From Halobacteriovoraceae bacterium (GTDB lineage Bacteria; Bdellovibrionota; Bacteriovoracia; Bacteriovoracales; Bacteriovoracaceae), in assembly GCA_002711995.1 (NCBI GenBank), contig PASN01000009.1, forward strand, positions 181,019 through 245,018: a stretch of 64,000 bases of DNA, written 5' to 3'. Position numbers and translations under genes: made by a program. How positions within the stretch are numbered: the stretch's first letter is position 1; each line of letters opens with the position of its first letter. The notes beneath the pieces are model-generated. The model had not been told where the DNA came from and ran no database searches. It saw nothing but the letters and a program-made list of their open reading frames with translations. Shown piece after piece: positions 1 to 64,000 of this stretch.

Positions 1-290
1 ACCTTTTGAGTGTCATCTTCAGAAGTGAAATCCAAAACAGTGTTTGGTAGATAAGCATTAGGACCTAGGTGTGCGCCATTGAAAATAACAAGCATCTTGT
101 GTGAGCTTAATTTTTTTCTAAACAGATCACTCATTGAGTTTAGATGGTCCGAGTGAACAATTACCAAATCACCCTCAAGGCCATTTGCCATTTCATAGGT
201 ATCGCAGTCTAGGCGAACTATTGGCAGTTCACATTCCTTTCCCTTATTAAGAAAGCTTGATATTTCTTCGCTCTTATCAATAATTATCAT
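1..290 (-). CDS. Unknown protein, N-terminal part only (runs off window start)
   Basis: An open frame starts with ATG at 290 and continues past the window edge, giving 96 visible residues (begins MIIIDKSEEISSFL). The visible part has alternating short beta-like hydrophobic stretches (LVIVHSD, MLVIFNG) and charged helices, as in a small alpha/beta domain, possibly receiver-like. I recognise no family and the rest of the protein is outside the window. It is divergent from the HD-GYP gene. The intervening stretch of about 170 bases contains nothing I can name except a four-codon ATG-to-TAA frame (432-446) just before the HD-GYP start. Confidence 0.6.
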   Translation of the reverse strand, partial: MIIIDKSEEISSFLNKGKECELPIVRLDCDTYEMANGLEGDLVIVHSDHLNSMSDLFRKKLSSHKMLVIFNGAHLGPNAYLPNTVLDFTSEDDTQK

Positions 291-458
291 TTAACCCCAT
301 TTAAAGATATGGCCGATTTTTCCTATTAGAATCGTTTAATTTTCATAACTTGGATGTCCGAGTCACGTGGTTCTGATTTTACTGTTTATTTTTATTTTTA
401 ACAACCGATTAGAAAAGGAGCTTTTGAAATTATGAGCAATTTTTAAATAGGTATTGTA

Positions 459-1226
459 ATGGCGAAGAAAAAGAGCAACGTAGTAAATTTAGACGAAAGA
501 AAAGAAGCTAAGGCCAAGTCTTCTAAGTCCTCAAGCAACAACATGATGGTTTCCATCATGAACATGACCAAGAGGATCGAGGAGCTAAAGACTGAAAAAC
601 AAAAGATTTGCGAGATGGCCGCCCGCACAATTCTCAAAGCTCTAGACGCCAAAGACAAATATACCTATGGTCACAGCATGCGTGTTACATATTTCTCAAT
701 GGTTTTGGGCAAAGAACTTGGACTGAACGACCAAGAAATGTACGACCTTCAACTATCCGCTCTTTTCCATGATATTGGAAAAATTGGAACACCTGACGCT
801 GTTTTAAACAAGCCAACAAGACTTAATGACGAAGAATTTAAGATAATGAAAAAACACCCTACGGAATCATATGAAATCCTTAAGGGTTTTTCTGTTTTTG
901 AAAAAGTGGCAAGATTTGCTAAGCACCACCATGAAAGATATGACGGAAGAGGTTATCCGGACGGGCTTAAGGGAGAGCAAATACCACTATACTCTAGAAT
1001 TATTCTTATCGCAGACACCTTTGACGCTATGACTTCAACAAGAGTCTATAGAAAAGGCCTTTCTTATCAAACCGCATACGAAGAATTGAACGAGTTCTCT
1101 GGTTCTCAATTTGATCCAGAATTAGTTGTTATGTTCATACGCGGCATGAAAAAAGAACAGGCGAAGAAAGAGGACAAGTTCTACATTCCGTTAATGGACG
1201 AAATGTACGAAAAAGACGCTGCTTAA
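459..1226 (+). CDS. HD-GYP domain protein, probable cyclic-di-GMP phosphodiesterase
   Basis: The 255-residue protein would hydrolyse the second messenger c-di-GMP in the cytoplasm. A lysine-rich, low-complexity N-terminus (about residues 1-35) and a short helix precede an HD-GYP domain of about 180 residues. The metal-binding HD pair is visible as HDIGKIG, and the GYP signature as HHERYDGRGYP, followed by the usual IADTFDAMTS segment. There is no receiver or membrane segment, so the input signal is unclear. In flagellated bacteria such enzymes usually bias cells toward motility. The ATG at 459 is the first in frame. The family call is firm; the enzymatic activity is inferred from intact motifs. 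Confidence 0.9.
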   Translation: MAKKKSNVVNLDERKEAKAKSSKSSSNNMMVSIMNMTKRIEELKTEKQKICEMAARTILKALDAKDKYTYGHSMRVTYFSMVLGKELGLNDQEMYDLQLSALFHDIGKIGTPDAVLNKPTRLNDEEFKIMKKHPTESYEILKGFSVFEKVARFAKHHHERYDGRGYPDGLKGEQIPLYSRIILIADTFDAMTSTRVYRKGLSYQTAYEELNEFSGSQFDPELVVMFIRGMKKEQAKKEDKFYIPLMDEMYEKDAA

Positions 1227-1227
1227 T

Positions 1228-2466
1228 TTATTTGCAAAAATCTGTATCAACGGTCATGTCAATTTTATATTGCTGCATGCTCGCACAGTCCATATCTGAA
1301 TCATAAAATTCATTTGGATAACACTGAACGGCCTCTGAGTTTTTAAGCCTCCATGCATAATTGTCTCCACACTGCTTAAAAGAAGCGGTGTCAACACATG
1401 CCCAGTGCTTGTCAACACAGTTATAAACAAGTCCTCTACCAACAGTTAGGTAGGACGGGGCCTCAGTTGGTTCGACCCTCTTGTTGTTAATAATTAAATC
1501 TTTCTTTTTCTTGGCCTCTTTTTCAAGTTCTCTTAGGATTGAGGTCGTGATCTGATCCTCATTCTCCCCTTCTCCTTCCATGACTTTATTTACGATCTCG
1601 TCATCAAAAGTAAGAAGTTCTTCTCCACTTGAATCAACCTCAGGTTGGTCAGGAAGAGAAACTTCGTAAGGAACCTCATCGGTAGAGTCATTGCTCCCCT
1701 CGTCATTGTCCTGAGTTGTTTCACTTGGTTGATTTACAATATTGTCTTCTTCAAAAAGATTATCGAGCTGACCTTCAACGTCTTCCACGGTCTCATTGTC
1801 AGAGCTACTGTCATCACTTGGAGAGAAGTCATCAACGGTATTGTCAATTTCAGAATCTGAAGGCTCAGGCTCAACTGGTTCAGGTTGAACAGGTTCAGGT
1901 TCAATTGGTTCAGGTTCAACCGGTTCAGGTTCAACCGGTTCAGGTTCAACCGGCTCAGGTTCAGGTTCAGGTTCAGGTTCAGTAGGTCTTGGTTCCTCCA
2001 CGGGAGCCGCCACTTTTTTCTTTTTCTTATACTTTGGAACAACTTTAGGGGCTGTTTTTGTACCCGTTTTTGTTTCAGGTTTTTCTTCATCCTCATGAAG
2101 AACAAGCAGAGCAAGCCCAATGATGATTACGATATGAATGACTTTTAGTTTCTTTTTTGGTTTTTCTTCCTCTTCCTCTTCATCCAAGTCATCTGTTTCT
2201 TCTTCACCTGCATCGCCTTTGGTCTTTTGTGGAAGGATTTTAGAAAGGAATGGCAATTGAGACAAAAGCTCTTGAAACTTAGAAGATGCCTTATCCCCCT
2301 GCTCGAGAGCTTCATCTTCCAACTCATCCAGTTCTTCCTCTTTGGATAGGTTGGTCACTGAGATTTCGCCAGTGGCGTCATCAGGATCCAATGAACCTGT
2401 AACTTCATCTTCAATATATTCATCTTGAACTTCGTCTAAGTCGTCATCACTCTTCTTTTTTGACAA
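1228..2466 (-). CDS. Acidic, single-pass membrane protein with PEP/VEP repeats and a Cys-containing C-terminal domain
   Basis: I do not recognise a family. The 412-residue protein has a very acidic N-terminus, a lysine cluster followed by one membrane segment (KVIHIVIIIGLALLVL, about residues 108-123), then a proline/glutamate spacer of PEPEPVEPEP type, an acidic Ser/Asp region, and a C-terminal domain of about 75 residues with six cysteines. This resembles proteins that anchor in the inner membrane and span the periplasm with a rigid proline-rich arm, but no TonB C-terminal fold is recognisable. The start is TTG at 2466. The frame stays open upstream to a TAG without any ATG or GTG, so the true N-terminus is uncertain. 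Confidence 0.7.
   Translation of the reverse strand: MSKKKSDDDLDEVQDEYIEDEVTGSLDPDDATGEISVTNLSKEEELDELEDEALEQGDKASSKFQELLSQLPFLSKILPQKTKGDAGEEETDDLDEEEEEEKPKKKLKVIHIVIIIGLALLVLHEDEEKPETKTGTKTAPKVVPKYKKKKKVAAPVEEPRPTEPEPEPEPEPVEPEPVEPEPVEPEPIEPEPVQPEPVEPEPSDSEIDNTVDDFSPSDDSSSDNETVEDVEGQLDNLFEEDNIVNQPSETTQDNDEGSNDSTDEVPYEVSLPDQPEVDSSGEELLTFDDEIVNKVMEGEGENEDQITTSILRELEKEAKKKKDLIINNKRVEPTEAPSYLTVGRGLVYNCVDKHWACVDTASFKQCGDNYAWRLKNSEAVQCYPNEFYDSDMDCASMQQYKIDMTVDTDFCK
1860..1985. repeat. Tandem short repeat coding for the PEPEPVEPEP arm
   Basis: A run of near-identical units built from the hexamer GGTTCA (plus strand), with AACCGG interruptions giving a local 15-18 base period. It lies wholly inside the minus-strand acidic membrane protein gene and codes for its proline/glutamate spacer. 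Such tracts change length by slippage, so the arm may vary between strains. Confidence 0.8.
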
Positions 2467-2601
2467 CTTTCCAGCGAGTTCTTTTAACCTATCTAAAATA
2501 GAAACACTCCATTGCTACACTTTTAGGTATCTAAATATAATAGTATTACAAACTTGTATGATTTTTAAGGAAAAACAGCAGTTCACAACCTACAGAGCAA
2601 A

Positions 2602-3549
2602 TCACTCCAGTATAGTTGTAACTAAACTATTTAACTGAGACTCGCTGTCCGCACTCACAAAACATAGTTGAAAAAGGTTTTCCTCCGGTGACAACCACGT
2701 ATAGTGCCTTCCTTCAGCTTTTCTATCGCTCAATATCAGTAACGCCCCATAAGGAGATTTAAAAAATGATTTGAGCCTATAAGCAATAAACCCCATGGTT
2801 TTTCTCACATTAACTTCACAAACAGGAGCAAGTTTAAGTTCATCCCCATCCCTATACTGGTAAGAATCAATGGAGAAAGGATAATTTGCACCCAGTCCTA
2901 GGTAAAAGTCGATAGTCATACTTATGATCTTTTCGTAACCTTCGGGCACTTTAAATGGCGCAAGTTTAGTCCCTTTGTACTGAAATTTCTCATCAACAAG
3001 ATTCTCGTAGGTAATGACTTCCTTTTCAGAAAGAACTAGGCTGCTAAAATCAACGGTCCTATTTCTCAAAGGCTCTTCAATTAGTTTTAAACCGCTAGAT
3101 AGGATCCTTTTTATTTTTTTGCCATCCTTTGGATACTTTAAATGACCTCTTCCGCTAAATTCTCCGGGTAATTTATAAATTTTACCTTCTTCAAATCTTG
3201 TGTTTGGATCATCCAAGATTTTTGCTTCAGTTTCAAGGCCATTTTCAATAGAAAATTTTGTACTCGTTATCTTCGATTGCAAAGCTTGATCTCTTTCAAG
3301 ATCACCTACTTCGCACCACCAATTATGAACATTCTTGTTAAAGGAGGTTGTTTTAAACTCTCTGCCTGTAAGGCCTTGAATGTGGTCAATAAATGCTTTG
3401 GAGTATTTCTTATTTGTGAAGATGGGTTCATCCTCGAAGAAATGAATTAGATATTCAAACTCTTGATTAATCTTATTTGAGCTTTGCTTATAGTGCTCTT
3501 TGCCGCTAAACAGAAAACTTTCATAGTCCGCGTTAAATAGCCAACTCAC
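2602..3549 (-). CDS. ATP-grasp-like protein paired with the DUF455 gene
   Basis: A protein of about 315 residues. The segment PGEFSGRGHLKYP resembles the glycine-rich nucleotide-binding loop of ATP-grasp ligases, and the late EVNVRKTMG resembles their metal-binding E-x-N-x-R motif. It would therefore join a carboxylate to an amine or thiol using ATP, substrate unknown. It follows the ferritin-like DUF455 gene with a four-base GTGA overlap if GTG at 3549 is the start (TTG at 3555 is the alternative, with a worse-placed ribosome site). Tight coupling argues that the two proteins act in one pathway. Family assignment is from motif reading only. Confidence 0.7.
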   Translation of the reverse strand: MSWLFNADYESFLFSGKEHYKQSSNKINQEFEYLIHFFEDEPIFTNKKYSKAFIDHIQGLTGREFKTTSFNKNVHNWWCEVGDLERDQALQSKITSTKFSIENGLETEAKILDDPNTRFEEGKIYKLPGEFSGRGHLKYPKDGKKIKRILSSGLKLIEEPLRNRTVDFSSLVLSEKEVITYENLVDEKFQYKGTKLAPFKVPEGYEKIISMTIDFYLGLGANYPFSIDSYQYRDGDELKLAPVCEVNVRKTMGFIAYRLKSFFKSPYGALLILSDRKAEGRHYTWLSPEENLFQLCFVSADSESQLNSLVTTILE

Positions 3550-4361
3550 TTCCAATCTCTTCTGTTCGTTACTTTAAATTCGTCCTTATAGCCCTTAACT
3601 TTTTGAATAAACTCTTCATCAAGTTTTGCTTTTCGCCTTGCTTCTTCAAGAAACAACTTTCCTTTCGCTCTTGCTGGAGTCAATGGCCATGGCAGACTCT
3701 CGTTATAATAAGTCCATAAGTCTTTATCTTGCTTCCACCTATCCATGTATCTAGCCCCAAGCTGGACATGGCTAATCTCATCCTCATAAACAACTTTTAG
3801 AATATTCGCGGTTTTTTCATCTCCAAGCTGTCTGAAGACCTTTTCATAAAAGTGGGCAAAGTCCAGGTTTGCGGCCTCGAAAGTCAGAGACATCACAGCA
3901 CAAAACTGTTCTGGTGTTTTAAGTTTTGGCATTTGCTTCCAAAAGAAATCATTTAGTGGAAAATCTCCAAATTCATAACCAATATCATTCATTCTTTTTG
4001 AATAAAGATTGAAGTGTTTTTGTTCGTCTTTAAGGGCCTTGAAGATTCCTTGCTTGAAACGTCTTTGCTCCTCAGTTTCATGAGGATAGATAATTAAGGC
4101 CATCGCCATCATTTCAACCGCGAGTAGCTCATGGTTGGCAAAACTGTTGAGCGCTTGTGCCTTCTTTTCTTCAATGTGAAAATGCCCCTTGGGGAATTTC
4201 ATCTGTTTATCTGAAAGTTTAATCTTCTTATCTCTTTCTGGATATTCGAGACTAAAGTCAGGCAAACAGGCCTGATTGAACTCAATCTTTTCACAATCGA
4301 ACAATTTTGATTTTAAATTGCTGCCAAGAAGAATTTCCTTAGCAAAATCAACTACTTCCAT
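3546..4361 (-). CDS. DUF455 family ferritin-like protein
   Basis: The 271-residue helical protein shows the paired carboxylate/histidine motifs of the ferritin-like fold: HELLAVEMMA, DEQKHFNLY, TFEAANLDF and DEISHVQLG. These are spaced as in a four-helix di-iron bundle. DUF455 members have no firmly established reaction; a di-iron oxygenase or hydroxylase role is the usual inference. The C-terminus (VTNRRDW) is typical for the family. The stop codon is TGA, which overlaps the start of the downstream ATP-grasp-like gene. The promoter would lie in the short gap shared with the divergent gene at 4443. Confidence 0.85.
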   Translation of the reverse strand: MEVVDFAKEILLGSNLKSKLFDCEKIEFNQACLPDFSLEYPERDKKIKLSDKQMKFPKGHFHIEEKKAQALNSFANHELLAVEMMAMALIIYPHETEEQRRFKQGIFKALKDEQKHFNLYSKRMNDIGYEFGDFPLNDFFWKQMPKLKTPEQFCAVMSLTFEAANLDFAHFYEKVFRQLGDEKTANILKVVYEDEISHVQLGARYMDRWKQDKDLWTYYNESLPWPLTPARAKGKLFLEEARRKAKLDEEFIQKVKGYKDEFKVTNRRDWK

Positions 4362-4442
4362 ACATCTCCAAAAAGCATTTTAAACCAATTTTTCTAAAGG
4401 AAAGACCATAACTATCCGATAAATGATAAAATAGGAGTATAA

Positions 4443-5996
4443 ATGCCCAAGCTATTTCTTATACTTGCGTTACTTTTTACATTTAACAGCTATTCGCAAG
4501 CAAAACAATATCTTAATCCACAGGCCTACTTTGATGTCGCTGAAAAGCTAGAGGGTGGACCTGATGGCATATCTTACTATCAAGTGATGCCTGAATATGA
4601 AAAGAATGCGGACCCTGAACGTCAAGTTGCTTTGGAGTTTTACTTTGGTGAGTATGACGGATCGGAAAAATCCAAAAGACAGCTTGAATGGATCAAAGAA
4701 CTTATTGAACAAGATAAGGCCACGGCCCCAAGTTTCACAATGGAAACCTTGGTTACTGGCAGACACGCTGAAGGTCTTGAGAAAAGCGATGAAATAGATG
4801 AAATGATCAAGGCATTGAATGCGAAGAATATCGCGTTCGATGAGATGCCTGAATACCTTTTTGAAGAGGGTAAATCCAGAAATCCCTCCTCTACCAAAGA
4901 CATGTTAAATAAAGTAAAAGGCTTTGCTCTAGACCAAAGAAACTTTTGGACGTTTGTCCGTGGCGCATCTGGAGCTGCTGGGGTTTATGCTGGACTGGTG
5001 CTCACAAGTGGAGTTAGTCCAGGTGTTGCTGCAATTGCAGCCTTGGTGCCTGGACTTGCATCAGGAGCAATAACTTATCACCTAGGCAAATTTGGTAGAT
5101 GGATCACTAATGGGAAGTGGATCGATCACATGCTTCGTTCAGACGGGATTGTGGCCAGAAATCTTAGAAAGGCTTTTAGGGTATCGCCACAGCGGTATGC
5201 TGCAAACTTAAAGAAAAACCATGGCAAACTCGTAAGAAGTTACCCACTCATGAACTACGACTCACCTGAGTATGTAAAAATGATGGCCGATCTAGAGACA
5301 AGCAAAAATTTTAATAAAGTGGTAACTAGACTTAAGGTCTTTGAAGAAAACATTAAATGGTACCTCACCGAAGTCGCTTTTACAGGAATTGCTTTCAAGG
5401 CGCCTCAAGTGACACTTGGTATCGCAGCATACACTTCTGCCATAACTACCATTAATGACACATTGATTGGAGCTACCCTAGGTTTTGCAGCACAAGGTCC
5501 AGGGGATATTGCTATACAGTTGCACAAGTTCAAAAAGCTTGGGGCCTTGAAAGAAAAAATTCAACAGGGGGAGCACCCTAATCCCACAAAAGAGATACAA
5601 TTTAAGGGGCAAACAGTTAGTAAAACATTGCTGGAAGAAATAGATATGGTTCTATCCACAAATAAAGATTACGGTAACTACACAGTTGGCAAGCACTCCC
5701 ACAAAGTTCTTAGAGGTATTGAGAACTGGTCTAGAGCTGCTGCCACTGGACTTTCATTTTTCTCTGTGGCGGGTGTCGCACTTGAGATTGCAGGCGTGCC
5801 TGCAGCTAGGCCACTACTTATTGGAGTGGGAATCGGTGGAGCAGCGTACCTGGCCCAAGTAAAGGGCTGGATTAACTTGAGTGCGCCAAAAGCTGTGACA
5901 AAAAAATATCAATCGATGCTGAATAAATCTAAAGACTTCGTGCATGGAATAACTACCAGATACTGTCAGCAAAAGTTTTTACCTAGAATCAATTAG
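4443..5996 (+). CDS. Secreted or membrane-associated protein of unknown function
   Basis: The 517-residue protein starts with a clear signal peptide (MPKLFLILALLFTFNSYSQA, cleavage near residue 20). The mature part has a charged N-terminal domain, then alanine/glycine-rich hydrophobic hairpins at about 175-215, 315-350 and 430-475 that could be membrane segments, separated by basic amphipathic stretches. I recognise no family. Hydrophobic hairpins in an exported protein suggest membrane insertion or pore formation, but that is only a structural impression. Its stop overlaps the end of the convergent helicase gene by four bases. Confidence 0.7.
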   Translation: MPKLFLILALLFTFNSYSQAKQYLNPQAYFDVAEKLEGGPDGISYYQVMPEYEKNADPERQVALEFYFGEYDGSEKSKRQLEWIKELIEQDKATAPSFTMETLVTGRHAEGLEKSDEIDEMIKALNAKNIAFDEMPEYLFEEGKSRNPSSTKDMLNKVKGFALDQRNFWTFVRGASGAAGVYAGLVLTSGVSPGVAAIAALVPGLASGAITYHLGKFGRWITNGKWIDHMLRSDGIVARNLRKAFRVSPQRYAANLKKNHGKLVRSYPLMNYDSPEYVKMMADLETSKNFNKVVTRLKVFEENIKWYLTEVAFTGIAFKAPQVTLGIAAYTSAITTINDTLIGATLGFAAQGPGDIAIQLHKFKKLGALKEKIQQGEHPNPTKEIQFKGQTVSKTLLEEIDMVLSTNKDYGNYTVGKHSHKVLRGIENWSRAAATGLSFFSVAGVALEIAGVPAARPLLIGVGIGGAAYLAQVKGWINLSAPKAVTKKYQSMLNKSKDFVHGITTRYCQQKFLPRIN

Positions 5997-8662
5997 CCTT
6001 TAGTGAATGGGGAGCTTTTTTTAGCTCCTCTTTTTTTGGCCCCTGGCCTTTTTCCACGCTTTTTACTCGGTTTGCCTTTAGGGGGTCTGGAATCCTTTCC
6101 ATATTTTGGTTTGCCAGGACCGCGTCCTTTATTGCCTCCAGATCTATTCGCATCCCCTCTTCTTCTAGGTCTGCTAAATCTTCTGGCACCAAAACACGCT
6201 TCACAGATATTAAAGTCAAAACTCTCCGGCAGCTTCACACCACAAGATGAGCAGCGCTGAGAGACCTTTTCTGAAAGAAGCTGATTAAGCTTTTCAATGG
6301 CCGCCATCTTATTGGCCAACAAGTCTTTTTCAGAGAAACTAAAATTATTATTATCAAAGTGTCTTGCAAGCCACTGATAGAGCTCAACACATTTAATTGC
6401 GCGCTCTAGGTAGTCAATGTCATCACTCTCCTCATCAACTTCTTCATTGATGATTGGGTTCTCTTTCACATAATGGCTGGCAATCCACACAAAATACTGA
6501 ACATGCTCCAAAAGTCCTAAATTAACAGGAGCGCATGAGAAACCAAAGACCTCGCTGTCGCTAAGTTTATTTTGTTCATCAACACCCTCGACCATCTCAG
6601 TGACTTCAATCATTTCTTTAAGATCAACGCAGTAGAAAGGCTTCTCAAAAGTCATGGTGTTGAAAAGCCTTAAAAACTCTGAAAGGTGCAGGGTTTTTAA
6701 GCTATTCTCTTCAAGAGCTTTATTAACTGATCTAAATATCTCCAAGTCCGGCCCAACCATCGCAAGCTCTTTTTGATCGAGATCGGTGTTGAGGGCCGTG
6801 CGAATTATATCTAATCCATCATCCACTTTTTTAAGGGCTGTAACCTTTCCTTCTGGGAATCTGCCAAATCTTCCGGCACGTCCAGCGATCTGTTTAATCT
6901 CGCTTTCCGTGATTGGATGTTCTTTGCTGTTATAAAATTTGCTAGTTGCAGAGAACACAATTCTCTTAATAGGAAGATTCATACCCATGGCAATGGCATC
7001 AGTGGAAACCATGATATCGGTCTCTCCCTGATCAAACTTTCTCGCCTGCTCTCTTCTAACTTCAGGAGAGAGTCTTCCATAAACAATGGAGACCTTGAAT
7101 CCAAGTTTTTCAAGGTCCATCTTGTATTTAAGGGCGTTTCTTCTAGAAAAGACAATTAGAGCATCATGCTTCTCAAGCTCTGTGAGCTTAATCTGTTTGT
7201 TCATGACATCTAATTTGGTCATTCTTGTATATTCTTTAATCTCTAGTTCATCTCCAGTTAAAGAGAGAATTTGCTTAACCAGATCTAAAACAGAATGATC
7301 ACCACAAAGGTGAATTTCATCAGCATTGATATTCACCAGCGCTCGAGTCCATGCCCATCCACGCTGGATATCTGTAATCATTTGAATTTCATCAATAACC
7401 ACAACATCAAAAGCTTCACTCATTCTTGCCATCTCTATTGTGGATGAATAGTGAGTGGCCCCCGGTTGCTCTATGACTTCTTCGCCAGTTAAGAGGTTTG
7501 TGACAACGCCTTTATCGTTCAAGGTATCGTACAACTCACTTGCTAGAAGTCTAAGAGGTGCGAGGTAGCAGCCATGTTCGGCCTTTGCAAGAGCTTCGAT
7601 TGCATTGTAGGTTTTTCCAGAGTTTGTAGGACCCATGTGATAAACGATCTTTCTCGTTTTTCTGCGAGCCTCGCTATGCACCCAGAATTGTCCTAAGTAT
7701 TCACGAAGAATCGTTGCAGAAATGTCCTTTCTCTTGAAGGCCATTACTGAGCGGGTTAGCTTTAAAAACTCTCTTTTAAGAATTCCCGGACTTTTCCACA
7801 TTCCTAGTCCAAGCTGAGTGAAGAATCTATCATACTCTTCGCTTGTGATGAGATCTGGAGATATGTCTTCTTCATCCAGTATGGAATTAAAGAATGTTAT
7901 TAGTCTTTCTCTATAGACTCGGCCTAGCTCAGTGTTTGGACCGAGCTTGCTTTTAAGCTCCATCTTAATGTCTGAATCAAGCTTGTTAAGAGAGCCTCTT
8001 TTAAGTTTATACCTTATTCTTTGAAGGTTTTTTTCAATTCGTTTTTTGAGTTTGCTGTAATAGTCGCTTATAAAACTGATCTTTTTATCAAGCACCAGCT
8101 CATGCAAAGCATCCTCCGCCTGCGCGATAATTTCAACGTGGTCTTTAAACACCTGGTCGCGAAGCTTTGCTCTAAAATCAGCAATACACTTCTGGCAAGG
8201 ACATTCCAGCGCATTTGGTTTTAATTCCGTGGAAAACCTTTCTTTTATAAGCTCTTGGGCCTCAAGGTGATTGTTTCTAACCACCACTTCCCAATCCTTA
8301 AAGGACAGAACGTAATTATCCACAAGTTCGTTGGATATCTCTTGTCCAGGAATAAGAGGAAGGCTTTCTTTATCTGGAAGAATGAAGTCATCGAGAAAAC
8401 ATGTTTCAACAATAGACTCTCTGTCAGTTAGCTGTTTTATGGATCCATACTCTTTTTCGAATACGGCCTCAAGACTAGGATAGTCTTCAAAAAGAGAAAA
8501 GGCGCTCTCAGCAATTTGCTTTAGCGCCTGAAGTATTAAGTTGGCCTGATCAAGAGATCGAAGTTCCTCATCGTTTTCAGGGTCTTCATTGTAAGCAAGA
8601 ATCGCCTGTCTTGAGTTTTCTAAGTTGTCTTCGATCTCTTTATATATGTCCAAATTCTTCAA
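5993..8662 (-). CDS. SUV3-like superfamily 2 RNA helicase with zinc-ribbon and basic tail
   Basis: The 889-residue protein matches SUV3, the ATP-dependent RNA helicase of the mitochondrial degradosome. Walker A is GPTNSGKT (344-351), motif II DEIQ (424-427), and motif VI QIAGRAGRFGR, with the SUV3-type GMNLPIKRI segment between. About 330 residues precede the helicase core, including a CPCQKC cluster. After the core comes a zinc-ribbon-like CSSC...CEAC pair and a lysine/arginine/glycine tail of about 60 residues likely to bind RNA. It probably unwinds structured RNA for decay. The extended N-terminus, zinc ribbon and tail go beyond the mitochondrial architecture. The family call is strong; the RNA targets are unknown. 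Confidence 0.92.
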   Translation of the reverse strand: MKNLDIYKEIEDNLENSRQAILAYNEDPENDEELRSLDQANLILQALKQIAESAFSLFEDYPSLEAVFEKEYGSIKQLTDRESIVETCFLDDFILPDKESLPLIPGQEISNELVDNYVLSFKDWEVVVRNNHLEAQELIKERFSTELKPNALECPCQKCIADFRAKLRDQVFKDHVEIIAQAEDALHELVLDKKISFISDYYSKLKKRIEKNLQRIRYKLKRGSLNKLDSDIKMELKSKLGPNTELGRVYRERLITFFNSILDEEDISPDLITSEEYDRFFTQLGLGMWKSPGILKREFLKLTRSVMAFKRKDISATILREYLGQFWVHSEARRKTRKIVYHMGPTNSGKTYNAIEALAKAEHGCYLAPLRLLASELYDTLNDKGVVTNLLTGEEVIEQPGATHYSSTIEMARMSEAFDVVVIDEIQMITDIQRGWAWTRALVNINADEIHLCGDHSVLDLVKQILSLTGDELEIKEYTRMTKLDVMNKQIKLTELEKHDALIVFSRRNALKYKMDLEKLGFKVSIVYGRLSPEVRREQARKFDQGETDIMVSTDAIAMGMNLPIKRIVFSATSKFYNSKEHPITESEIKQIAGRAGRFGRFPEGKVTALKKVDDGLDIIRTALNTDLDQKELAMVGPDLEIFRSVNKALEENSLKTLHLSEFLRLFNTMTFEKPFYCVDLKEMIEVTEMVEGVDEQNKLSDSEVFGFSCAPVNLGLLEHVQYFVWIASHYVKENPIINEEVDEESDDIDYLERAIKCVELYQWLARHFDNNNFSFSEKDLLANKMAAIEKLNQLLSEKVSQRCSSCGVKLPESFDFNICEACFGARRFSRPRRRGDANRSGGNKGRGPGKPKYGKDSRPPKGKPSKKRGKRPGAKKRGAKKSSPFTKG

Positions 8663-8668
8663 ATAGTT

Positions 8669-9856
8669 TTACTTCCCTAATTCTACCATGAACGCAACTG
8701 CTAACTTGGCGAATTTCTCAGCATGGTCGGCGTTTCCACCTGACTGCTCAATCGTGTCGTGTTTAGTGTGAATTTTACCGTTTATATCACGCATTGTCGA
8801 CTCGAACGGAATACTTGCTGGGTAGCCTGCATTGTGCCATGAAGCGTGGTCTGAACACCCGTACCCACATTGAGACCATCCCCAAGGAACTTTAACGTAT
8901 GTATCAATTAGCTTCGCTAAAAATTTATTTTGAGACTCATTCGTGAAGTCGCTCATAAAAACGATATCAAGGTCTTCTGTTCCCTTATGGTTAGTCATAT
9001 CCAATTGAAGAACACCAACTACGTTCTTGCCCGCTTTCTTGTAAGTGTTGGCGATTTCTTTTGATCCAAGAAGTCCAACTTCCTCTGCAGCGTATGCCAT
9101 AAACTTGATGGTTCTTTCTGGAGTGTATCCATTTTCCATTGCAAGTCTGATAACTTCTGTAACAGTAGCGATACCACTGGCGTTGTCATCAGCGCCTGGA
9201 GCGTGAGCTCTTTCTCTACCCCAAAATCCCGCAATCGAGTCAGCGTGGCCGCCAATTACAACGATTTCATCTTTTAGGCTATTCCCTTCAATAGTCATAA
9301 CAACTGAAGGCTGTGGCCATCTAGAGTGGTTGAAATACTCCACTTTAACATCGCTTCTTCCCTCGCCTAACTCAGTCCACTTACCTTTAAGCCATGCTTG
9401 AGAGTCAACGCCTGTTTGCGCTTTATAGTATCTGTTTCTGTAGCTTGAAAGTTTTTCAATAACCGTTCTAATGGAAAACTCAGAGGTCTGAGCAACAAGA
9501 GATTCAACAGTTTCTTGCTGATCAATTGTGTATGTAAGAAATGGCATTGATTTACTAAACTTTCTAGTTAGTCCATTTGAAAGAACTTTTTGAGCTTCTT
9601 CCAAAGACTCATGAGCAACAAATCCACCACAACGGTTAAACTTGTCATGCATCATTGTGGATAGTTTAAGAACTTCGTTCTTATGGATTCTCATTACAGA
9701 GATTCCGCCTGCTGTCGCAATTTCCTTTCCAGTAGATAAAGACTTGTCCGCTCCACTCACAGCGTCAGATCCAATAGTTACATATAGATAATCTTTGGGT
9801 GCGGCGAAAACTGAGGTCGCCAAAATAGTAGATAATCCAATAATCAGTTTAAACAT
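8669..9856 (-). CDS. Secreted M28-family zinc aminopeptidase
   Basis: The 395-residue precursor has a signal peptide (MFKLIIGLSTILATSVFA). The catalytic domain resembles the two-zinc leucyl aminopeptidases of Vibrio and Aeromonas: GGHADS, PGADDNASG, AAEEVGLLGS, LQLDMT and HTKHDT supply the His, Asp, Glu-Glu, Asp and His ligands and catalytic base in the expected order. About 180 residues precede the catalytic core, as in the propeptide-bearing members. It should trim N-terminal residues from peptides outside the cytoplasm, a useful activity for a proteolytic or predatory lifestyle. It lies six bases downstream of nothing co-directional except an intergenic promoter region, so it is probably monocistronic. 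Confidence 0.92.
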   Translation of the reverse strand: MFKLIIGLSTILATSVFAAPKDYLYVTIGSDAVSGADKSLSTGKEIATAGGISVMRIHKNEVLKLSTMMHDKFNRCGGFVAHESLEEAQKVLSNGLTRKFSKSMPFLTYTIDQQETVESLVAQTSEFSIRTVIEKLSSYRNRYYKAQTGVDSQAWLKGKWTELGEGRSDVKVEYFNHSRWPQPSVVMTIEGNSLKDEIVVIGGHADSIAGFWGRERAHAPGADDNASGIATVTEVIRLAMENGYTPERTIKFMAYAAEEVGLLGSKEIANTYKKAGKNVVGVLQLDMTNHKGTEDLDIVFMSDFTNESQNKFLAKLIDTYVKVPWGWSQCGYGCSDHASWHNAGYPASIPFESTMRDINGKIHTKHDTIEQSGGNADHAEKFAKLAVAFMVELGK

Positions 9857-9977
9857 ATAACAATCCTTTGTTTCGTTTTCCTAATAGTTAAGCGCAATAA
9901 AATCAATTGTTAAACAAACTTCGTCTGACATTAAATTTGTCTCTTGCCTTGCAGACCTTAAACGTTAGAATTCTAAT

Positions 9978-10496
9978 ATGAATCAAAAAGCTCTAAAACT
10001 TATGTCCCATCTAATGGCACGCTCCGAAACCACCCTAGGCCTAAAGGCAATCGAGCGCTTGTTTAAATTTGGAATTCCCTTCAATGCCCCACATAAGATA
10101 AAAATGCGCGGCATTTCAAAGAACATGGTTAACATGGAGATCCCTCTAATAAGGGCCAATAAGAATCATTTAGGAACAATGCATGCCTGCGCTATTGCAA
10201 CAGTGGGAGAATTTTGTGCGGGAGTTCTTCTTATTAAAAACTTGGATCCTTCCCTATATAGAGTTGTAATGACCAACTTGAATGTAACCTACACTAAACA
10301 CGGGGCAACACATCTTGTTGGTAAATGTGAAGATTCATCCAATCTTTTAACTCAAGCAGCCGAGCAGCTTGAAAACTCTGACAAAACTGAGATCCAACTT
10401 GTTACCAACATTTTCAATAATAAAAATGAGGTGTGTGCGAAGGTTCAAACCACATGGCAGCTAAAAAGCTGGAAAAAAGTTAAAAAGCATCGGTAA
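9978..10496 (+). CDS. DUF4442 / hotdog-fold thioesterase-like protein
   Basis: The 172-residue protein has the hotdog-fold pattern of DUF4442 proteins: a long N-terminal helix, then NHLGTMHACAIATVGEFCAG, where a small-residue turn leads into the central helix, followed by the strands VVMTNLNVTYTK and KVQTTWQLK. Related folds hydrolyse acyl-CoA thioesters, but the usual catalytic acid is not obvious here. Divergent from the M28 gene and followed by a small separate gene. Confidence 0.75.
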   Translation: MNQKALKLMSHLMARSETTLGLKAIERLFKFGIPFNAPHKIKMRGISKNMVNMEIPLIRANKNHLGTMHACAIATVGEFCAGVLLIKNLDPSLYRVVMTNLNVTYTKHGATHLVGKCEDSSNLLTQAAEQLENSDKTEIQLVTNIFNNKNEVCAKVQTTWQLKSWKKVKKHR

Positions 10497-10572
10497 AACC
10501 TATCTTATACAATTCTTAATCTCATTTTACGGGCCCTCAGCTGGCAGGTAAGATTGAAATCAGGAGGTATAA

Positions 10573-10857
10573 ATGGAAAAGAATCCCCAGCTCAGCGTAC
10601 CAGGTTTACTGTTTAAACGGTTTGCCTCCAAAAAGTTAGAAGCCAAAATTCTCAAAGACAGGATTAAAAATAGAAACCCCCAAGCATCCAAAGAACTGGA
10701 TTCGTTAATAAACGATCTCCAACGTTTAAAGAACTCATACTCATTTGGCAAAAATCAAGATGCAGGAGTCACTGCGGACGAGTTCGCTTCCAAATTAAGA
10801 ACTTTGGAAGCGAGATTGGGAGCGCTAAGCGGAAAGAGCCCCGACTTAAGCGCTTAA
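10573..10857 (+). CDS. Small helical protein of unknown function
   Basis: The 94-residue basic protein is predicted to be mostly helical (LEAKILKDRIKNR, ASKELDSLINDLQRLKN, FASKLRTLEARLGAL). The ATG is preceded by a strong ribosome binding site (AGGAGGTAT), the best argument that it is real. Its last twelve bases overlap the end of the convergent feoB gene. No family recognised. Confidence 0.7.
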   Translation: MEKNPQLSVPGLLFKRFASKKLEAKILKDRIKNRNPQASKELDSLINDLQRLKNSYSFGKNQDAGVTADEFASKLRTLEARLGALSGKSPDLSA

Positions 10858-12717
10858 GAATGCTGTCAATTGATATGTAAGAAGGGACATAATGTAAGCA
10901 AGGGCAAGAGTGTACGCCCCGTACATAAGTGGAGTTTTGTAACCATCTGTCTCATTTCTCAAAACAGCAAAAGTTGATATACATTGTGGAGAAAAAACAA
11001 ACCAAACCATCAGTGCGAACATGGTTGCCAAAGAGAACTCAGTGGCAACAACATCTTTAAGCGTTTGAACAAGTCCTTCCTCACCTTCTTCCTCTGATGC
11101 CTCAACACTCATTACTGTTGAAAGGGAGCTCACCAAAACCTCTCTTGCACCAAAACTTGGAATTAAAGCTGTAGTAAGTCTCCAATCAAAGCCCATAGGT
11201 CTAAAAATCGGTTCAAAGGTTTTTCCTATTTTAGCAGCATAAGAATGATTAATAGGATGTCCTTCGGCTCCAGCTGGAGGATTGGGAAAGCTAACCAGTG
11301 CCCATATTATAATTGATAGAACAACAATTACTGTTCCGGCCTTCTTAACAAACATCATGGCCTTCTGGAAGGTGGATCTTAGCACGTTTGTAAGCCTAGG
11401 CATTCTATATCCAGGAAGCTCCATCATTAGATGACTTGGAGCTCTTTTAACCATGGTTCTTTTCATGACATAGGCCACAACAAAGGATGAAATAATTCCC
11501 AAGGCATATAGAGCAAATAAAACTAAACCTGGAAGACCTAAAAAACCAAATACTGTTTGATTAGGAATAGCTGCGGCAATTAAGAGAGTGTATACAGGAA
11601 GCCTAGCACTACATGTTGTCAAAGGAGACACCATCATTGTCACCCATCTTTCAGTTGGGTTTTCCATGATCCTTGCTGACATAATGCCAGGAATCGCACA
11701 TGCGTGTGAAGAAAGAAGAGGAACCACGGCCTTGCCAGGAAGACCAAGCTTTCTCATAACATAATCGAGCAAGAACGCTGCCCTTCCCAAATATCCAAAA
11801 TCTTCCAAGAGATTAATAAGAATGAAAAGAAAACAAATGTGTGGCAAAAACACCATGACTCCGCCAACACCGGCAATAATACCGTCAATAACAAGGTTTT
11901 TTAGATAGCCATCGGGAAGCAAACCATCCACACCAGATGCCACAAGTTCAAAGCCTCCTTCGATCCAGCCCACAAAAGGATCTGCCCAAGCGAAGAGCAG
12001 TTGGAAAGTTAGAAGAAGAATTGCGAATAATATGACTAAACCAAATACAGGATGTAGAAGAATACTGTCCAATTTCTCTGTAAAGTTATCTCTAGAAATT
12101 GGAGTTTTTACAGAATGCTTTATAATGTTTTCCACTTCGCTGAGTTTATTTTGGATATACTCAGGATCTTTAATATCTGATTCAAAACTCTTTTTATAAT
12201 TCAAAGTTTTGGAAGTAGCCTTTTGCTCTTCCAAACATGCTTGCATTAATTCATTCAGTCCTTGATTGTCCACGGCAACAGTTGGCACTACTTTTGCCCC
12301 GAGAGATTCGGAAAGAAGATCAAGATCAAGCTTAAGCCCTCTTTTCTGCGCCACATCCATCATGTTCATTGCGACCACAAATTTTTGCCCTAACTCTTTA
12401 ATCTGTAGAGCAAGGTAGAGACTCTTTCTTAAATTGGTTGAGTCGACCACGATCACAAACACGTCGGCCTTTTCTTCTTTTTTCTTGTTTAGAACATAGT
12501 CTCTTGTGACCTTCTCATCTAAACTTGCGGCATCCAAAGTGTAAACACCTGGCAAATCAACAACTTCAAAAGGCTGCTCGTTATAAACAGTTTTCCCCTT
12601 TTTCTTTTCAACAGTGATGCCAGGAAAGTTTGCCACTCTCTGTCTATTCTTAGTTAACGCGTTAAAAAGTGCTGACTTACCGCTATTAGGCAGTCCTACA
12701 AGTGCTAATAAGGACAT
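10846..12717 (-). CDS. feoB: FeoB ferrous iron transporter
   Basis: The 623-residue inner-membrane protein takes up Fe(II). The N-terminal G domain shows G1 GLPNSGKS, G3 DLPGVY and G4 NMMD. A spacer domain follows to about residue 210, then the Gate/core membrane helices, including PLLSSHACAIPGIM and PSFGAREVLVSS typical of the transport path. It is shorter than the 770-residue E. coli protein but within the range seen in other phyla. It starts four bases after feoA ends, so the two are co-transcribed. I could not find a clear Fur box upstream of feoA. Confidence 0.96.
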   Translation of the reverse strand: MSLLALVGLPNSGKSALFNALTKNRQRVANFPGITVEKKKGKTVYNEQPFEVVDLPGVYTLDAASLDEKVTRDYVLNKKKEEKADVFVIVVDSTNLRKSLYLALQIKELGQKFVVAMNMMDVAQKRGLKLDLDLLSESLGAKVVPTVAVDNQGLNELMQACLEEQKATSKTLNYKKSFESDIKDPEYIQNKLSEVENIIKHSVKTPISRDNFTEKLDSILLHPVFGLVILFAILLLTFQLLFAWADPFVGWIEGGFELVASGVDGLLPDGYLKNLVIDGIIAGVGGVMVFLPHICFLFILINLLEDFGYLGRAAFLLDYVMRKLGLPGKAVVPLLSSHACAIPGIMSARIMENPTERWVTMMVSPLTTCSARLPVYTLLIAAAIPNQTVFGFLGLPGLVLFALYALGIISSFVVAYVMKRTMVKRAPSHLMMELPGYRMPRLTNVLRSTFQKAMMFVKKAGTVIVVLSIIIWALVSFPNPPAGAEGHPINHSYAAKIGKTFEPIFRPMGFDWRLTTALIPSFGAREVLVSSLSTVMSVEASEEEGEEGLVQTLKDVVATEFSLATMFALMVWFVFSPQCISTFAVLRNETDGYKTPLMYGAYTLALAYIMSLLTYQLTAFLSA

Positions 12718-12721
12718 ATGT

Positions 12722-12958
12722 TTACTCCGTCTCTACTTTTGAAACTTCTACAACGGCTGCCTCACCCTTTGTGAGGGCGTATTGAGAGTTCTCAACTTCA
12801 ACTAGAAGTGGATCTCCGAAAAGAGGTGCTTTTCTTTTAAGTGTGATGAATGTTCCAGGGAAAAAGCCGTACTTATTGAACTTGTCCAAGAGGTCATTGT
12901 CATCATGAACGGCGGTGATTTTATACTTAGTATTTTTTTGAGCGTCATTTAATCGCAT
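12722..12958 (-). CDS. feoA: FeoA, small SH3-like partner of FeoB
   Basis: The 78-residue cytoplasmic protein fits the FeoA domain: GFFPGTFITLKRKAPLFGDPLLVEV, with the conserved G-x-x-PG turn and the GDP segment, then YALTKGEAAVVEV. FeoA binds the FeoB G domain and supports Fe(II) transport. It is the first gene of the feoAB operon. Confidence 0.93.
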   Translation of the reverse strand: MRLNDAQKNTKYKITAVHDDNDLLDKFNKYGFFPGTFITLKRKAPLFGDPLLVEVENSQYALTKGEAAVVEVSKVETE

Positions 12959-13043
12959 GGTTTCGCCTAGTTTGATATATTAAACACATATCTGAACTAA
13001 CAAACCCCTAGGCAAATGTCTAGCGCAATGAGTAATTTTCTTA

Positions 13044-15413
13044 CTACATTGTAGTTTCACCATTAGGTGTTAACTTACTGAATTCCTTGAACTTTGTGCT
13101 ATCCGCCACCTCAAGTTGTTTAGCAATCATTGACTGTCTCTTAAGATTCTCTTTGTAGCCCTTATAGAGAACCTGAAGGCTTTCAACTATAAGCTCCTCG
13201 GACTCTTGCAATACAGTGTCTTTATTTTCAAAAGAGTCGCTTAGCTCCTCACCTTTCATTCTAAAGTGCTTAAAGCTTGCTGGAGAATTCCCAGACTTTA
13301 AAGACTCTGTTTGTTTTCTTGCGCTATTTATAATCATCTGTGTCTTCGATAGACTCACTTCCAATTGAACAAGCTTCTTTTCTAGCCCAAGGTAATGGGA
13401 ACTCATTGATTCGAAGTATCCATAAAGCTTGTCGTAGGCGGCCTGAAACTTTTTAACAACTTCAGGGTGACTAATTCCTTTTTTAATATGGATAAAACTC
13501 GCCAAGGCCTGCCCAAGTTTGTCTTTAGCCTGAGAAGCGTCACTTCTGTTGGCCTTAATTGCATCTTTTAGTCCATCCAAGTTTGGAATGGAAACGGCCA
13601 TGTCCTCAATTGAATTTTTAAGCGTTCCAAAGTCGCTTTGAGCACTTTCCAACTCTCCTACAGCATTATAAAAATTTAGACTGAAGTCTGAGCATATTCT
13701 TTCAAGGCTCTTTGAAGTTTGAGAAAGAGAACTCACTCCCTCTTTAAACTTTTTAAGACACTCAACCCCTTCTTTAGAGGTTGTGAACACCTCGGTATTA
13801 ATTTGATACACTTCTTCATTAATTGAATGAGTGTTTTCTAGAAAGCTTCTCAAACCATCGATTTGATTTAAGAGAGAGCGTTTCTCTTGAGAGTGTTTCT
13901 TTGAGAAGTTTTCAAACATATCAAGCATGTTCTCAATGCCACCAACCTCATACTCTTTTCTCAATTGTTCTTTGTCAGCATTGTCAAATCCATCTTCCAT
14001 AAACAATCTAAGAGTTTTATCAATTGGATTAACAATGGATACTGCCTGGTCTTTAATAGTTTCTCTCATAGAAAGAAGTGGGTAAAAGAAAAGCATTATT
14101 TTTTTAGAATTGTTGTACCTCACAGGGGAGACAAACATTTCATATGGTTTGGTCTCTGAAGCTGCATTGGCCTTGAGTTGTATTTGATATATTCCAGCAA
14201 CATTGTTTTTCAGCGCTTCCAAGACAGGGTCGTCATGCCCCAGGTTGGTAAGCTTAGATAGATAGTCCCAACTCAAATAGTCTTTGGCAGCTTCTTCTTC
14301 GCTGATTTCCCAGTCTCTACAAAACTGCTTGTTTGTCCACTCAACTTTAAGATTTTTATCCAGCATTATCGCTGAAAAAGGCAAAGCTTCTTGAAAAATA
14401 GTTCCAAAGCTCATTCTTTTGTTCACGTAATCGGACATTCTTCCCACAAACTCCTGGAAGTCCTTACTGTAAAGTTCTTCGTTTATGGCGTCTCTAGCAA
14501 TTACAGAGTCGGCCACGAGGGATTTGATCTCCTCTTCCATTTCCTCTTGGGATTTTTTAAATGACCATCTATTTATTAGAAAACCTGCAAAGAAAAGAAG
14601 TGATGTTAAGGCCAAAAGTCCAAGCATTGCAAAAGCGTAATAGCGACCCATCTGTTCGACCTGTATCTTCTGGAAAGATAGCTCTGGGCTTATCCCGCTA
14701 AGCCATAAGTTAAACTTTTCTTTGAAGTCTCTAAACATTTTGAGGGAAAAGTCTCTTTCAGTAATAAATTTCTTAAGCATTGAAGTTTCAACTCTCATGC
14801 TTGCGATTCGTTCTTTTATATCAGACTTATCTTTATCACTTAAAATTGAATTTTCAGTGATCTTAACCATGGAGTCGAAGTCTTTCTCCACTCTCTTGAC
14901 CATCTTTGAAAGTTTGCTTCCCACAAGCGTGCCATCAGAGGCCCTAGAAACTCTTTCGCTCATACGAGTCAAAGTTCTCCAACGATTCTGTTTGGCAAAT
15001 TCATGAAAGGCATCAATCTTATTTTTAAAAACAGAAATTACTTTTGAGCTCTTTTGAAAGGATATTAGGTTTCCCGCAGACTTTTTTAAACGATCGAGTT
15101 CAGTGCTGGCCTTCTCATAAGCTTCACTATCAACAAGATTGTCGATGGACTTCATATCCTTTTCCACCGCGGCCATCTTTTCCAAGGCCTCTTTGGGGCT
15201 TTCTTTAACAATTAGATTTTCTATTTCCTTGAATTGCGCGCCCTTTTGGAGATTCTCCAAAACAAAGCCGGCCTTATGAAGGCTCTTGCTCCGACTTCCA
15301 TCGATAAAGCCCAAGTGCCAGAAATAAGTCACAGAGCCAAGGACCGCAATCATAATTGCGATTAAAGAGATCTGGTAATATTGAGTTAATTGTTTAGACA
15401 ATTTATCGATCAT
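13044..15413 (-). CDS. PAS-containing membrane sensor-like protein with long coiled coil, no recognised output domain
   Basis: The 789-residue protein has two membrane segments (about 16-36 and 254-278) around a helical periplasmic region of about 215 residues, the layout of a chemoreceptor or sensor kinase. A PAS-like domain follows (PFSAIMLDKNLKVEWTNKQF, about residue 345). The C-terminal 300 residues are coiled coil. I find no HAMP signature, histidine-kinase H box or conserved chemoreceptor hairpin tip, so any output must go through protein contacts. It lies directly downstream of the flagellar operon but behind a terminator, so a link to motility is only positional. Confidence 0.75.
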   Translation of the reverse strand: MIDKLSKQLTQYYQISLIAIMIAVLGSVTYFWHLGFIDGSRSKSLHKAGFVLENLQKGAQFKEIENLIVKESPKEALEKMAAVEKDMKSIDNLVDSEAYEKASTELDRLKKSAGNLISFQKSSKVISVFKNKIDAFHEFAKQNRWRTLTRMSERVSRASDGTLVGSKLSKMVKRVEKDFDSMVKITENSILSDKDKSDIKERIASMRVETSMLKKFITERDFSLKMFRDFKEKFNLWLSGISPELSFQKIQVEQMGRYYAFAMLGLLALTSLLFFAGFLINRWSFKKSQEEMEEEIKSLVADSVIARDAINEELYSKDFQEFVGRMSDYVNKRMSFGTIFQEALPFSAIMLDKNLKVEWTNKQFCRDWEISEEEAAKDYLSWDYLSKLTNLGHDDPVLEALKNNVAGIYQIQLKANAASETKPYEMFVSPVRYNNSKKIMLFFYPLLSMRETIKDQAVSIVNPIDKTLRLFMEDGFDNADKEQLRKEYEVGGIENMLDMFENFSKKHSQEKRSLLNQIDGLRSFLENTHSINEEVYQINTEVFTTSKEGVECLKKFKEGVSSLSQTSKSLERICSDFSLNFYNAVGELESAQSDFGTLKNSIEDMAVSIPNLDGLKDAIKANRSDASQAKDKLGQALASFIHIKKGISHPEVVKKFQAAYDKLYGYFESMSSHYLGLEKKLVQLEVSLSKTQMIINSARKQTESLKSGNSPASFKHFRMKGEELSDSFENKDTVLQESEELIVESLQVLYKGYKENLKRQSMIAKQLEVADSTKFKEFSKLTPNGETTM

Positions 15414-15510
15414 CCTAATTTATCATTTGATTCATCACTTCCTGGTGATCAGGTTAAAGGCATTATCCCTTAGGAATTACGAAATTTGAAGAGCTTAGGG
15501 TCGAATATTT

Positions 15511-15544
15511 AAAACAAAAAAAAGCCCGACTTTATCAATCGGGC
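15511..15544 (-). terminator. Rho-independent terminator of the flagellar operon
   Basis: The arms GCCCGA (15524-15529) and TCGGGC (15539-15544) form a six-pair hairpin. Read on the minus strand it is followed by a run of T interrupted once. It sits about 30 bases after the fliA stop and separates the flagellar operon from the PAS-protein gene. Confidence 0.85.
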
Positions 15545-15572
15545 GATATGAAAAATAATTTCATTTTGTTAA

Positions 15573-16358
15573 TTAGCTGGCCAAGTCCTCATGCGAGTCA
15601 AAGTCATTCTTAAGTTTGGCCTTCAACTTCAATATGGCCTGAGTGTGAAGCTGAGAAACTCTTGACTCTGTTACATCAAGAACCTGTCCTATTTCTTTTA
15701 AGTTCAGATCTTCAAAGTAGTAAAGAGACAATACTAATCTTTGCTTTTCAGGAAGTGCCTTAATGCCTTCTTTGATTATATTTTGAGCACTCTTGTAGTT
15801 TACAGCAGAGAAAGGATTTGAGCTTCTTCTATGCTCAAGAAGTCCCATCATTAGTTTTTTATCGCCTCTATTGAAACTAGCCGAATCATCAATATTTAGG
15901 AGTGACACAGACTTGGATTTGTTAACCATGTCATGGAAGTCCTCAAGACTACACTCTAGTTCTTTACACATTTCATCGTCTGTAGCAGGACGACCAAATT
16001 CTCTTTCGAGCTTAGCGTAGGCCTTTTCAAGCTGCTTAGACTTCTCTCTCACTGACCTTGGAACCCAGTCCTGAGAACGAAGCTCGTCAAGAATAGCTCC
16101 TCTGATTCTAAATTCAGCGTATGTTTTAAATTTATTGTCTCTAGTTGGATCGAACTTTTGAATTGCATCCATAAGCCCTATAACTCCACAAGAGATCAAG
16201 TCGTCCAACTCAATATTAGAAGGAAGTCTTGAAGCTATTTTTTGAGCAATGAATTTAACTAGAGGCGCATACTCAACTATAATTTGGTCTTTCACCTCTG
16301 GTTCCATTACGCATCTGTAGTCTTTTAAGTTTTTCAATTTAGTAGACAGTGACGACAT
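15573..16358 (-). CDS. fliA: RNA polymerase sigma factor FliA (sigma-28)
   Basis: The 261-residue sigma factor directs late flagellar and chemotaxis promoters. Region 2 is visible as DLISCGVIGLMDAIQKFDP...FKTYAEFRIRGAI, including the family's LDELRSQDWVPRSVR. Region 3 follows, then region 4 (LPEKQRLVLSLYYFEDLNLKEIGQVL) with the helix-turn-helix ESRVSQLHTQA. It is the last gene of the fliL-fliA operon, nine bases after flhG, so it is made together with the export apparatus. An anti-sigma FlgM is not in the window. Confidence 0.96.
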   Translation of the reverse strand: MSSLSTKLKNLKDYRCVMEPEVKDQIIVEYAPLVKFIAQKIASRLPSNIELDDLISCGVIGLMDAIQKFDPTRDNKFKTYAEFRIRGAILDELRSQDWVPRSVREKSKQLEKAYAKLEREFGRPATDDEMCKELECSLEDFHDMVNKSKSVSLLNIDDSASFNRGDKKLMMGLLEHRRSSNPFSAVNYKSAQNIIKEGIKALPEKQRLVLSLYYFEDLNLKEIGQVLDVTESRVSQLHTQAILKLKAKLKNDFDSHEDLAS

Positions 16359-16367
16359 GAGCTCTCC

Positions 16368-17261
16368 TTAGCTAATTGTTTGAACGTCTTGTTCCAATCT
16401 GTTTCTTGAAGATGAGTTGAACTCACCCAAGGACCTGCTCAGATCATCGGAATACTTATGAACAACTTGAAGAAATTTTTTATGGAAGCCAGATTCGGTG
16501 TTAGCTAGGAAAAAATTATCAAATCTTGAGTGTTCCACATCAATTCTTTTAAGCCCGCCAAGAATATTTGTTCTACAGCCAAGAAAGTTTTCAACTGTTT
16601 CACTAATGGTTACGGCCACTCTTTGAAATTGTTTTGAAGTTAAGTACATATTTACTAAAAGGTGGTTCTCTTTAACGCCAAACTTAGTGCTCAAGACCTT
16701 CATTAAAGAGTAGGAATCTGTGATAGATGCCTTGTCAGGAGTCACAACAAAGATTCTTTGATCGCAGTAAGCGTTAAGAATTAAGGCCTCTTTAGAAAGG
16801 CCAGCTGGACAATCAAGAAGAATAAAATCAAAATCATCCTCATGTCCTGCAATGATATCCAGTATCAGCTCCTCAAGCTTTAATTTTGAATCAAAAAGAT
16901 CCAAATCCCCGTTGCAAGCTGATAGCAAATGGAAGTTTCCTTCTTTATGCAAACAGTCCTCAAACGATTTCTGCGCCGTTAAAAGGGAGTAAAAATTGGA
17001 ATTGTTAAGCGGAAGTCCCAGTCTAATAGCTGTATTCGACAGGTTGTAGTCGCAGTCAATAAGAAGAGTCTTATGACCTTGTTTGGCCAGTTCCTTGGCA
17101 AATTTTAACGCGATGGAGGTTTTTCCAACTCCCCCTTTGCCACCTGTAAAGGAAACTGTGACAGACTTGTTGAAAGATTTTTTTCTTTCATGAATTAGAG
17201 CTTGTACTTGTTGACGCTGAGACGAATTGAATGACATCAGCCATTCGCTGGTTTTCTGCAT
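16368..17261 (-). CDS. flhG: FlhG (FleN, MinD-like ATPase)
   Basis: A ParA/MinD-type ATPase of 297 residues that limits flagellar number at the pole and partners FlhF. The deviant Walker A motif is intact (GGKGGVGKTS), as are the switch region LIDCDYNLSN and the Walker B-like ILLDCPAGLS. The N-terminal segment SSQRQQVQALIHERK resembles the activator helix that FlhG uses to stimulate FlhF. I take ATG at 17261, behind AGGACAGGAAG, as the start; a TTG at 17285 is also open. Notable because its partner FlhF next door has degenerate GTPase motifs. Confidence 0.93.
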   Translation of the reverse strand: MQKTSEWLMSFNSSQRQQVQALIHERKKSFNKSVTVSFTGGKGGVGKTSIALKFAKELAKQGHKTLLIDCDYNLSNTAIRLGLPLNNSNFYSLLTAQKSFEDCLHKEGNFHLLSACNGDLDLFDSKLKLEELILDIIAGHEDDFDFILLDCPAGLSKEALILNAYCDQRIFVVTPDKASITDSYSLMKVLSTKFGVKENHLLVNMYLTSKQFQRVAVTISETVENFLGCRTNILGGLKRIDVEHSRFDNFFLANTESGFHKKFLQVVHKYSDDLSRSLGEFNSSSRNRLEQDVQTIS

Positions 17262-17317
17262 AACTTCCTGTCCTCTTAAACCCAAAATCCTTTCGGGCGC
17301 AAAAAATTAAATGTATC

Positions 17318-18766
17318 TTACAAGTTAAACATGCCGGCCAAAATCCTTTCGGCCGTAGCTCCTTCTATGTCGTCAGGAACGGTTGGACCTGTTCCGAAAA
17401 ACTTCAAAGGAAGGTTGTTGTACTTGTAGTGTGTATTAACCAAGGCTCCATAATTCAAACATTGATCAACATTTGAAATTATAACGCCATTTAACTTTTC
17501 TTTGTACTTGGAAAGAATTTTTCTGTTGTACAATTCAGAATGTATTGCTGATATATTTGCCAAAACTTCAAGCTTCTTAAAGGAGCGCTTGAGAGTGTCC
17601 AAAATCTTCTTGGACTCATCCTCTTTTCCAGCATTTACTTTGACATCAAGCAATATTTGTTTTTTATCTTCAATAGCTTTTCTTGCCTCAGACATTAGAT
17701 GTGAAAGAGTTTCCACATTTGAAATATCGAGATTAAAAACTTTTTGAGCAAATTCATTTTCCACAGGAGCTCTATCTGGGCGAAGTCTTATAACCTTCAC
17801 ATCATCCATTAACACAGCTAGCTTCATGGCCATGCTTGTCTGTCCTGATGAAGCCTCAGAAATCAAGGCGGTGACAACTGGCACATCATCATCTTGTGTT
17901 GATGAAAATAGAGGCAATTCGGTATTTATCATTGAAGCAAGCTCTCTTAGCGCCAGATCAAAAAGTTGATCTTCATCTCTTTGCTCAGATTCACCAAGCT
18001 CAAATCTTGCTTTTTTAAGTATTCTCCCAACAATGGATTCGTTTAGATCAAGAGTTCTTAGCGACTCCTTCAACTCGACCATCGCAGGATTCTCATCATC
18101 TTTGGCACCGTTGCCACCAAGAGAATTTTTTGAAAGTTCAAAAAGCTTCTGCTCAAGAATTTCAATTTGTTTTTTCTGAGAATCAAGCTGGGCCTTCAGT
18201 CTTCTTTCATATTCATTTGGTCCAGACTCTTCAACTCTTACTTCAGTTGGAGCAACACGTTCAGGAGCTTGTTGCGCCTCCACCCGTCTTTTAGGAGTAA
18301 CTTCTTCCTCTTCTTCATCTAGATAGTCTTGCATACTCATAGATTGTGTTTGAGGCTCTTCTTCAGTAGTTAAAAAATCATCTAGAGAGCTCTTAAACTT
18401 ATGAGAAGCTTTTGAAACGGTATTTACAACTTTATTCAATCCCATGTTTCCATATCCGCCTGTCGACTTGGCAGACGCTGCACCCGGAGTATGTTCGTTG
18501 TATTCGTTAATCATATGATTAATTGAACTTGAAGGCGCTTGATAAAAGTTTTCTTTTTGATCGCCAAGAGCGCGGTCCACATTAGATTTTTTACTATAGC
18601 TTTCTTCCGAAATCGCAGCAGTTATTTCGACTCTGCCCTTCTTGAAAGCGCCCTTAAGGCCCTTATTTGTGATTGTTTTCAGAATAATGGCATCGGGACC
18701 CAGTTCACCTTTAACTGATCTCAACGCCTCATCCAAAGTTTCCGCTTCAAATTTCTTTACATACAT
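17318..18766 (-). CDS. flhF: FlhF, SRP-family protein with degenerate GTPase motifs
   Basis: The 482-residue protein normally is an SRP-type GTPase that places the flagellum at the pole. The N-terminal B domain is well kept (MYVKKFEAETLDEALRSVKG, LGPDAIILKT). A variable acidic linker follows, then the NG domain from about residue 220. The GTPase motifs are changed: the Walker A position reads SEASSGQTS, with Gln-309 in place of lysine and Ser-303 in place of the first glycine. DTAG is replaced by DVKVNAG, and TKLD by SNVD. The C-terminal PLKFFGTGPTVPDDIEGA still aligns. Family identity is clear; GTP hydrolysis looks doubtful. It lies three bases after flhA. Confidence 0.9.
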   Translation of the reverse strand: MYVKKFEAETLDEALRSVKGELGPDAIILKTITNKGLKGAFKKGRVEITAAISEESYSKKSNVDRALGDQKENFYQAPSSSINHMINEYNEHTPGAASAKSTGGYGNMGLNKVVNTVSKASHKFKSSLDDFLTTEEEPQTQSMSMQDYLDEEEEEVTPKRRVEAQQAPERVAPTEVRVEESGPNEYERRLKAQLDSQKKQIEILEQKLFELSKNSLGGNGAKDDENPAMVELKESLRTLDLNESIVGRILKKARFELGESEQRDEDQLFDLALRELASMINTELPLFSSTQDDDVPVVTALISEASSGQTSMAMKLAVLMDDVKVIRLRPDRAPVENEFAQKVFNLDISNVETLSHLMSEARKAIEDKKQILLDVKVNAGKEDESKKILDTLKRSFKKLEVLANISAIHSELYNRKILSKYKEKLNGVIISNVDQCLNYGALVNTHYKYNNLPLKFFGTGPTVPDDIEGATAERILAGMFNL

Positions 18767-18769
18767 TTC

Positions 18770-20836
18770 TTACACCCTCACGGTCCCAAGAGACCTGATG
18801 TTAATTTCCGGACTCAATTCATTGTGGCTTATCACAATCAGGTTTGGAATGAATTTTTCTGTTAATTTCTTAAAGTGCCTACGCACCACTGGAGAACACA
18901 GAATAACCATTTTTTCACCCATATTGGTGGCTTCCTCAATACGTTCGTTCAAACTGGCAAGAATCGTTTGTGTCAGTTTGGGATCCAGTGACAGTTGCTG
19001 TCCTTGCTCTGTTTGGATCAAATTCTGCGCTATGGATTCCTCAATACCTCGGTCTAAAGTAAAGAGAGGCACGTCGCCAGAGTCGCTTTTTACCCTTTCC
19101 GTAATAGTCCGGTACAGGGACTCTCTGGCCATTTCAGTCAGAGCGTCAGCGTCTTTAATTATTGTACCATTTTCGGCAAGAGATTCAAGAATTGTGCGCA
19201 AATCTCTGACAGGAACACCCTCCCTTAGTAAATTTTGCAATACTTTCAATACAGCGCCAAGATTTAGGATTTCAGGCACTAAATCATCCACCAATTTAGG
19301 GTAATCTTGCTTAAAATTATCCAAAATTTTCACTAGTTCTTGCCTTCCAAGAAGCTCGTGCATGTTGGTTTTTAATACCTCAGTAATATGGGTGGCCACA
19401 ACAGTCGACAGATCTACAACAGTATAGCCGTTGTACTGAGCGTCTTCTTTAAGTTCTTCATTAATCCACACAGCATCAAGTCCAAACACCGGCTCAGTTG
19501 TCTCAATTCCATCAATTTTTTCAATAACTGTTCCCGGGTCCATCGCAAGGAAGTGGTCTGGCATTAACTCGGCCTTGGCCACAACTATGCCTTTGATTTT
19601 GAGGTTGTACTCACCAGGCTTTAATTCAAGGTTGTCACGAATTCTAACTGAAGGGATTATAATCCCCCAATCGGTAACAAACTGCTTTCTGATGTGACTA
19701 ATTCTTTCAAGAAGATCTCCACTCTGATCGGAGTCAACTATATTAACAAGTCCATAGCCAACCTCAAGCTCAACCATCTCAAGAGAAAGAAGGTCCTCCA
19801 ACTCTTCAGGACTGCTTTTCTTCTCAGTGATCGCCTCCATTTTGCTCGCCTGCTCTGCTTGCACTCTTTTTTGCTCAATTCTAAAAGCGGTAAAGCCCAC
19901 AACAGATGCGATGACCAAAAATGGAAACATTGGAAAGTCTGGCACTAAAGAGAAAAGCACTAAAACACCAGCTGTAATATAAAGCGCCTTTGGTTGAACA
20001 CTGAACTGTTTGCTTAACTGCTCACTCAGGCCTGTTTCGTCGGTGTTTCTAGTGGCAATAATACCTGCGGCCGTTGAAATGATTAGTGCTGGGATTTGAG
20101 CAATAAGGCCATCACCAACTGTTAAAAGAGTGAATACTTCCGTTGCCTCGGCAAAACTCATTCCATTTTGAGCAACACCAATAATAATACCGCCCATGAT
20201 GTTAACCGCAGTAATCAAAATACCTGCAATAGCATCACCTCTAACGAACTTGGAAGCACCATCCATCGAACCGTAGAAGTCTGCTTCCGATGCAACTTCC
20301 TTTCTTCTCTCTTTCGCTTGTTGGTCGTTGATAAGTCCAGCATTTAAATCGGCGTCAATTGCCATTTGCTTACCTGGCATAGCGTCCAAAGTAAATCTTG
20401 CAGCGACCTCTGCAACCCTTCCGGCACCCTTGGTAATAACAATAAAGTTGATAATAACAAAAATGATGAAAACAATAATACCAACAGCGTAATTACCGCC
20501 GACAACATAGTTTCCAAAGGCGTTGATAATTTCACCTGCAGCGCTCGAGCCTTCAGTCCCACCTCTAATCAAGATATTTCTGGTGGAAGCAACGTTTAGG
20601 GATAGTCTAAACAAAGTAACAACAAGCAAAACTGCTGGAAAAGTTGAAAAATCCAGAGGTTTTTTCATGTAGACGGAAACAAGCAAGATTATTAATGCGC
20701 CTGCTAGAGTCAGGGCAATAAATAAATCCATCATCAAAGGAGAGATTGGAACAATCATTACACCCAGAACAAAGATCAGTCCCAGCGCAACCGCCAAATC
20801 CCCTTGTTTTCCAAACTCTCTAAGTTTCTCTAACAT
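18770..20836 (-). CDS. flhA: FlhA flagellar export gate protein
   Basis: The 688-residue inner-membrane protein forms the nonameric export gate ring. About eight hydrophobic segments occupy the first 320 residues, including the conserved FHIPEP-type cytoplasmic loop region (RFTLDAMPGKQMAIDADLN). The large cytoplasmic domain follows (PDHFLAMDPGT, TVVDLSTVVATHITEVLK, GVPVRDLRTILE). All signatures are intact and the length is typical. Confidence 0.97.
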   Translation of the reverse strand: MLEKLREFGKQGDLAVALGLIFVLGVMIVPISPLMMDLFIALTLAGALIILLVSVYMKKPLDFSTFPAVLLVVTLFRLSLNVASTRNILIRGGTEGSSAAGEIINAFGNYVVGGNYAVGIIVFIIFVIINFIVITKGAGRVAEVAARFTLDAMPGKQMAIDADLNAGLINDQQAKERRKEVASEADFYGSMDGASKFVRGDAIAGILITAVNIMGGIIIGVAQNGMSFAEATEVFTLLTVGDGLIAQIPALIISTAAGIIATRNTDETGLSEQLSKQFSVQPKALYITAGVLVLFSLVPDFPMFPFLVIASVVGFTAFRIEQKRVQAEQASKMEAITEKKSSPEELEDLLSLEMVELEVGYGLVNIVDSDQSGDLLERISHIRKQFVTDWGIIIPSVRIRDNLELKPGEYNLKIKGIVVAKAELMPDHFLAMDPGTVIEKIDGIETTEPVFGLDAVWINEELKEDAQYNGYTVVDLSTVVATHITEVLKTNMHELLGRQELVKILDNFKQDYPKLVDDLVPEILNLGAVLKVLQNLLREGVPVRDLRTILESLAENGTIIKDADALTEMARESLYRTITERVKSDSGDVPLFTLDRGIEESIAQNLIQTEQGQQLSLDPKLTQTILASLNERIEEATNMGEKMVILCSPVVRRHFKKLTEKFIPNLIVISHNELSPEINIRSLGTVRV

Positions 20837-20849
20837 AAACTACCTTTTA

Positions 20850-21923
20850 TTAACCTAAAGCTTTCTTCTTCTTTTTAACCTTGTAAACAAAGGCTAAAAT
20901 TTCAGCTACTGCTTTGTATAGTGACCTTGGAACACCCTGTCCCACGTCAACGGTCTTGTATAACGCTCTTGCCAGTGGAACATTTTCCACAATCGGCACA
21001 TCATTCTCTTTTGCGATTTCTCTAATTCTCAAGGCAAGATGATCTTGGCATTTGCCAATAATTTCAGGAGCAACCATAGTCTCGCCATCATACTTAACGA
21101 CAATGGAGATATGAGTTGGGTTGGTGATAACCACATCGGCCTGAGGAATATCGGACATCATTCTCTTAGTGGCCATATCTCTTTGAATAGCTCTAATCTT
21201 TTGCTTAATCTCTGGAGAACCTTCTCTTTCCTTATGCTCTTCTTTTACTTGTTGCTTGGTCATTCTATGCTTTTCTTTGTATGCGTACTTCTCCCAAGCG
21301 AAGTCTCCAATCGCGACAACTACCAGTCCTCCAAGAATCGAAAGCGCCAACTTAAAAGCAAAGGTTTTTCCATAGCTGAAAGACTCTGCAGCTTCTGTGT
21401 GAAGAAAACCTGTAAAGCTTGTAAGGTTGTCTGAGATAACAACATATGTAATGCCCAATACGATTGAAAATTTAAAAAGACCTTTTAAAACCTCCACGAG
21501 AGCTTTCTTGGAAAAGATTCTTTTAAAACCTTGAAGAGGGTTAATACGATCGGGTTTTAGTTGAAGAACATCAGGAGCGTAAAGAATTCCAACTTGCATT
21601 ACCTGGGCAAGAAAGCCAAGCGCGGCTGAAGTGATGAAAACTGGGGCCAAACACTTGCCGGCCATTACCATTGTTTCCTTAAAGATTCTTCTACCAAGCT
21701 CTTCTGTATAAGCTCTTTTTATCTCCAGGCCATATAGCCACTCTATATATTCAGAGATAATTTCAAACATGTATAAACTGGACATAACAAGGACCGACAA
21801 TACCCCTGTCAAAATAAAGATGCTGTTGAATTCCTTCGAGGAGGCGACATCCCCTTTTTTCCTGGCCTCATCCAGCTTATGCTGGGAGGGTTCCTCGGTT
21901 TTTTCGCCTTGATCGTCACTCAT
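20850..21923 (-). CDS. flhB: FlhB export switch protein
   Basis: The 357-residue protein switches export from hook-type to filament-type substrates. The N-terminal EKTEEPSQHKLDEARKKGDV signature and four membrane segments are followed by the cytoplasmic domain with the autocleavage site NPTH (VVITNPTHISIVVKYD). The short C-terminal tail ends in a lysine cluster. Spacing of 10 and 13 bases to fliR and flhA supports translation from one mRNA. Confidence 0.97.
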   Translation of the reverse strand: MSDDQGEKTEEPSQHKLDEARKKGDVASSKEFNSIFILTGVLSVLVMSSLYMFEIISEYIEWLYGLEIKRAYTEELGRRIFKETMVMAGKCLAPVFITSAALGFLAQVMQVGILYAPDVLQLKPDRINPLQGFKRIFSKKALVEVLKGLFKFSIVLGITYVVISDNLTSFTGFLHTEAAESFSYGKTFAFKLALSILGGLVVVAIGDFAWEKYAYKEKHRMTKQQVKEEHKEREGSPEIKQKIRAIQRDMATKRMMSDIPQADVVITNPTHISIVVKYDGETMVAPEIIGKCQDHLALRIREIAKENDVPIVENVPLARALYKTVDVGQGVPRSLYKAVAEILAFVYKVKKKKKALG

Positions 21924-21933
21924 TCACTGTCCC

Positions 21934-22713
21934 TTAGATTACAAACTGGAACCACTGCCCCAGTCTCTCGACGTACATTTTGTAGGCAACGTGAAAGTAC
22001 TCTTCAGATATTGCGAAGAAGACCATCAAACCGATGCCGATGTTAACGACAAAACTAACCATTAAGATATTCATTTGAGGAATCGTTCTGGCAACAATCC
22101 CCATAACCAAGTTTAAAAGAAGGTTGGTGAAAAGAATTGGTGTGGACAACAAAAATGCTGCCTGAAAAACACCTTTAAAAAAGTCATTGTAAAAGATATG
22201 GATATTGGTGAAGTTTCCAAGGTTTTGCATTGAAACGCTAAAAAAGGAATTTAGCACTCCTTTAAACATTGGAATCAAGGCCCCGGTTGTCAGGATCATG
22301 ATAATGATCGTCCATTGAATAATTTTTTCAAACGGACCTACTTGCTGCTTGTGAGTGGGATCGAAATAAGTGACAGAAGCAAATCCAATTTGTTGAGTCA
22401 TGATTGAACCTGACGCCACAAAAAGATTCATTATACTCTTCACAAGAAAGCCAATAAGCAGTCCGGTAATCGTATGAAAAATAGTTAGGAACCAGAAGTT
22501 GTCCAATCCAACCGCCAACACTTCTTGAACCATAGTAGCTTTAACAACCGGAAAGAACGCGTATGAGATCACCACGGACATCAATATTTTCACAACATTT
22601 GGAACGCTCGTGTTGTCGAAAAGCGGAAGTTGAACCAATATAGTGGACCACCTTACAAATGTAAGCCAAAAGGCAATAAGAACGGTGTAGTCTACTACGG
22701 TTACATTAATCAT
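21934..22713 (-). CDS. fliR: FliR export gate protein
   Basis: The 259-residue integral membrane protein has about six hydrophobic segments and the FliR pattern (FWLTFVRWSTILVQLPLFDN at the start, ARTIPQMNILMVSFVVNIGIGL near the end). It is one subunit at the tip of the FliPQR core channel. The start overlaps the fliQ stop by four bases (ATGA), indicating translational coupling. Confidence 0.95.
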   Translation of the reverse strand: MINVTVVDYTVLIAFWLTFVRWSTILVQLPLFDNTSVPNVVKILMSVVISYAFFPVVKATMVQEVLAVGLDNFWFLTIFHTITGLLIGFLVKSIMNLFVASGSIMTQQIGFASVTYFDPTHKQQVGPFEKIIQWTIIIMILTTGALIPMFKGVLNSFFSVSMQNLGNFTNIHIFYNDFFKGVFQAAFLLSTPILFTNLLLNLVMGIVARTIPQMNILMVSFVVNIGIGLMVFFAISEEYFHVAYKMYVERLGQWFQFVI

Positions 22714-22985
22714 CTATGCATTACCACCGATGGAATGTTCACATAAAGGTCGTGGGTGAATGAAGTAATGGTCTCCATCATCCAAGGACTTAAAATAACC
22801 AAAGCGAGAACAATAACCACAATCTTTGGAATAAAAGAAAGTGTTTGCTCGTTGATCTGAGTTACTGCTTGAAACAAAGAAACCAAAATACCAACGATCA
22901 AGGCCCCTAAAAGCATAGGAGCGGCCAACATCAAAGTAACCTTCACGGCCTGGTTTGTAATTTCAATAACAAATCCGTTATCCAT
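22710..22985 (-). CDS. fliQ: FliQ export gate protein
   Basis: The 91-residue protein has two membrane helices and the family signature GILVSLFQAVTQINEQTLSFIPK. It forms the four-copy collar of the FliPQR export channel. It stops with TGA overlapping the fliR start. Confidence 0.96.
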   Translation of the reverse strand: MDNGFVIEITNQAVKVTLMLAAPMLLGALIVGILVSLFQAVTQINEQTLSFIPKIVVIVLALVILSPWMMETITSFTHDLYVNIPSVVMHR

Positions 22986-22993
22986 TGTTTCTC

Positions 22994-23758
22994 CTAATTA
23001 AATGATCTCAAGATTGAACCGGTTACCAACTGCCACCCATCAACTAAAACAAACAATAAAAGCTTGAATGGCATTGAGATTATTACTGGAGGCAACATCA
23101 TCATTCCCATTGCCATCAATACAGAGGCAACAACCATGTCCAAAATTAAAAATGGAATATAAAGAAGAAAGCCAATTTGAAAGGCCGTCTTTAATTCAGA
23201 TATGATGAAAGCGGGAATAAGAAAGTGAAGTGGAACTTCATCGATTGTCTGTGGAGCAGTCTCCCCTGTCACTTCGTAAAACAGTCCGATGTCCGCCTTT
23301 CTTACTTGAGAGCTCATAAAGTTTCTAAGCTCTCCCTCAATGCCTGATATTGCTTGAGTCGTTGTAATTTGTTTATTCATGTAAGGCTCAACAGAGTCTG
23401 TGTAGATTGCTTTCCCAGTAGGCATCATTACAAAAGCCGAAAGAAACAAAGCAAACCCAATCAATAGCTGATTCGGTGGCATACTCTGAGTACCGATGGC
23501 CTGTCTCATAAAAGAAAGAACAACAATAATTCTAGTGAATGAAGTAGTAAGAATAATAAAGGCCGGGGCCAAACTCAACAAAGTGAAAAGCACAATAACT
23601 TGCATTGTGTCCACTAGATCCGTCCCCTGTCCAAAGTTCACACTTAACCCTGGCAAATTAACATTGCTTTGGGCAAAAGCGCTTGGAGCGGCCAGCACAA
23701 GCAAGGCCGGCAACGCTTTGGTCAGAAAATGAATTGTTCTTCCTAAACAATTCCTCAT
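22994..23758 (-). CDS. fliP: FliP export gate protein
   Basis: The 254-residue precursor starts with a signal sequence (ALPALLVLAAPSAFAQ), as FliP does. The conserved FliP stretches are present: TSFTRIIVVLSFMRQAIGTQSMPPNQ and the late GMMMLPPVIISMPFKLLLF. Five copies make up most of the export channel. It is eight bases upstream of fliQ. Confidence 0.96.
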   Translation of the reverse strand: MRNCLGRTIHFLTKALPALLVLAAPSAFAQSNVNLPGLSVNFGQGTDLVDTMQVIVLFTLLSLAPAFIILTTSFTRIIVVLSFMRQAIGTQSMPPNQLLIGFALFLSAFVMMPTGKAIYTDSVEPYMNKQITTTQAISGIEGELRNFMSSQVRKADIGLFYEVTGETAPQTIDEVPLHFLIPAFIISELKTAFQIGFLLYIPFLILDMVVASVLMAMGMMMLPPVIISMPFKLLLFVLVDGWQLVTGSILRSFN

Positions 23759-23774
23759 GATGAGATCCTTTTAC

Positions 23775-24893
23775 TTAATGAAGGGGTTTAAGGTTTTTAA
23801 CCTTTTTCTTAATTTGATCAGAAAATTTCACTTTATCTTTAACGTCTATGTAGTCAGACAAAGAGCTTTGCTTGTTGGACTTTGTAATGTCTTCCTTAAG
23901 CTTGATCTTTGATTCTATAGATTCTACCTGGTCGGCCTGGCCTAAATTGTCATCAAAGTTAGTACCGGCGATCTTTCTCTCACCGTCCTTTAAAAGACCC
24001 GCAACATCATTAATTTCTGAAATTGGGTGAATCCCAGCATCGGTGTTGCTAACAAGAAAGACTTGGTTGTGGGCCTTAATCATCATTAAACTCTTTTTTG
24101 GAGCGATGTATGTTTGAGACAAAACTTGAACCTGGTCTGTTTTGTTAAGAAAGCCAAGTTTGCCCTTTTTAATAAATCCCTTTTTCATAAGGGTAACGAT
24201 TCCGTAGAACAACAGAAGCGTCACTGCCAAAAATGCAACAAACTTGCCACCGTACTCAACTAATGAAAACGAAGACTTGGATGATGTGGCAGGTTTTTTT
24301 TGGATTCCCGCCAGAGTCGTTTTGACCTCATCATTGTCCATTTTGGGCCTAATAATTTTCCCAGCAACGACCTTTTTCTTTTCTTTTGTCTTATCCACTT
24401 TCAAGAGAGAATTTAAATAATCTTCATTTAAATAATCTTTCTTTGGCGCTTTCTTTTTAACCTTCTTCTTTGCAGCTTTGGCGACAACTTTTTTCGGAGC
24501 GACCTTTACACGTGGAAAGTTCAACTCGATCTTATTGTCTTTAATCATAAGAGAAACTTTGTCCTTATATTTCGCCATGGAAAAAGGAAAAACTGCCTTT
24601 AACTTGGATGAGTTGTGAGAGCTTGCAGAGACATTTAAAGATGTGTCTTTTGTCTTGCTCGAAAAGGCGACTTTCTTATTGATTTCTCTTTTGATTTTAC
24701 TATCAGGGATCACGACATGAATAAGAGAGTTTGAAACTCTTAGTTCAGGATACTCTTTTAGAGCTCCATCAAACTTTATAACCAGTCGCCCTTGATCCTT
24801 GGTGGATTTAAAATCCATAGATTTTATTTCCACTTCTCCAAAAGCAAAACTGCAGCTCAATGCCAATAAAACAATAGTTTGCAAAACTCTCAT
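23775..24893 (-). CDS. fliO: FliO-like protein with N-terminal AMIN-like periplasmic domain
   Basis: The 372-residue protein sits in the fliO position. It begins with a signal peptide (to about residue 19) and then a beta-rich domain of about 115 residues resembling AMIN domains (VEIKSMDFKSTKDQGRLVIK, LIHVVIPDS). A lysine/alanine linker and one membrane helix (FVAFLAVTLLLFYGIVTLMKK, about 215-235) lead to the FliO cytoplasmic domain (VQVLSQTYIAPKKSLMMIKA, then VFLVSNTDAGIHPI). FliO assists FliP assembly. E. coli FliO has only the membrane and cytoplasmic parts, so the periplasmic domain is an addition. ATG at 24893 has a good ribosome site. Confidence 0.88.
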   Translation of the reverse strand: MRVLQTIVLLALSCSFAFGEVEIKSMDFKSTKDQGRLVIKFDGALKEYPELRVSNSLIHVVIPDSKIKREINKKVAFSSKTKDTSLNVSASSHNSSKLKAVFPFSMAKYKDKVSLMIKDNKIELNFPRVKVAPKKVVAKAAKKKVKKKAPKKDYLNEDYLNSLLKVDKTKEKKKVVAGKIIRPKMDNDEVKTTLAGIQKKPATSSKSSFSLVEYGGKFVAFLAVTLLLFYGIVTLMKKGFIKKGKLGFLNKTDQVQVLSQTYIAPKKSLMMIKAHNQVFLVSNTDAGIHPISEINDVAGLLKDGERKIAGTNFDDNLGQADQVESIESKIKLKEDITKSNKQSSLSDYIDVKDKVKFSDQIKKKVKNLKPLH

Positions 24894-24906
24894 TAGTGAT
24901 TCCTTA

Positions 24907-25281
24907 TTATTTCAAAGTTTCAATTCTTTCCAGCGGACTTATGATGTCAGTCAGACGGATTCCAAACTTCTCATTTACAACGACGACCTCGCCTCTTGCG
25001 ACAAGCTTTCCATTTACGAGAACCTCAAGCGGCTCACCTGCCAGCTTATCTAATTCCAGAACAGAACCTTGTCCCAATTGTAAAAGGTCTTTAATAACAA
25101 CTGAGGCCCTTCCAAGCTCAACACTCACCTTAAGCGGGATATCCAGGATAAAGTCCAGGTTTTGAACTTTAAGCTTGTTTAGAGCGTCGTCACCAGTCTT
25201 GATCTGATCGGCCAGTTGTGCGATCGCATCCTTCTGGTCCTGATTCATATCATTTTGATTTTCAGCGTTGTTCTCTTCCAT
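24907..25281 (-). CDS. fliN: FliN motor switch protein
   Basis: The 124-residue C-ring protein has a charged N-terminal third and then the SpoA domain (DFILDIPLKVSVELGRASVVIKDLLQLGQGSVLELDKLAGEPLEVLVNG). Length and pattern are typical. It lies four bases after fliM, as usual. Confidence 0.96.
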   Translation of the reverse strand: MEENNAENQNDMNQDQKDAIAQLADQIKTGDDALNKLKVQNLDFILDIPLKVSVELGRASVVIKDLLQLGQGSVLELDKLAGEPLEVLVNGKLVARGEVVVVNEKFGIRLTDIISPLERIETLK

Positions 25282-25285
25282 TTTC

Positions 25286-26281
25286 CTATTCCTTTAATCT
25301 TTTTGTTATTTGAACCGCTCTGTTGCCTTTATACTCTCCTGCCAAGCAAAAGAGTTTCTTAACACCTTCAACTTCAACAGCTAATTCACCCGAGACTTCT
25401 TGATGAAGTGGGATGATATCTCCCTCCTGAAGTCCAACTAAATCTCCCACAGTCATTTCTGTGTCTCCAAGTTTAACCACCGCTTGCGCCATAGCTCCTT
25501 GAACGTGGTCATGCATTGACTGAGTCCAAAGGGAGTCCACAACATCGTTTTCAGACTGGTAGCTGGAGCTTAGTTTTTGCTTGATTGGCTCGATCGTGGA
25601 GTATGGAATAACAACCATGATCGTTCCTGAAGCCGACTCAAACTCAACTTCAAACGTAGTCGTGATAATTACGTCCGATGGAGGAACGACGCCGACAAAC
25701 TGAGGATTAATTTCTGTTCTCATATATTGAGCATCTATCTTATGAACTGGCGCCCAGGCCTCTTCCAAGTCTGTAATCGCCATGTCCATTACTCTTTTCA
25801 TGAAAGAAAGCTCAATTGATGTAAATTCTTTACCCTCAATCTTTGTAAAAGGACGATCTGTGCCGCCGAAATACGAGTCGATGATCGCGTAAGCAAGCTT
25901 GGACTCGAATACCAACAGTGCAGGACCTCTAAGCTCATTGAATCTCATAATGGCCATGCAACTTGGAATCGGCAGAGTGTTTACAAACTCTCCAAACTTC
26001 AACAAGTCAGTGGAGATCATTGAGATAGTAGAAATTTTTCTCAAAGAGTTTGAAAGAGAAACCCTGAAAGACCTAATAAATCTTTCATAGATAATCTCAA
26101 GGATAGGCATCCTGCCACGGATAACTCTATCTTGATTTGTTAGATCATAGGGCTGGATATTCTCCGAGTCATCATCATCATCGTATTCGCTATCAAAACC
26201 AGCTTCGACCTCATCATCACCATCTTCGTTGACAGCGCTTAGTAAAGCATCGACTTCGTCTTGACTTAATACTTGAGCCAT
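25286..26281 (-). CDS. fliM: FliM motor switch protein
   Basis: The 331-residue C-ring protein has the N-terminal CheY-P docking peptide (LSQDEVDALLSAV), an acidic linker, the CheC-like middle domain with the FliG-binding GGTD loop (SYFGGTDRP), and a C-terminal SpoA domain (MTVGDLVGLQEGDIIPLHQ). The intact docking peptide implies CheY-controlled switching. The ribosome site GGAGGGG follows an intercistronic hairpin. Confidence 0.97.
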   Translation of the reverse strand: MAQVLSQDEVDALLSAVNEDGDDEVEAGFDSEYDDDDDSENIQPYDLTNQDRVIRGRMPILEIIYERFIRSFRVSLSNSLRKISTISMISTDLLKFGEFVNTLPIPSCMAIMRFNELRGPALLVFESKLAYAIIDSYFGGTDRPFTKIEGKEFTSIELSFMKRVMDMAITDLEEAWAPVHKIDAQYMRTEINPQFVGVVPPSDVIITTTFEVEFESASGTIMVVIPYSTIEPIKQKLSSSYQSENDVVDSLWTQSMHDHVQGAMAQAVVKLGDTEMTVGDLVGLQEGDIIPLHQEVSGELAVEVEGVKKLFCLAGEYKGNRAVQITKRLKE

Positions 26282-26303
26282 TTTTCCCCTCCTGGGCCTT
26301 TGG

Positions 26304-26324
26304 GCGGGAACATCCTATTCCCGC
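26304..26324 (-). other. Intercistronic stem-loop between fliL and fliM
   Basis: GCGGGAA and TTCCCGC form a perfect seven-pair stem with a seven-base loop in the 60-base gap between fliL and fliM. On the transcribed strand it is followed by a purine-rich ribosome site, not a T run, so it is not a terminator. It could set mRNA decay or relative expression of fliL and the switch genes. It is the only sizeable non-coding gap inside the operon apart from the one before flhG. Confidence 0.6.
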
Positions 26325-26341
26325 AGGTTAACTCGCCAAAT

Positions 26342-26899
26342 CTAGTTGATTTGGAATCCAACATAAAACAAGTCTTCAACTTTTCCATCAATTAGGAATG
26401 AGTTGATAGCAGACTTTATTTGCTCTTTTAAATAGAGCTTTCCATCCCTTTTTAGGATGTCTTCTGGTCTCTTAGAGTTCAGGATTCCGATAATAGTGTC
26501 GCGGATTTGAGGCTTTCTCGCCTCAACTTCAGCGACTTCAGAGTCCTGGCTTAGCTTCAAAACAGCGTTTAGCCTTACATATCTTCTTGGACCGTCCCCT
26601 TGCGCCAGGTTAACTGTGAAAGTCTCAAGGTTAACTAAAGATTCACGGGAGATCGTTTCAACAGGCCTGTCTTCCGGAAGTCCGTCTTCAGGTGTTGATG
26701 AAACATTCGCCTGCTTTAAAAGCTCGTTAAGATCAGGTCTTGCAGCTTCCATCTGCATAAATTGATATTGAAAGAAGGCCACAGTGGCCAGGCCAACGGT
26801 ATTTATGATTAACAACAATGCAACAAGTGGGCTTTTTTGGCTGGATGCCTTTTCAGATGCTTCTTCCTGAGCGCCGACTTCCTTGTCTTCTTCTGCCAT
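26342..26899 (-). CDS. fliL: FliL flagellar basal body-associated protein
   Basis: A 185-residue single-pass inner-membrane protein that stabilises stator units around the motor. A short acidic cytoplasmic part is followed by one membrane helix (PLVALLLIINTVGLATVAFF) and a periplasmic domain (LETFTVNLAQGDGPRRYVRLNAVLKL ... RDTIIGILNSKRPEDIL) typical of FliL. ATG at 26899 sits nine bases after AAAGGAG; a TTG nine bases upstream would be too close to it. First gene of the operon. Confidence 0.93.
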   Translation of the reverse strand: MAEEDKEVGAQEEASEKASSQKSPLVALLLIINTVGLATVAFFQYQFMQMEAARPDLNELLKQANVSSTPEDGLPEDRPVETISRESLVNLETFTVNLAQGDGPRRYVRLNAVLKLSQDSEVAEVEARKPQIRDTIIGILNSKRPEDILKRDGKLYLKEQIKSAINSFLIDGKVEDLFYVGFQIN

Positions 26900-26952
26900 G
26901 AGTTCCAACTCCTTTAAGTTGATCGGGTAGACTTCCTGTCTCCCATGTCAAA

Positions 26953-26981
26953 ATTATAGCCCTCAAAATTTTTGTTATCAA
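26953..26981 (-). promoter_or_regulatory. Sigma70-type promoter of the flagellar operon
   Basis: On the minus strand TTGATA (26976-26981) and TATAAT (26953-26958) are separated by exactly 17 bases. This is one mismatch from the consensus -35 and a perfect -10. The start of transcription would fall near 26946, leaving a leader of about 45 bases before fliL. No sigma54-type GG/GC pair is needed to explain expression. Confidence 0.8.
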
Positions 26982-27081
26982 GTAGATCCTGCCGGTTGGG
27001 AAAATTTATCCGCAAAAAGTGCCTAATTTCAGTCACCATTTTGACACCAGGGCATTTTTTTCAAGATTTTGACGGTAATTT

Positions 27082-27510
27082 TTAGAGTTGAAGGAAATAT
27101 TTGCCTAGTGAGTAGATCCACATGACATGAACAGAGAAGATACCAATCGCAAAAAAATACATTCTATGCACGACATTATTAGTTCCGAGATGGATATAAG
27201 AGTGGACATATCTCGACACAGCAAAAGTCACGGCCAACACACTTGTGAACAAATCACCCAAACCGATCACTATAATAAGAAGGGAGACTGCATAGAATAG
27301 ACAAGGAGCTTCAAAAAGATTTTTATAATTACGAGAGGCCTGAAGAAGCTTGGGAGATAGTTCATGCTCTTTTTCATAAGTTCTAAAAATGCTTAGCCTA
27401 ACCTCTCCACGCTTTATGGCGCTTGACCTGGCAAGGAACATCTTCATCATTACAATAACCTTTAAAAGCCAAATAGAGGCCATAGAGACTATTATTATCT
27501 GTTCATGCAT
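27082..27510 (-). CDS. MAPEG family membrane protein
   Basis: The 142-residue protein has four predicted membrane helices and the MAPEG-type segment (SRNYKNLFEAPCLFYAVSLLI) after the first loop. Eukaryotic MAPEG proteins act on glutathione or eicosanoids; the bacterial role is mostly unknown. ATG at 27510 follows AAAGGAT. It sits downstream of the HU terminator and is transcribed alone. Confidence 0.82.
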   Translation of the reverse strand: MHEQIIIVSMASIWLLKVIVMMKMFLARSSAIKRGEVRLSIFRTYEKEHELSPKLLQASRNYKNLFEAPCLFYAVSLLIIVIGLGDLFTSVLAVTFAVSRYVHSYIHLGTNNVVHRMYFFAIGIFSVHVMWIYSLGKYFLQL

Positions 27511-27526
27511 GAATTCATCCTTTTAC

Positions 27527-27554
27527 AAAAAAAAGGGGAAGCAATAGCTTCCCC
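27527..27554 (-). terminator. Rho-independent terminator after the HU gene
   Basis: GGGGAAGC (27535-27542) and GCTTCCCC (27547-27554) form an eight-pair stem with a four-base loop. On the minus strand it runs into eight T residues. It lies 28 bases after the HU stop. Confidence 0.92.
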
Positions 27555-27581
27555 ACATATCTAAAACCTTAAAAAAGGTGA

Positions 27582-27860
27582 TTAGAACATGTCTTTCCAA
27601 GCTTTTCCTGGACGGAACTTAGGAAGAGTCTTAGCTTTGATTTTGATTTTTTCACCAGTAGCTGGGTTAACACCAGTTCTAGCTGATCTTTTCACTTTAG
27701 TGAAAGTTCCAAATCCAACCAAAGAAACATCGTTACCTTTCTTAACAGACTTCTTGATTGTATCAAGCATGTTGTTTACGAAAGCGTCAGCGTCTTTCTT
27801 AGTAAGGTGGTTAAGTTCTTTAGACTTCAAGATTGCTTCTACTAACTCTTTTCTGTTCAT
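27582..27860 (-). CDS. HU-family DNA-binding protein
   Basis: The 92-residue protein is a standard HU/IHF-type histone-like dimer subunit: N-terminal MNRKELVEAILK helix, VSLVGFGTFTKVKRSARTG, the arm with RTGVNPATGEKIKI where the proline intercalates into DNA, and a terminal helix. ATG at 27860 follows GGAG by seven bases; an in-frame TTG twelve bases upstream overlaps the ribosome site and is less likely. Own terminator downstream. Confidence 0.95.
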   Translation of the reverse strand: MNRKELVEAILKSKELNHLTKKDADAFVNNMLDTIKKSVKKGNDVSLVGFGTFTKVKRSARTGVNPATGEKIKIKAKTLPKFRPGKAWKDMF

Positions 27861-28090
27861 ACGAATCTCCAAATGCAGTGTTAATAATACTATAGGAAAA
27901 TGTTTGCTTATAATTTTTGTAATGGCAAACCTTTTTTCACCATTTTTTTATTTTTTTATTAAAAATTCACTTTTTTAACAAATGCTGTAAATAAGCTCTC
28001 TAAGGGCTTGCCAGAGTCCTGCTCTTGTATTAGCTGCAATTTTTCTTAATATTCATGGCCTTCACAAAGAAAAGACAAGAAATTAGGAGA

Positions 28091-28118
28091 AAACAAAAAG
28101 ACCCGCTGGGAGCGGGTC
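28091..28118 (-). terminator. Rho-independent terminator after the DsbA-like gene
   Basis: GACCCGC (28100-28106) and GCGGGTC (28112-28118) pair as a seven-base stem with a five-base loop, followed on the minus strand by CTTTTTG then TTT. It lies about 30 bases past the stop codon of the thioredoxin-fold lipoprotein. Confidence 0.85.
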
Positions 28119-28145
28119 TTGAGATGTTTTGACTATTTAAAAAGA

Positions 28146-28928
28146 TTAAATATCCAGTTTACCTTTCTCTTTCAACTGGTCAATGATTCCAACAAAGTGA
28201 TCAGTTGGGTAAGCGCCTTTAACAGGGATGCCATTTAAAAGAAATCCTGGAGTTCCTTGGAAACCAAACTTAGCCGCTTCCTTTTGGTCCTGCTCAATTC
28301 TTTTAGCCACTTCTTCGCTTTTCACATCTTTTGCAAGTTTTTTCATATCCACACCAAGTTCTTTAGCGACAGACTTGAAGTACTTTTCACCTTTCTTAAC
28401 CTTTGCAAGATTTTCGAAAAGATTGTCGTGAAACTTAATGGCCTTGTCTTCACTTTGCATTCTAATTGCTTCGTAATACTTTGCAGCTGGAAGCGCGTTA
28501 GGGTGAAAGCTTAGAGGTAGATGCTTATAAACAAACTGAATTTTTCCTTCATACTTCTCTAGAAGTTCAAGAACTGTTTCATACCCTTTTGAGCAGTAAG
28601 GACACTCAAAGTCAGAGTACTCAACCAAAGTGATAGGCGCGCCCTTAGTTCCTCTAATTAGTTCTTCGTCTCTAATCTCTGGCTTAAGCGGCTCATCAAA
28701 GTAAGCTTCAAACTTCTTCTTCTCTTCGGCTTCTTTCTTCTTTTGCATATCGGCTCTGGCCACTTGAACTGCCTCATTAAGAGCTTCAATAAACTCTGAA
28801 GGGTTAGCCTTAATAGCTTCAGTAAGAATTGAAGGATCCTTCTTAAGAGCTTCTTTTAATTGATCTTCATTCATAGTGCATGAGCTAAAAAACAAAGCCG
28901 CAGCAATTCCTAATAAACTTAACTTCAT
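28146..28928 (-). CDS. DsbA/DsbG-like thioredoxin-fold lipoprotein
   Basis: The 260-residue precursor has a lipoprotein signal (LFFSSC, cysteine at about 17). A helical segment with alternating lysine and glutamate (about 25-80) may dimerise it. The DsbA-like domain starts near residue 90, with the redox pair in SDFECPYCSKGYE and the cis-proline in FGFQGTPGFLLNG. It should form or shuffle disulfide bonds in the periplasm, which fits the many cysteine-rich exported proteins in this window. Monocistronic, with its own terminator. Confidence 0.93.
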   Translation of the reverse strand: MKLSLLGIAAALFFSSCTMNEDQLKEALKKDPSILTEAIKANPSEFIEALNEAVQVARADMQKKKEAEEKKKFEAYFDEPLKPEIRDEELIRGTKGAPITLVEYSDFECPYCSKGYETVLELLEKYEGKIQFVYKHLPLSFHPNALPAAKYYEAIRMQSEDKAIKFHDNLFENLAKVKKGEKYFKSVAKELGVDMKKLAKDVKSEEVAKRIEQDQKEAAKFGFQGTPGFLLNGIPVKGAYPTDHFVGIIDQLKEKGKLDI

Positions 28929-28982
28929 AACTTTTCCTTTTTTGTGTTAGTAAAACTATTCTAAACTACTATCTATTTATTT

Positions 28983-29180
28983 CTATTTATTTTTTTCCTT
29001 AAAGTTGTTTTCCACCCATTTCAGATATTGGTTAAAAGCTCTACCAAAAGGCCTAATGTGGTTGTAGCCAAGCAAATGCACTCGGGCCTTGTGATCACCC
29101 TTCATAAATGCACGCATGGTTGAAAAGAAACCAAAAACCGCACCATTTACTTTGCCGTACAAATGAGTTGATAGAAACAT
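28983..29180 (-). CDS. Small basic protein of unknown function
   Basis: A 65-residue basic protein just 18 bases downstream of the four-helix membrane protein gene. It contains a mixed hydrophobic/basic N-terminal stretch (VNGAVFGFFSTMRAFMKG). I see no clear ribosome binding site before the ATG, so it may be translated by coupling or may not be real. Confidence 0.4.
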   Translation of the reverse strand: MFLSTHLYGKVNGAVFGFFSTMRAFMKGDHKARVHLLGYNHIRPFGRAFNQYLKWVENNFKEKNK

Positions 29181-29198
29181 GTAACAAATGAAAAGAAT

Positions 29199-29897
29199 TC
29201 ATGCTGCAAAGTAGCTGATTGTATCGAACAGATAACCTTGCTCCTGTAGAAAGTGTCCTGTCCCGGCCCCATGAGCTTGTAGAAGACTTACTGCCAAGTC
29301 AATAATGTCTTCGCGTATGCCTGAGAGTGCCAATAGCAATATTAAGACTGCGATGATTGCAATAATAAGAGTTACAAGAAAAAAGTGAAAGAAAAACACC
29401 TGCTCAAACACAGGTCGCCTGACCCCTTGAAAGTTTGAAGGTATGGCATTGTCAGTAAGCTCCCCTTTTTTGAAACAGTTCTCAATGTAAGTGAAAAAGA
29501 AATCAGAAAACCTGGTCAGCAATCTATAGTCTGAAAAAGTATCTGGATTGTAGATCACAGTCTCCCCATTCATTCGCTTTTCACAATATTGAGCCAACAG
29601 CTTGAATGGCCTCATCAACATCTTTGCCAAAAGGACTCCCCCAAAAAACAAAGCAATGGTGAAACCAAATAAATAAGGAAGCCAATACTCCGCGCTTTTT
29701 AACACGAGATCGAAATAGGCATCACTCAATGCACTCTCATTAAGATATCCATGGGCCTCAAAAAACAACTTATTAACAGAGATTAACAACCACACAATAT
29801 AGCTGGTGACCATGTATACCAGAATAAATATCCCCGACACTTTCAATCCTGTATATAATGTGAATTGTGAAGCTTCGGACTTAAACAATTTGCGCAC
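29199..29897 (-). CDS. Four-helix inner-membrane protein of unknown function
   Basis: The 232-residue protein has four hydrophobic helices (about 18-40, 72-95, 165-190 and a shorter C-terminal one). A cytoplasmic loop of about 70 residues after the second helix begins like a HAMP linker (AKMLMRPFKLLAQYCEKRMNGE), but no kinase or receptor domain follows. The stop codon is TGA. No family recognised. Confidence 0.65.
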   Translation of the reverse strand: MRKLFKSEASQFTLYTGLKVSGIFILVYMVTSYIVWLLISVNKLFFEAHGYLNESALSDAYFDLVLKSAEYWLPYLFGFTIALFFGGVLLAKMLMRPFKLLAQYCEKRMNGETVIYNPDTFSDYRLLTRFSDFFFTYIENCFKKGELTDNAIPSNFQGVRRPVFEQVFFFHFFLVTLIIAIIAVLILLLALSGIREDIIDLAVSLLQAHGAGTGHFLQEQGYLFDTISYFAA

Positions 29898-29990
29898 TAA
29901 GGCTTTCCTTATCCTTGATTTAACAAAATTTTAATTGGTTAGAGTACCCATTTAAAGCGGGCATATATTGCTCGACACGACTTTATGAGT

Positions 29991-30758
29991 TTAAAAAAGT
30001 GGAAGATCTTTTTGAGACTTAGTTTTGAAATAATCCTTAACTCCTTCGGCGATTGACTTGGCGTAACGATTGAGGAAGTCTTTTCTTCTCAGTTTCCAAA
30101 TTTCTTTATGGTGAGACATGAATCCCGCCTCAACTAAGATTCCAGGTCGTTTAGACAATGCCAATACGTAAAACAATCCTGGCTTAATCCCTCGGTCTTT
30201 CATATTGAATTTTTTCTGAACTGAACCTTTGATTCTCTTATGTACCTTCCCGGCCAATTTCTTTGAAGCACTTACGGTTTTCTGAATAACCAAATCAATC
30301 AGGATATGGTTCACGACTTTGTCCGCTCCCTCCAAGTATTTATTTTCGACAGTTTCAACTTTCTTAATGGCCGCGTCGGCGTGGTTGTCCAAATAATAGG
30401 TTTCAAATCCATGTGAGGATTTATTCGTGGCAGAGTTGAAATGTATGGAGATGAACAAGTCGGCCTTAACAGCATCGGCCATTTCCGCTCTCTCATTCAG
30501 GCCAACAGAGCGGTCAAAGCTTCTCGTTAGGTATGTTGTATAATAAGGATCCAGGTAATTTTTGACTTTTTTTGCAAGGCTTAAAGCAAGATCTTTTTCA
30601 TACACCTTCTCTTTTACCACCTTTTTACCTTTTTTAACTCTAACCGTTTTCACAGCACCATACTCTTCACCGCCATGCCCAGGGTCTATAAGAACCACAA
30701 ACCCCATTGCAGGCGCACTAAAACAAAGAATAAAAAGAGTTAAAATTTTTCCAAGCAT
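29991..30758 (-). CDS. N-acetylmuramoyl-L-alanine amidase (Amidase_3)
   Basis: A 255-residue secreted zinc amidase that cuts the bond between MurNAc and the peptide stem of murein. Signal peptide to about residue 19. Motifs of the family are in order: LIDPGHGGEEYGA (first zinc His and neighbouring Glu), DLFISIHFNSA (zinc His) and GILVEAGFMSH (catalytic Glu). It lacks AMIN and LysM domains, so targeting must come from elsewhere. The ATG shares one base with the spoIID stop (TAATG), which indicates coupled translation. Confidence 0.93.
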   Translation of the reverse strand: MLGKILTLFILCFSAPAMGFVVLIDPGHGGEEYGAVKTVRVKKGKKVVKEKVYEKDLALSLAKKVKNYLDPYYTTYLTRSFDRSVGLNERAEMADAVKADLFISIHFNSATNKSSHGFETYYLDNHADAAIKKVETVENKYLEGADKVVNHILIDLVIQKTVSASKKLAGKVHKRIKGSVQKKFNMKDRGIKPGLFYVLALSKRPGILVEAGFMSHHKEIWKLRRKDFLNRYAKSIAEGVKDYFKTKSQKDLPLF

Positions 30759-31897
30759 TAATAAATCTTTTTAAGTTCCAAAGATGGAAAGTAGTGTTTT
30801 AAAATTTGTCTATAAGTATAACCTCTTTTGGCCATTTCCAAAGCACCAAATTGACAGAGTCCCACACCATGGCCAAAGCCGCGTCCCTGAACAGTAAACG
30901 AACTTGCATCGTCAGTTACTGAAAAAGTGTTGCTTAGAGTATACCTTCTTCCCAGAGTTGAACGCACACGGGACTTTTTTAAAGATAGCAACCGGTCGTT
31001 GTCATACACTCTGATGTGGGTATCATCCTGTGTTCCGGGAGCCACTTTAAACTTTGCCACCCCACTGTCAAGCCTTAGGCCTCTGTGATACTTCAATGCC
31101 CTGTCCACAGCGGAGTATAGTTTTTTCTTTGGCAGTACTTTTTTCCAATCTTTTACGCCGTTGTTATGGCAAAACTTGCATTCAACGCTTTCGTAGCCTT
31201 CAACTTTATTGGACCAAACCTGATCAGGAGTTCTAGTCTTACCTCCACACTTGGAGTGAAAAAAAACTGGAACCAATTTTTGATTCTTAAAAGACAGAAC
31301 CTCACCTTTGGTCATTCTTTGAGCTTTAGACGCATTAAAGGTCACATCAAAAAAGTCGCCGTTCACTTGATGTTTTTCAGAGTTTTCCAAATCGTAATAG
31401 TTAGATGTGACAGGCCTGCTTCTTCTTTTCTTTCTAATTTTAAAAAATGCATAGGATCTTGCGGCTACGGCCTGAGCTTTAAGTGCTTCAATTGGCCAGT
31501 TGGGATTCATCTCTTTGGCCAAAACTGATCCGATGTAGGTTTCAAGAGATAATTCATTTACAACATCACATCCCTTTGGAGACTTTGGCGCCACTAATTG
31601 TATTGAGCCTCTATACTTCGAGTTCTCTAGTGATACCAAACCAGTTCTGGAAGTAATCTTAGTCAATAGAAGAGGATTCTTTAAACTCTTATGTTTTTTT
31701 AGAGGAGCACAGTTGAATGTAAAGGACTTCTGCCCAGGGTATACTTTTTCTTTGCCTGAGGCCTTTTTCACAAGGTCAAGGCCTGATACAGACACTTGTT
31801 TGAGGTTAGAACCTATTAATACGCGGATCGTTGGCGAGGCGTAGAGCTCTCCCATCGCAAACTGAAATATAGCCAATCCTAGACTTATTAGTTTCAA
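30758..31897 (-). CDS. SpoIID/LytB domain protein, probable murein lytic transglycosylase
   Basis: The 379-residue exported protein carries the SpoIID domain: EMNPNWPIEALKAQAVAARSYAF with the catalytic glutamate, a CGGKT segment followed by CKFC, and the closing GRGFGHGVGLCQFGALEMAKRGY. SpoIID of Bacillus cleaves glycan strands stripped of peptides by an amidase. Here an amidase gene follows with a one-base overlap, so the same two-step murein digestion is likely. In a non-sporulating bacterium it would serve cell division or remodelling of self or prey walls. Signal peptide to about residue 20. Confidence 0.92.
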   Translation of the reverse strand: MKLISLGLAIFQFAMGELYASPTIRVLIGSNLKQVSVSGLDLVKKASGKEKVYPGQKSFTFNCAPLKKHKSLKNPLLLTKITSRTGLVSLENSKYRGSIQLVAPKSPKGCDVVNELSLETYIGSVLAKEMNPNWPIEALKAQAVAARSYAFFKIRKKRRSRPVTSNYYDLENSEKHQVNGDFFDVTFNASKAQRMTKGEVLSFKNQKLVPVFFHSKCGGKTRTPDQVWSNKVEGYESVECKFCHNNGVKDWKKVLPKKKLYSAVDRALKYHRGLRLDSGVAKFKVAPGTQDDTHIRVYDNDRLLSLKKSRVRSTLGRRYTLSNTFSVTDDASSFTVQGRGFGHGVGLCQFGALEMAKRGYTYRQILKHYFPSLELKKIY

Positions 31898-31964
31898 ATT
31901 CCTCTCCTTTGAACCTTTTCTAATAATTCTAAATGTTTAAGTATATAAATTCAACTAGTCAGGA

Positions 31965-32849
31965 TTAAAGATTTAACTTTTTCATAACCTTCTGCATGTC
32001 TTCCCATGCGGCCCTTTTTGTATTGGGCGCTTCAACCAAAAAGGCGGGTGAAAATAACGGCATCACTTCAAACTTGTGAGAGCTTCCATCTTCGCTTTTA
32101 ACTTCTCTCTCAAAGAATTGACCGTGCGTGGTCTGTAAACGCAAATTAGGTCCCAAAAATTTTGATGTTGCCACCCCACCTAGAGGTATCACAACTTGAG
32201 GTTTAAGGTTAAAAATTTCATTGGCGAGCTCTTGCTCAAAGCTATCCTCAGAAGAGTTTAACTTGGTATGGAATGAGGAAACAAAACTATCACCATCCTT
32301 TAACTTCATGGCCAGTATCATTCTCTCAAAGAGCGCTGAGGCCTTAGGTTCAAAGAATGCTTCAAGTCCTGAGGAGCCTTCGCTTAGTGTGGAGAGCTCA
32401 ACTGTTTCTTGAGCAACAAATAGAACTTTTAACGATTGCGGCCTATTGGCAAACTTTAGTCTTCCAAGTTCTGAGTTTATTGAGGAGCTTTGGTTTTTTA
32501 ACTCTTCAACATTCAACACCTTTGCGCTCATGCCTTCAAACGCGCCAAATGATTTCTTTTTAGCTTCGCCCCCAGGAAACTTCAAAGTGTCGCTATTCAA
32601 CTTTTCCAACTCTTTATTCGCGAACTCATGAAATGAGTCTAAAACCTTTGTTTTTTCAGTTACAGTTTTAGGAGCCTCTTTCTTGATATCAGGAGTTGAG
32701 GCCACCTTACTTTCCGGAGTATTCTGCTCAGGGACCTCATATTCGCAAAACATCCAATCTGTTGGATAAAGTTCGGCAATATAGCCTTTTTGGGTATTGG
32801 AGGAGGACTTGCGAAATCGACGCAAAGCGTTCTGGTAAGGGTTATTCAT
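31965..32849 (-). CDS. Uracil-DNA-glycosylase-like protein, catalytic motifs missing
   Basis: A protein of 294 residues. The C-terminal 160 residues follow the family 4/5 UDG fold: LKVLFVAQET, then a helix (SALFERMILAMKL), LKPQVVIPLGGVATSKFLG, THGQFFE and PLFSPAFLVEAPNTKRAAWEDMQ. The nucleotide-flipping motif GEAPGxxED is absent and the usual HPS/HPA motif reads FSPA. The Fe-S cysteines are missing too. It may bind DNA without excising uracil, or act in a new way. The N-terminal 130 residues are low-complexity. ATG at 32849 is preferred over an in-frame TTG at 32891. Confidence 0.72.
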   Translation of the reverse strand: MNNPYQNALRRFRKSSSNTQKGYIAELYPTDWMFCEYEVPEQNTPESKVASTPDIKKEAPKTVTEKTKVLDSFHEFANKELEKLNSDTLKFPGGEAKKKSFGAFEGMSAKVLNVEELKNQSSSINSELGRLKFANRPQSLKVLFVAQETVELSTLSEGSSGLEAFFEPKASALFERMILAMKLKDGDSFVSSFHTKLNSSEDSFEQELANEIFNLKPQVVIPLGGVATSKFLGPNLRLQTTHGQFFEREVKSEDGSSHKFEVMPLFSPAFLVEAPNTKRAAWEDMQKVMKKLNL

Positions 32850-32963
32850 AGGTTCTTTTATCAAATTGGACACTATTTTCCTAGTCCACAATGGAATCTT
32901 AATTTTTATAAAGAGTCGTTTTTAGATGTCGATGAGTAGGTATATCCAGGTTCGGGAGGAAAT

Positions 32964-33176
32964 ATGGCCAAGGAAGTTGATTTTAAATTTGAGCGTTTTG
33001 AAGAATATTGGGGTGGAGCTGAAGATGTTAAGCGCACAATTGGCGAATGCAAAGTGTGTAAGTCCAAGCTTTTACTTAGTCACATGCCTGATTATAAAAA
33101 CCTTTTGGTGCAGGAAACAGCTCGTTGCATAGAGTGTGGCGCAGGGAATAGAAAAACAATTCATGTCCTAAATTAA
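32964..33176 (+). CDS. Small zinc-ribbon protein
   Basis: A 70-residue protein with two CxxC pairs (CKVC and CIEC) spaced about 33 residues apart, as in a zinc ribbon. A strong ribosome site (GGGAGGAAAT) precedes the ATG. No family name can be given. It lies between the divergent UDG-like gene and the convergent end of uvrC, overlapping the latter by four bases. Confidence 0.75.
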   Translation: MAKEVDFKFERFEEYWGGAEDVKRTIGECKVCKSKLLLSHMPDYKNLLVQETARCIECGAGNRKTIHVLN

Positions 33177-35056
33177 TCAATATTGGCACGCAAATATTCA
33201 TACATTGCCTTTGCGTGCCTTTCTTGAATTCCTAGTAAATCCATTAACTCTTTAACATTCATTTTTGCCAAATCTTCTTTAGGAGAGGTGATCTTTTTTA
33301 GAATTTCCTTTTTAGTGGACTCACCAATACCAGGAACGTCATCTATCCAAGATTTAAATATTCTCTTCTTTTCTGCTTTGTGATGAAGTCTTCTACTAAA
33401 TCTATGGGCCTCGTCTCTCATTTGGACAATAATTCTAAACAATGATGGACACTTATTTAGGATATAGGGGTTTGATCGATTTGGTATGATCAGTCTCTCT
33501 TCAGATTTTGATATGCTTGAGCTTCTAAAATTCTTTTTTAGATCGCGCGCTTTTGCAATTCCAACAACAGGAACATCGACTCCAACTTCTTCAAGAACCT
33601 TTAAGGCAACGTTGACTTGAGCGACTCATCCATCCACAACGAACACATCAGGCAAAGGTCTTTTTTTGATTCTTCGCTCAAAGACTTCTTTCATCATCGC
33701 AAAATCATTGTTCCCTTCAGGAAGCTCTTGCAAGTGATAATGTCTGTATGATTTTTTATCAGGCTTTCCATCGTGAAATACAACCTTTGAGGCCGTAGGC
33801 GATTTGCCTTGCCAGATGGCGATGTCATAACACTCAAGTACTCGAGGTCTTTCTGTCATTCCCAGCAAGTCTTTAAGTTTATGAAGGCCAGTATACTCGC
33901 TTTCCTGATTCTCCATTCTTACTCTTTGAGACTCTTGGGCGTGTTGTTTTGCCGCCTCTACAAGAGGCCTGTACTTCCCTTCTCCCGAGACCACCGAGAA
34001 CTTAATGCTCTCACCAATTGTTTTCCTAAGAGCATCCTCAAAGTTTTTAGATTGATCCCTGTCCAAGTCGGCGACAATAGTTTCAGGTAGAGGTTCTGAG
34101 CTTTGACCGTAATACTGAAGCATAAAAAGGATGACCTCCTCGGAGATTTCATCAAATAAATCTTCAATATAAAAATTAAAGCTTTTATGACCTAACAAGC
34201 TTCCCTGTCTTATCATGTACAGGCTTATATCCAGTTCTTTTTCACCTTTATAGCAAGAAAAGACATCAACATTTTTCTCATTTAGGAATTCAACTTTCTG
34301 ATCAAATGAGTTTTCCAAGAAAGGCTTCAACTCCTCTATATAGTCTCTAAGCATTGCGGCCTGTTCAAATTTTTCCTCTTCAGCAAACTGTCCCATTCTC
34401 TGTTCAAGTAGTTTTATGGCCTTCTTTGCGTTTCTGTTTCCTTTTAAAACCTTTAGAGCATTCTCCAAGTCTTTAGCGTAATCCTCTTTGGAAATGTACT
34501 CAACACAAGGAGCGCTACACTGGTTCATTTGGTGGAGAATGCAAGGTGTCTTTCTAGAGCTGAAATCCCAATCAGAGCAATCTCTTAAACTGAACGCCTT
34601 TGTGATTGTTCTCATTACAGATGAAATATTAGAGCCAGAGGGATACGGACCAAACAGCTCCACTCCCCTTTTTCTTTTAGGACGTCTTACATACTCCAAT
34701 TTAGGATAAGCATGAGACTTGTTGACCTGAACGTATGGATAGCTTTTGTCGTCTTTAAGACGAATATTGTATTTCGGTCGATTGTCTTTAATTAAATTAT
34801 TCTCCAATACATAGGACTCAGCCTCTGAATTGGTGATAATAAAGTCAAAATTAAATATTTTAGAGACTAATATCTGTGTTTTTGCCGACTTCGCCGACTT
34901 ATTGAAGTAGCTTGCAACTCTACTTTTAAGGTTTTTGGCCTTCCCTACATAAAGGATGGTTTCATCCTTATCTTTCATAAGGTAGCAACCTGGCGATTTT
35001 GGTAGTGAATTTGCCTTAGCAAGAAGCTCGGCCATTATTTGTTCATTCAAGCTCAT
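33173..35056 (-). pseudogene. uvrC: uvrC, excinuclease ABC subunit C, interrupted by one in-frame TGA
   Basis: The frame is continuous for 628 codons, normal UvrC length, except for a TGA at 33626-33628 (codon 477). Upstream are the GIY-YIG nuclease (PGCYLMKDKDE...LYVGKAKNLKSRV), the cysteine region and the UVR helix (AEEEKFEQAAMLRDYIEEL). Downstream in the same frame are VAQVNVALKVLEEVG, MRDEAHRF with the catalytic histidine, and the helix-hairpin-helix (DDVPGIGESTKKEILKK). The TGA falls on the second glycine of the conserved DGG motif. If read as stop, the 476-residue product keeps the 3' incision nuclease and loses most of the 5' incision nuclease. No start codon near the break would rescue the rest. 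Confidence 0.88.
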
Positions 35057-35180
35057 CTTTACGGTTACTTATTTTTTAGTTACTATAATAAAAGTTTTTT
35101 TTATTTGGCCTGGACAATAAATCACCCTGTTTTGAGTATTGTCTTTCCACTTCATCAATTTATAACCAAAAAGGAAATCT

Positions 35181-35594
35181 ATGTCCAAGTATGCGGCTGG
35201 AAAAGAAGTGTTATCTTACTGTGGCAAATGTAAACTTACATTGTCCCATATTATCGTATCCATGAAAGATGTTAACACAATCGGAAAAGTTGAGTGTAGA
35301 ACCTGCAAAGGCACTCACGCTTATAAAGACCCTTCTTCCAAAACTAAAAAAGTAAGAAAGAAATCTTCTATTCCAGGTGGCAAATCAAAGTCCATGTCTG
35401 TTAACGATCTTTGGACTGAAGAATTAAGTAAGGCAAAAGGCAAGCCTAAGGCCTACACTATTAGAGAGAGCTTTGAAGTTGGTGATCTTGTAGATCACAA
35501 AAAGTTTGGTCCAGGAATTGTTCAAGACTTAGTTGACGGAAAGATTGAAGTTCTTTTCCAACATGAAATCAAAACACTAGTTCACAATAAATAA
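35181..35594 (+). CDS. Zinc-ribbon plus CarD/TRCF-like domain protein
   Basis: The 137-residue protein has an N-terminal zinc-ribbon pattern (CGKCKLTLSHI ... CRTCKGTH) and a basic linker. The C-terminal Tudor-like segment (FEVGDLVDHKKFGPGIVQDLVDGKIEVLF) matches the RNA-polymerase-interacting domain of CarD and transcription-repair coupling factor. It could touch the polymerase beta subunit through the C-terminal domain and nucleic acid or another protein through the ribbon. Start ATG follows AAGGAAATCT. Divergent from uvrC and closed by a terminator. Confidence 0.82.
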   Translation: MSKYAAGKEVLSYCGKCKLTLSHIIVSMKDVNTIGKVECRTCKGTHAYKDPSSKTKKVRKKSSIPGGKSKSMSVNDLWTEELSKAKGKPKAYTIRESFEVGDLVDHKKFGPGIVQDLVDGKIEVLFQHEIKTLVHNK

Positions 35595-35598
35595 AAAA

Positions 35599-35622
35599 GG
35601 GAGCTTAAGCTCCCTTTTTTTT
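35599..35622. terminator. Bidirectional rho-independent terminator
   Basis: GGGAGCTT and AAGCTCCC (35599-35614) form a perfect eight-pair palindromic stem, with eight T on the plus side and six A on the other. It can end both the CarD-like gene and the convergent glycine-rich gene. Confidence 0.92.
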
Positions 35623-35645
35623 ATATCTAATTTTTTTAAGTCAAT

Positions 35646-37370
35646 TTACCAACCAAAGCCCCAACCAGCATTAAGAGAGAATCCCACGTTACCTGGCGAG
35701 TATGGTGCGTAACCATAGGTACTCATTCCAGCTTGTCCCCCATAGCCATTAGACCATAGGTTTCTAGCAGATTGCTGATATGAATTTCCAAGAGCCGCTT
35801 GTTGTAAGTATTGATCTTGCATGAACGCCTGGTTGCTTCCAGCATAGCTTTGCTGAACATTTCCCCATCCAGCTGAGCCACCTCCCCAGCCTCCGGAACC
35901 ATTCCAATATGAACCAGCACCGTTCCCCCAAGGAGCTACACCTGCCCCAGCGTGTCCGCCAAAGTAAGGGTTGCCATACATACCACCGCCAAATCCACCT
36001 GCAGCTCCGGGAAATCCTCCCATGCCGCCTGGCATAGTTCCACCGAAACCGCCTCCAGGGAATCCACCGCCGAAGCCGCCGCCAATTCCGAGTTGAAATC
36101 CACCTCCCATTCCAGGAAATGAAACCTGTCCAGGACATGGCTGAGTAATACACATCATACCGCCACCAGCATAGCCTCCAGGGAATCCACCGCCGAAGCC
36201 TCCACCGCCGAAGCCGCCGCCTCCAGGGAATCCGCCGCCGAAGCCACCTGGGTATCCACCTCCAAGACCAATCTGCAGTCCAAATCCAGGTCTTGAGAAT
36301 GGATTACCATAGGGGTTTTGCATTCCATAAGGTCCATACATTCCACCCATGAAGCCAGGAGTGTATCCTGCGGAAAACCATGGGTTTCCATATCCGCCCA
36401 TGCCGTTGCCCATAAAACCACCTGCACCTCCAAAGGCACTTAACTGGTAGCCATTACAGCCTGGGATATTCATGTTGCCACCAAACTCTTGGTCAGGAAG
36501 GCCCTGATTAACAACATAATTACGTTGTGCCTGAACGTCAGCATAGTAGCCGTCGATATAGTTTGTTTGCATCATTCTACAGTTTTCAAATCCAGCCGTC
36601 GCGGCTCCGGCCCAAGCTTGGTTAGACCTTAAAAAAGCTTTTGATTGGGCTTTTACCCCCATGTATCCCATAACAGGAGGAAGAATCGCACCGGCAACTT
36701 CAGCGATCCCGCTAAGAGTGCCATATACACCGCCTCTATAAGATCCGCTTGAACAATCAACACAGTTCATGCCATCGCTATAGCTTGCCCTGATAATATT
36801 TGCATCATTTCCAATACACGCTTCTAAAGACTCGCCATAGCTGCATCTAAAAGAAATTCCACCTTCTCTGTGTATATATGTTCCAGTTCCATCTCTACGA
36901 CCGCTGCTTCCATCGCTACTCCCATCGGAGTCAAAACCAGGTAGACGAACCCAAACTCCGCCATCAAGCTTACACTTACTTCTATCTTCGCCACATAGCT
37001 TGTTGAACATATCAAGGTCAACCCAACCGAAGCCCTTTACTTCGAATTCACCACCGGTTGCATCTTTCAAAACCTGATCAGAATCTCTTCTTTCATAACA
37101 CCGAGTTTTCCAACCACCGATGAATGCCCCACTTCCTTCCGGAAACGCCGCCTCAACTTGAGCAACAGTAGCATCATCAGCGTTCTCACTTAGGGAACAC
37201 TTAACAGCGTGACACTCTCTTCGTTTGCCGTCCGGATCATCCACGGCCTCAACATCGTAGTCTCCACCCAGTGACTTACATCGTCCGATCAATTTATCGA
37301 CGACTTCCTCACCAGCGAATGCGGAATGAGACATAAATAATAACAACAGTAGTTGAATTCCCTTAAACAT
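35646..37370 (-). CDS. Secreted glycine-rich protein with cysteine-containing N-terminal domain
   Basis: The 574-residue precursor has a signal peptide ending in SAFA (about residue 19). Residues 25-300 contain many cysteines, several probably disulfide bonded, and an aspartate-rich stretch. Residues 310-550 are dominated by GGFGGGFPGG-type repeats with tyrosine and asparagine. Low-complexity glycine-rich tails occur in surface or matrix proteins; no enzyme motif is visible. It ends near a bidirectional terminator. Unknown function. Confidence 0.8.
   Translation of the reverse strand: MFKGIQLLLLLFMSHSAFAGEEVVDKLIGRCKSLGGDYDVEAVDDPDGKRRECHAVKCSLSENADDATVAQVEAAFPEGSGAFIGGWKTRCYERRDSDQVLKDATGGEFEVKGFGWVDLDMFNKLCGEDRSKCKLDGGVWVRLPGFDSDGSSDGSSGRRDGTGTYIHREGGISFRCSYGESLEACIGNDANIIRASYSDGMNCVDCSSGSYRGGVYGTLSGIAEVAGAILPPVMGYMGVKAQSKAFLRSNQAWAGAATAGFENCRMMQTNYIDGYYADVQAQRNYVVNQGLPDQEFGGNMNIPGCNGYQLSAFGGAGGFMGNGMGGYGNPWFSAGYTPGFMGGMYGPYGMQNPYGNPFSRPGFGLQIGLGGGYPGGFGGGFPGGGGFGGGGFGGGFPGGYAGGGMMCITQPCPGQVSFPGMGGGFQLGIGGGFGGGFPGGGFGGTMPGGMGGFPGAAGGFGGGMYGNPYFGGHAGAGVAPWGNGAGSYWNGSGGWGGGSAGWGNVQQSYAGSNQAFMQDQYLQQAALGNSYQQSARNLWSNGYGGQAGMSTYGYAPYSPGNVGFSLNAGWGFGW
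36000..36260. repeat. Imperfect tandem repeat coding for GGFGGGFPGG units
   Basis: Copies of a CCACCGCCGAAGCC-like unit recur with small variations, inside the glycine-rich secreted protein gene. Local GC is well above the window average because of glycine codons. Length variation between strains is to be expected. Confidence 0.75.
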
Positions 37371-37570
37371 AATTACTCACCTATAGAGTTAAATTTCTAT
37401 TTCTTGCTTAATAATCCCTATTAAACAAAACTCTTTGAGCTGGGAAAAATTTCCCTTTCAATATCTTGTCGGAAAGTTGGCCAAATTACTTAATGAAACT
37501 AAACCTTTGTAATTACTGAAAAATAGTACAAAGTTTGATTGGAATAGACGGAGAAGAGAGTGTTTGAAAT

Positions 37571-37597
37571 AAAAAAGGCCTCTTATTCTGAGGCCTT
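37571..37597 (-). terminator. Rho-independent terminator after the DUF507-like gene
   Basis: AAGGCCTC (37575-37582) and GAGGCCTT (37590-37597) form an eight-pair stem with a seven-base loop, followed on the minus strand by a T run. It lies just past the 37610 stop codon. Confidence 0.9.
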
Positions 37598-37609
37598 ATA
37601 TTCTAATTT

Positions 37610-38071
37610 TTATAGTTGCGGCTGGTGTGCTGACTTAGGGTTAAACCTTCTAATTGCAGCTACAAGAAATTCGATTAACTCATCATCAGAGCTGTAAACT
37701 TCCTCAACAGTGTCGCTTGTAAGCAAAAAGTCTTTAACTCTTTTAGCAATGTTGTGAAGAGACTCAACCATGTAGAGCCCGCCGATATTTTCACCCTGGA
37801 AAGATTTAATGATTTCTTTTCTAGCGTGGTTAAACATTTCAGTTTCAGTAATGTCTTCAGGTACTTCCTCTAAACCAAATTTTTCTTCAACTTCTTCAAT
37901 TGCTTGGTCGCGGATATCTTCATCAGTAGAAAAGCTTACACCTAATTCAGTTGCCAAAGCGTCAATGAGATCACTTCTCTTGTCCGCTTCATACTCTATT
38001 AAATCATCTTGCTTCAAGTGATTGATAGTGTGAGTGGCCAAAGCGGTAAGCGTGGTAAAATCAGTTCGCAT
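37610..38071 (-). CDS. DUF507-like protein
   Basis: A 153-residue acidic helical protein. The repeat-like N-terminal part (HTINHLKQDDLIEYEADKRSDL) and the second half suggest DUF507, a family of unknown function common in deltaproteobacterial lineages. I am unsure of the family name but confident that it is a gene: a separate terminator follows. Confidence 0.65.
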   Translation of the reverse strand: MRTDFTTLTALATHTINHLKQDDLIEYEADKRSDLIDALATELGVSFSTDEDIRDQAIEEVEEKFGLEEVPEDITETEMFNHARKEIIKSFQGENIGGLYMVESLHNIAKRVKDFLLTSDTVEEVYSSDDELIEFLVAAIRRFNPKSAHQPQL

Positions 38072-38164
38072 AAAAAGTGTCCTTTTTAAATTTTATTACA
38101 CCCCAGTCTACATCAATAGAAAGCAATACTACAACAATAATTGACTTTTTCTTTATTAATTTAG

Positions 38165-39736
38165 CTATTTGCCTAGCCGCTTTTTAATTCGATTCAATGC
38201 TTTCAACACAACGCTTCTTTCTCCAAGAAGAAAAAGCAAGAGTCCATAAACTAAAAACACACATGTAAAAGAAAAGGCGAGGTATGCGCACTTGCCATAA
38301 AAATTTAATTCGAAGTATGGAATCTTATTGTTAACAAACCACGTCATGCCGGCCGTGACAAATGCTGCCAAAAAGACCTTTAGAAGCCTTAAGTTCAAAA
38401 ATTCAAACAAGCTAACCTTTAAATCCTTGCTCATGATGAATGTCTGCGCGGAGGAGTTCAAAAACATGGATACTGTCGTACCTAAGGCCAACACCTCAAA
38501 TCCGTAAACAGGAACCAAGCTTACGCAAAAGACAATGTTAAAGATAATTGAAAAAATAGAGCAATAAACCGGCACCTTTTGACGGTCAATGGTGTAAAAG
38601 GCCGGAACAAGAATTTTATAAATGCCATAAAAAGGCAGTCCCAGCGCATACCACATCAACGCCTTGGAAGTCATAAGAGTTGATGTTTGATCAAACTCCC
38701 CCCTTTCAAATATTAGATGAACTATTTCCTGCGCAAATATTATTGAGATCACCATGGCCGGAAGAATGATCATCCAACCCGTAAGGTAGCTCCCTTTTAA
38801 AATATCCTTTGCTTCTTCGTCATTGTTTGCTTTCCAAGCGTTGGAAAAATGCACAAGGTTGGCGTTGCCAATAGATACGCTTAAAATACCTACCGGTAAT
38901 TGAAACAGTCTAAATGCATAGCTTAACCAACTTACCGCCCCAACGACTGTGCCGGTGGCAAGTATCGTATTAACAATCAAGTTGACCTGTGTCGCGGCAA
39001 ACCCGATAAGGCCTGGCCCTAAAAGTTTAATTACCTTTTTAGTCTTTGGATGAAGCCCACCTCCCAGTGCAGGCCCAAAACCATGCTTGATAATTAAAGG
39101 CACTTGGACAAGTCCTTGAACAAGGCCGCCTATAAAGACTCCAGCGCCTAATGCGTAAATTGCGGGATATCCATGGGAAGTCATCCATGCAGGAAGAGCG
39201 ATCATTGAGATGATCATCGTTACATTAAAAAACGCTGGTGCCAAAGCTGGGACAAAAAATACTTTTAAAGAATTAAGAGCTCCCATGAACAACGCAGCAA
39301 CAGAAACAAAGCACAGAAACGGCGCCATAATCCTTGTAAGGCCCACAGTGACCTCAAACTTCTCAGCGTCGCCCACAAATCCAGGGGCGAATACAGACAC
39401 AATTTCTGGCGCAAAATAAATGATCAACCCAGATATCGTTAAAGTCGTTCCTGTCAAAACCACTAACAACGACCAAAGAAGCTTTCTTGCGCTTTCAGCA
39501 CTCTGTTCTTTAGCTTCGATAAACGTTGGAACAAACGCCGCGGAAAATGCTCCCTCTGCAAAAAGATCCCTTAAAAGATTTGGAATTCTAAAAGCAACGT
39601 AAAAAGCGTCAGTCATGGAACTTGCTCCAAACATAAATGCAAGGACCTGTTCTCTCACAAGTCCAAATATTCTGCTGCAAAATGTGGCAAGCGCCATCTT
39701 TATTGATGAAAGTAATACTGCTTTGGATTTAGCCAA
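38165..39736 (-). CDS. murJ: MurJ lipid II flippase
   Basis: The 523-residue inner-membrane protein flips lipid II for peptidoglycan synthesis. The N-terminal signature FGLVREQVLAFMFGASSMTDAFYVAFRIPNLLRDLFAEGAFSAAFVPTF is nearly invariant in MurJ, and about 14 hydrophobic segments follow. It probably has its own promoter in the region upstream (39737-40047). Confidence 0.95.
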   Translation of the reverse strand: MAKSKAVLLSSIKMALATFCSRIFGLVREQVLAFMFGASSMTDAFYVAFRIPNLLRDLFAEGAFSAAFVPTFIEAKEQSAESARKLLWSLLVVLTGTTLTISGLIIYFAPEIVSVFAPGFVGDAEKFEVTVGLTRIMAPFLCFVSVAALFMGALNSLKVFFVPALAPAFFNVTMIISMIALPAWMTSHGYPAIYALGAGVFIGGLVQGLVQVPLIIKHGFGPALGGGLHPKTKKVIKLLGPGLIGFAATQVNLIVNTILATGTVVGAVSWLSYAFRLFQLPVGILSVSIGNANLVHFSNAWKANNDEEAKDILKGSYLTGWMIILPAMVISIIFAQEIVHLIFERGEFDQTSTLMTSKALMWYALGLPFYGIYKILVPAFYTIDRQKVPVYCSIFSIIFNIVFCVSLVPVYGFEVLALGTTVSMFLNSSAQTFIMSKDLKVSLFEFLNLRLLKVFLAAFVTAGMTWFVNNKIPYFELNFYGKCAYLAFSFTCVFLVYGLLLFLLGERSVVLKALNRIKKRLGK

Positions 39737-40047
39737 TGATCTGCCTTTTTAAAAAAATGTTAAAGCAAAGCCTAGGCCATGTAAATAATATTAAAAACTT
39801 ATGGATACCTTATGGCGCGCGCATTTCGCAGTTTCAAATCAAGGGGAAAGTTTTCATCACGCAAAGCGAATTAAAAAACGCTCAAGACCACGTCACAGAG
39901 CGTACTTTAAGAATTACACGCGCTTAGAAATTAACGCGCGCACGCCAAGTGCGCTTTGGCTCTGCCTTTCTAACATTTCCTCTTTCCCGCGCAAGAAATT
40001 GTTAACCTAAAACACGTGATACAGGGCTTCTACAAAGATATGCTTTA
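39737..40047. other. Intergenic stretch with GC-rich inverted repeats, no gene recognised
   Basis: About 310 bases between murJ and the structured leader. It carries alternating GCGCGC stretches (39813-39818 and 39935-39942) and a small inverted repeat GCCAA/TTGGC (39944-39960). Open frames cross it but have no ribosome site and unusual composition. It probably holds the murJ promoter and that of the leader RNA. A weak -35/-10 pair (GAAATT, 17 bases, GATACA at 40018-40023) could start the leader, but I would not rely on it. Confidence 0.4.
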
Positions 40048-40176
40048 CTTGGGCAGGATGCTGACAGTTGGGGCCCGCTAATCCATGGATGGAGTTTTGG
40101 CCCAACAACACACACCTAGCAGGATGCTAATTAACTTTTGGGATAGGAGATGCCCAAGACCAGAGACCAAGGAGGT
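40048..40176 (+). promoter_or_regulatory. Structured mRNA leader with multiple GGA-loop hairpins, candidate CsrA/RsmA target
   Basis: CTTGGGCA (40048-40055) pairs with TGCCCAAG (40151-40158). Inside, GTTGGGGCC pairs with GGCCCAAC around CCATGGATGG (40083-40092). Small hairpins present GGA in their loops: GCA-GGA-TGC (40053-40061), TAGCA-GGA-TGCTA (40117-40129) and GGGAT-AGGAG-ATGCCC (40140-40155). ACC-AAGGA-GGT (40166-40176) covers the ribosome site of the next gene. The ten-base GCAGGATGCT occurs twice. Some pairings exclude each other, which suggests switching. GGA in hairpin loops, with one at the Shine-Dalgarno, is the recognised pattern of CsrA binding. Confidence 0.6.
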
Positions 40177-40181
40177 TCGCC

Positions 40182-40526
40182 ATGTTTTTAGCCGTAGCTG
40201 TGGAGACACACAAACATCCTTCCAAAAAAACAGATTACAAAGTTTGGTACCTAGAAATAGGGCCTGACGGAAAGGTGCGAGGAGTCGGAGTCAAGACTAG
40301 AGAAGAGCTTGTTAAGAGCGTCTTTGAGAATTACAGAATTACAGGCAAGACACATTGGAGATGCTTTCAAAAGGACAGAGAGTCCTCTACTCCAATTGAA
40401 GTTTTTGACTTCATTGCCATGAACTCTTTTGAAAACACCCATTTTGGCAATTTGCCAACTCTCTGCGAGTTCCAAACAACTTTGGACTCGCTAAAGGCGA
40501 ACCTTGAGCTACGTTCTATAGCTTAA
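40182..40526 (+). CDS. Small protein of unknown function behind a structured leader
   Basis: The 114-residue cytoplasmic protein starts with MFLAVAVETHKHPSKKTDYKVWYLEIG. The ATG follows a strong AAGGAGG ribosome site that lies in a GGA-loop hairpin. Pattern suggests two or three beta strands and a helical C-terminus; cysteine occurs in CFQKD and LCEF. No family recognised. A hairpin follows at 40571. Its elaborate leader suggests tight post-transcriptional control. Confidence 0.75.
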   Translation: MFLAVAVETHKHPSKKTDYKVWYLEIGPDGKVRGVGVKTREELVKSVFENYRITGKTHWRCFQKDRESSTPIEVFDFIAMNSFENTHFGNLPTLCEFQTTLDSLKANLELRSIA

Positions 40527-40570
40527 AACCCTCCCCTCTTTTTTCCCACCTGGAATGAAGATCAGGACAA

Positions 40571-40605
40571 GGCCCGTGAATTCGGGCCTGCCTTTAATTT
40601 TGATG
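40571..40605 (+). terminator. Probable terminator after the 114-residue protein gene
   Basis: GGCCCG (40571-40576) and CGGGCC (40583-40588) form a six-pair stem with a six-base loop, followed by CCTTTAATTTTG. The T tract is interrupted, so it may be weak. Confidence 0.55.
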
Positions 40606-40767
40606 ATTTCTACCAGTCTAACACTCTTCAGAGCTTTTTGGCCAAGTTTATCAACCCCTTAAAAATAAAGGTTTTTTCAACCATTTCTTGGTTGCTTTCT
40701 CCTTGGATGGATATATCATTTTAGATGTTTGCAATTTGATTCATTTAAAACACAACAGGAGATATTT

Positions 40768-41718
40768 ATGTCAAAACCATTCATCGTAGTTTGCGACGGC
40801 ATGGACAAGAGCGTTTTTGAAGAGCTAAAAAACAATGACAACTTGGAAGTTCATCCCAGCCCTAAACTTACACAAGAAGAAATTAGAGAGCTTCTGCCGA
40901 AGGCCAACGGACTTGTTATAAGATCCGCCACAAAGCCCAACAAAGAATTTATAGACCAGGCCCCAAATCTAAAATACATAATCAGGGCAGGTGAAGGCAC
41001 TGACAATATTGACAAGGCTTACTGTCAAGAGAAGGGAATAAAAGTTTCCAACACACCAGGTGCCAACAACAACTCAGCAGCTGAGCACGCATTGGCACTA
41101 ATGATGACAGTGCTAAGAAAAACAGCAACGGCCAACGCTTCAATGAAAGAGGGAAAGTGGGAAAAATCTCAGTTCACAGGAAATGAGCTTTGGAAGAAAA
41201 CAGTTGGGATTATGGGCTTTGGCAGAATTGGTCAAATCCTTTGCAAAAGACTTCAAGGTTTCGAACCAAATGTTCTTTTCTTTGACCCGGGAGTGAAAGA
41301 ATCTGAATTCTCATATGCTAAAAAGGTCGACACCTTGGAAGAGCTTTTCACAAAATCGGACATTGTGTCTATTCACACTCCACTTCTTGACGCAACCAAG
41401 GGAGTGGTTAATTCAGAGCTTCTAGGAAAAATGAAATCTGACGCAATCCTTGTAAATGCGGCCAGAGGCAAAATTGTTAATGAGGACGATCTATACTCGG
41501 CCCTAAAAGAGGGTAAAATTAAAGCCGCAGGCTTTGATGTTTTTGCAAACGAGCCCCTTGAGAGTGAGAGCAAGCTTAAAGAGCTGGACAACATTGTACT
41601 TACACCACACTTGGGTGGAAGTACTGAAGAGGCCCAATTTCGCGTCGGAGAGATGGCAGCAAATCAAATGATTGAATTTTTCACAAACGACAACCTTTTA
41701 AATGAAGTAAAGGCGTAA
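40768..41718 (+). CDS. serA: D-3-phosphoglycerate dehydrogenase (short form)
   Basis: The 316-residue NAD-dependent 2-hydroxyacid dehydrogenase would oxidise 3-phosphoglycerate, the first step of serine synthesis. It shows the NAD fold GIMGFGRIGQILCKRL, the DAILVNAARGKIVNEDDL region, the catalytic arginine (LVNAARG), glutamate (ANEPLE) and histidine (LTPHLGGST). There is no ACT regulatory domain. I take ATG at 40768, behind CAGGAGATATTT, rather than the in-frame ATG at 40729. Close relatives use other hydroxyacids, so the substrate is likely but not certain. It precedes purA by three bases. Confidence 0.88.
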   Translation: MSKPFIVVCDGMDKSVFEELKNNDNLEVHPSPKLTQEEIRELLPKANGLVIRSATKPNKEFIDQAPNLKYIIRAGEGTDNIDKAYCQEKGIKVSNTPGANNNSAAEHALALMMTVLRKTATANASMKEGKWEKSQFTGNELWKKTVGIMGFGRIGQILCKRLQGFEPNVLFFDPGVKESEFSYAKKVDTLEELFTKSDIVSIHTPLLDATKGVVNSELLGKMKSDAILVNAARGKIVNEDDLYSALKEGKIKAAGFDVFANEPLESESKLKELDNIVLTPHLGGSTEEAQFRVGEMAANQMIEFFTNDNLLNEVKA

Positions 41719-41721
41719 CAA

Positions 41722-42990
41722 ATGAACTCTTTGGCAATAATTGGAGCACAGTGGGGAGACGAAGGTAAGGGCAAAATCACTGACCTCCTTGGAGAGAAGA
41801 CGGACTTGGTTGTTCGCTTTCAAGGTGGGAACAATGCAGGCCATACAATTATCGTTGATGAAGAAAAAATAGTTCTCCATCAACTCCCCTCCGGAATTTT
41901 GAGAGAGAATTGTGTTTCAGTTATTGCGCACGGAGTGGTCTTTGAACCGGAAGCATTTCTTGAAGAGCTCGCCAAGGTTGAGTCTAAGATTAAAGTTTCT
42001 CCAGAAAGATTAAAAATTTCTTTAAACGCCACAGTCATCACGACCTATCACAAAATTCTAGACGCTGCTCGAGAGGGCAAGAGCTCTAACAAGATTGGCA
42101 CAACAGGGAAAGGTATCGGTCCAGCTTATGAGGACAAAGCCGCTAGAAGAGCTTTAAAAGTTAAAGACCTGTTAAACAAAGAAGCTTTGCTAAAAAAGCT
42201 TAAAATTTCCATGGAAGAAAAAGGACACTTATTCAAAGAGGTCTATTCCGTCGAAGTGCCTTCTATTGAAGAGGAGGCCTTAAGACTTTTGGCCCTAGGT
42301 GATAAACTGGCTCCTTATATTACTGACACCTTTAGCTACTTAGATAAAGAAGCGCGCAGCGGGAAGAAAGTACTTTTCGAAGGCGCCCAAGGAGTGCTTT
42401 TAGATATTGATTATGGCTCCTACCCCTATGTCACTTCTTCCAGCACAAGTGCTGCGGGAGTTTTCACAGGAGCGGGAACGACCAATGGCCAAGTTGATGA
42501 GCGCCTTGGAATTGTGAAGGCTTACACCACCAGGGTTGGGGAAGGCCCGATGCCTACAGAGATTACTGATGCTATCGGAGTGGAGATTCAAAAGATAGGA
42601 AATGAATTTGGCGCAACCACCGGAAGAAAGAGAAGATGTGGGTGGCTAGACCTGCCCGCTTTAAAATACGCTGTCAAGGCCAGCTCACTAACCTCCTTGG
42701 CGCTAACCAAAGTTGATGTTCTTAGCGGGCTTAAAACCCTAAAGGTTTGCGAGGCCTATGAAATAAATGGCAAAACATATGACTGCGCTTTTCCAGGACT
42801 GGACCTTGAAGAGGCCACTCCGGTGTTAAAAGAGGTAAAGCCGTTTAATGATAAATTTGAAAGCGAGAGCTACACCTCTGAACTTCAAGAATACATTAAG
42901 TTAATAGAAGACGCTGTTGGCATTCCTGTTGGGATTGTTGCCTTCGGTCCAGAGAGAAAGCAGATTCACTTTAGAAAGTCTTACTTATAA
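41722..42990 (+). CDS. purA: Adenylosuccinate synthetase
   Basis: The 422-residue enzyme joins IMP and aspartate with GTP, the committed step to AMP. The N-terminal GAQWGDEGKGKITDLL and QGGNNAGHTI, GTTGKGIGPAYEDKAARR, EGAQGVLLDIDYGSYPYVTSSSTSAAG and TGRKRRCGWLDLPAL are all intact. It follows serA by three bases, so the two are co-transcribed. Confidence 0.97.
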   Translation: MNSLAIIGAQWGDEGKGKITDLLGEKTDLVVRFQGGNNAGHTIIVDEEKIVLHQLPSGILRENCVSVIAHGVVFEPEAFLEELAKVESKIKVSPERLKISLNATVITTYHKILDAAREGKSSNKIGTTGKGIGPAYEDKAARRALKVKDLLNKEALLKKLKISMEEKGHLFKEVYSVEVPSIEEEALRLLALGDKLAPYITDTFSYLDKEARSGKKVLFEGAQGVLLDIDYGSYPYVTSSSTSAAGVFTGAGTTNGQVDERLGIVKAYTTRVGEGPMPTEITDAIGVEIQKIGNEFGATTGRKRRCGWLDLPALKYAVKASSLTSLALTKVDVLSGLKTLKVCEAYEINGKTYDCAFPGLDLEEATPVLKEVKPFNDKFESESYTSELQEYIKLIEDAVGIPVGIVAFGPERKQIHFRKSYL

Positions 42991-43002
42991 AATAAGCTTG
43001 GC

Positions 43003-44013
43003 CTACCTGCTTGTCAGCTGGCAGGTCACGACTTTCATTTGATCTTCAATACTAAGATATCCAAATTCAGGTCCAATGACTGTGTTCTTCTTACTCTGAC
43101 AAAGGAAGGAAATTTCTTGATTTAAAGAAAGCAACTTTGAGTTAAGGTCATAGTACTTGGATAGTAAAATTGCTGAATTAAGTTCTAAATTTATATTGCC
43201 CGGAATGCCCGCTCTTGCAATGATTGACTCAAAGTTTAGCCTTGATGAATAAAGACTGAAGAACACACTCATTCGCTCAGTAAGAAGCTGCTCATGTACT
43301 TGTTTAGATAGGACTTCGGCAACTCTCTGTGCTATGAGCGCTCGGAGGCTGTTTTGGTTTAGAAAGATACTTCCACCTGGTACCAGGACAATCTTCTTGG
43401 ACTCTTTATAAAGTTCGCAAAGGTTTTCGTGTGGATACTCCTCACAAATCTCAGAGGCCAAGTAAAACCTTGGCTGAGTTTGGCCTAATCTTGCAGACTT
43501 TATGAGTTTTTGAAGAATAGAATCAAGAAAATGCTTAGCTTTATCACTGGCCCCAATATCTTGAAGAATCCTAATGTAGTCGTTTTTTACCTCTACTAAA
43601 ACTTCCTCAAACCTTTCTTCATACGTAGATGACACAAAGCTGGCCATTTTTGCAGCAACCAAACTTTCGCAACTATCTACAAAATGTGGAGATGCCTCTA
43701 GTTTAAAAAAGTCACCACAGCTCTTAACACTATAGAGCCCTGCTAATACTTTAATCCAAGAACTGGAACAATCTCTTTTCCAAGAGAAGTTAGCGCGCAC
43801 AGTGCCGTCTGAGAGCTTTTCAAAGTTCTGGCAAACCATCTCCATAAAGTCTCGGTCCTCCATTACAGCTTCAAACGCACGCTCTTTCACAATGCTAAAC
43901 CCTTCGTAGATGTCCAAGGAGGGGACCTCACAAAGTGTGTCCACTTTTTCACTACAAATATCTTGTGCCTGAGCCGCAACTGAAATAAGAAAAATGATGC
44001 TAATTATCTTCAT
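43003..44013 (-). CDS. Secreted protein of unknown function
   Basis: The 336-residue precursor has a signal peptide (MKIISIIFLISVAAQAQ). The mature protein is mainly helical with about ten cysteines, mostly in the first 200 residues, suggesting disulfides. No motif recognised. Convergent with purA. Confidence 0.7.
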   Translation of the reverse strand: MKIISIIFLISVAAQAQDICSEKVDTLCEVPSLDIYEGFSIVKERAFEAVMEDRDFMEMVCQNFEKLSDGTVRANFSWKRDCSSSWIKVLAGLYSVKSCGDFFKLEASPHFVDSCESLVAAKMASFVSSTYEERFEEVLVEVKNDYIRILQDIGASDKAKHFLDSILQKLIKSARLGQTQPRFYLASEICEEYPHENLCELYKESKKIVLVPGGSIFLNQNSLRALIAQRVAEVLSKQVHEQLLTERMSVFFSLYSSRLNFESIIARAGIPGNINLELNSAILLSKYYDLNSKLLSLNQEISFLCQSKKNTVIGPEFGYLSIEDQMKVVTCQLTSR

Positions 44014-44156
44014 GGCCCTATATTTTGCAATGAACGGGCCAGCTAAGGTTTATGAATTCAAGGATTTAGGGGGGCTGTAATGTTTAAACTTTCATCACTG
44101 TTTAAATTCTTTACAGCAGTGCCGACCTTTACCAGATCGGCAAGTAGGATTGATTA

Positions 44157-45134
44157 CTAATAGGGCTTCATAGCTGGTGCACCGGGAAGCTTACCGCCAC
44201 CACCACCAGTGCCGCCACCAGAGCCTCCTCCGGAGCCTCCACCAGATCCTCCGCCGCCAGCAGGCGGATCATCAAAGCAAACCCAACGACATTGAACATA
44301 GTTGTCATTTGAACAGGCCATGACCCAACCGGTGCTTTTCTCATAGGAACAGCCCATTCCGTTATACCTATAAGTTGATCTAGTGCTATTAACAATAGCA
44401 AAGCAATCTCGATCAGCACCGATATTTAATGCTTTCTTCCATGTAGTTGGAACAGAAGAGCTACACTTGTTCCCTGTATGCTTAGCAAAGTTAGAAGTCA
44501 CTCCAGTAGAAAAGTTAACACCTGTGCCTCCACTTGCCTGAGAAGAGCAACCTAATATTGTGCTTTTTTGAGCACTGTCAGTCTCAACCCTCACATTCAA
44601 AGGAAATTTATAATTTTTGTTCCTTGTATTATCCTTTCCACTAGGTTTACTTATCGTTATCAAAAGCTCTGCATAGTAATTATCTGTGGTATTGGCCGGG
44701 AAATCTCCTGATCCATTGGGAAAGATAAGCTTGATGGAATCAATGGTGATATCGCCTATTTTTTTTGCAAGTCTTTTATTTGGAGCATCTGAGGCAGTGT
44801 ATTTTACTTTAGTTCTTGCTGTGCCATCAAAATTTGCAAGCCATAACTCTGTAGCTAACCCCTCATCTACTTCATCAACATCGGTTTTTTTAAATTTTAA
44901 AGGATTTGTAGCCGAGTAAGGCGGCCAATACCCTGCCAAAGAGGCCTCACAAAACTTGGGATTTCCTAAAAGAATCTCCACACCGCTTCGAAGGGTCATT
45001 TCATCGGCAAACGACATAACCTCTTTTTGACCTTGAGTTAGATTTGAAATAATTCGCGTTCCAACGAGAGCAAGGCCACCGGCCAGTCCTGCGGCAACCA
45101 TGACACTAACGAGGGAAAATCCCTTTTGATTCAT
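44157..45134 (-). CDS. Prepilin-like protein with glycine-rich C-terminal tail
   Basis: A 325-residue protein with a type III signal: MNQKG before FSLVSVMVAAGLAGGLALVG, as cut by a prepilin peptidase between Gly and Phe. Position five of the mature protein is serine, not the glutamate of major pilins. A globular region with several cysteines follows, then a GGGSGGGSGGG tail of about 25 residues ending in KLPGAPAMKPY. It could be a minor pilin or a pseudopilin at a fibre tip. ATG at 45134 follows AAGGGG; upstream in-frame starts give a less sensible leader. Confidence 0.82.
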   Translation of the reverse strand: MNQKGFSLVSVMVAAGLAGGLALVGTRIISNLTQGQKEVMSFADEMTLRSGVEILLGNPKFCEASLAGYWPPYSATNPLKFKKTDVDEVDEGLATELWLANFDGTARTKVKYTASDAPNKRLAKKIGDITIDSIKLIFPNGSGDFPANTTDNYYAELLITISKPSGKDNTRNKNYKFPLNVRVETDSAQKSTILGCSSQASGGTGVNFSTGVTSNFAKHTGNKCSSSVPTTWKKALNIGADRDCFAIVNSTRSTYRYNGMGCSYEKSTGWVMACSNDNYVQCRWVCFDDPPAGGGGSGGGSGGGSGGGTGGGGGKLPGAPAMKPY

Positions 45135-45222
45135 AAAAATACCCCTTGATAGAGATATTTTAATGTCAAACCTAATTTTAAACAATCAGGGAAGTCTAAG
45201 TCTTTGGAATAAGGAGGTGAAT

Positions 45223-46497
45223 TTAAGCTAAATGTCCTATGATCTTGTCGCCCACACGCTTATCAAACTGCACTTTTCGAATTTGGTTCTCTAGGTTTGA
45301 ATCACTCTGAACTACAACTTTGATATAGCTAGAACAGTAACCTTCGAAATTGCCATCTTTCTCTCTCTCAAAGAGAACTTCGCCTTCACTTCCTACAAGC
45401 TCTTTGGCAAATTCAACTTTCTTTTCTTCTCCAAGGTTAATAAGTGTCTTCACACGTTCTTTTTTAACTGGAGCCTGAACATGCTCTGTCATTTTAGCTG
45501 CCACAGTGTTCTTTCTTTTGGAATAAGGAAAGACGTGAAAGTGAGTTATTGGAAGCTCTTTAAGAAGGTTATAGGTCTTCATAAATTCCTGCTCTGTTTC
45601 CCCAGGGTATCCAACGATAACGTCAGCTCCTATTGAGCAGTTAGGAAAGTATTCTTTCACCATAGAGATTGTGCTCTTATAAAAAGCTACATCATACTTT
45701 CTCTTCATAGAGGTAAGGATTTCATCAGAGCCACTCTGCAGTGGGATATGAAAATGATCCTGATACTTGCCACTTTGTTTTAGAACCTCAAGAAGCTCTC
45801 TAGTTATTGTATTGGGTTCAACAGAAGACATTCGAAGTCTTTCCAACCCCTCAACTTGCACGACACCCTTAACAAGGTCTTCAAGTCTTTCACCTGAGGT
45901 CGATTCATATTCCCCTATGTTTACACCGGTTAGAACAATCTCTTTAAAGCCCTCAGCTACAAGTTTTTTTGCTTCTTCAACGGCCTTTGAAACAGTTATC
46001 GTTCTTGATCTTCCCCTTGCAAAAGGAATTATGCAGTATGAGCAAACATAATTACAGCCATCTTGAATTTTCAAGAAAGCGCGGGTGTGGGAGTCCGCCT
46101 TTGTAGTTGTGGCACCCCAGAACTCATTTGTTTTATCTATTCTAACGACGCTATCTTCTTCCTCTTGAAGGTAGTCAAAGACTTTGTACTTCTCATTAGT
46201 GCCAAGGATTAGGTCCACGCCTTGCATTTTCTTTATTTTTTCAGCTTCCATCTGTGCATAGCATCCAGCTACAACAACCTTGCCTTCAGGACTGTTCTTT
46301 TGGGCCTTGCGGATTAAATTTCTACAACTTGAATCAGCCCCATCAGTGACAGTGCATGTATTAAGGAAAGTTACATCGCTGTTTTCACCAAATGGCACAA
46401 CTTTATAGCCTTTATCAACAAAGGACTGAGCTATTTGACCAGTTTCAGACATATTTAGTCTGCAACCTAGGGTATGGAAAGATACTGTTTTTTTCAT
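45223..46497 (-). CDS. mtaB: tRNA t6A37 methylthiotransferase MtaB
   Basis: The 424-residue radical SAM enzyme adds a methylthio group to t6A37 of tRNA. The MtaB N-terminal signature TLGCRLNMSETGQI and CTVTDGADSSCRN give three cysteines with VVAGCYAQ for one cluster. DGCNYVCSYCIIPFARGRSRT holds the radical SAM CxxxCxxC. A TRAM domain closes the protein. It lies just upstream, on the opposite strand, from a tRNA cluster that includes tRNA-Lys, a substrate for t6A modification. Confidence 0.94.
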   Translation of the reverse strand: MKKTVSFHTLGCRLNMSETGQIAQSFVDKGYKVVPFGENSDVTFLNTCTVTDGADSSCRNLIRKAQKNSPEGKVVVAGCYAQMEAEKIKKMQGVDLILGTNEKYKVFDYLQEEEDSVVRIDKTNEFWGATTTKADSHTRAFLKIQDGCNYVCSYCIIPFARGRSRTITVSKAVEEAKKLVAEGFKEIVLTGVNIGEYESTSGERLEDLVKGVVQVEGLERLRMSSVEPNTITRELLEVLKQSGKYQDHFHIPLQSGSDEILTSMKRKYDVAFYKSTISMVKEYFPNCSIGADVIVGYPGETEQEFMKTYNLLKELPITHFHVFPYSKRKNTVAAKMTEHVQAPVKKERVKTLINLGEEKKVEFAKELVGSEGEVLFEREKDGNFEGYCSSYIKVVVQSDSNLENQIRKVQFDKRVGDKIIGHLA

Positions 46498-46608
46498 ATT
46501 AAAGACTCTTAACTAGACGCGCACTGTAAATGATTTCTAGTTAAAAGACAATCCAGTACGGCCGTTCCTAAAAAAATTATAATTATGTAAGTTTTTTATT
46601 TTTTATTA

Positions 46609-46637
46609 TTGACTTTTTCCTTAAGGAACTTTAAATT
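46609..46637 (+). promoter_or_regulatory. Sigma70-type promoter of the tRNA operon
   Basis: TTGACT (46609-46614) and TAAATT (46632-46637) are separated by exactly 17 bases, and the tRNA-Lys gene begins 24 bases further on. Confidence 0.75.
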
Positions 46638-46660
46638 CAGTACACGTTTTTAAGAGGTTT

Positions 46661-46737
46661 GGTCTCGTAGCTCAGTTGGTTAGAGCATCTCCCTTTTAAG
46701 GAGAGGGTCCTGTGTTCGAGTCACAGCGAGATCACCA
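46661..46737 (+). tRNA. tRNA-Lys (anticodon TTT)
   Basis: The acceptor arms GGTCTCG and CGAGATC pair with one G-U, the D arm reads GCTCAGTTGGTTAGAGC, the anticodon stem CTCCC/GGGAG flanks CTTTTAA, and the T arm is CTGTGTTCGAGTCACAG. The CCA end is encoded. It is co-transcribed with tRNA-Glu. Confidence 0.97.
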
Positions 46738-46764
46738 TCTTAAAACATAAGACGATAAGTAAAT

Positions 46765-46842
46765 GCTCCCATCGTCTAGCCCGGTCTAGGACATCGCCTT
46801 TTCACGGCGGTAACAGGGGTTCGAATCCCCTTGGGAGTGCCA
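46765..46842 (+). tRNA. tRNA-Glu (anticodon TTC)
   Basis: Acceptor arms GCTCCCA and TGGGAGT pair with one G-U at the first pair, the anticodon stem CGCC/GGCG encloses TTTTCAC, and the T arm is AGGGGTTCGAATCCCCT. Discriminator G and an encoded CCA follow. Confidence 0.96.
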
Positions 46843-46852
46843 AAATAAATTA

Positions 46853-46880
46853 AAGCCTGTCTTCGGACAGGCTTTTTTTT
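46853..46880 (+). terminator. Rho-independent terminator of the tRNA operon
   Basis: AAGCCTGTC and GACAGGCTT pair perfectly over nine bases around a TTCG tetraloop, followed by a long T run. It directly follows tRNA-Glu. Confidence 0.95.
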
Positions 46881-47100
46881 TACCCAAAACCCAATCTGTT
46901 CCGGTTAAGCACAACAAACTTATGAATCTAGGGATCTATAAACTTAGTCATGACCTAATCTTGAAGAAGCTTAATGAAAAAAGCTTGTTTATCAACGAAT
47001 TTAGAAATGAAATATAAAACTCTAACCACCTCATATTTAGGGTTTCAGTAAGAATTATTTATTCACCTAAATTAGTTACAAGGTATAGTTGTGGTGTAAG

Positions 47101-47727
47101 CTAGTTTCCTGTAGTGAAATTAGGGTCTTTCAACTTTTTAGAATCCGTGCTTTCTTTTAAGTTTTTCTCGATTCTGTCACCAAGATCACCATTTCCTACC
47201 CTCTCATACCTTACACCTTGATCACTGATACAAAACTTAAAATTGTTGGATGGATGACAATTTATTCCTACATTTAATCCGTATGCATTAAAGGAAGCGT
47301 TTAGCGGATTAAGAGGGTGAACTTGTGGTGTATTTGAAGGTGATCCCAATCCAAAATTTGATCTGCTTCTTGATTGTAATTCAATAGCAGTTAATTTTAC
47401 TGAATATTTGTTTAATAGCGCTTGTCTTTCTTCCAACTTTATATCTTTAGGAAGATTAGATTTTTCTGCTATATATTTATCTCTTAATTCGTAAATTTTT
47501 TGTAATTCTAATGGAGTTGGTACACCACCGATAGGTTTTTGGAGGAAGGCTATTTCTGAAGCATAATGTCTCAAGTAAGGATCACTACTCATTCCTTTTT
47601 GCATGAAGTCTGGAGAAGTTTGGCTTAACTTTTGATACTCGATTATTTCTTCTTGAGTAGGTAGAGAGCTTTCTTCTGCAAGTATTGAATGACTACAAAG
47701 AATTAAAAGTAGAAATAGTTTTTTCAT
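47101..47727 (-). CDS. Secreted protein of unknown function
   Basis: The 208-residue precursor has a clean signal peptide (MKKLFLLLILCSHSILA). The mature protein is helical to about 125, then has a proline/asparagine-rich linker and a two-cysteine C-terminal segment (INCHPSNNFKFCISDQG). ATG follows TAGGAGAA. No family recognised. Confidence 0.75.
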   Translation of the reverse strand: MKKLFLLLILCSHSILAEESSLPTQEEIIEYQKLSQTSPDFMQKGMSSDPYLRHYASEIAFLQKPIGGVPTPLELQKIYELRDKYIAEKSNLPKDIKLEERQALLNKYSVKLTAIELQSRSRSNFGLGSPSNTPQVHPLNPLNASFNAYGLNVGINCHPSNNFKFCISDQGVRYERVGNGDLGDRIEKNLKESTDSKKLKDPNFTTGN

Positions 47728-48168
47728 GATTCTCCTAAGGTTTCTAAGATCAATATCGGCACCATGAGCGAAAAAGCTTAAAGTAAATTTTATTTAATTT
47801 AATTTGAGGAGGTTGCACAAGCAGATTCCAGTCTTAATGGTCTCTTGCCCGAGGCCCTACTATAGAGGCTCAAATCTTTAATTTATTAAGGCACGGAGAC
47901 TGTAAGATTGCTCTTTGAATTTACACCTTCGGTTAAATTCCCCTACCCTAGCATTGGCAGATGCCATTTTGAAAAATAGCGTCTGTGAGAAGTCTTGAGG
48001 TCTGATTAAAACCTTTTAGAATTAGCTAAGTTTTAGGGCAGGCTTTTCTTTGCCAATTTTTCAAGTGTGAATGAGAGCAACTCTACTTAAAGAAAACTAA
48101 TGACTTAACTTTTTTACCAGAATACCGACAAGAAACTGTCAGGTACTAAAGTCTAGGAGAACTTTAAA
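47728..48168. other. 441-base intergenic region with inverted repeats, no gene recognised
   Basis: Between the divergent secreted-protein and lipoprotein genes. A seven-pair stem GAATTTA/TAAATTC (about 47918-47939) flanks a TTCG-type loop, GGCA-GA-TGCC is at about 47957-47966, and ACCGACA/TGTCAGGT pairs at about 48123-48143. No open frame with a ribosome site lies on either strand, and no promoter/terminator pair is clear. It may hold a small RNA or just two divergent promoters. Confidence 0.4.
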
Positions 48169-51100
48169 TTGTCATTAATTAAAGTCTTTATTTTATTTAT
48201 TCTGGCCTCTTGCAGCTCTGTAGAGAAATCCCGCTATCCAAGCCAGTATATTGAAACCCAAGAATCTATTTTTAAGGCACAGGTACCTTTAAGCACTTTT
48301 AAAGAGGCCTTTGCTGAAATCTCTCATAGAAGCGATTTCATTCAAAAGGTCTACCACCTAAACATGGATCCTGTGACTCGAATTCTATCAGTTGGACTCA
48401 CTATAAACTCTCCACTCAAAAACCTTTTAAGGTTTCAGGAGCAAACCGGCACACGCACCGCAGAAAGCCACAATTTGGATATTGAGGTGGCCTTCCCTTC
48501 AGTAAACGCACTAACGGCCCAAGGCTATTTAAGACTTCAATTTAAAAAGTTCACCATAGATGGAAAGAGTTATTTAAATCATTTTCAAATTGTCTCAGAT
48601 GTTACAAAGACAATTCTCGCAAACACCTCCCTAGTAGAGTTTCTTTATCACAAGGTCGCAGGCGATGATAATAAGCTCAGCTATAAATCGATGCTTACAG
48701 ATGTAATAGAAAATAATGGAATAATAATCTTTCCGGCCACTAGAACATTGGCATTCAGACTGAACGCAAAAAGATTCGAACAACTAAAATACCTCTCCCA
48801 TTTAAAAGAACTTAGGCTTTGGATTCTTTCTCCGTTTCTTCTCAAGGGAACCAATGAAGTCTTCTTCAGACTAGAGGCTGGACTAGGCAGGCCTGCTTCG
48901 GTTTGGTTAAGCGAAATGCAAGCGAGAGTGGAAGACGATAAAGAAAAGCTTCTAAATCAAAGAAGCACCCTCTATAAGCAATATTCAAATTTAGAAGACT
49001 TGGATCAGATGCTTAAAAATTACTTAGAAACATTGATAAGCAGGGAAGGCCTTGATGAGAATAAGCTCTCCAATATCCATAGAAACAATCTTTTACATTT
49101 CAGATCCACCTTTACATCAGAAGCAAGAGAGATTCTTTCACTATCAAATGAAAGCTTTAAGGCCAATCCAGAAAATGAATATCTCCAATATTTGGAAGCA
49201 AAGAAGAATGAGATTCGAAATTTTGTTGTTGATCTAAATAGAAAAACGGCGATCGAGTACAACACACTTATGGCCGGGAACCAAAACGATGAGACCCGAC
49301 CTTTTCTTGTTAAAAAGGTTTCTCAAGACATGCTTACAGCAGGCATGAACTTTCTTAAAGATGGGACATCCTGGGTTAAAGAATCAAACTTAGTTGTAGC
49401 TCCGCAATTGCCAGGGGTTATTTTTAAAGGAGTTATCGGAGTACCACTTAAAGATCTATTATCAGAAAAAGAGGAGGGTTTAATTCTCCATGATGGGTTA
49501 AAGAATTTAACTCCCATAGAAGAAGGAATTCCTTTTGAACTCGTAGTGGAAACCCAAACCGAAGACAATGGCTGGCTAAGCTTGGATGCAAAAAGCATTA
49601 CACTATTTGAGGGTGCGAAAGCGCTTCACTTCGCCAGAAACGATAACAATGACAAATTCTTTCTGGATCTTCTTAAGCTTACCGTGGTCCAATCTCTCGC
49701 TGGCCTAAGTTTTGAACTGGAAAAAGATGAGGACACAGAAGAGAAAAAAGAGCGAGAGCTAAAAAAACTCAAAAGTTACGTTGAAAGTCTAAGGGCCAGC
49801 TATGATTCCTCAATTCAAGAGAGCTTTATTGACAGCATTAAGCAAACTATATCAACAGATATAATTAAGAACCCATTTACTGCCGCAGGCCAGGATTACG
49901 TTAATGCTAAAAAAGAAATACTATTTGGGCGCATCTTCAAATACGACCCAAAAGATAAACTTTTTAAAATTCAACTTGATCCAAAGCTTGTTGCCGAAAA
50001 CATAAGTGGAGCGAAAAACGACATTCAAGTTTGGAACGTTTCCCCTGTATTCTTAGAGTCTCAAAACAACACCTACCTCGAGTTGTCAGCTGGTAAAGGA
50101 AGAAGAAGCACGAACTACATAAGACAAGTTCACAATAGACAAAACTCTCAGATTAATGCCGGTTTCTCAGGTTTACAAGATGATCATCAAAGAAGCTCCG
50201 CTGATCTAATTACAACTTTCAACTTCGACTATTTAGAATCAGCCGCCAACAGAATATTAAAAGAAATAGCTGAGAACTCCAACGGAGAATATAAACAAGA
50301 GCTTAAAAAAGACGAGGAGCAGACGCACTATATAATTAACAGTCTTGCGATAGACATCCTCTCCTCAGAATCCATCAATCTTGAATTGAACGCCACAAAA
50401 CTTTCTAAATCCCAAAAAGGTTTTTGGATGTGGAAAGAGTGGAAAGTGGAAAAAGAAAGCTACGGAGTTAGTGCTCAAATCTCACTTGAATCTAGAGAGT
50501 TTGAGCAAGTAAAAGGGAACCTTAGGGAACACAAGGATGAACTTTATTTTTCGGATAAGGTTATAGCTCTCAAAATTCACAATGCAAGAGTAAAGTTTGG
50601 AAAGAAGTCGCTCATAAATTCTGCTTTGAACGCTATGGCCAACGTTAATTTAGAGGGAGCGATTGGCTCAAGAGTTAGAAGTTTTGTTCTCAAACTACTA
50701 AATGATCACTTCGTAAAAAGCTATACTGAAAGCAAAGAAGAAATACTAGGTCAAAAGCATGAGAAATTTATCAGAGTTTTTACCACCTCTGAGGATATTA
50801 TATTAATGCTTAACCCACGAATGTCTGGTTCAGCTTTTGAGTTGGAGCTTGCTGGAGACAGAGATTTTATAGAACAGGCCTTGAGTTTCAATTCTGAAAC
50901 TCAAGAAATGACGGCATATCTTACAGGTTCTCCAGCAATGGCGAAAACAGACAAAAGGGACCTTCTAGATATAATAAAAGAAACCGAACAAATTTTTTCC
51001 CCGATGCTAGCTAAGACAAAATGGCCTCTCTACCACGCACTTAAAAAACCAGGTTTTGTTGAAAAAGTTATATATGACAATGATTCGTCCAAGTTGAGTG

Positions 51101-51513
51101 TATACAACAAGCTTCTAGAGGAAATAAAAACATACGATCAAGTACTTAACACAATTAACATCCCCATTAAGGCACCGAATTCAATGAGAAGGATAAGTGC
51201 TTGTGGGTCGGAGTTGATGTACTTTGCAGGAGCTAGCTTCACACTCTTCCATGCTTTAGATCAACTAGTTAAAAAAATTGACGATAACGGTCTTGAGAAT
51301 CATGTGCATATGTATGACACGATGGTGGAAGCAAGGCATAAGCTGTTCAACAATATTATCACACCCTTACTAAGGACTTATAAAGAAAGATTTCACCCAC
51401 AAAATAGGCAACTGAAGAAGAGCAAGGAATCCCATTGGAATGTGAACTTCTATCCAGATGCAATTTTTTCGGAAACGATTTACAACTTTTTGGATAAAGC
51501 CATTAACCCTTGA
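48169..51513 (+). CDS. Large lipoprotein of unknown function (1114 residues)
   Basis: The precursor starts at TTG 48169, nine bases after TAGGAG, with a lipoprotein signal (VFILFILASC, cysteine at 15). The mature part has no membrane helix and is a mix of beta-rich repeats and helical stretches of EKKERELKKLKSYVESL type. Similar-looking domains recur around residues 25-250, 400-640 and 700-900, as if it were built from related modules. Families for such lipoproteins are not recognised by eye. Its stop is TGA. It faces a convergent gene four bases away. Confidence 0.85.
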   Translation: MSLIKVFILFILASCSSVEKSRYPSQYIETQESIFKAQVPLSTFKEAFAEISHRSDFIQKVYHLNMDPVTRILSVGLTINSPLKNLLRFQEQTGTRTAESHNLDIEVAFPSVNALTAQGYLRLQFKKFTIDGKSYLNHFQIVSDVTKTILANTSLVEFLYHKVAGDDNKLSYKSMLTDVIENNGIIIFPATRTLAFRLNAKRFEQLKYLSHLKELRLWILSPFLLKGTNEVFFRLEAGLGRPASVWLSEMQARVEDDKEKLLNQRSTLYKQYSNLEDLDQMLKNYLETLISREGLDENKLSNIHRNNLLHFRSTFTSEAREILSLSNESFKANPENEYLQYLEAKKNEIRNFVVDLNRKTAIEYNTLMAGNQNDETRPFLVKKVSQDMLTAGMNFLKDGTSWVKESNLVVAPQLPGVIFKGVIGVPLKDLLSEKEEGLILHDGLKNLTPIEEGIPFELVVETQTEDNGWLSLDAKSITLFEGAKALHFARNDNNDKFFLDLLKLTVVQSLAGLSFELEKDEDTEEKKERELKKLKSYVESLRASYDSSIQESFIDSIKQTISTDIIKNPFTAAGQDYVNAKKEILFGRIFKYDPKDKLFKIQLDPKLVAENISGAKNDIQVWNVSPVFLESQNNTYLELSAGKGRRSTNYIRQVHNRQNSQINAGFSGLQDDHQRSSADLITTFNFDYLESAANRILKEIAENSNGEYKQELKKDEEQTHYIINSLAIDILSSESINLELNATKLSKSQKGFWMWKEWKVEKESYGVSAQISLESREFEQVKGNLREHKDELYFSDKVIALKIHNARVKFGKKSLINSALNAMANVNLEGAIGSRVRSFVLKLLNDHFVKSYTESKEEILGQKHEKFIRVFTTSEDIILMLNPRMSGSAFELELAGDRDFIEQALSFNSETQEMTAYLTGSPAMAKTDKRDLLDIIKETEQIFSPMLAKTKWPLYHALKKPGFVEKVIYDNDSSKLSVYNKLLEEIKTYDQVLNTINIPIKAPNSMRRISACGSELMYFAGASFTLFHALDQLVKKIDDNGLENHVHMYDTMVEARHKLFNNIITPLLRTYKERFHPQNRQLKKSKESHWNVNFYPDAIFSETIYNFLDKAINP

Positions 51514-51517
51514 TACA

Positions 51518-52156
51518 TTAATCGAACAAACTAAAGGCTGAAGAGGAATTTTCCTCGAAAAAATCAAGATCAATGCTCAGGCCTGCAAAAAAGATGATTG
51601 CCTTCTGTTCGTTGGTCCAGTCCCCTTTTGAGAGATCCAGTCCAAACCTATCGCTATCGGTGAAGACTTCTTTTAAGAGCCCTCCCCACTTCTTTCCAAT
51701 TTTTCCGGCATCATTTCCCAACTTGTCTAAGATATTAAAAGACCATATTCTCCATCTGTAAGACTCGATTGTGGCAAAAGTCTTCCCATAAGAGTCAATA
51801 AGATCATACTTTCTCTTTAAGATACCAAACCTAGTCTTAACATCGCCTATCTTTTTCTCATGAGGATCAAGAATCTCAATATCAGAAAAGAAAAAATAGA
51901 AAGGACGTTTGCCACTTAACAGCAAGGTTCTGTTGTTGTCCCAAAGATCGAGATGCATTGGTCTATGGCTTTTAAGAAAGTTCCTTACAAGGTGTCCAAA
52001 AATACCTGTCTTTCTTTCGGCAGCAAAACCAATCTTGTTTCCACCTTCATCCACAAGCTCGTACTTGTTACCAGTTTCCCAGTCAATTGCGATCTCAACC
52101 CATTCTTTTAATTGATTTATGCCAATAAACTTTAGGCCACTGAAAAAGGATTCCAT
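51518..52156 (-). CDS. Scramblase/LURP-one-like protein
   Basis: The 212-residue protein shows the repeated strand pattern of the Tubby-like scramblase/LURP-one fold: FFFSDIEILDPHEKKIGDVKTRFGILKRKYDLIDSYGKTFATIES, with each strand followed by a D-x-x-G-x-x-I turn. No membrane anchor and no export signal. Function in bacteria unknown, and phospholipid scrambling is not implied. It starts two bases after the cytochrome c gene ends. Confidence 0.78.
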   Translation of the reverse strand: MESFFSGLKFIGINQLKEWVEIAIDWETGNKYELVDEGGNKIGFAAERKTGIFGHLVRNFLKSHRPMHLDLWDNNRTLLLSGKRPFYFFFSDIEILDPHEKKIGDVKTRFGILKRKYDLIDSYGKTFATIESYRWRIWSFNILDKLGNDAGKIGKKWGGLLKEVFTDSDRFGLDLSKGDWTNEQKAIIFFAGLSIDLDFFEENSSSAFSLFD

Positions 52157-52157
52157 T

Positions 52158-52706
52158 CTATTCCTTGCTAGTCAGGCCAAGCTCTTCAGGAGTCCAGGCC
52201 TTATTTCTTTCAACGCTTTTTAACTGCACTTCTAAAACATTCTTATGAGTGACAACAGCTTTGTTTTGACTAAACTTATTTCTTATATAGTTGGCCACAT
52301 GCGCTAAATCATTGGCAGGAATCATCTTGAAGCCTGGCATAACCATGTCGTAAGTTCTGCCCCCGCGTTCAATTTTGCCCCTCATTCCATGCAACAATAC
52401 CTTTATCAAAACTTCATTTTTAGCCGCCAATGCGGGGGAACCTACAAGTGGTGGAGCAGACGCGCTTCCCTTTCCCTCAGCTCCATGACATCGCATACAA
52501 AACTGCGTGTAGGCCCGCTGTCCTCGATTAACATCCGGAGTAAACTGGCCCTCATCAATACTCTTAATTAATTCGGCGATTCGCTTCCTCTCTTTGGAGC
52601 TATCTTTAAGATAATTCCTACTCATAACCCAAGCTAGGACCAAGCTGATGGCCACCAGCGCCGCCATAAAAGACACAATAAATTTGGTGGATGTTTTTTT
52701 GTCCAT
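52158..52706 (-). CDS. Membrane-anchored c-type cytochrome
   Basis: The 182-residue protein has one N-terminal membrane helix (FIVSFMAALVAISLVLAWVMS), a periplasmic linker and a class I heme domain. The heme is bound at CMRCH, and the distal methionine is probably in VMPGFKMI. It would carry electrons in the periplasm, probably to an oxidase, but no oxidase gene is near. A scramblase-like gene follows in the same operon. Confidence 0.93.
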   Translation of the reverse strand: MDKKTSTKFIVSFMAALVAISLVLAWVMSRNYLKDSSKERKRIAELIKSIDEGQFTPDVNRGQRAYTQFCMRCHGAEGKGSASAPPLVGSPALAAKNEVLIKVLLHGMRGKIERGGRTYDMVMPGFKMIPANDLAHVANYIRNKFSQNKAVVTHKNVLEVQLKSVERNKAWTPEELGLTSKE

Positions 52707-52814
52707 AATATATTCCTTTTATGAGCATTATGAAGGATTGAGCGCGATAAGTGAATTGTCCTTGATCATATTATCAAAAGAAGGAAAGTGGAAACAGAGC
52801 CGTGTGAAGACTTG

Positions 52815-52845
52815 CAAAAAAAGGCCTCACTTTGGAGTGAGGCCT
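52815..52845 (-). terminator. Rho-independent terminator of the CarD-family gene
   Basis: AGGCCTCACT (52822-52831) and AGTGAGGCCT (52836-52845) form a ten-pair stem with a TTGG loop. On the minus strand a run of seven T follows. It is 27 bases past the 52872 stop codon. Confidence 0.95.
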
Positions 52846-52871
52846 AGGTGTTATGATTAATTTAATTAACT

Positions 52872-53357
52872 TTAAGCTACGTTAGATAGATTTTGGACGA
52901 TAGTAGTATTAACTTCGGTTTCCGACAGTTCAAGAACATGGGAGAACTCATTGGAGATATCTTCAAGCATTTTTTGAAAAATCTCTTTTTCAACTTTGCC
53001 TTTGTCTTTAATACTGTGGAGCTGTGCAAGGGCAGAAACTCTTTCTTTTAAAATTACATTCTTCTGCTGTGTTTTAAAAAACTTTACTCGATCTTTTTTA
53101 CTTTCAAAACTTTGCTCTTCAACAGGTCGAGAAAAAAGTCCTAACATTTTGCTTACTTCTTCTTTGGTGGCAACCCATCTAAGCTGCTTCTTAGATGCCT
53201 GAACTGGCACCATTAATTTAGTGTGATTAACAAAGCTTTCAATAACGTAAAAGTGGGTATCAGCACTTTCCATAAAGTCCACTTTTAAAACTTTTCCCAA
53301 ACCAAATTTCGGGGAGTATACCGAGTCTCCGATATTAAACTTAAACTCATTAGACAT
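52872..53357 (-). CDS. CarD/CdnL-family transcriptional regulator
   Basis: A 161-residue protein with the N-terminal RNA-polymerase-interacting domain (FKFNIGDSVYSPKFGLGKVLKVDF, then FYVIESFVNHTKLMVPVQ) and a C-terminal helical domain (RVKFFKTQQKNVILKERVSALAQLHSI) like CdnL of Myxococcus, which stabilises open complexes at rRNA and other promoters. The length is normal for the family. Own terminator downstream. Confidence 0.9.
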   Translation of the reverse strand: MSNEFKFNIGDSVYSPKFGLGKVLKVDFMESADTHFYVIESFVNHTKLMVPVQASKKQLRWVATKEEVSKMLGLFSRPVEEQSFESKKDRVKFFKTQQKNVILKERVSALAQLHSIKDKGKVEKEIFQKMLEDISNEFSHVLELSETEVNTTIVQNLSNVA

Positions 53358-53422
53358 AAATTAGTTCCTTTAGCTGTAATCAATAAAGAAAAAAACCGAA
53401 TTTATAGGTGATCAACTATAAA

Positions 53423-53529
53423 AAGGGGGGCACGAGGCCATACAAACTTTATTGTACCACAAGGTTGCGTCTAAGCCTAATTCTCAGCAATTTCGAAGGC
53501 CTATCGTCCCATTAAATCAGGCCTTTTTT
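53423..53529 (+). ncRNA. Candidate small RNA
   Basis: A plus-strand terminator ends at 53529 in a gap where no plus-strand gene lies upstream. A TATAAA (53417-53422) could be the -10 of its promoter, though no good -35 is visible. Internal pairing is possible. The supposed transcript ends overlapping the last bases of the minus-strand glutathione-transferase-like gene. Evidence is thin and rests on the terminator. Confidence 0.3.
53496..53529 (+). terminator. Plus-strand terminator-like hairpin
   Basis: AAGGCCT (53496-53502) and AGGCCTT (53519-53525) form a seven-pair stem with a 16-base loop, followed by six T. On the other strand no T run follows, so it works only for plus-strand transcription. 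Confidence 0.55.
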
Positions 53530-54457
53530 ACTCTGTTAAATAATCAAGAGAAGGACCCAAAGGCACTAGACCAAAAGGATTCAGAGTCCTATGGGAATAA
53601 TAGTAGTGGTGTTTTATGTGTTCGAAGTTTGTAGTGTGTCTAAATGCGTCAATAGAATAAAGGTTTTTAAGATACCTTTTCAAATTCGGATAGTCTTTAA
53701 TCATTTTTTGATTACATTTAAAATGGGTAAAGTAAACTGCATCAAACCTAATCAACGTAGTGAACAGACGAATATCAGCCTCTGTCAGCGTGTCCCCGAC
53801 TAAGTACTTTTTACCTTCAAGCCTTTGCTCTTGACGTTCAAGAGATTCGAAAAGGTTTTTAAAATTTTTCTCATAGGCCTTTTGATTTCTAGCAAAGCCT
53901 GTTTTATAAACGCCATTGTTGATGTTGTTATAAACGTCATCATTCACTTCATCTATCTCGGATCTAAGCTCCTCAGGATAATAATCTTCTTTATTTGTGG
54001 AAAACTCGTTTAAAGAGTTAAAGATCCTTATGATTTCAGATGACTCATTATTAACTATCGAGTTCGTTCCTTTATCCCAAATAACTGGAACAGTTACTCT
54101 CCCAGTAAACTTGGAGTCGGCCTTAACGTACAGATCCTTTAAAAATTCAAGGTCATTGATCTTGTCTCCAGTGGATTTAGGAAACTCAGTTTCAAAAGAC
54201 CAGCCTTGATCCATCATTTCGGGAGATACAACAGAGTAATCAATAAAACTTTCAAGGCCCTTCAACTCTCTCATGATTAACGTTCTGTGGGCCCAAGGAC
54301 AGGCATAAGAAACATAAAGGTGATATCGCTCTTTTTCAGCAGGATATTCATCTCCAAACCCGGAGTGATACTTTTGTTTTTGCCTGTGAAACTCACCGTC
54401 CTCAGTCTTAGGGTTAACCTCTTGAACTTTCCACTCGCCCTCTATTAACATTCCCAT
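53528..54457 (-). CDS. Glutathione S-transferase family, glutathionyl-hydroquinone-reductase-like
   Basis: The 309-residue protein matches the YqjG/ECM4 class. The redox site is in RYHLYVSYACPWAHRTLIMRELKGLE, the catalytic cysteine being in CPWAH. A GST-type helical C-terminal domain follows (TLTEADIRLFTTLIRFDAVYFTHFKCN, then YPNLKRYLKNLY). It would reduce glutathionyl hydroquinones with glutathione. ATG at 54457 follows AAAAGG; the third codon is also ATG. Confidence 0.93.
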   Translation of the reverse strand: MGMLIEGEWKVQEVNPKTEDGEFHRQKQKYHSGFGDEYPAEKERYHLYVSYACPWAHRTLIMRELKGLESFIDYSVVSPEMMDQGWSFETEFPKSTGDKINDLEFLKDLYVKADSKFTGRVTVPVIWDKGTNSIVNNESSEIIRIFNSLNEFSTNKEDYYPEELRSEIDEVNDDVYNNINNGVYKTGFARNQKAYEKNFKNLFESLERQEQRLEGKKYLVGDTLTEADIRLFTTLIRFDAVYFTHFKCNQKMIKDYPNLKRYLKNLYSIDAFRHTTNFEHIKHHYYYSHRTLNPFGLVPLGPSLDYLTE

Positions 54458-54470
54458 TCATAAACCTTTT

Positions 54471-55472
54471 CTATTCTGCAAAAACGTCCTCTCCCGGAGC
54501 GAATTCGCCGACACTTAAATTGTCATTAACCCCACGCACACCCAACACATTGTTGGCGTTCTCTATTGCGGCCTCACGCGCTTTTTCGTTGTGAGCAACA
54601 CCGTCCAATTGAATAATACCATTTTTTGCACTCACATCAATGTCATAAGAGAATACTCTTGTGTCGTAATAATTTGCCTTGTCCACGATTGAGGCAAGCT
54701 CCTCATCACTTATATTTGTTTCTCTTGGGCTCAATTTAAAAACCAAAGTTCTGTCAAAACTTGGGACAACAGTTAGGTCTGTAATTCTTGTTTCTTTAAT
54801 CCCCCGAACAGAATTGGCAGCCTCTTTTGCTTTTTGCGCTTCCATTTCACTGCCAACATTCCCTTTAAGAATTGCCACATCCTTTTTAACAGAGGGCTCT
54901 ATTAGTCTTTCATCAATCAATACAGTATTAGTTAGGGTGTATTCAATGTCTTTGGCCTTGTCTTCATTTGATCTATTTTTATTGGAAACAACTTCCACAC
55001 TATTTTGGACCGATTTGATTCCAGGAATCCTCTTTATAACATCCTCAGCAGCGTTTTTTTCCTGCTGAGAGTCGACTTCTCCTCGCAGCAAAACTCTGCC
55101 GAAGTCATCGCTTGATATTTTTAGCTCCTCAATCTCAGAGACCTCATCTTCATACAAGGCCTGAGCAATGCTTTTTGAAATCTCCTTAGATCCAACACTG
55201 AAGCCAACAACCTCGAGTTTATCGATGACACCCTTGGCCCCATTGATTGATTGACCGATTTCAATCAGTCGCTCTTTTTGCCATAAGTTTTCCACGTGAC
55301 CATCTAAAGTGACATAGCCATCCAAAAAGCTTGGCCGTACTTTGACTGATTCTAGATTTTGATTATTGGATATTTCTTTTTTGTAGATGCTTTCAATATC
55401 AAACTGCGCCCCAAACTCGGTGGCCCATGCCACACAAATCAAAGAGGCAAAAATTAAAGTTATTTTCGTCAT
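54471..55472 (-). CDS. Exported protein with four BON domains
   Basis: The 333-residue precursor has a signal peptide to about residue 18 and four consecutive BON domains (about 24-93, 96-163, 167-238 and 251-322). Each has the alpha-beta-alpha-beta-beta pattern with a glycine turn as in VTLDGHV and VLLRGEV. OsmY-type BON proteins bind membranes or other surfaces in the periplasm under stress. It shares an operon with the 98-residue coiled-coil protein upstream. Confidence 0.9.
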   Translation of the reverse strand: MTKITLIFASLICVAWATEFGAQFDIESIYKKEISNNQNLESVKVRPSFLDGYVTLDGHVENLWQKERLIEIGQSINGAKGVIDKLEVVGFSVGSKEISKSIAQALYEDEVSEIEELKISSDDFGRVLLRGEVDSQQEKNAAEDVIKRIPGIKSVQNSVEVVSNKNRSNEDKAKDIEYTLTNTVLIDERLIEPSVKKDVAILKGNVGSEMEAQKAKEAANSVRGIKETRITDLTVVPSFDRTLVFKLSPRETNISDEELASIVDKANYYDTRVFSYDIDVSAKNGIIQLDGVAHNEKAREAAIENANNVLGVRGVNDNLSVGEFAPGEDVFAE

Positions 55473-55512
55473 AGCTCTCTCCTTTGAGCTTGGGGCGCGA
55501 TATTTGTGCTGC

Positions 55513-55809
55513 TTATTGAAGAATCTTCTTAATTGAATTAAAAGTTTCCTTCAAATCTTCAGTGGCCATTTCCATACCACCTTTTGCCTCTTCAACAGCA
55601 AGGTCTTTTTTAAGTCCGTACTCCTGAATTTTCCCTTTCGCAGCGGCGACTTTGCTTTCGGCCTGTCTAATTAAGTCTTTCGCTTTTCCCTCCACTCCAG
55701 TTGACTGTTTGTTTACCGTCTCGTTTAGCTTGGCAGAAATTTCTCTCAAGTCCTTTGCCATAAGATCAATTCTGTTTTCAACTGAACGTAAGTATTCTTC
55801 TGTTTGCAT
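55513..55809 (-). CDS. Small coiled-coil protein upstream of the BON protein
   Basis: The 98-residue protein is nearly all heptad helix with Lys, Glu and Ala (LRSVENRIDLMAKDLREI ... VAAAKGKIQEYGLKKDLAVEEAKGG). No signal peptide. ATG follows AGGAGG. A stress-related helical protein co-transcribed with the BON gene is the best guess. Confidence 0.8.
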   Translation of the reverse strand: MQTEEYLRSVENRIDLMAKDLREISAKLNETVNKQSTGVEGKAKDLIRQAESKVAAAKGKIQEYGLKKDLAVEEAKGGMEMATEDLKETFNSIKKILQ

Positions 55810-55979
55810 CGATCCTCCTTTCTTCCTATTATGAGGCCTTGAAGTATTAGGGTAAAATAGACATATCCTATACGGCCTTAAGGTATAGCATTCAAAACTT
55901 CCTCCAGTTTTTTTACTTTAAGTTCAAATTTCAAATCACATTTGATATATAGCGGGGAAAAGAGAACGGAGGAAAACAA

Positions 55980-56384
55980 ATGAAGTCAGTAGTTTTTTTA
56001 GCAGTATTATTATCGTCTTTTTGCACCTTTGCAGAAGATTTCACACCGTATTATGAGGATTACGCACTTAACAAGGAAGCGCCATACCACGCCTACAATA
56101 CACGTGTTCCTCACAGAATGGGGCCTAGAACAAAATGGAGAAGGGCCGTTAGATTTTCATTAGACGGATCTCGCGCAATTTGCTCAGGTGACACCTTTAG
56201 AGAAAGATTTCCACTGTTCGTAGTTTCAGTAAAGAGCTGTAGTCGTGATGAGTTGAAAGTGAGTGTGAAATACAAAAAAACAGTTGATTGCGATCCAGTT
56301 GATGAGACAGGAAGAACTTTCACTGTAAAGATGCCAATAGGTTGTTTTTTTAACGCAGATTTTGGAACTGTAGTCCTAGAATAG
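55980..56384 (+). CDS. Small secreted protein, unknown function
   Basis: The 134-residue precursor has a signal peptide (MKSVVFLAVLLSSFCTFA). The mature protein is basic, with four cysteines in AICSGD, VKSCSRDE, VDCDP and IGCFFN, suggesting two disulfides. The ribosome site is GGAGG. A short hairpin (56399-56416) without a T run follows. Confidence 0.78.
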   Translation: MKSVVFLAVLLSSFCTFAEDFTPYYEDYALNKEAPYHAYNTRVPHRMGPRTKWRRAVRFSLDGSRAICSGDTFRERFPLFVVSVKSCSRDELKVSVKYKKTVDCDPVDETGRTFTVKMPIGCFFNADFGTVVLE

Positions 56385-56511
56385 TACTTCAATATTTTGG
56401 GGCATTTAGGTGCCCCAACTTTCATTTCCCTGTAAATCCTTCACAGTCCATATGCCGCACAGCCCCATTTATAGTATATAAGAATTACTTTTAAAAAAAA
56501 TGGAGCCTACG

Positions 56512-56862
56512 ATGAGAAAATTAATCCTTGGAATTACCGCATCTCTTATAAGCTTAACAGCTTCTGCCAATGTTGTAGACGTCACAAAATGCGTATCTAC
56601 AATGAATTCAACTAGATCTGAGTTGAATATCGTCATTCCACTTACTCCTTTCAAGTTGAATGGAACATATACTTCAAGCTCAAGCAGCAGCTACGGCGAA
56701 AGCTTCTCTACTAGCGTTGAAGTAAAAGACGGAAATATTACGAAAATTATGATCGGCTACTCTGATGGAGAAGGCGGACAAAATAAGCAAATCGATCTAA
56801 ACGACAAGGTTGGAGAGCTAAGGTTTTATGACGGACTTGGAATTCGTTGCGAAGTTCACTAG
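56512..56862 (+). CDS. Small secreted beta-rich protein, unknown function
   Basis: The 116-residue precursor has a signal peptide ending in TASA (about residue 19). The mature protein is serine-rich with two cysteines (TKCVS, IRCEV near the end), consistent with one disulfide joining the ends of a beta sandwich. ATG at 56512 sits seven bases after GGAG; the ATG at 56500 overlaps that site. Separate from its upstream neighbour. Confidence 0.72.
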   Translation: MRKLILGITASLISLTASANVVDVTKCVSTMNSTRSELNIVIPLTPFKLNGTYTSSSSSSYGESFSTSVEVKDGNITKIMIGYSDGEGGQNKQIDLNDKVGELRFYDGLGIRCEVH

Positions 56863-56866
56863 GCCT

Positions 56867-57292
56867 TTAAACTTTTTTGGGCAAAATCATAAGGCCTAAT
56901 TGGCTGTCGGAAGTCAGCTCGCCTTTGGAGTTGTAAGTTTTAATGTTCCAAAGCTGGGTTGTCTTCCCCATGTGAATAGGTTTTGCCTCCCCCCTAACCC
57001 TTCCATTGCGAACAGCTTTGACATGGTTGGTGTTAATGTTCAGTCCCACAGCGTGAAACTTCTCAGGGTCTAGAGTTAAATTTGCGCCAAGACTGCCAAG
57101 ACTTTCAGCAAGCACACAGTTTGCACCCCCATGAAGAATGCCAAAGGGCTGATGAGTCCTGTGATCAACTGGCATTGTTCCAATGAGTGTATCCCCGTCA
57201 ATCTCCTCAATCTTTATATCTAGATGCTCCAACATTGTTTTTTTGCACATGTTGTTCATTTGCTCTATTGAATATTCCTTATACCAAATCAT
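56867..57292 (-). CDS. PaaI/MenI-like hotdog thioesterase
   Basis: The 141-residue hotdog protein resembles the DHNA-CoA/aryl-CoA thioesterases: VDHRTHQPFGILHGGANCVLAESLGSLGA, with the catalytic glutamate in the central helix following HGG. It probably hydrolyses small acyl-CoA or aryl-CoA esters. It begins on the stop of trmO (TAATG), so it is translated with it, though no functional link is apparent. Confidence 0.9.
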   Translation of the reverse strand: MIWYKEYSIEQMNNMCKKTMLEHLDIKIEEIDGDTLIGTMPVDHRTHQPFGILHGGANCVLAESLGSLGANLTLDPEKFHAVGLNINTNHVKAVRNGRVRGEAKPIHMGKTTQLWNIKTYNSKGELTSDSQLGLMILPKKV

Positions 57293-57951
57293 TACTTTCC
57301 TTTTTGTACAGTTTTAACAACTTCTATTGTTTCACCATATACTTTCCAATGAACATCCAGTCTTCTTAGGTGGTTTACATATATCCGGCCAGGATCATCG
57401 TGATAGGCTGGTCTTGGATCAAGCCTCAAAACCTCCTCAATAAGTTCCTTATAATCTTCTGGAACTTCACATGAAAATTCAACATGTTTTGTTTCTAGAG
57501 GCTCCTTAACGAACCAAGGTGCTGGGTACTCAGTCCATGGACTGTCAGCAATAGGATGGTATGGCTTAATATCCAGCACAGGTGTCCCTGTGACCATGTC
57601 GGCTCCCTCTAAGAACAGCTTTACCTTTGAATCTTGAGACTCAATCCTTATAAGTCGAACAAGCGACATCGCTATATTATTTGGCCTAAAAGGTGATCGG
57701 GCTGCGAAAACCCCCATTTTCTCGTTTCCACCTAGCTTTGGAGGTCGAATAAGCTCTTTTTCTTTTCCTTCGCACTGGTGAAACTCCCAAAGGATCCAGA
57801 TAAATTGCCCAATATCCAGCCCTCTGACCGAATCTAAAGAGAATTTTGGGGACAATTCAATATAACTTTCATCAGACAGCACCATCCCGCCTTGCTTGGG
57901 GACCCCAAACTTCGTCTGATAAGGAGTAAATATCCTTCCAACTTCAGTCAT
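57292..57951 (-). CDS. trmO: tRNA (t6A37) N6-methyltransferase TrmO
   Basis: The 219-residue protein is the TsaA/TrmO type that methylates N6 of t6A37 in some tRNAs. The family patterns are present: GRIFTPYQTKFGVPKQGG, VFAARSPFRPNNIAMSLVRL, and LDIKPYHPIAD. Its gene is followed by an overlapping thioesterase gene. With MtaB this window has two enzymes acting on t6A-modified tRNA. Confidence 0.92.
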   Translation of the reverse strand: MTEVGRIFTPYQTKFGVPKQGGMVLSDESYIELSPKFSLDSVRGLDIGQFIWILWEFHQCEGKEKELIRPPKLGGNEKMGVFAARSPFRPNNIAMSLVRLIRIESQDSKVKLFLEGADMVTGTPVLDIKPYHPIADSPWTEYPAPWFVKEPLETKHVEFSCEVPEDYKELIEEVLRLDPRPAYHDDPGRIYVNHLRRLDVHWKVYGETIEVVKTVQKGK

Positions 57952-58045
57952 CTTTAGCCTTATTCTTTAAGTAATTTTTTCAATGAACCATGACTTCCAT
58001 CAAATTACTAGTTAAAGAGTCTTTTGTTAACACCAAGGAGTTTTT

Positions 58046-58552
58046 ATGACTAAATTTCTGTTTCTTTTTATGGCCTTTATATCAACGGCATCTTTTGCAA
58101 GAACTTGCTACGTAGACCTAGTGGATGAATACTCAAACTATAGATATGACACTTTTACAGAGTACTACGGTGGATGTAGAGACGCCCTAAGAAGCTGTAA
58201 CCGCGCAAAGCGCGACAGAGGTCTTTTCAGCGCTGATTGCCGCATAAGAAGAGGATCCACTCCAGGGCATGGAAGAGGTGGAAGTTACAACAGATTCACG
58301 CATCTGCTAAGTATGACAGATCTTCAAATTTCAAGGCTGGCACAAAACGGCGGAGGAGGCTCTTGTACTGTTGAAAGATCTTGGTTTAGCACTTGCAACT
58401 ATTATGTAAAAGTAAATAGAAGAGGTTTTCCACATCCAACGGGTTGTGCGAGCAGTAGAGTTGTCAACCATAGAAAATGCAACTACTACGACGACGAAAG
58501 AAACGCTGGATGCTTTGTTAGACAGGCAATTGTTCAAGGAAAATGTAGATAA
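58046..58552 (+). CDS. Cysteine-rich secreted protein, unknown function
   Basis: The 168-residue precursor has a signal peptide (MTKFLFLFMAFISTASFA). The mature protein is strongly basic and holds about ten cysteines, e.g. TCYVDL, GGCRDALRSCNRA, SCTVERSWFSTCNYY and GCFVRQ, so several disulfides are likely. It is a compact exported protein of unknown role, the kind the DsbA-like lipoprotein could fold. A strong terminator follows. Confidence 0.8.
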   Translation: MTKFLFLFMAFISTASFARTCYVDLVDEYSNYRYDTFTEYYGGCRDALRSCNRAKRDRGLFSADCRIRRGSTPGHGRGGSYNRFTHLLSMTDLQISRLAQNGGGGSCTVERSWFSTCNYYVKVNRRGFPHPTGCASSRVVNHRKCNYYDDERNAGCFVRQAIVQGKCR

Positions 58553-58568
58553 GATTAAAAAATAAATT

Positions 58569-58595
58569 GGCCGGAGAACCTCCGGCCTTTTTATT
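58569..58595 (+). terminator. Rho-independent terminator
   Basis: GGCCGGAG (58569-58576) and CTCCGGCC (58580-58587) form an eight-pair stem with a three-base loop followed by TTTTTATT. It ends the cysteine-rich secreted protein gene; the minus-strand flavoprotein gene ends at 58594, just past it. Confidence 0.92.
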
Positions 58596-59997
58596 ATAAA
58601 GGATAAATTTCTATTTCCGGAGCTTCCTCTTCCACCTTCTCTCTAAGGTCTCTCAAAGCGGTTCTTAACCCCTCTTCAATAACCGGATGGTAAAAAGGCA
58701 TAGATAAAGCTTCATTTACAGTCATCTCATTTCCAATGGCCCATGCCATCAAGTGAGCGATGTGTTCTATATCAGGGCCAAACATTTCAGCACCTAAGAG
58801 CTTGCCAGACTTAGTGTCACCGTAAACTTTTAAAAGACCAATCTCTTTAAGTTTAACAATGCTTCTTCCCTGACCTTCAAAAGACACCCGTCCTATTTGA
58901 TAGTCTGCTCCCTCTTCGTCTAGCACAGCACTTGTTTTTCCAGCGTAGCCGATATTTGGATCACTAAAAGTTATGGCAAGAGGCACTCTGCTTTTAAATG
59001 GTGTAATTTTATCTCTAACTGCGTTGTATCCGCAAACTTTGCCTTCATCGCTTGCCTCGTGAAGAATTGGTTTATCGCCGTTTACATCGCCAGCGAAGAA
59101 AATGTGGGGATGCTCTTTAAGTTGGAAAGTATTTTTATCATAGATAGGAAGTCTTTTAGCACTCACCTCTTTGCAGATATTTAAAAGCCCACATTTTTCA
59201 ACATTCGGACTTCTACCTGCGCTCATAAAGACTTTGCCAACTTCATAGCGGTGTCCGTCAAATGTGTCGATAATAAGAGTATTGTCTCTTTTAGCGAGCT
59301 CTTTTACACCGGTGAAGTTTATATTCAGCTCTTCGCACATCTTGTCGCAAATATATTGATTCATCTCCTCATCAGTCACTGCGGAAATACATTGTCTTCT
59401 GTTGATTCCAACAATATCGATGCCGAGCCTGGACAATGCCTGGCCAAGCTCTATCCCAATCACCCCAAGACCTACCACTGCCATCTTTTCAGGAAGATCT
59501 TCTTGTTCAAAAATGTCATCGCTTGTAAGGATAAATTCAGAAAACTCCTGAAAGTTTGGAGGAATCACAGGAGTGGACCCAGTGGCCACAATTGCCTTCT
59601 TAAATTTGACCTTTTCACCCTCCACATCCAAAGTGTTTGCATCAATAAATGTGGCGAACTTTCTTTCCAAATGGGTTTCCATCCAGCTTTCCATGCCACC
59701 CATTACGGCCCTTACAAATCTGTCTCTTAGAGAACGAACATGTTTCAAGGTCTCTGGCATATTAACAGAAAGAGAGTCTGCTCCATTGATTCCTTCTTGA
59801 GCAAACGCTTTTCTTCTGTGAAAGTCGTTCGCTGCCTGAATTAGAACCTTTGAAGGCATACATCCAACTCGAGCACAGGTAGTCCCTAGCTTGCCAGCAT
59901 CGAACACTCTATAGTTGTCCGTTTTTTTAGCGACTTCTCTTCTAGCGGACATTCCAGCCGACCCGGCCCCAAGAATTACTACATCATATTCTCTCAT
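58594..59997 (-). CDS. Pyridine nucleotide-disulfide oxidoreductase, dihydrolipoyl-dehydrogenase-like
   Basis: The 467-residue FAD enzyme has an ADP-binding start (VVILGAGSAGMSA), a redox disulfide in TTCARVGCMPSK, the NAD-binding VVGLGVIGIELGQALSRLG, an FAD segment (HIFFAGDVNGD) and the C-terminal HPVIEEGLRTAL with the His-Glu pair. It is the class of lipoamide dehydrogenase, but no 2-oxoacid complex genes are near. Its ATG overlaps the phhB stop (ATGA), so it belongs to the phenylalanine hydroxylase operon, where a reductase for the pterin is required. That role is a hypothesis. Confidence 0.88.
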   Translation of the reverse strand: MREYDVVILGAGSAGMSARREVAKKTDNYRVFDAGKLGTTCARVGCMPSKVLIQAANDFHRRKAFAQEGINGADSLSVNMPETLKHVRSLRDRFVRAVMGGMESWMETHLERKFATFIDANTLDVEGEKVKFKKAIVATGSTPVIPPNFQEFSEFILTSDDIFEQEDLPEKMAVVGLGVIGIELGQALSRLGIDIVGINRRQCISAVTDEEMNQYICDKMCEELNINFTGVKELAKRDNTLIIDTFDGHRYEVGKVFMSAGRSPNVEKCGLLNICKEVSAKRLPIYDKNTFQLKEHPHIFFAGDVNGDKPILHEASDEGKVCGYNAVRDKITPFKSRVPLAITFSDPNIGYAGKTSAVLDEEGADYQIGRVSFEGQGRSIVKLKEIGLLKVYGDTKSGKLLGAEMFGPDIEHIAHLMAWAIGNEMTVNEALSMPFYHPVIEEGLRTALRDLREKVEEEAPEIEIYPL

Positions 59998-60254
59998 AGC
60001 TCATCAATCGCTTTTGCAAGATCAATATCTTTATCTGTTAGAGTATTGCCCGCATCGTGAGTGGTGATGTTAATTACACACTTGTTAAATGACACTTCCA
60101 TATCAGGGTGGTGCATAAGCTTATTTGCCTGCCAAGCAACGGCGTTAACAAATGACATAGTTTTTAAAAAGCCTTTAAATTGAAAAACTTTTCTAAGCTT
60201 TTGTCCTTCTACTATTTCCCATCCTTCTAATTCTGACTTTGCTCTCTCTAACAT
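59994..60254 (-). CDS. phhB: Pterin-4a-carbinolamine dehydratase
   Basis: The 86-residue protein dehydrates the 4a-hydroxytetrahydropterin formed by phenylalanine hydroxylase. The active-site pattern is KLMHHPDMEVSFNKCVINITTHDAGNTLTDKDIDLA, with the histidines and final aspartate in place. It overlaps both neighbours, phhA upstream by seven bases and the flavoprotein gene downstream by four. Its stop is TGA. Confidence 0.95.
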   Translation of the reverse strand: MLERAKSELEGWEIVEGQKLRKVFQFKGFLKTMSFVNAVAWQANKLMHHPDMEVSFNKCVINITTHDAGNTLTDKDIDLAKAIDEL

Positions 60255-61069
60255 GGCATTGCTCCATCTGTTTCCTGGTTTTTTACATTTTTCTTTTTAG
60301 GCGGAAACCTTGGTTCAAAGTCTCCAAGCTTTTTAGCTTCTTCCAACTTGCCCAGCACATCTTGGTCCAAGATTGTGAATAGGTCTTGAAAATCTTCCAA
60401 CACAAAATAGTGAGGCTGCATGATATCTATTCTATAAGGAGTTCTTAAAGCGTTAAGAACATCAAAAGGCTCTTTTGTGGATTCTTCTGTCAGACAATAC
60501 TCTGTTTCACCTGGAGAGGATAAAATCCCTCCTCCATAGGCCCTAAGTCCCTCATTAGTTTTTGTTAGTCCAAACTCGATCGTGAACCAAAACAGTCTAA
60601 AGAGTTTTCTTCTATCTTTTGGTTGAGCTTTAAGAGCAATCTTTCCAAACTCCTCCATAAAGTCTCCATAGGCCTTATTTGTAAGCAATGGAGTGTGGCC
60701 AAAGATTTCATGGAAGATATCAGGCTCCTGAAGATAATCCATATGCTCAGGTCTTCTTATGAATGTGGCAGCTGGAAATCTTTTGTTAGCAAGCAGCGTG
60801 AAAAACTCTTGAGGTTGAATAATCGCTGGCACTGGCTCAACACCCCATCCATTGCAAGCGTCTAGTTTTTTATTTAACTCGGGAAGCTGAGGTACCTCAT
60901 TGGTAAAGTCTAAATATTCTAGACCTTCCATAAATTGATCGCATGCTCTGCCTGGCAACAATTCTTTTTGTCTTGCAACCAAAGTGCTCCAGGTCTTGTT
61001 CTCTTCACTTTCCCAATTAACATACCCTAGTTCATCAGGATTTTTAGATTCATAAGCTTCAACTGCCAT
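60248..61069 (-). CDS. phhA: Phenylalanine-4-hydroxylase
   Basis: The 273-residue enzyme hydroxylates phenylalanine to tyrosine with tetrahydropterin and oxygen. The iron ligands are visible: two histidines in FHEIFGHTPLL and the glutamate in FWFTIEFGL. The segment RPEHMDYLQEPDIFHE is characteristic of the bacterial enzymes. No regulatory ACT domain, as usual in bacteria. First gene of a three-gene operon with phhB and a flavoprotein. Confidence 0.96.
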   Translation of the reverse strand: MAVEAYESKNPDELGYVNWESEENKTWSTLVARQKELLPGRACDQFMEGLEYLDFTNEVPQLPELNKKLDACNGWGVEPVPAIIQPQEFFTLLANKRFPAATFIRRPEHMDYLQEPDIFHEIFGHTPLLTNKAYGDFMEEFGKIALKAQPKDRRKLFRLFWFTIEFGLTKTNEGLRAYGGGILSSPGETEYCLTEESTKEPFDVLNALRTPYRIDIMQPHYFVLEDFQDLFTILDQDVLGKLEEAKKLGDFEPRFPPKKKNVKNQETDGAMPC

Positions 61070-61086
61070 TGGCGTGTCCTTTCTAT

Positions 61087-61114
61087 TTGTTAATTCAGCA
61101 AGTTAGTTTACAAT
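61087..61114 (+). promoter_or_regulatory. Possible coaE promoter, placing transcription start at the start codon
   Basis: TTGTTA (61087-61092) and TACAAT (61109-61114) are separated by 16 bases. Transcription would begin at about 61121, which is the coaE ATG, so the mRNA could be leaderless. No ribosome site is visible before the ATG. Confidence 0.45.
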
Positions 61115-61120
61115 TTAGTT

Positions 61121-61774
61121 ATGTCTTTCTTAAAACTTAATTCAAAATATTGCAAGCTCACCCCCGAGCAACGCCTATACAATCTGGATCGCCCGGTTAT
61201 TGGCCTGACAGGGGGCATTGCGACAGGAAAGTCCACTGCAAGCTCTATTCTAGCCTCACACGGCGCATGCATCATAGATGCTGACGCGCTGGTTAAAGAG
61301 ATTTACAAAAAAAACGAGACTAAAATCATGGTTTCTCAAATAGTTCCAGAAGCAATCTGTGACGATCAAATTGATTTTAAAAAGCTAAGAGAAGCCTTTT
61401 TTAATGATGGTAAAGTCAAATCTAAAATAGAAACTTTCATCTATTCAAGGCTTCCAAATCAGTTTCTTGAAACGGTGAACACACTTCCATCCAACGCTTT
61501 AATTATATATGACGTTCCCCTCTTATTTGAGAAAGGATTGGATAAACTGGTTGATCTTACAGTAGTTGTATACGCTCCAAAAGAAATACAAGTTCAAAGG
61601 CTTATCAAGCGAGATAGAGTCGATGAAAAGCTCGCAAAAAAAATAATCTCAAACCAGATGGATATCGATGAAAAGAGAGGATTGGCAGATTTTGTGATCA
61701 AAAACATAAGTGATATCAACGACTTGAATGTCAACATAGAAAAGTTTCTCAAGACCACAACGACCCAAGTATAA
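61121..61774 (+). CDS. coaE: Dephospho-CoA kinase
   Basis: The 217-residue kinase performs the last step of coenzyme A synthesis. The P-loop is GLTGGIATGKSTASSIL, followed by IIDADALVKEIY, and VPLLFEKGLDKLVDLTVVVYAPKEIQVQRLIKRD for the substrate side. It has about 25 residues before the P-loop strand, which is longer than usual; no internal in-frame start would shorten it. Divergent from phhA. Confidence 0.93.
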   Translation: MSFLKLNSKYCKLTPEQRLYNLDRPVIGLTGGIATGKSTASSILASHGACIIDADALVKEIYKKNETKIMVSQIVPEAICDDQIDFKKLREAFFNDGKVKSKIETFIYSRLPNQFLETVNTLPSNALIIYDVPLLFEKGLDKLVDLTVVVYAPKEIQVQRLIKRDRVDEKLAKKIISNQMDIDEKRGLADFVIKNISDINDLNVNIEKFLKTTTTQV

Positions 61775-61841
61775 ATTTTTCAATCAACTAGGTTAATGGT
61801 TTCTTAAGTTGTATGATGCGCCCCATCTAAGGGGGATCGAA

Positions 61842-63626
61842 ATGACAAAAATCGCAAAGCCACTCGTCTTAATAGGACTTACCGCCAGCATGGCAGGCCA
61901 TACAGCTTATCCAGGCCATCTAACTAAAAGATTTAACTTTAGCCAAGAAAAGCTAAGCAAGGCTAAGTTTCTAAAGTCCAACTTGCTGAACAAGAACATT
62001 AAAGGCGATATCATTAGCGACTCTGCATCAGGAGATGAGCCTAAAAATTGGTTCAACCTCTCCCCCGATGAGGACTCCATCCAAGGAGTCTCGACGGAAA
62101 AACTTTATAAAAACTTTGGCCAGCCTTTTGAGGAAGTAATAGTCGCCGTCATAGACTCTGGTGTCGATGTCAATCATGAAGACCTTCAAGGAAAGGTTTG
62201 GATCAATGAAGATGAAATCCCAAACAACAATATCGATGACGACAATAACGGCTACATTGACGATGTGTATGGTTGGAACTTTATTGGTGGAAAGAAAGGA
62301 ATGGCCACCTTTAAAAGAGACAATTCTATTAATGGCATTAAGCTAATTAAAGGAGACCCGGCCTATCAAGTGAACTCTGACACCCTTGAGATGACCAGAG
62401 AAGTAAAAAGACTAAGAGAACTTAAAGAAGACTTAGCAAAAGATGGTTACTACCTATTGCCTGAAGAGGTAAAAAAACTAAAAGAGCTTAGCGAGATCGT
62501 AGAATCAAAAAGCAAAAGCGCTTCAAGATATTTCAAGACTCTTTCACAAGAAAAGAAAAGTTACGAGGAAGGGCTGGAAGTTTTAAAGGCCGCTGGACTT
62601 AAGACCTACACAATGGAAGCAGTCTCAAACTTTGAGCCACAAAACAGTGAACAAGAACAGGCAAAGCAGAAAATGATGAGCATCTATGCTCAAGGCTACT
62701 CTCATGATGAAATCTATGAGTACTACGACTACTTTAAGGCCCAGGCGCTGTTTCACTACAATCTTGAAAGCGACACGCGCTCCACAATTGTTGGAGACAA
62801 TATTAAAGACAAATACGAAAGAGACTACGGAAACAATGATGTGATTGGCCCAGACTCAAGTCATGGCACTCACGTAGCGGGCATTATAGCTGCTGCCAGA
62901 AACAACGGAATAGGAATGAACGGTGTTGCCAGCAACGTAAAGATCATGGCGATTAGGGCCGTGCCTAATGGGGATGAAAGAGACAAAGATGTTGCAAACT
63001 CAATATATTACGCTGTGGACAACGGTGCCAAAGTAATAAACATGAGCTTTGGAAAGTCCTACTCTCCATATAAAGATATTGTGGACGAGGCAGTTGAATA
63101 TGCGAGATCAAAAGGTGTTCTTTTAGTTCACGCAGCTGGCAACGACTCAAAGGACCTAGATGAAAATGACAACTTTCCTAATAAAATAGTTAACGGTGAG
63201 CCGGTTGAAAACTGGCTAGAAGTTGGAGCTTCGGCCTTTATGAACGGACCTTTGCTTCCGGCCTCATTTTCTAACTACGGCAAGACAACTGTGGACATCT
63301 TTGCGCCAGGAAAGAACATTTATGCCACATTTCCGGACAATGAGTATAAGACTATTTCAGGAACCAGCATGGCATCCCCTGTGGTTGCAGGTGTGGCCGC
63401 CTTGATTCTTGGCTATTTGCCTGAGCTTACAGCGGCAGAGCTTAAGGAGGCAATCATGTCCTCTTCAGATCGCCAAGCAAATCTAAAAGTTGTTTCGCCG
63501 GGATCGGAAATGGTATTTTTCTCTGAGTTAAGCGTTTCAGGTGGTGTGGCAAACGCATTTGAGGCCCTAAACACTTTAACTCGAGACACCCAAGTTCCAT
63601 ATAGAGTTAAACTGGCCGGAATTTAA
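61842..63626 (+). CDS. Subtilisin-like S8 serine protease with long insertion
   Basis: A 594-residue exported protease. After a short signal-like stretch and propeptide region, the catalytic aspartate is in VAVIDSGVDV (Asp-105), the histidine in SSHGTHVAGI (His-341), and the serine in SGTSMASPVVAG (Ser-509); the oxyanion asparagine is in HAAGND. Between Asp and His lies an insertion of about 180 residues, mostly charged helix, after the DDDNNGYIDDVYGWNF loop. Insertions here may control access to the active site. ATG at 61842 follows GGGGGAT; earlier in-frame TTG is less likely. Confidence 0.93.
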   Translation: MTKIAKPLVLIGLTASMAGHTAYPGHLTKRFNFSQEKLSKAKFLKSNLLNKNIKGDIISDSASGDEPKNWFNLSPDEDSIQGVSTEKLYKNFGQPFEEVIVAVIDSGVDVNHEDLQGKVWINEDEIPNNNIDDDNNGYIDDVYGWNFIGGKKGMATFKRDNSINGIKLIKGDPAYQVNSDTLEMTREVKRLRELKEDLAKDGYYLLPEEVKKLKELSEIVESKSKSASRYFKTLSQEKKSYEEGLEVLKAAGLKTYTMEAVSNFEPQNSEQEQAKQKMMSIYAQGYSHDEIYEYYDYFKAQALFHYNLESDTRSTIVGDNIKDKYERDYGNNDVIGPDSSHGTHVAGIIAAARNNGIGMNGVASNVKIMAIRAVPNGDERDKDVANSIYYAVDNGAKVINMSFGKSYSPYKDIVDEAVEYARSKGVLLVHAAGNDSKDLDENDNFPNKIVNGEPVENWLEVGASAFMNGPLLPASFSNYGKTTVDIFAPGKNIYATFPDNEYKTISGTSMASPVVAGVAALILGYLPELTAAELKEAIMSSSDRQANLKVVSPGSEMVFFSELSVSGGVANAFEALNTLTRDTQVPYRVKLAGI

Positions 63627-63655
63627 TTTCTTCACATAAGTTAAACATATCCAAA

Positions 63656-63681
63656 GCCTGGTTTCATACCAGGCCTTTTTC
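63656..63681 (+). terminator. Rho-independent terminator after the S8 protease gene
   Basis: GCCTGGT (63656-63662) and ACCAGGC (63668-63674) form a seven-pair stem with a five-base loop, followed by CTTTTTCTATTTTT. Confidence 0.9.
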
Positions 63682-63814
63682 TATTTTTAATCCCAGACTT
63701 TTTTGATTTTTTTGGCAATTCTTCCGATAAAAGGGAGAAATGACACCTCGCAATCTGTTACAATATCCGCAAATTTTAAATAGTTAGGATATAAAAACAA
63801 AAAAGGAATCCACA

Positions 63815-64000
63815 GTGGAAGACAAAAAGAAACAACAAGCGTTGGACTATCACGCTCAGGGAAGACCGGGAAAAATTGAAGTTATCTCTACAAAGCCATG
63901 TGTAACTTCAAGAGAACTATCATTGGCCTACTCTCCAGGAGTGGCCCAACCATGTTTAAAAATCGCCGAAAATCCTGAAGATGTTTACAAATACACCGCC
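63815..64000 (+). CDS. maeB: NADP-dependent malic enzyme, N-terminal part only
   Basis: The first 62 codons of a malic enzyme start at GTG 63815, ten bases after AAAAGGA, and run off the window. The visible segment LDYHAQGRPGKIEVISTKPC then SRELSLAYSPGVAQPC is the family's conserved beginning, containing the catalytic tyrosine region. It decarboxylates malate to pyruvate. Whether it carries the C-terminal phosphotransacetylase domain cannot be seen. Confidence 0.88.
   Translation, partial: MEDKKKQQALDYHAQGRPGKIEVISTKPCVTSRELSLAYSPGVAQPCLKIAENPEDVYKYTA

Follow-up and report, generated by a model that had tools for sequence, protein, structure and literature searches.

The closest known counterpart of the locus described here is the Escherichia coli pgaA leader, an untranslated RNA with six CsrA sites in which, as in our leader, several GGA motifs include one at the Shine-Dalgarno (SD) sequence (PMC7652899). 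The hag and flaA leaders of the CsrA-FliW systems in Bacillus subtilis and Campylobacter jejuni likewise carry GGA upstream of and at the SD (PMC7652899, PMC4894983). Targets repressed by CsrA include dksA of E. coli (Edwards 2011, as cited in PMC7652899) and the flagellin of B. subtilis, and the CsrA SELEX site, RUACARGGAUGU, lies mostly within hairpin loops (PMC7652899). Repeated GGA hairpins joined by single-stranded spacers are also found in the sponge sRNAs CsrB/CsrC and RsmX/Y/Z. CsrA targets in Bacteriovorax-type bacteria appear undescribed, as no paper in the open library searched contains both terms, and Bdellovibrio and CsrA never occur there together in a title or abstract.

We analyzed a stretch of 64,000 nucleotides from a Halobacteriovoraceae bacterium (the window), in which the gene for a 114-residue protein is preceded by a GGA-rich leader. 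The leader differs from that of pgaA in its regular series of small hairpins, its CA-repeat linker and its downstream gene, and the Rho mechanism is pgaA's. As in the hag/flaA systems, csrA and fliW of this genome lie together in a flagellar cluster (PMC7652899, PMC4894983); unlike in those systems, the gene presumed to be regulated is not flagellin and the sites are more numerous, while the flagellin leaders of the same genome are similar in their hairpins. DksA-like leaders of the family resemble the window leader in type, and differ from E. coli dksA in belonging to another phylum and having several hairpins each. In contrast to the sponge sRNAs, our leader is joined to an SD and an open reading frame and has neither its own terminator nor an Rfam match.

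A GGA-rich leader precedes a family-specific gene

The features of the locus are as follows.

40039-40044, + strand: putative -10 box TATGCT, placed by its position relative to hairpin 1 in relatives
40048-40158, + strand: possible long-range stem of CTTGGGCA (40048-40055) with TGCCCAAG (40151-40158), from complementarity
40052-40062, + strand: hairpin 1, GGCA-GGA-TGCT, loop GGA at 40056-40058, matching the family's most conserved hairpin
40056-40058, 40087-40089, 40091-40093, 40122-40124, 40141-40143, 40146-40148 and 40171-40173, + strand: GGA triplets, by direct reading
40067-40106, + strand: hairpin 2, outer stem GTTGGG(G)CC/GGCCCAAC, apical part TCCA-TGGA-TGGA, by direct reading
40108-40115, + strand: ACACACAC linker, from CACACA conservation among homologous leaders
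40117-40129, + strand: hairpin 3, TAGCA-GGA-TGCTA, loop GGA at 40122-40124, by direct reading
40141-40148, + strand: two more GGA, GGATAGGA, by direct reading; retained in the congener L003
40169-40175, + strand: SD AAGGAGG with overlapping GGA, conserved in nearly all leaders
40182-40526, + strand: gene for the 114-residue protein, with homologues in the window's own family only
40570-40589, + strand: terminator-like hairpin, predicted end of a monocistronic transcript, from a terminator scan

The initial annotation had described GGA motifs in or beside small hairpins between 40048 and 40182, and our reading agrees, with seven GGA triplets in the leader and the hairpins where it had placed them. 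Two of the triplets were said to lie in a repeated sequence, which is GCAGGATGCT, present at 40053-40062 and 40119-40128; the ACC-AAGGA-GGT reported over the SD is found at 40166-40176. This ACC/GGT stem also occurs in L003 and is not general among the leaders, whereas the GGA of the SD itself, here at 40171-40173, is a general feature. The leader thus has GGA in the loops of short hairpins, and one site at the SD together with sites upstream of it, as in CsrA-regulated mRNAs. The GGA at 40087-40089 in the hairpin 2 loop has an unpaired probability of 0.97, and GGA hairpins near the position of hairpin 3 are also seen in L003, L004 and L024.

Of 59 near genomes, 21 encode a homologue of the 114-residue protein, as do 75 of the 369 genomes of the phylum, all 75 in the window's (Bacteriovoracaceae-like) family; a named near relative, from a Bacteriovoracaceae bacterium, is 90% identical. 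Twelve columns are invariant among 74 sequences, including NTHFGxLP. Searches of Pfam, NCBIfam, PHROG and the PDB returned no relative of weight, and UreE, CspE and Crl were rejected as weak matches. An AlphaFold2 model with pLDDT 88 and pTM 0.79, used in place of an earlier low-confidence model (pLDDT 71), has no fold match in the PDB. Elsewhere in the window, a 574-residue open reading frame on the - strand (35646-37370) matches nothing in Pfam, and its long C-terminal half is rich in Gly and of low complexity.

GGA hairpins are conserved in homologous leaders

Folded by itself, the window leader is no more stable than shuffled sequences (z +0.31 and -0.17); structure alone is therefore no evidence, and comparison had to decide. 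We collected and oriented the upstream regions of all homologues and compared positions -155 to -15 relative to the start codon in 75 leaders, using as controls dinucleotide shuffles, the -400 to -260 region of the same loci and the antisense strand. The leaders contain 94 copies of the CsrA-type motif CA(R)GGAHG, compared with 6.0 ± 2.1 in shuffles (maximum 12), 2 in the -400 to -260 region and 0 on the antisense strand, and 118 GGA looped by a stem of at least 4 pairs, compared with 40.9 ± 5.8 in shuffles and 30 in the -400 to -260 region; as the genomes are kin and their leaders not independent, these figures overstate significance. The bare GGA count is modestly enriched (321 versus 257 shuffled), because the shuffles preserve dinucleotide composition. 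Motif and hairpins are conserved across genera at 50-60% protein identity. A lack of GGA hairpins in relatives, which the initial annotation had named as grounds for giving up its CsrA reading, is excluded.

The number and spacing of GGA sites vary between leaders, some reaching 7-10 and many relatives having 1-3. In the minimal relative, L013/G018, a single hairpin ATGCA-GGA-TGCAT is combined with the SD GGA, a two-site layout as in simple CsrA targets. In L077 the SD is preceded by no GGA at all, and in three other homologues (L020, L041 and L019) by just one each; the array is thus not needed in every homologue. The linker between the hairpins is also strongly conserved: CACACA is present in 63 of the 75 leaders, compared with 4.9 ± 2.2 in shuffles and 0 of 74 upstream controls, and L077 retains the linker without GGA hairpins.

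Covariation and held-out tests do not depend on motif counts. The initial annotation had proposed folding with related genomes, and the outcome favors the hairpins: in an alignment of 22 sequences from one densely sampled genus and near relatives (A2), 80.6% of the cells of hairpins 1 and 2 are paired, compared with 32-49% after sliding by 1-3 columns. Double changes are seen in 11 of 18 pairs, and 39 cells are changed on both sides, compared with 16.3 ± 3.4 in shuffles. Hairpin 1 in this alignment is AGCA-GGA-TGCT, the family counterpart of the window hairpin, with two invariant pairs and two showing double changes. Hairpin 2 consists of an outer AGGT../..ACCT stem and an apical stem around AGGAT, and 5 of 6 pairs of the apical stem are altered on both sides.

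We built a covariance model (R1) from 24 leaders of other genera, with the window's genus left out. Its best match in the window's 3.7-Mb genome is the window leader (40051-40113, E 0.014), and the only other match there is antisense within a gene. In other genomes, matches with E below 1e-6 lie directly upstream of the 114-residue protein gene, these sequences or near copies of them being mostly already in R1; the held-out cases (G000, G002, G009, G016 and G077) are weaker, yet they are the ones that count.

A long-range stem enclosing the hairpins had been suggested as a competing fold. Its two arms can pair over 8 bp in the window leader and over 7 bp in that of L003, but the stem is not conserved further, reaching P<=0.05 in 6 of 45 leaders. 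We thus rejected the stem as a conserved switch; it would at most be lineage-specific.

The hairpins are predicted to lie at the 5' end of a monocistronic mRNA

In 21 of the 32 non-redundant leaders, the GCAGGA of hairpin 1 is preceded at a distance of 6-8 nt by a -10-like hexamer (TATGAT, TATAAT or TATGCT in type), which is also visible in alignments A2 and A3. Since this hexamer immediately precedes hairpin 1, the hairpins should lie at the 5' end of the RNA, with the window transcript beginning around 40050-40052 and hairpin 1 at its very end. A start downstream of 40140, the other finding that the initial annotation had named as speaking against its reading, is thereby disfavored, the 5' end itself being a prediction. 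No -35 consensus is seen, and a sigma-70 scan missed this promoter, which came from comparison. A hairpin and T run comparable to the terminator-like site of the window follow the gene in 59 of 74 loci.

Many relatives (for example L011 and L027-L040) have conserved GATGTTAG.., TTACAAT and TAGGGGCA elements ahead of the -10, some loci showing an inverted repeat of TGCCCCTA/TAGGGGCA before the promoter. These elements are possible activator or operator sites.

CsrA, FliW and similar hairpins before other genes

The window's genome contains one csrA gene (G000:C2:41119-41274), whose translation has the RNA-contact residues L4 and R44 of CsrA. It is adjoined by fliW in the order flgL-csrA-fliW (L001) within a flagellar cluster, as expected for a CsrA-FliW partner switch. 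csrA is present in 119 of the 129 genomes of the family; as some genera (g10 and nearly all of g14) have csrA without the 114-residue protein gene, the link is not obligatory. The CAGGAUG motifs in short hairpins of the leaders fit the CsrA SELEX site.

Similar hairpins are located in front of other genes. In the window's genome, the leaders of two flagellin genes contain a AGCAGGAAGCT hairpin (L083) and a TGCCACGGAAGGCA hairpin (L081) before the SD. Weaker R1 matches lie directly upstream of DksA/TraR-type zinc-finger genes (3 genomes), scpA (1) and an FlhG/MinD-like gene (1); the remaining weak matches are inside genes and look like chance. Among the DksA-like leaders of 15 homologues, including that of the window's genome (L155), we counted 38 looped GGA, compared with 8.9 ± 2.7 in shuffles. 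As dksA and flagellin are repressed by CsrA elsewhere, the company of these leaders fits the CsrA reading, and the leader of the 114-residue protein gene and the DksA-like leaders likely form a shared regulon.

Across the family, GGA-hairpin arrays are visible in the leaders of DksA/TraR-like zinc-finger genes (L139-L154, and L155 in the G000:C13:305148 region), with L155 also containing a ACACACACAC linker. GGA hairpins and ACACACACAC are found directly before scpA, encoding segregation and condensation protein A (L128, G006:C42:22558-22613), and a CTTCTCTAGGATGGAGAAG hairpin precedes an FlhG/MinD-like ATPase gene (L130, G145:C316).

Discussion

We propose, with a probability of about 0.78, that the sequence is a multi-site CsrA-controlled mRNA leader of the family-specific gene, most likely repressed at the SD. 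The assignment as a CsrA target, which the initial annotation had put forward as a candidate, draws on the conserved hairpins and their promoter-proximal position, on csrA and fliW in the genome and on the similar hairpins in flagellin, DksA-like and FlhG-like leaders. The monocistronic mRNA would begin with an untranslated leader of ~130 nt, from ~40050 to the ATG at 40182. CsrA dimers may bind the looped GGA of the upstream hairpins and bridge to that of the SD, which would block ribosome access and repress translation until CsrA is withdrawn. In the window's genome this withdrawal would probably be brought about by FliW, which is encoded in the csrA cluster. We infer CsrA binding, repression rather than stabilization, and control by FliW from these comparisons, a role for FliW as the antagonist being suggested by gene order alone.

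The main rival concerns the sign of regulation. E. coli flhDC and ymdA are models for activation by CsrA, and binding at the 5' end stabilizes flhDC mRNA (PMC7652899). CsrA might similarly bind our leader and activate, with a 5'-terminal hairpin protecting the mRNA from decay, or with the SD being opened, and hairpin 1 is both the most conserved element and predicted to be at the extreme 5' end. We consider activation unlikely, because nearly all leaders have a GGA overlapping the SD, an argument weakened by the fact that any SD contains GGA by nature, and because the hairpin and SD pair of L013 has the layout of a repressed target. Alternatively, the hairpins could serve another RNA-binding protein, a ribosome stand-by site or a riboswitch, with GGA present by chance or as SD mimics. 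The linker matches the hairpins in conservation, is kept in L077, and has to our knowledge no part in CsrA binding, all of which would suit such a role. What is conserved, however, is GGA in small loops while stems and their number change, rather than one fold. Flagellin and dksA, whose counterparts here carry similar hairpins, are classic CsrA targets, and we regard another role as quite improbable.

The leader could also act mainly as an RNA-borne titrator of CsrA, or give rise to a separate sponge sRNA, as the initial annotation had considered and as the GGA sites of some leaders, numbering up to 7-10, might suggest. This is very unlikely: many relatives have only 1-3 sites, the strong R1 matches are tied to the 114-residue protein gene, and an open reading frame with its SD follows the leader where a stand-alone RNA would have its own terminator and no reading frame. 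No terminator-like site was found within the leader, and the predicted mRNA ends after the gene. An Rfam search of the leader, sponge families included, gave nothing at gathering score and only PhrS (E 1.3) at E<=10. The separate-RNA proposal also gained no support from the rest of the genome, where no comparable double-site cluster was found: CAGGAHG-N12-42-CAGGAHG pairs number 7, compared with 5 in a reversed control, and AGCAGGAHGCT occurs 4 times, compared with 3 in the control, two of the four being the window leader and a flagellin leader. The one CAGGAHG pair that we inspected (L087) was rejected as a sponge because it lies antisense inside a gene. A chance GGA-rich stretch without function, with which the single-sequence folding would agree, has a negligible probability given the motif excess, the covariation and the recovery of the leader by a model from other genera, and is refuted by conservation.

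A more speculative extension of the CsrA-controlled leader, which we consider a long shot, is a dedicated Csr branch of the family in which the leader, with up to 10 sites, titrates CsrA from flagellin, DksA-like and FlhG-like mRNAs while the 114-residue protein feeds back on CsrA. If true, the sponge would be carried on an mRNA, in bacteria relying on FliW instead of CsrB-type sRNAs.

Our comparison describes a conserved leader RNA that is absent from Rfam, and thereby marks a family-specific protein as a predicted CsrA-controlled one. Together with its DksA-like, flagellin, ScpA and FlhG-like counterparts, the leader would make up the first predicted CsrA target set for Bacteriovorax-type bacteria, and offers a motif that may be tested in the life cycle of this largely predatory family.
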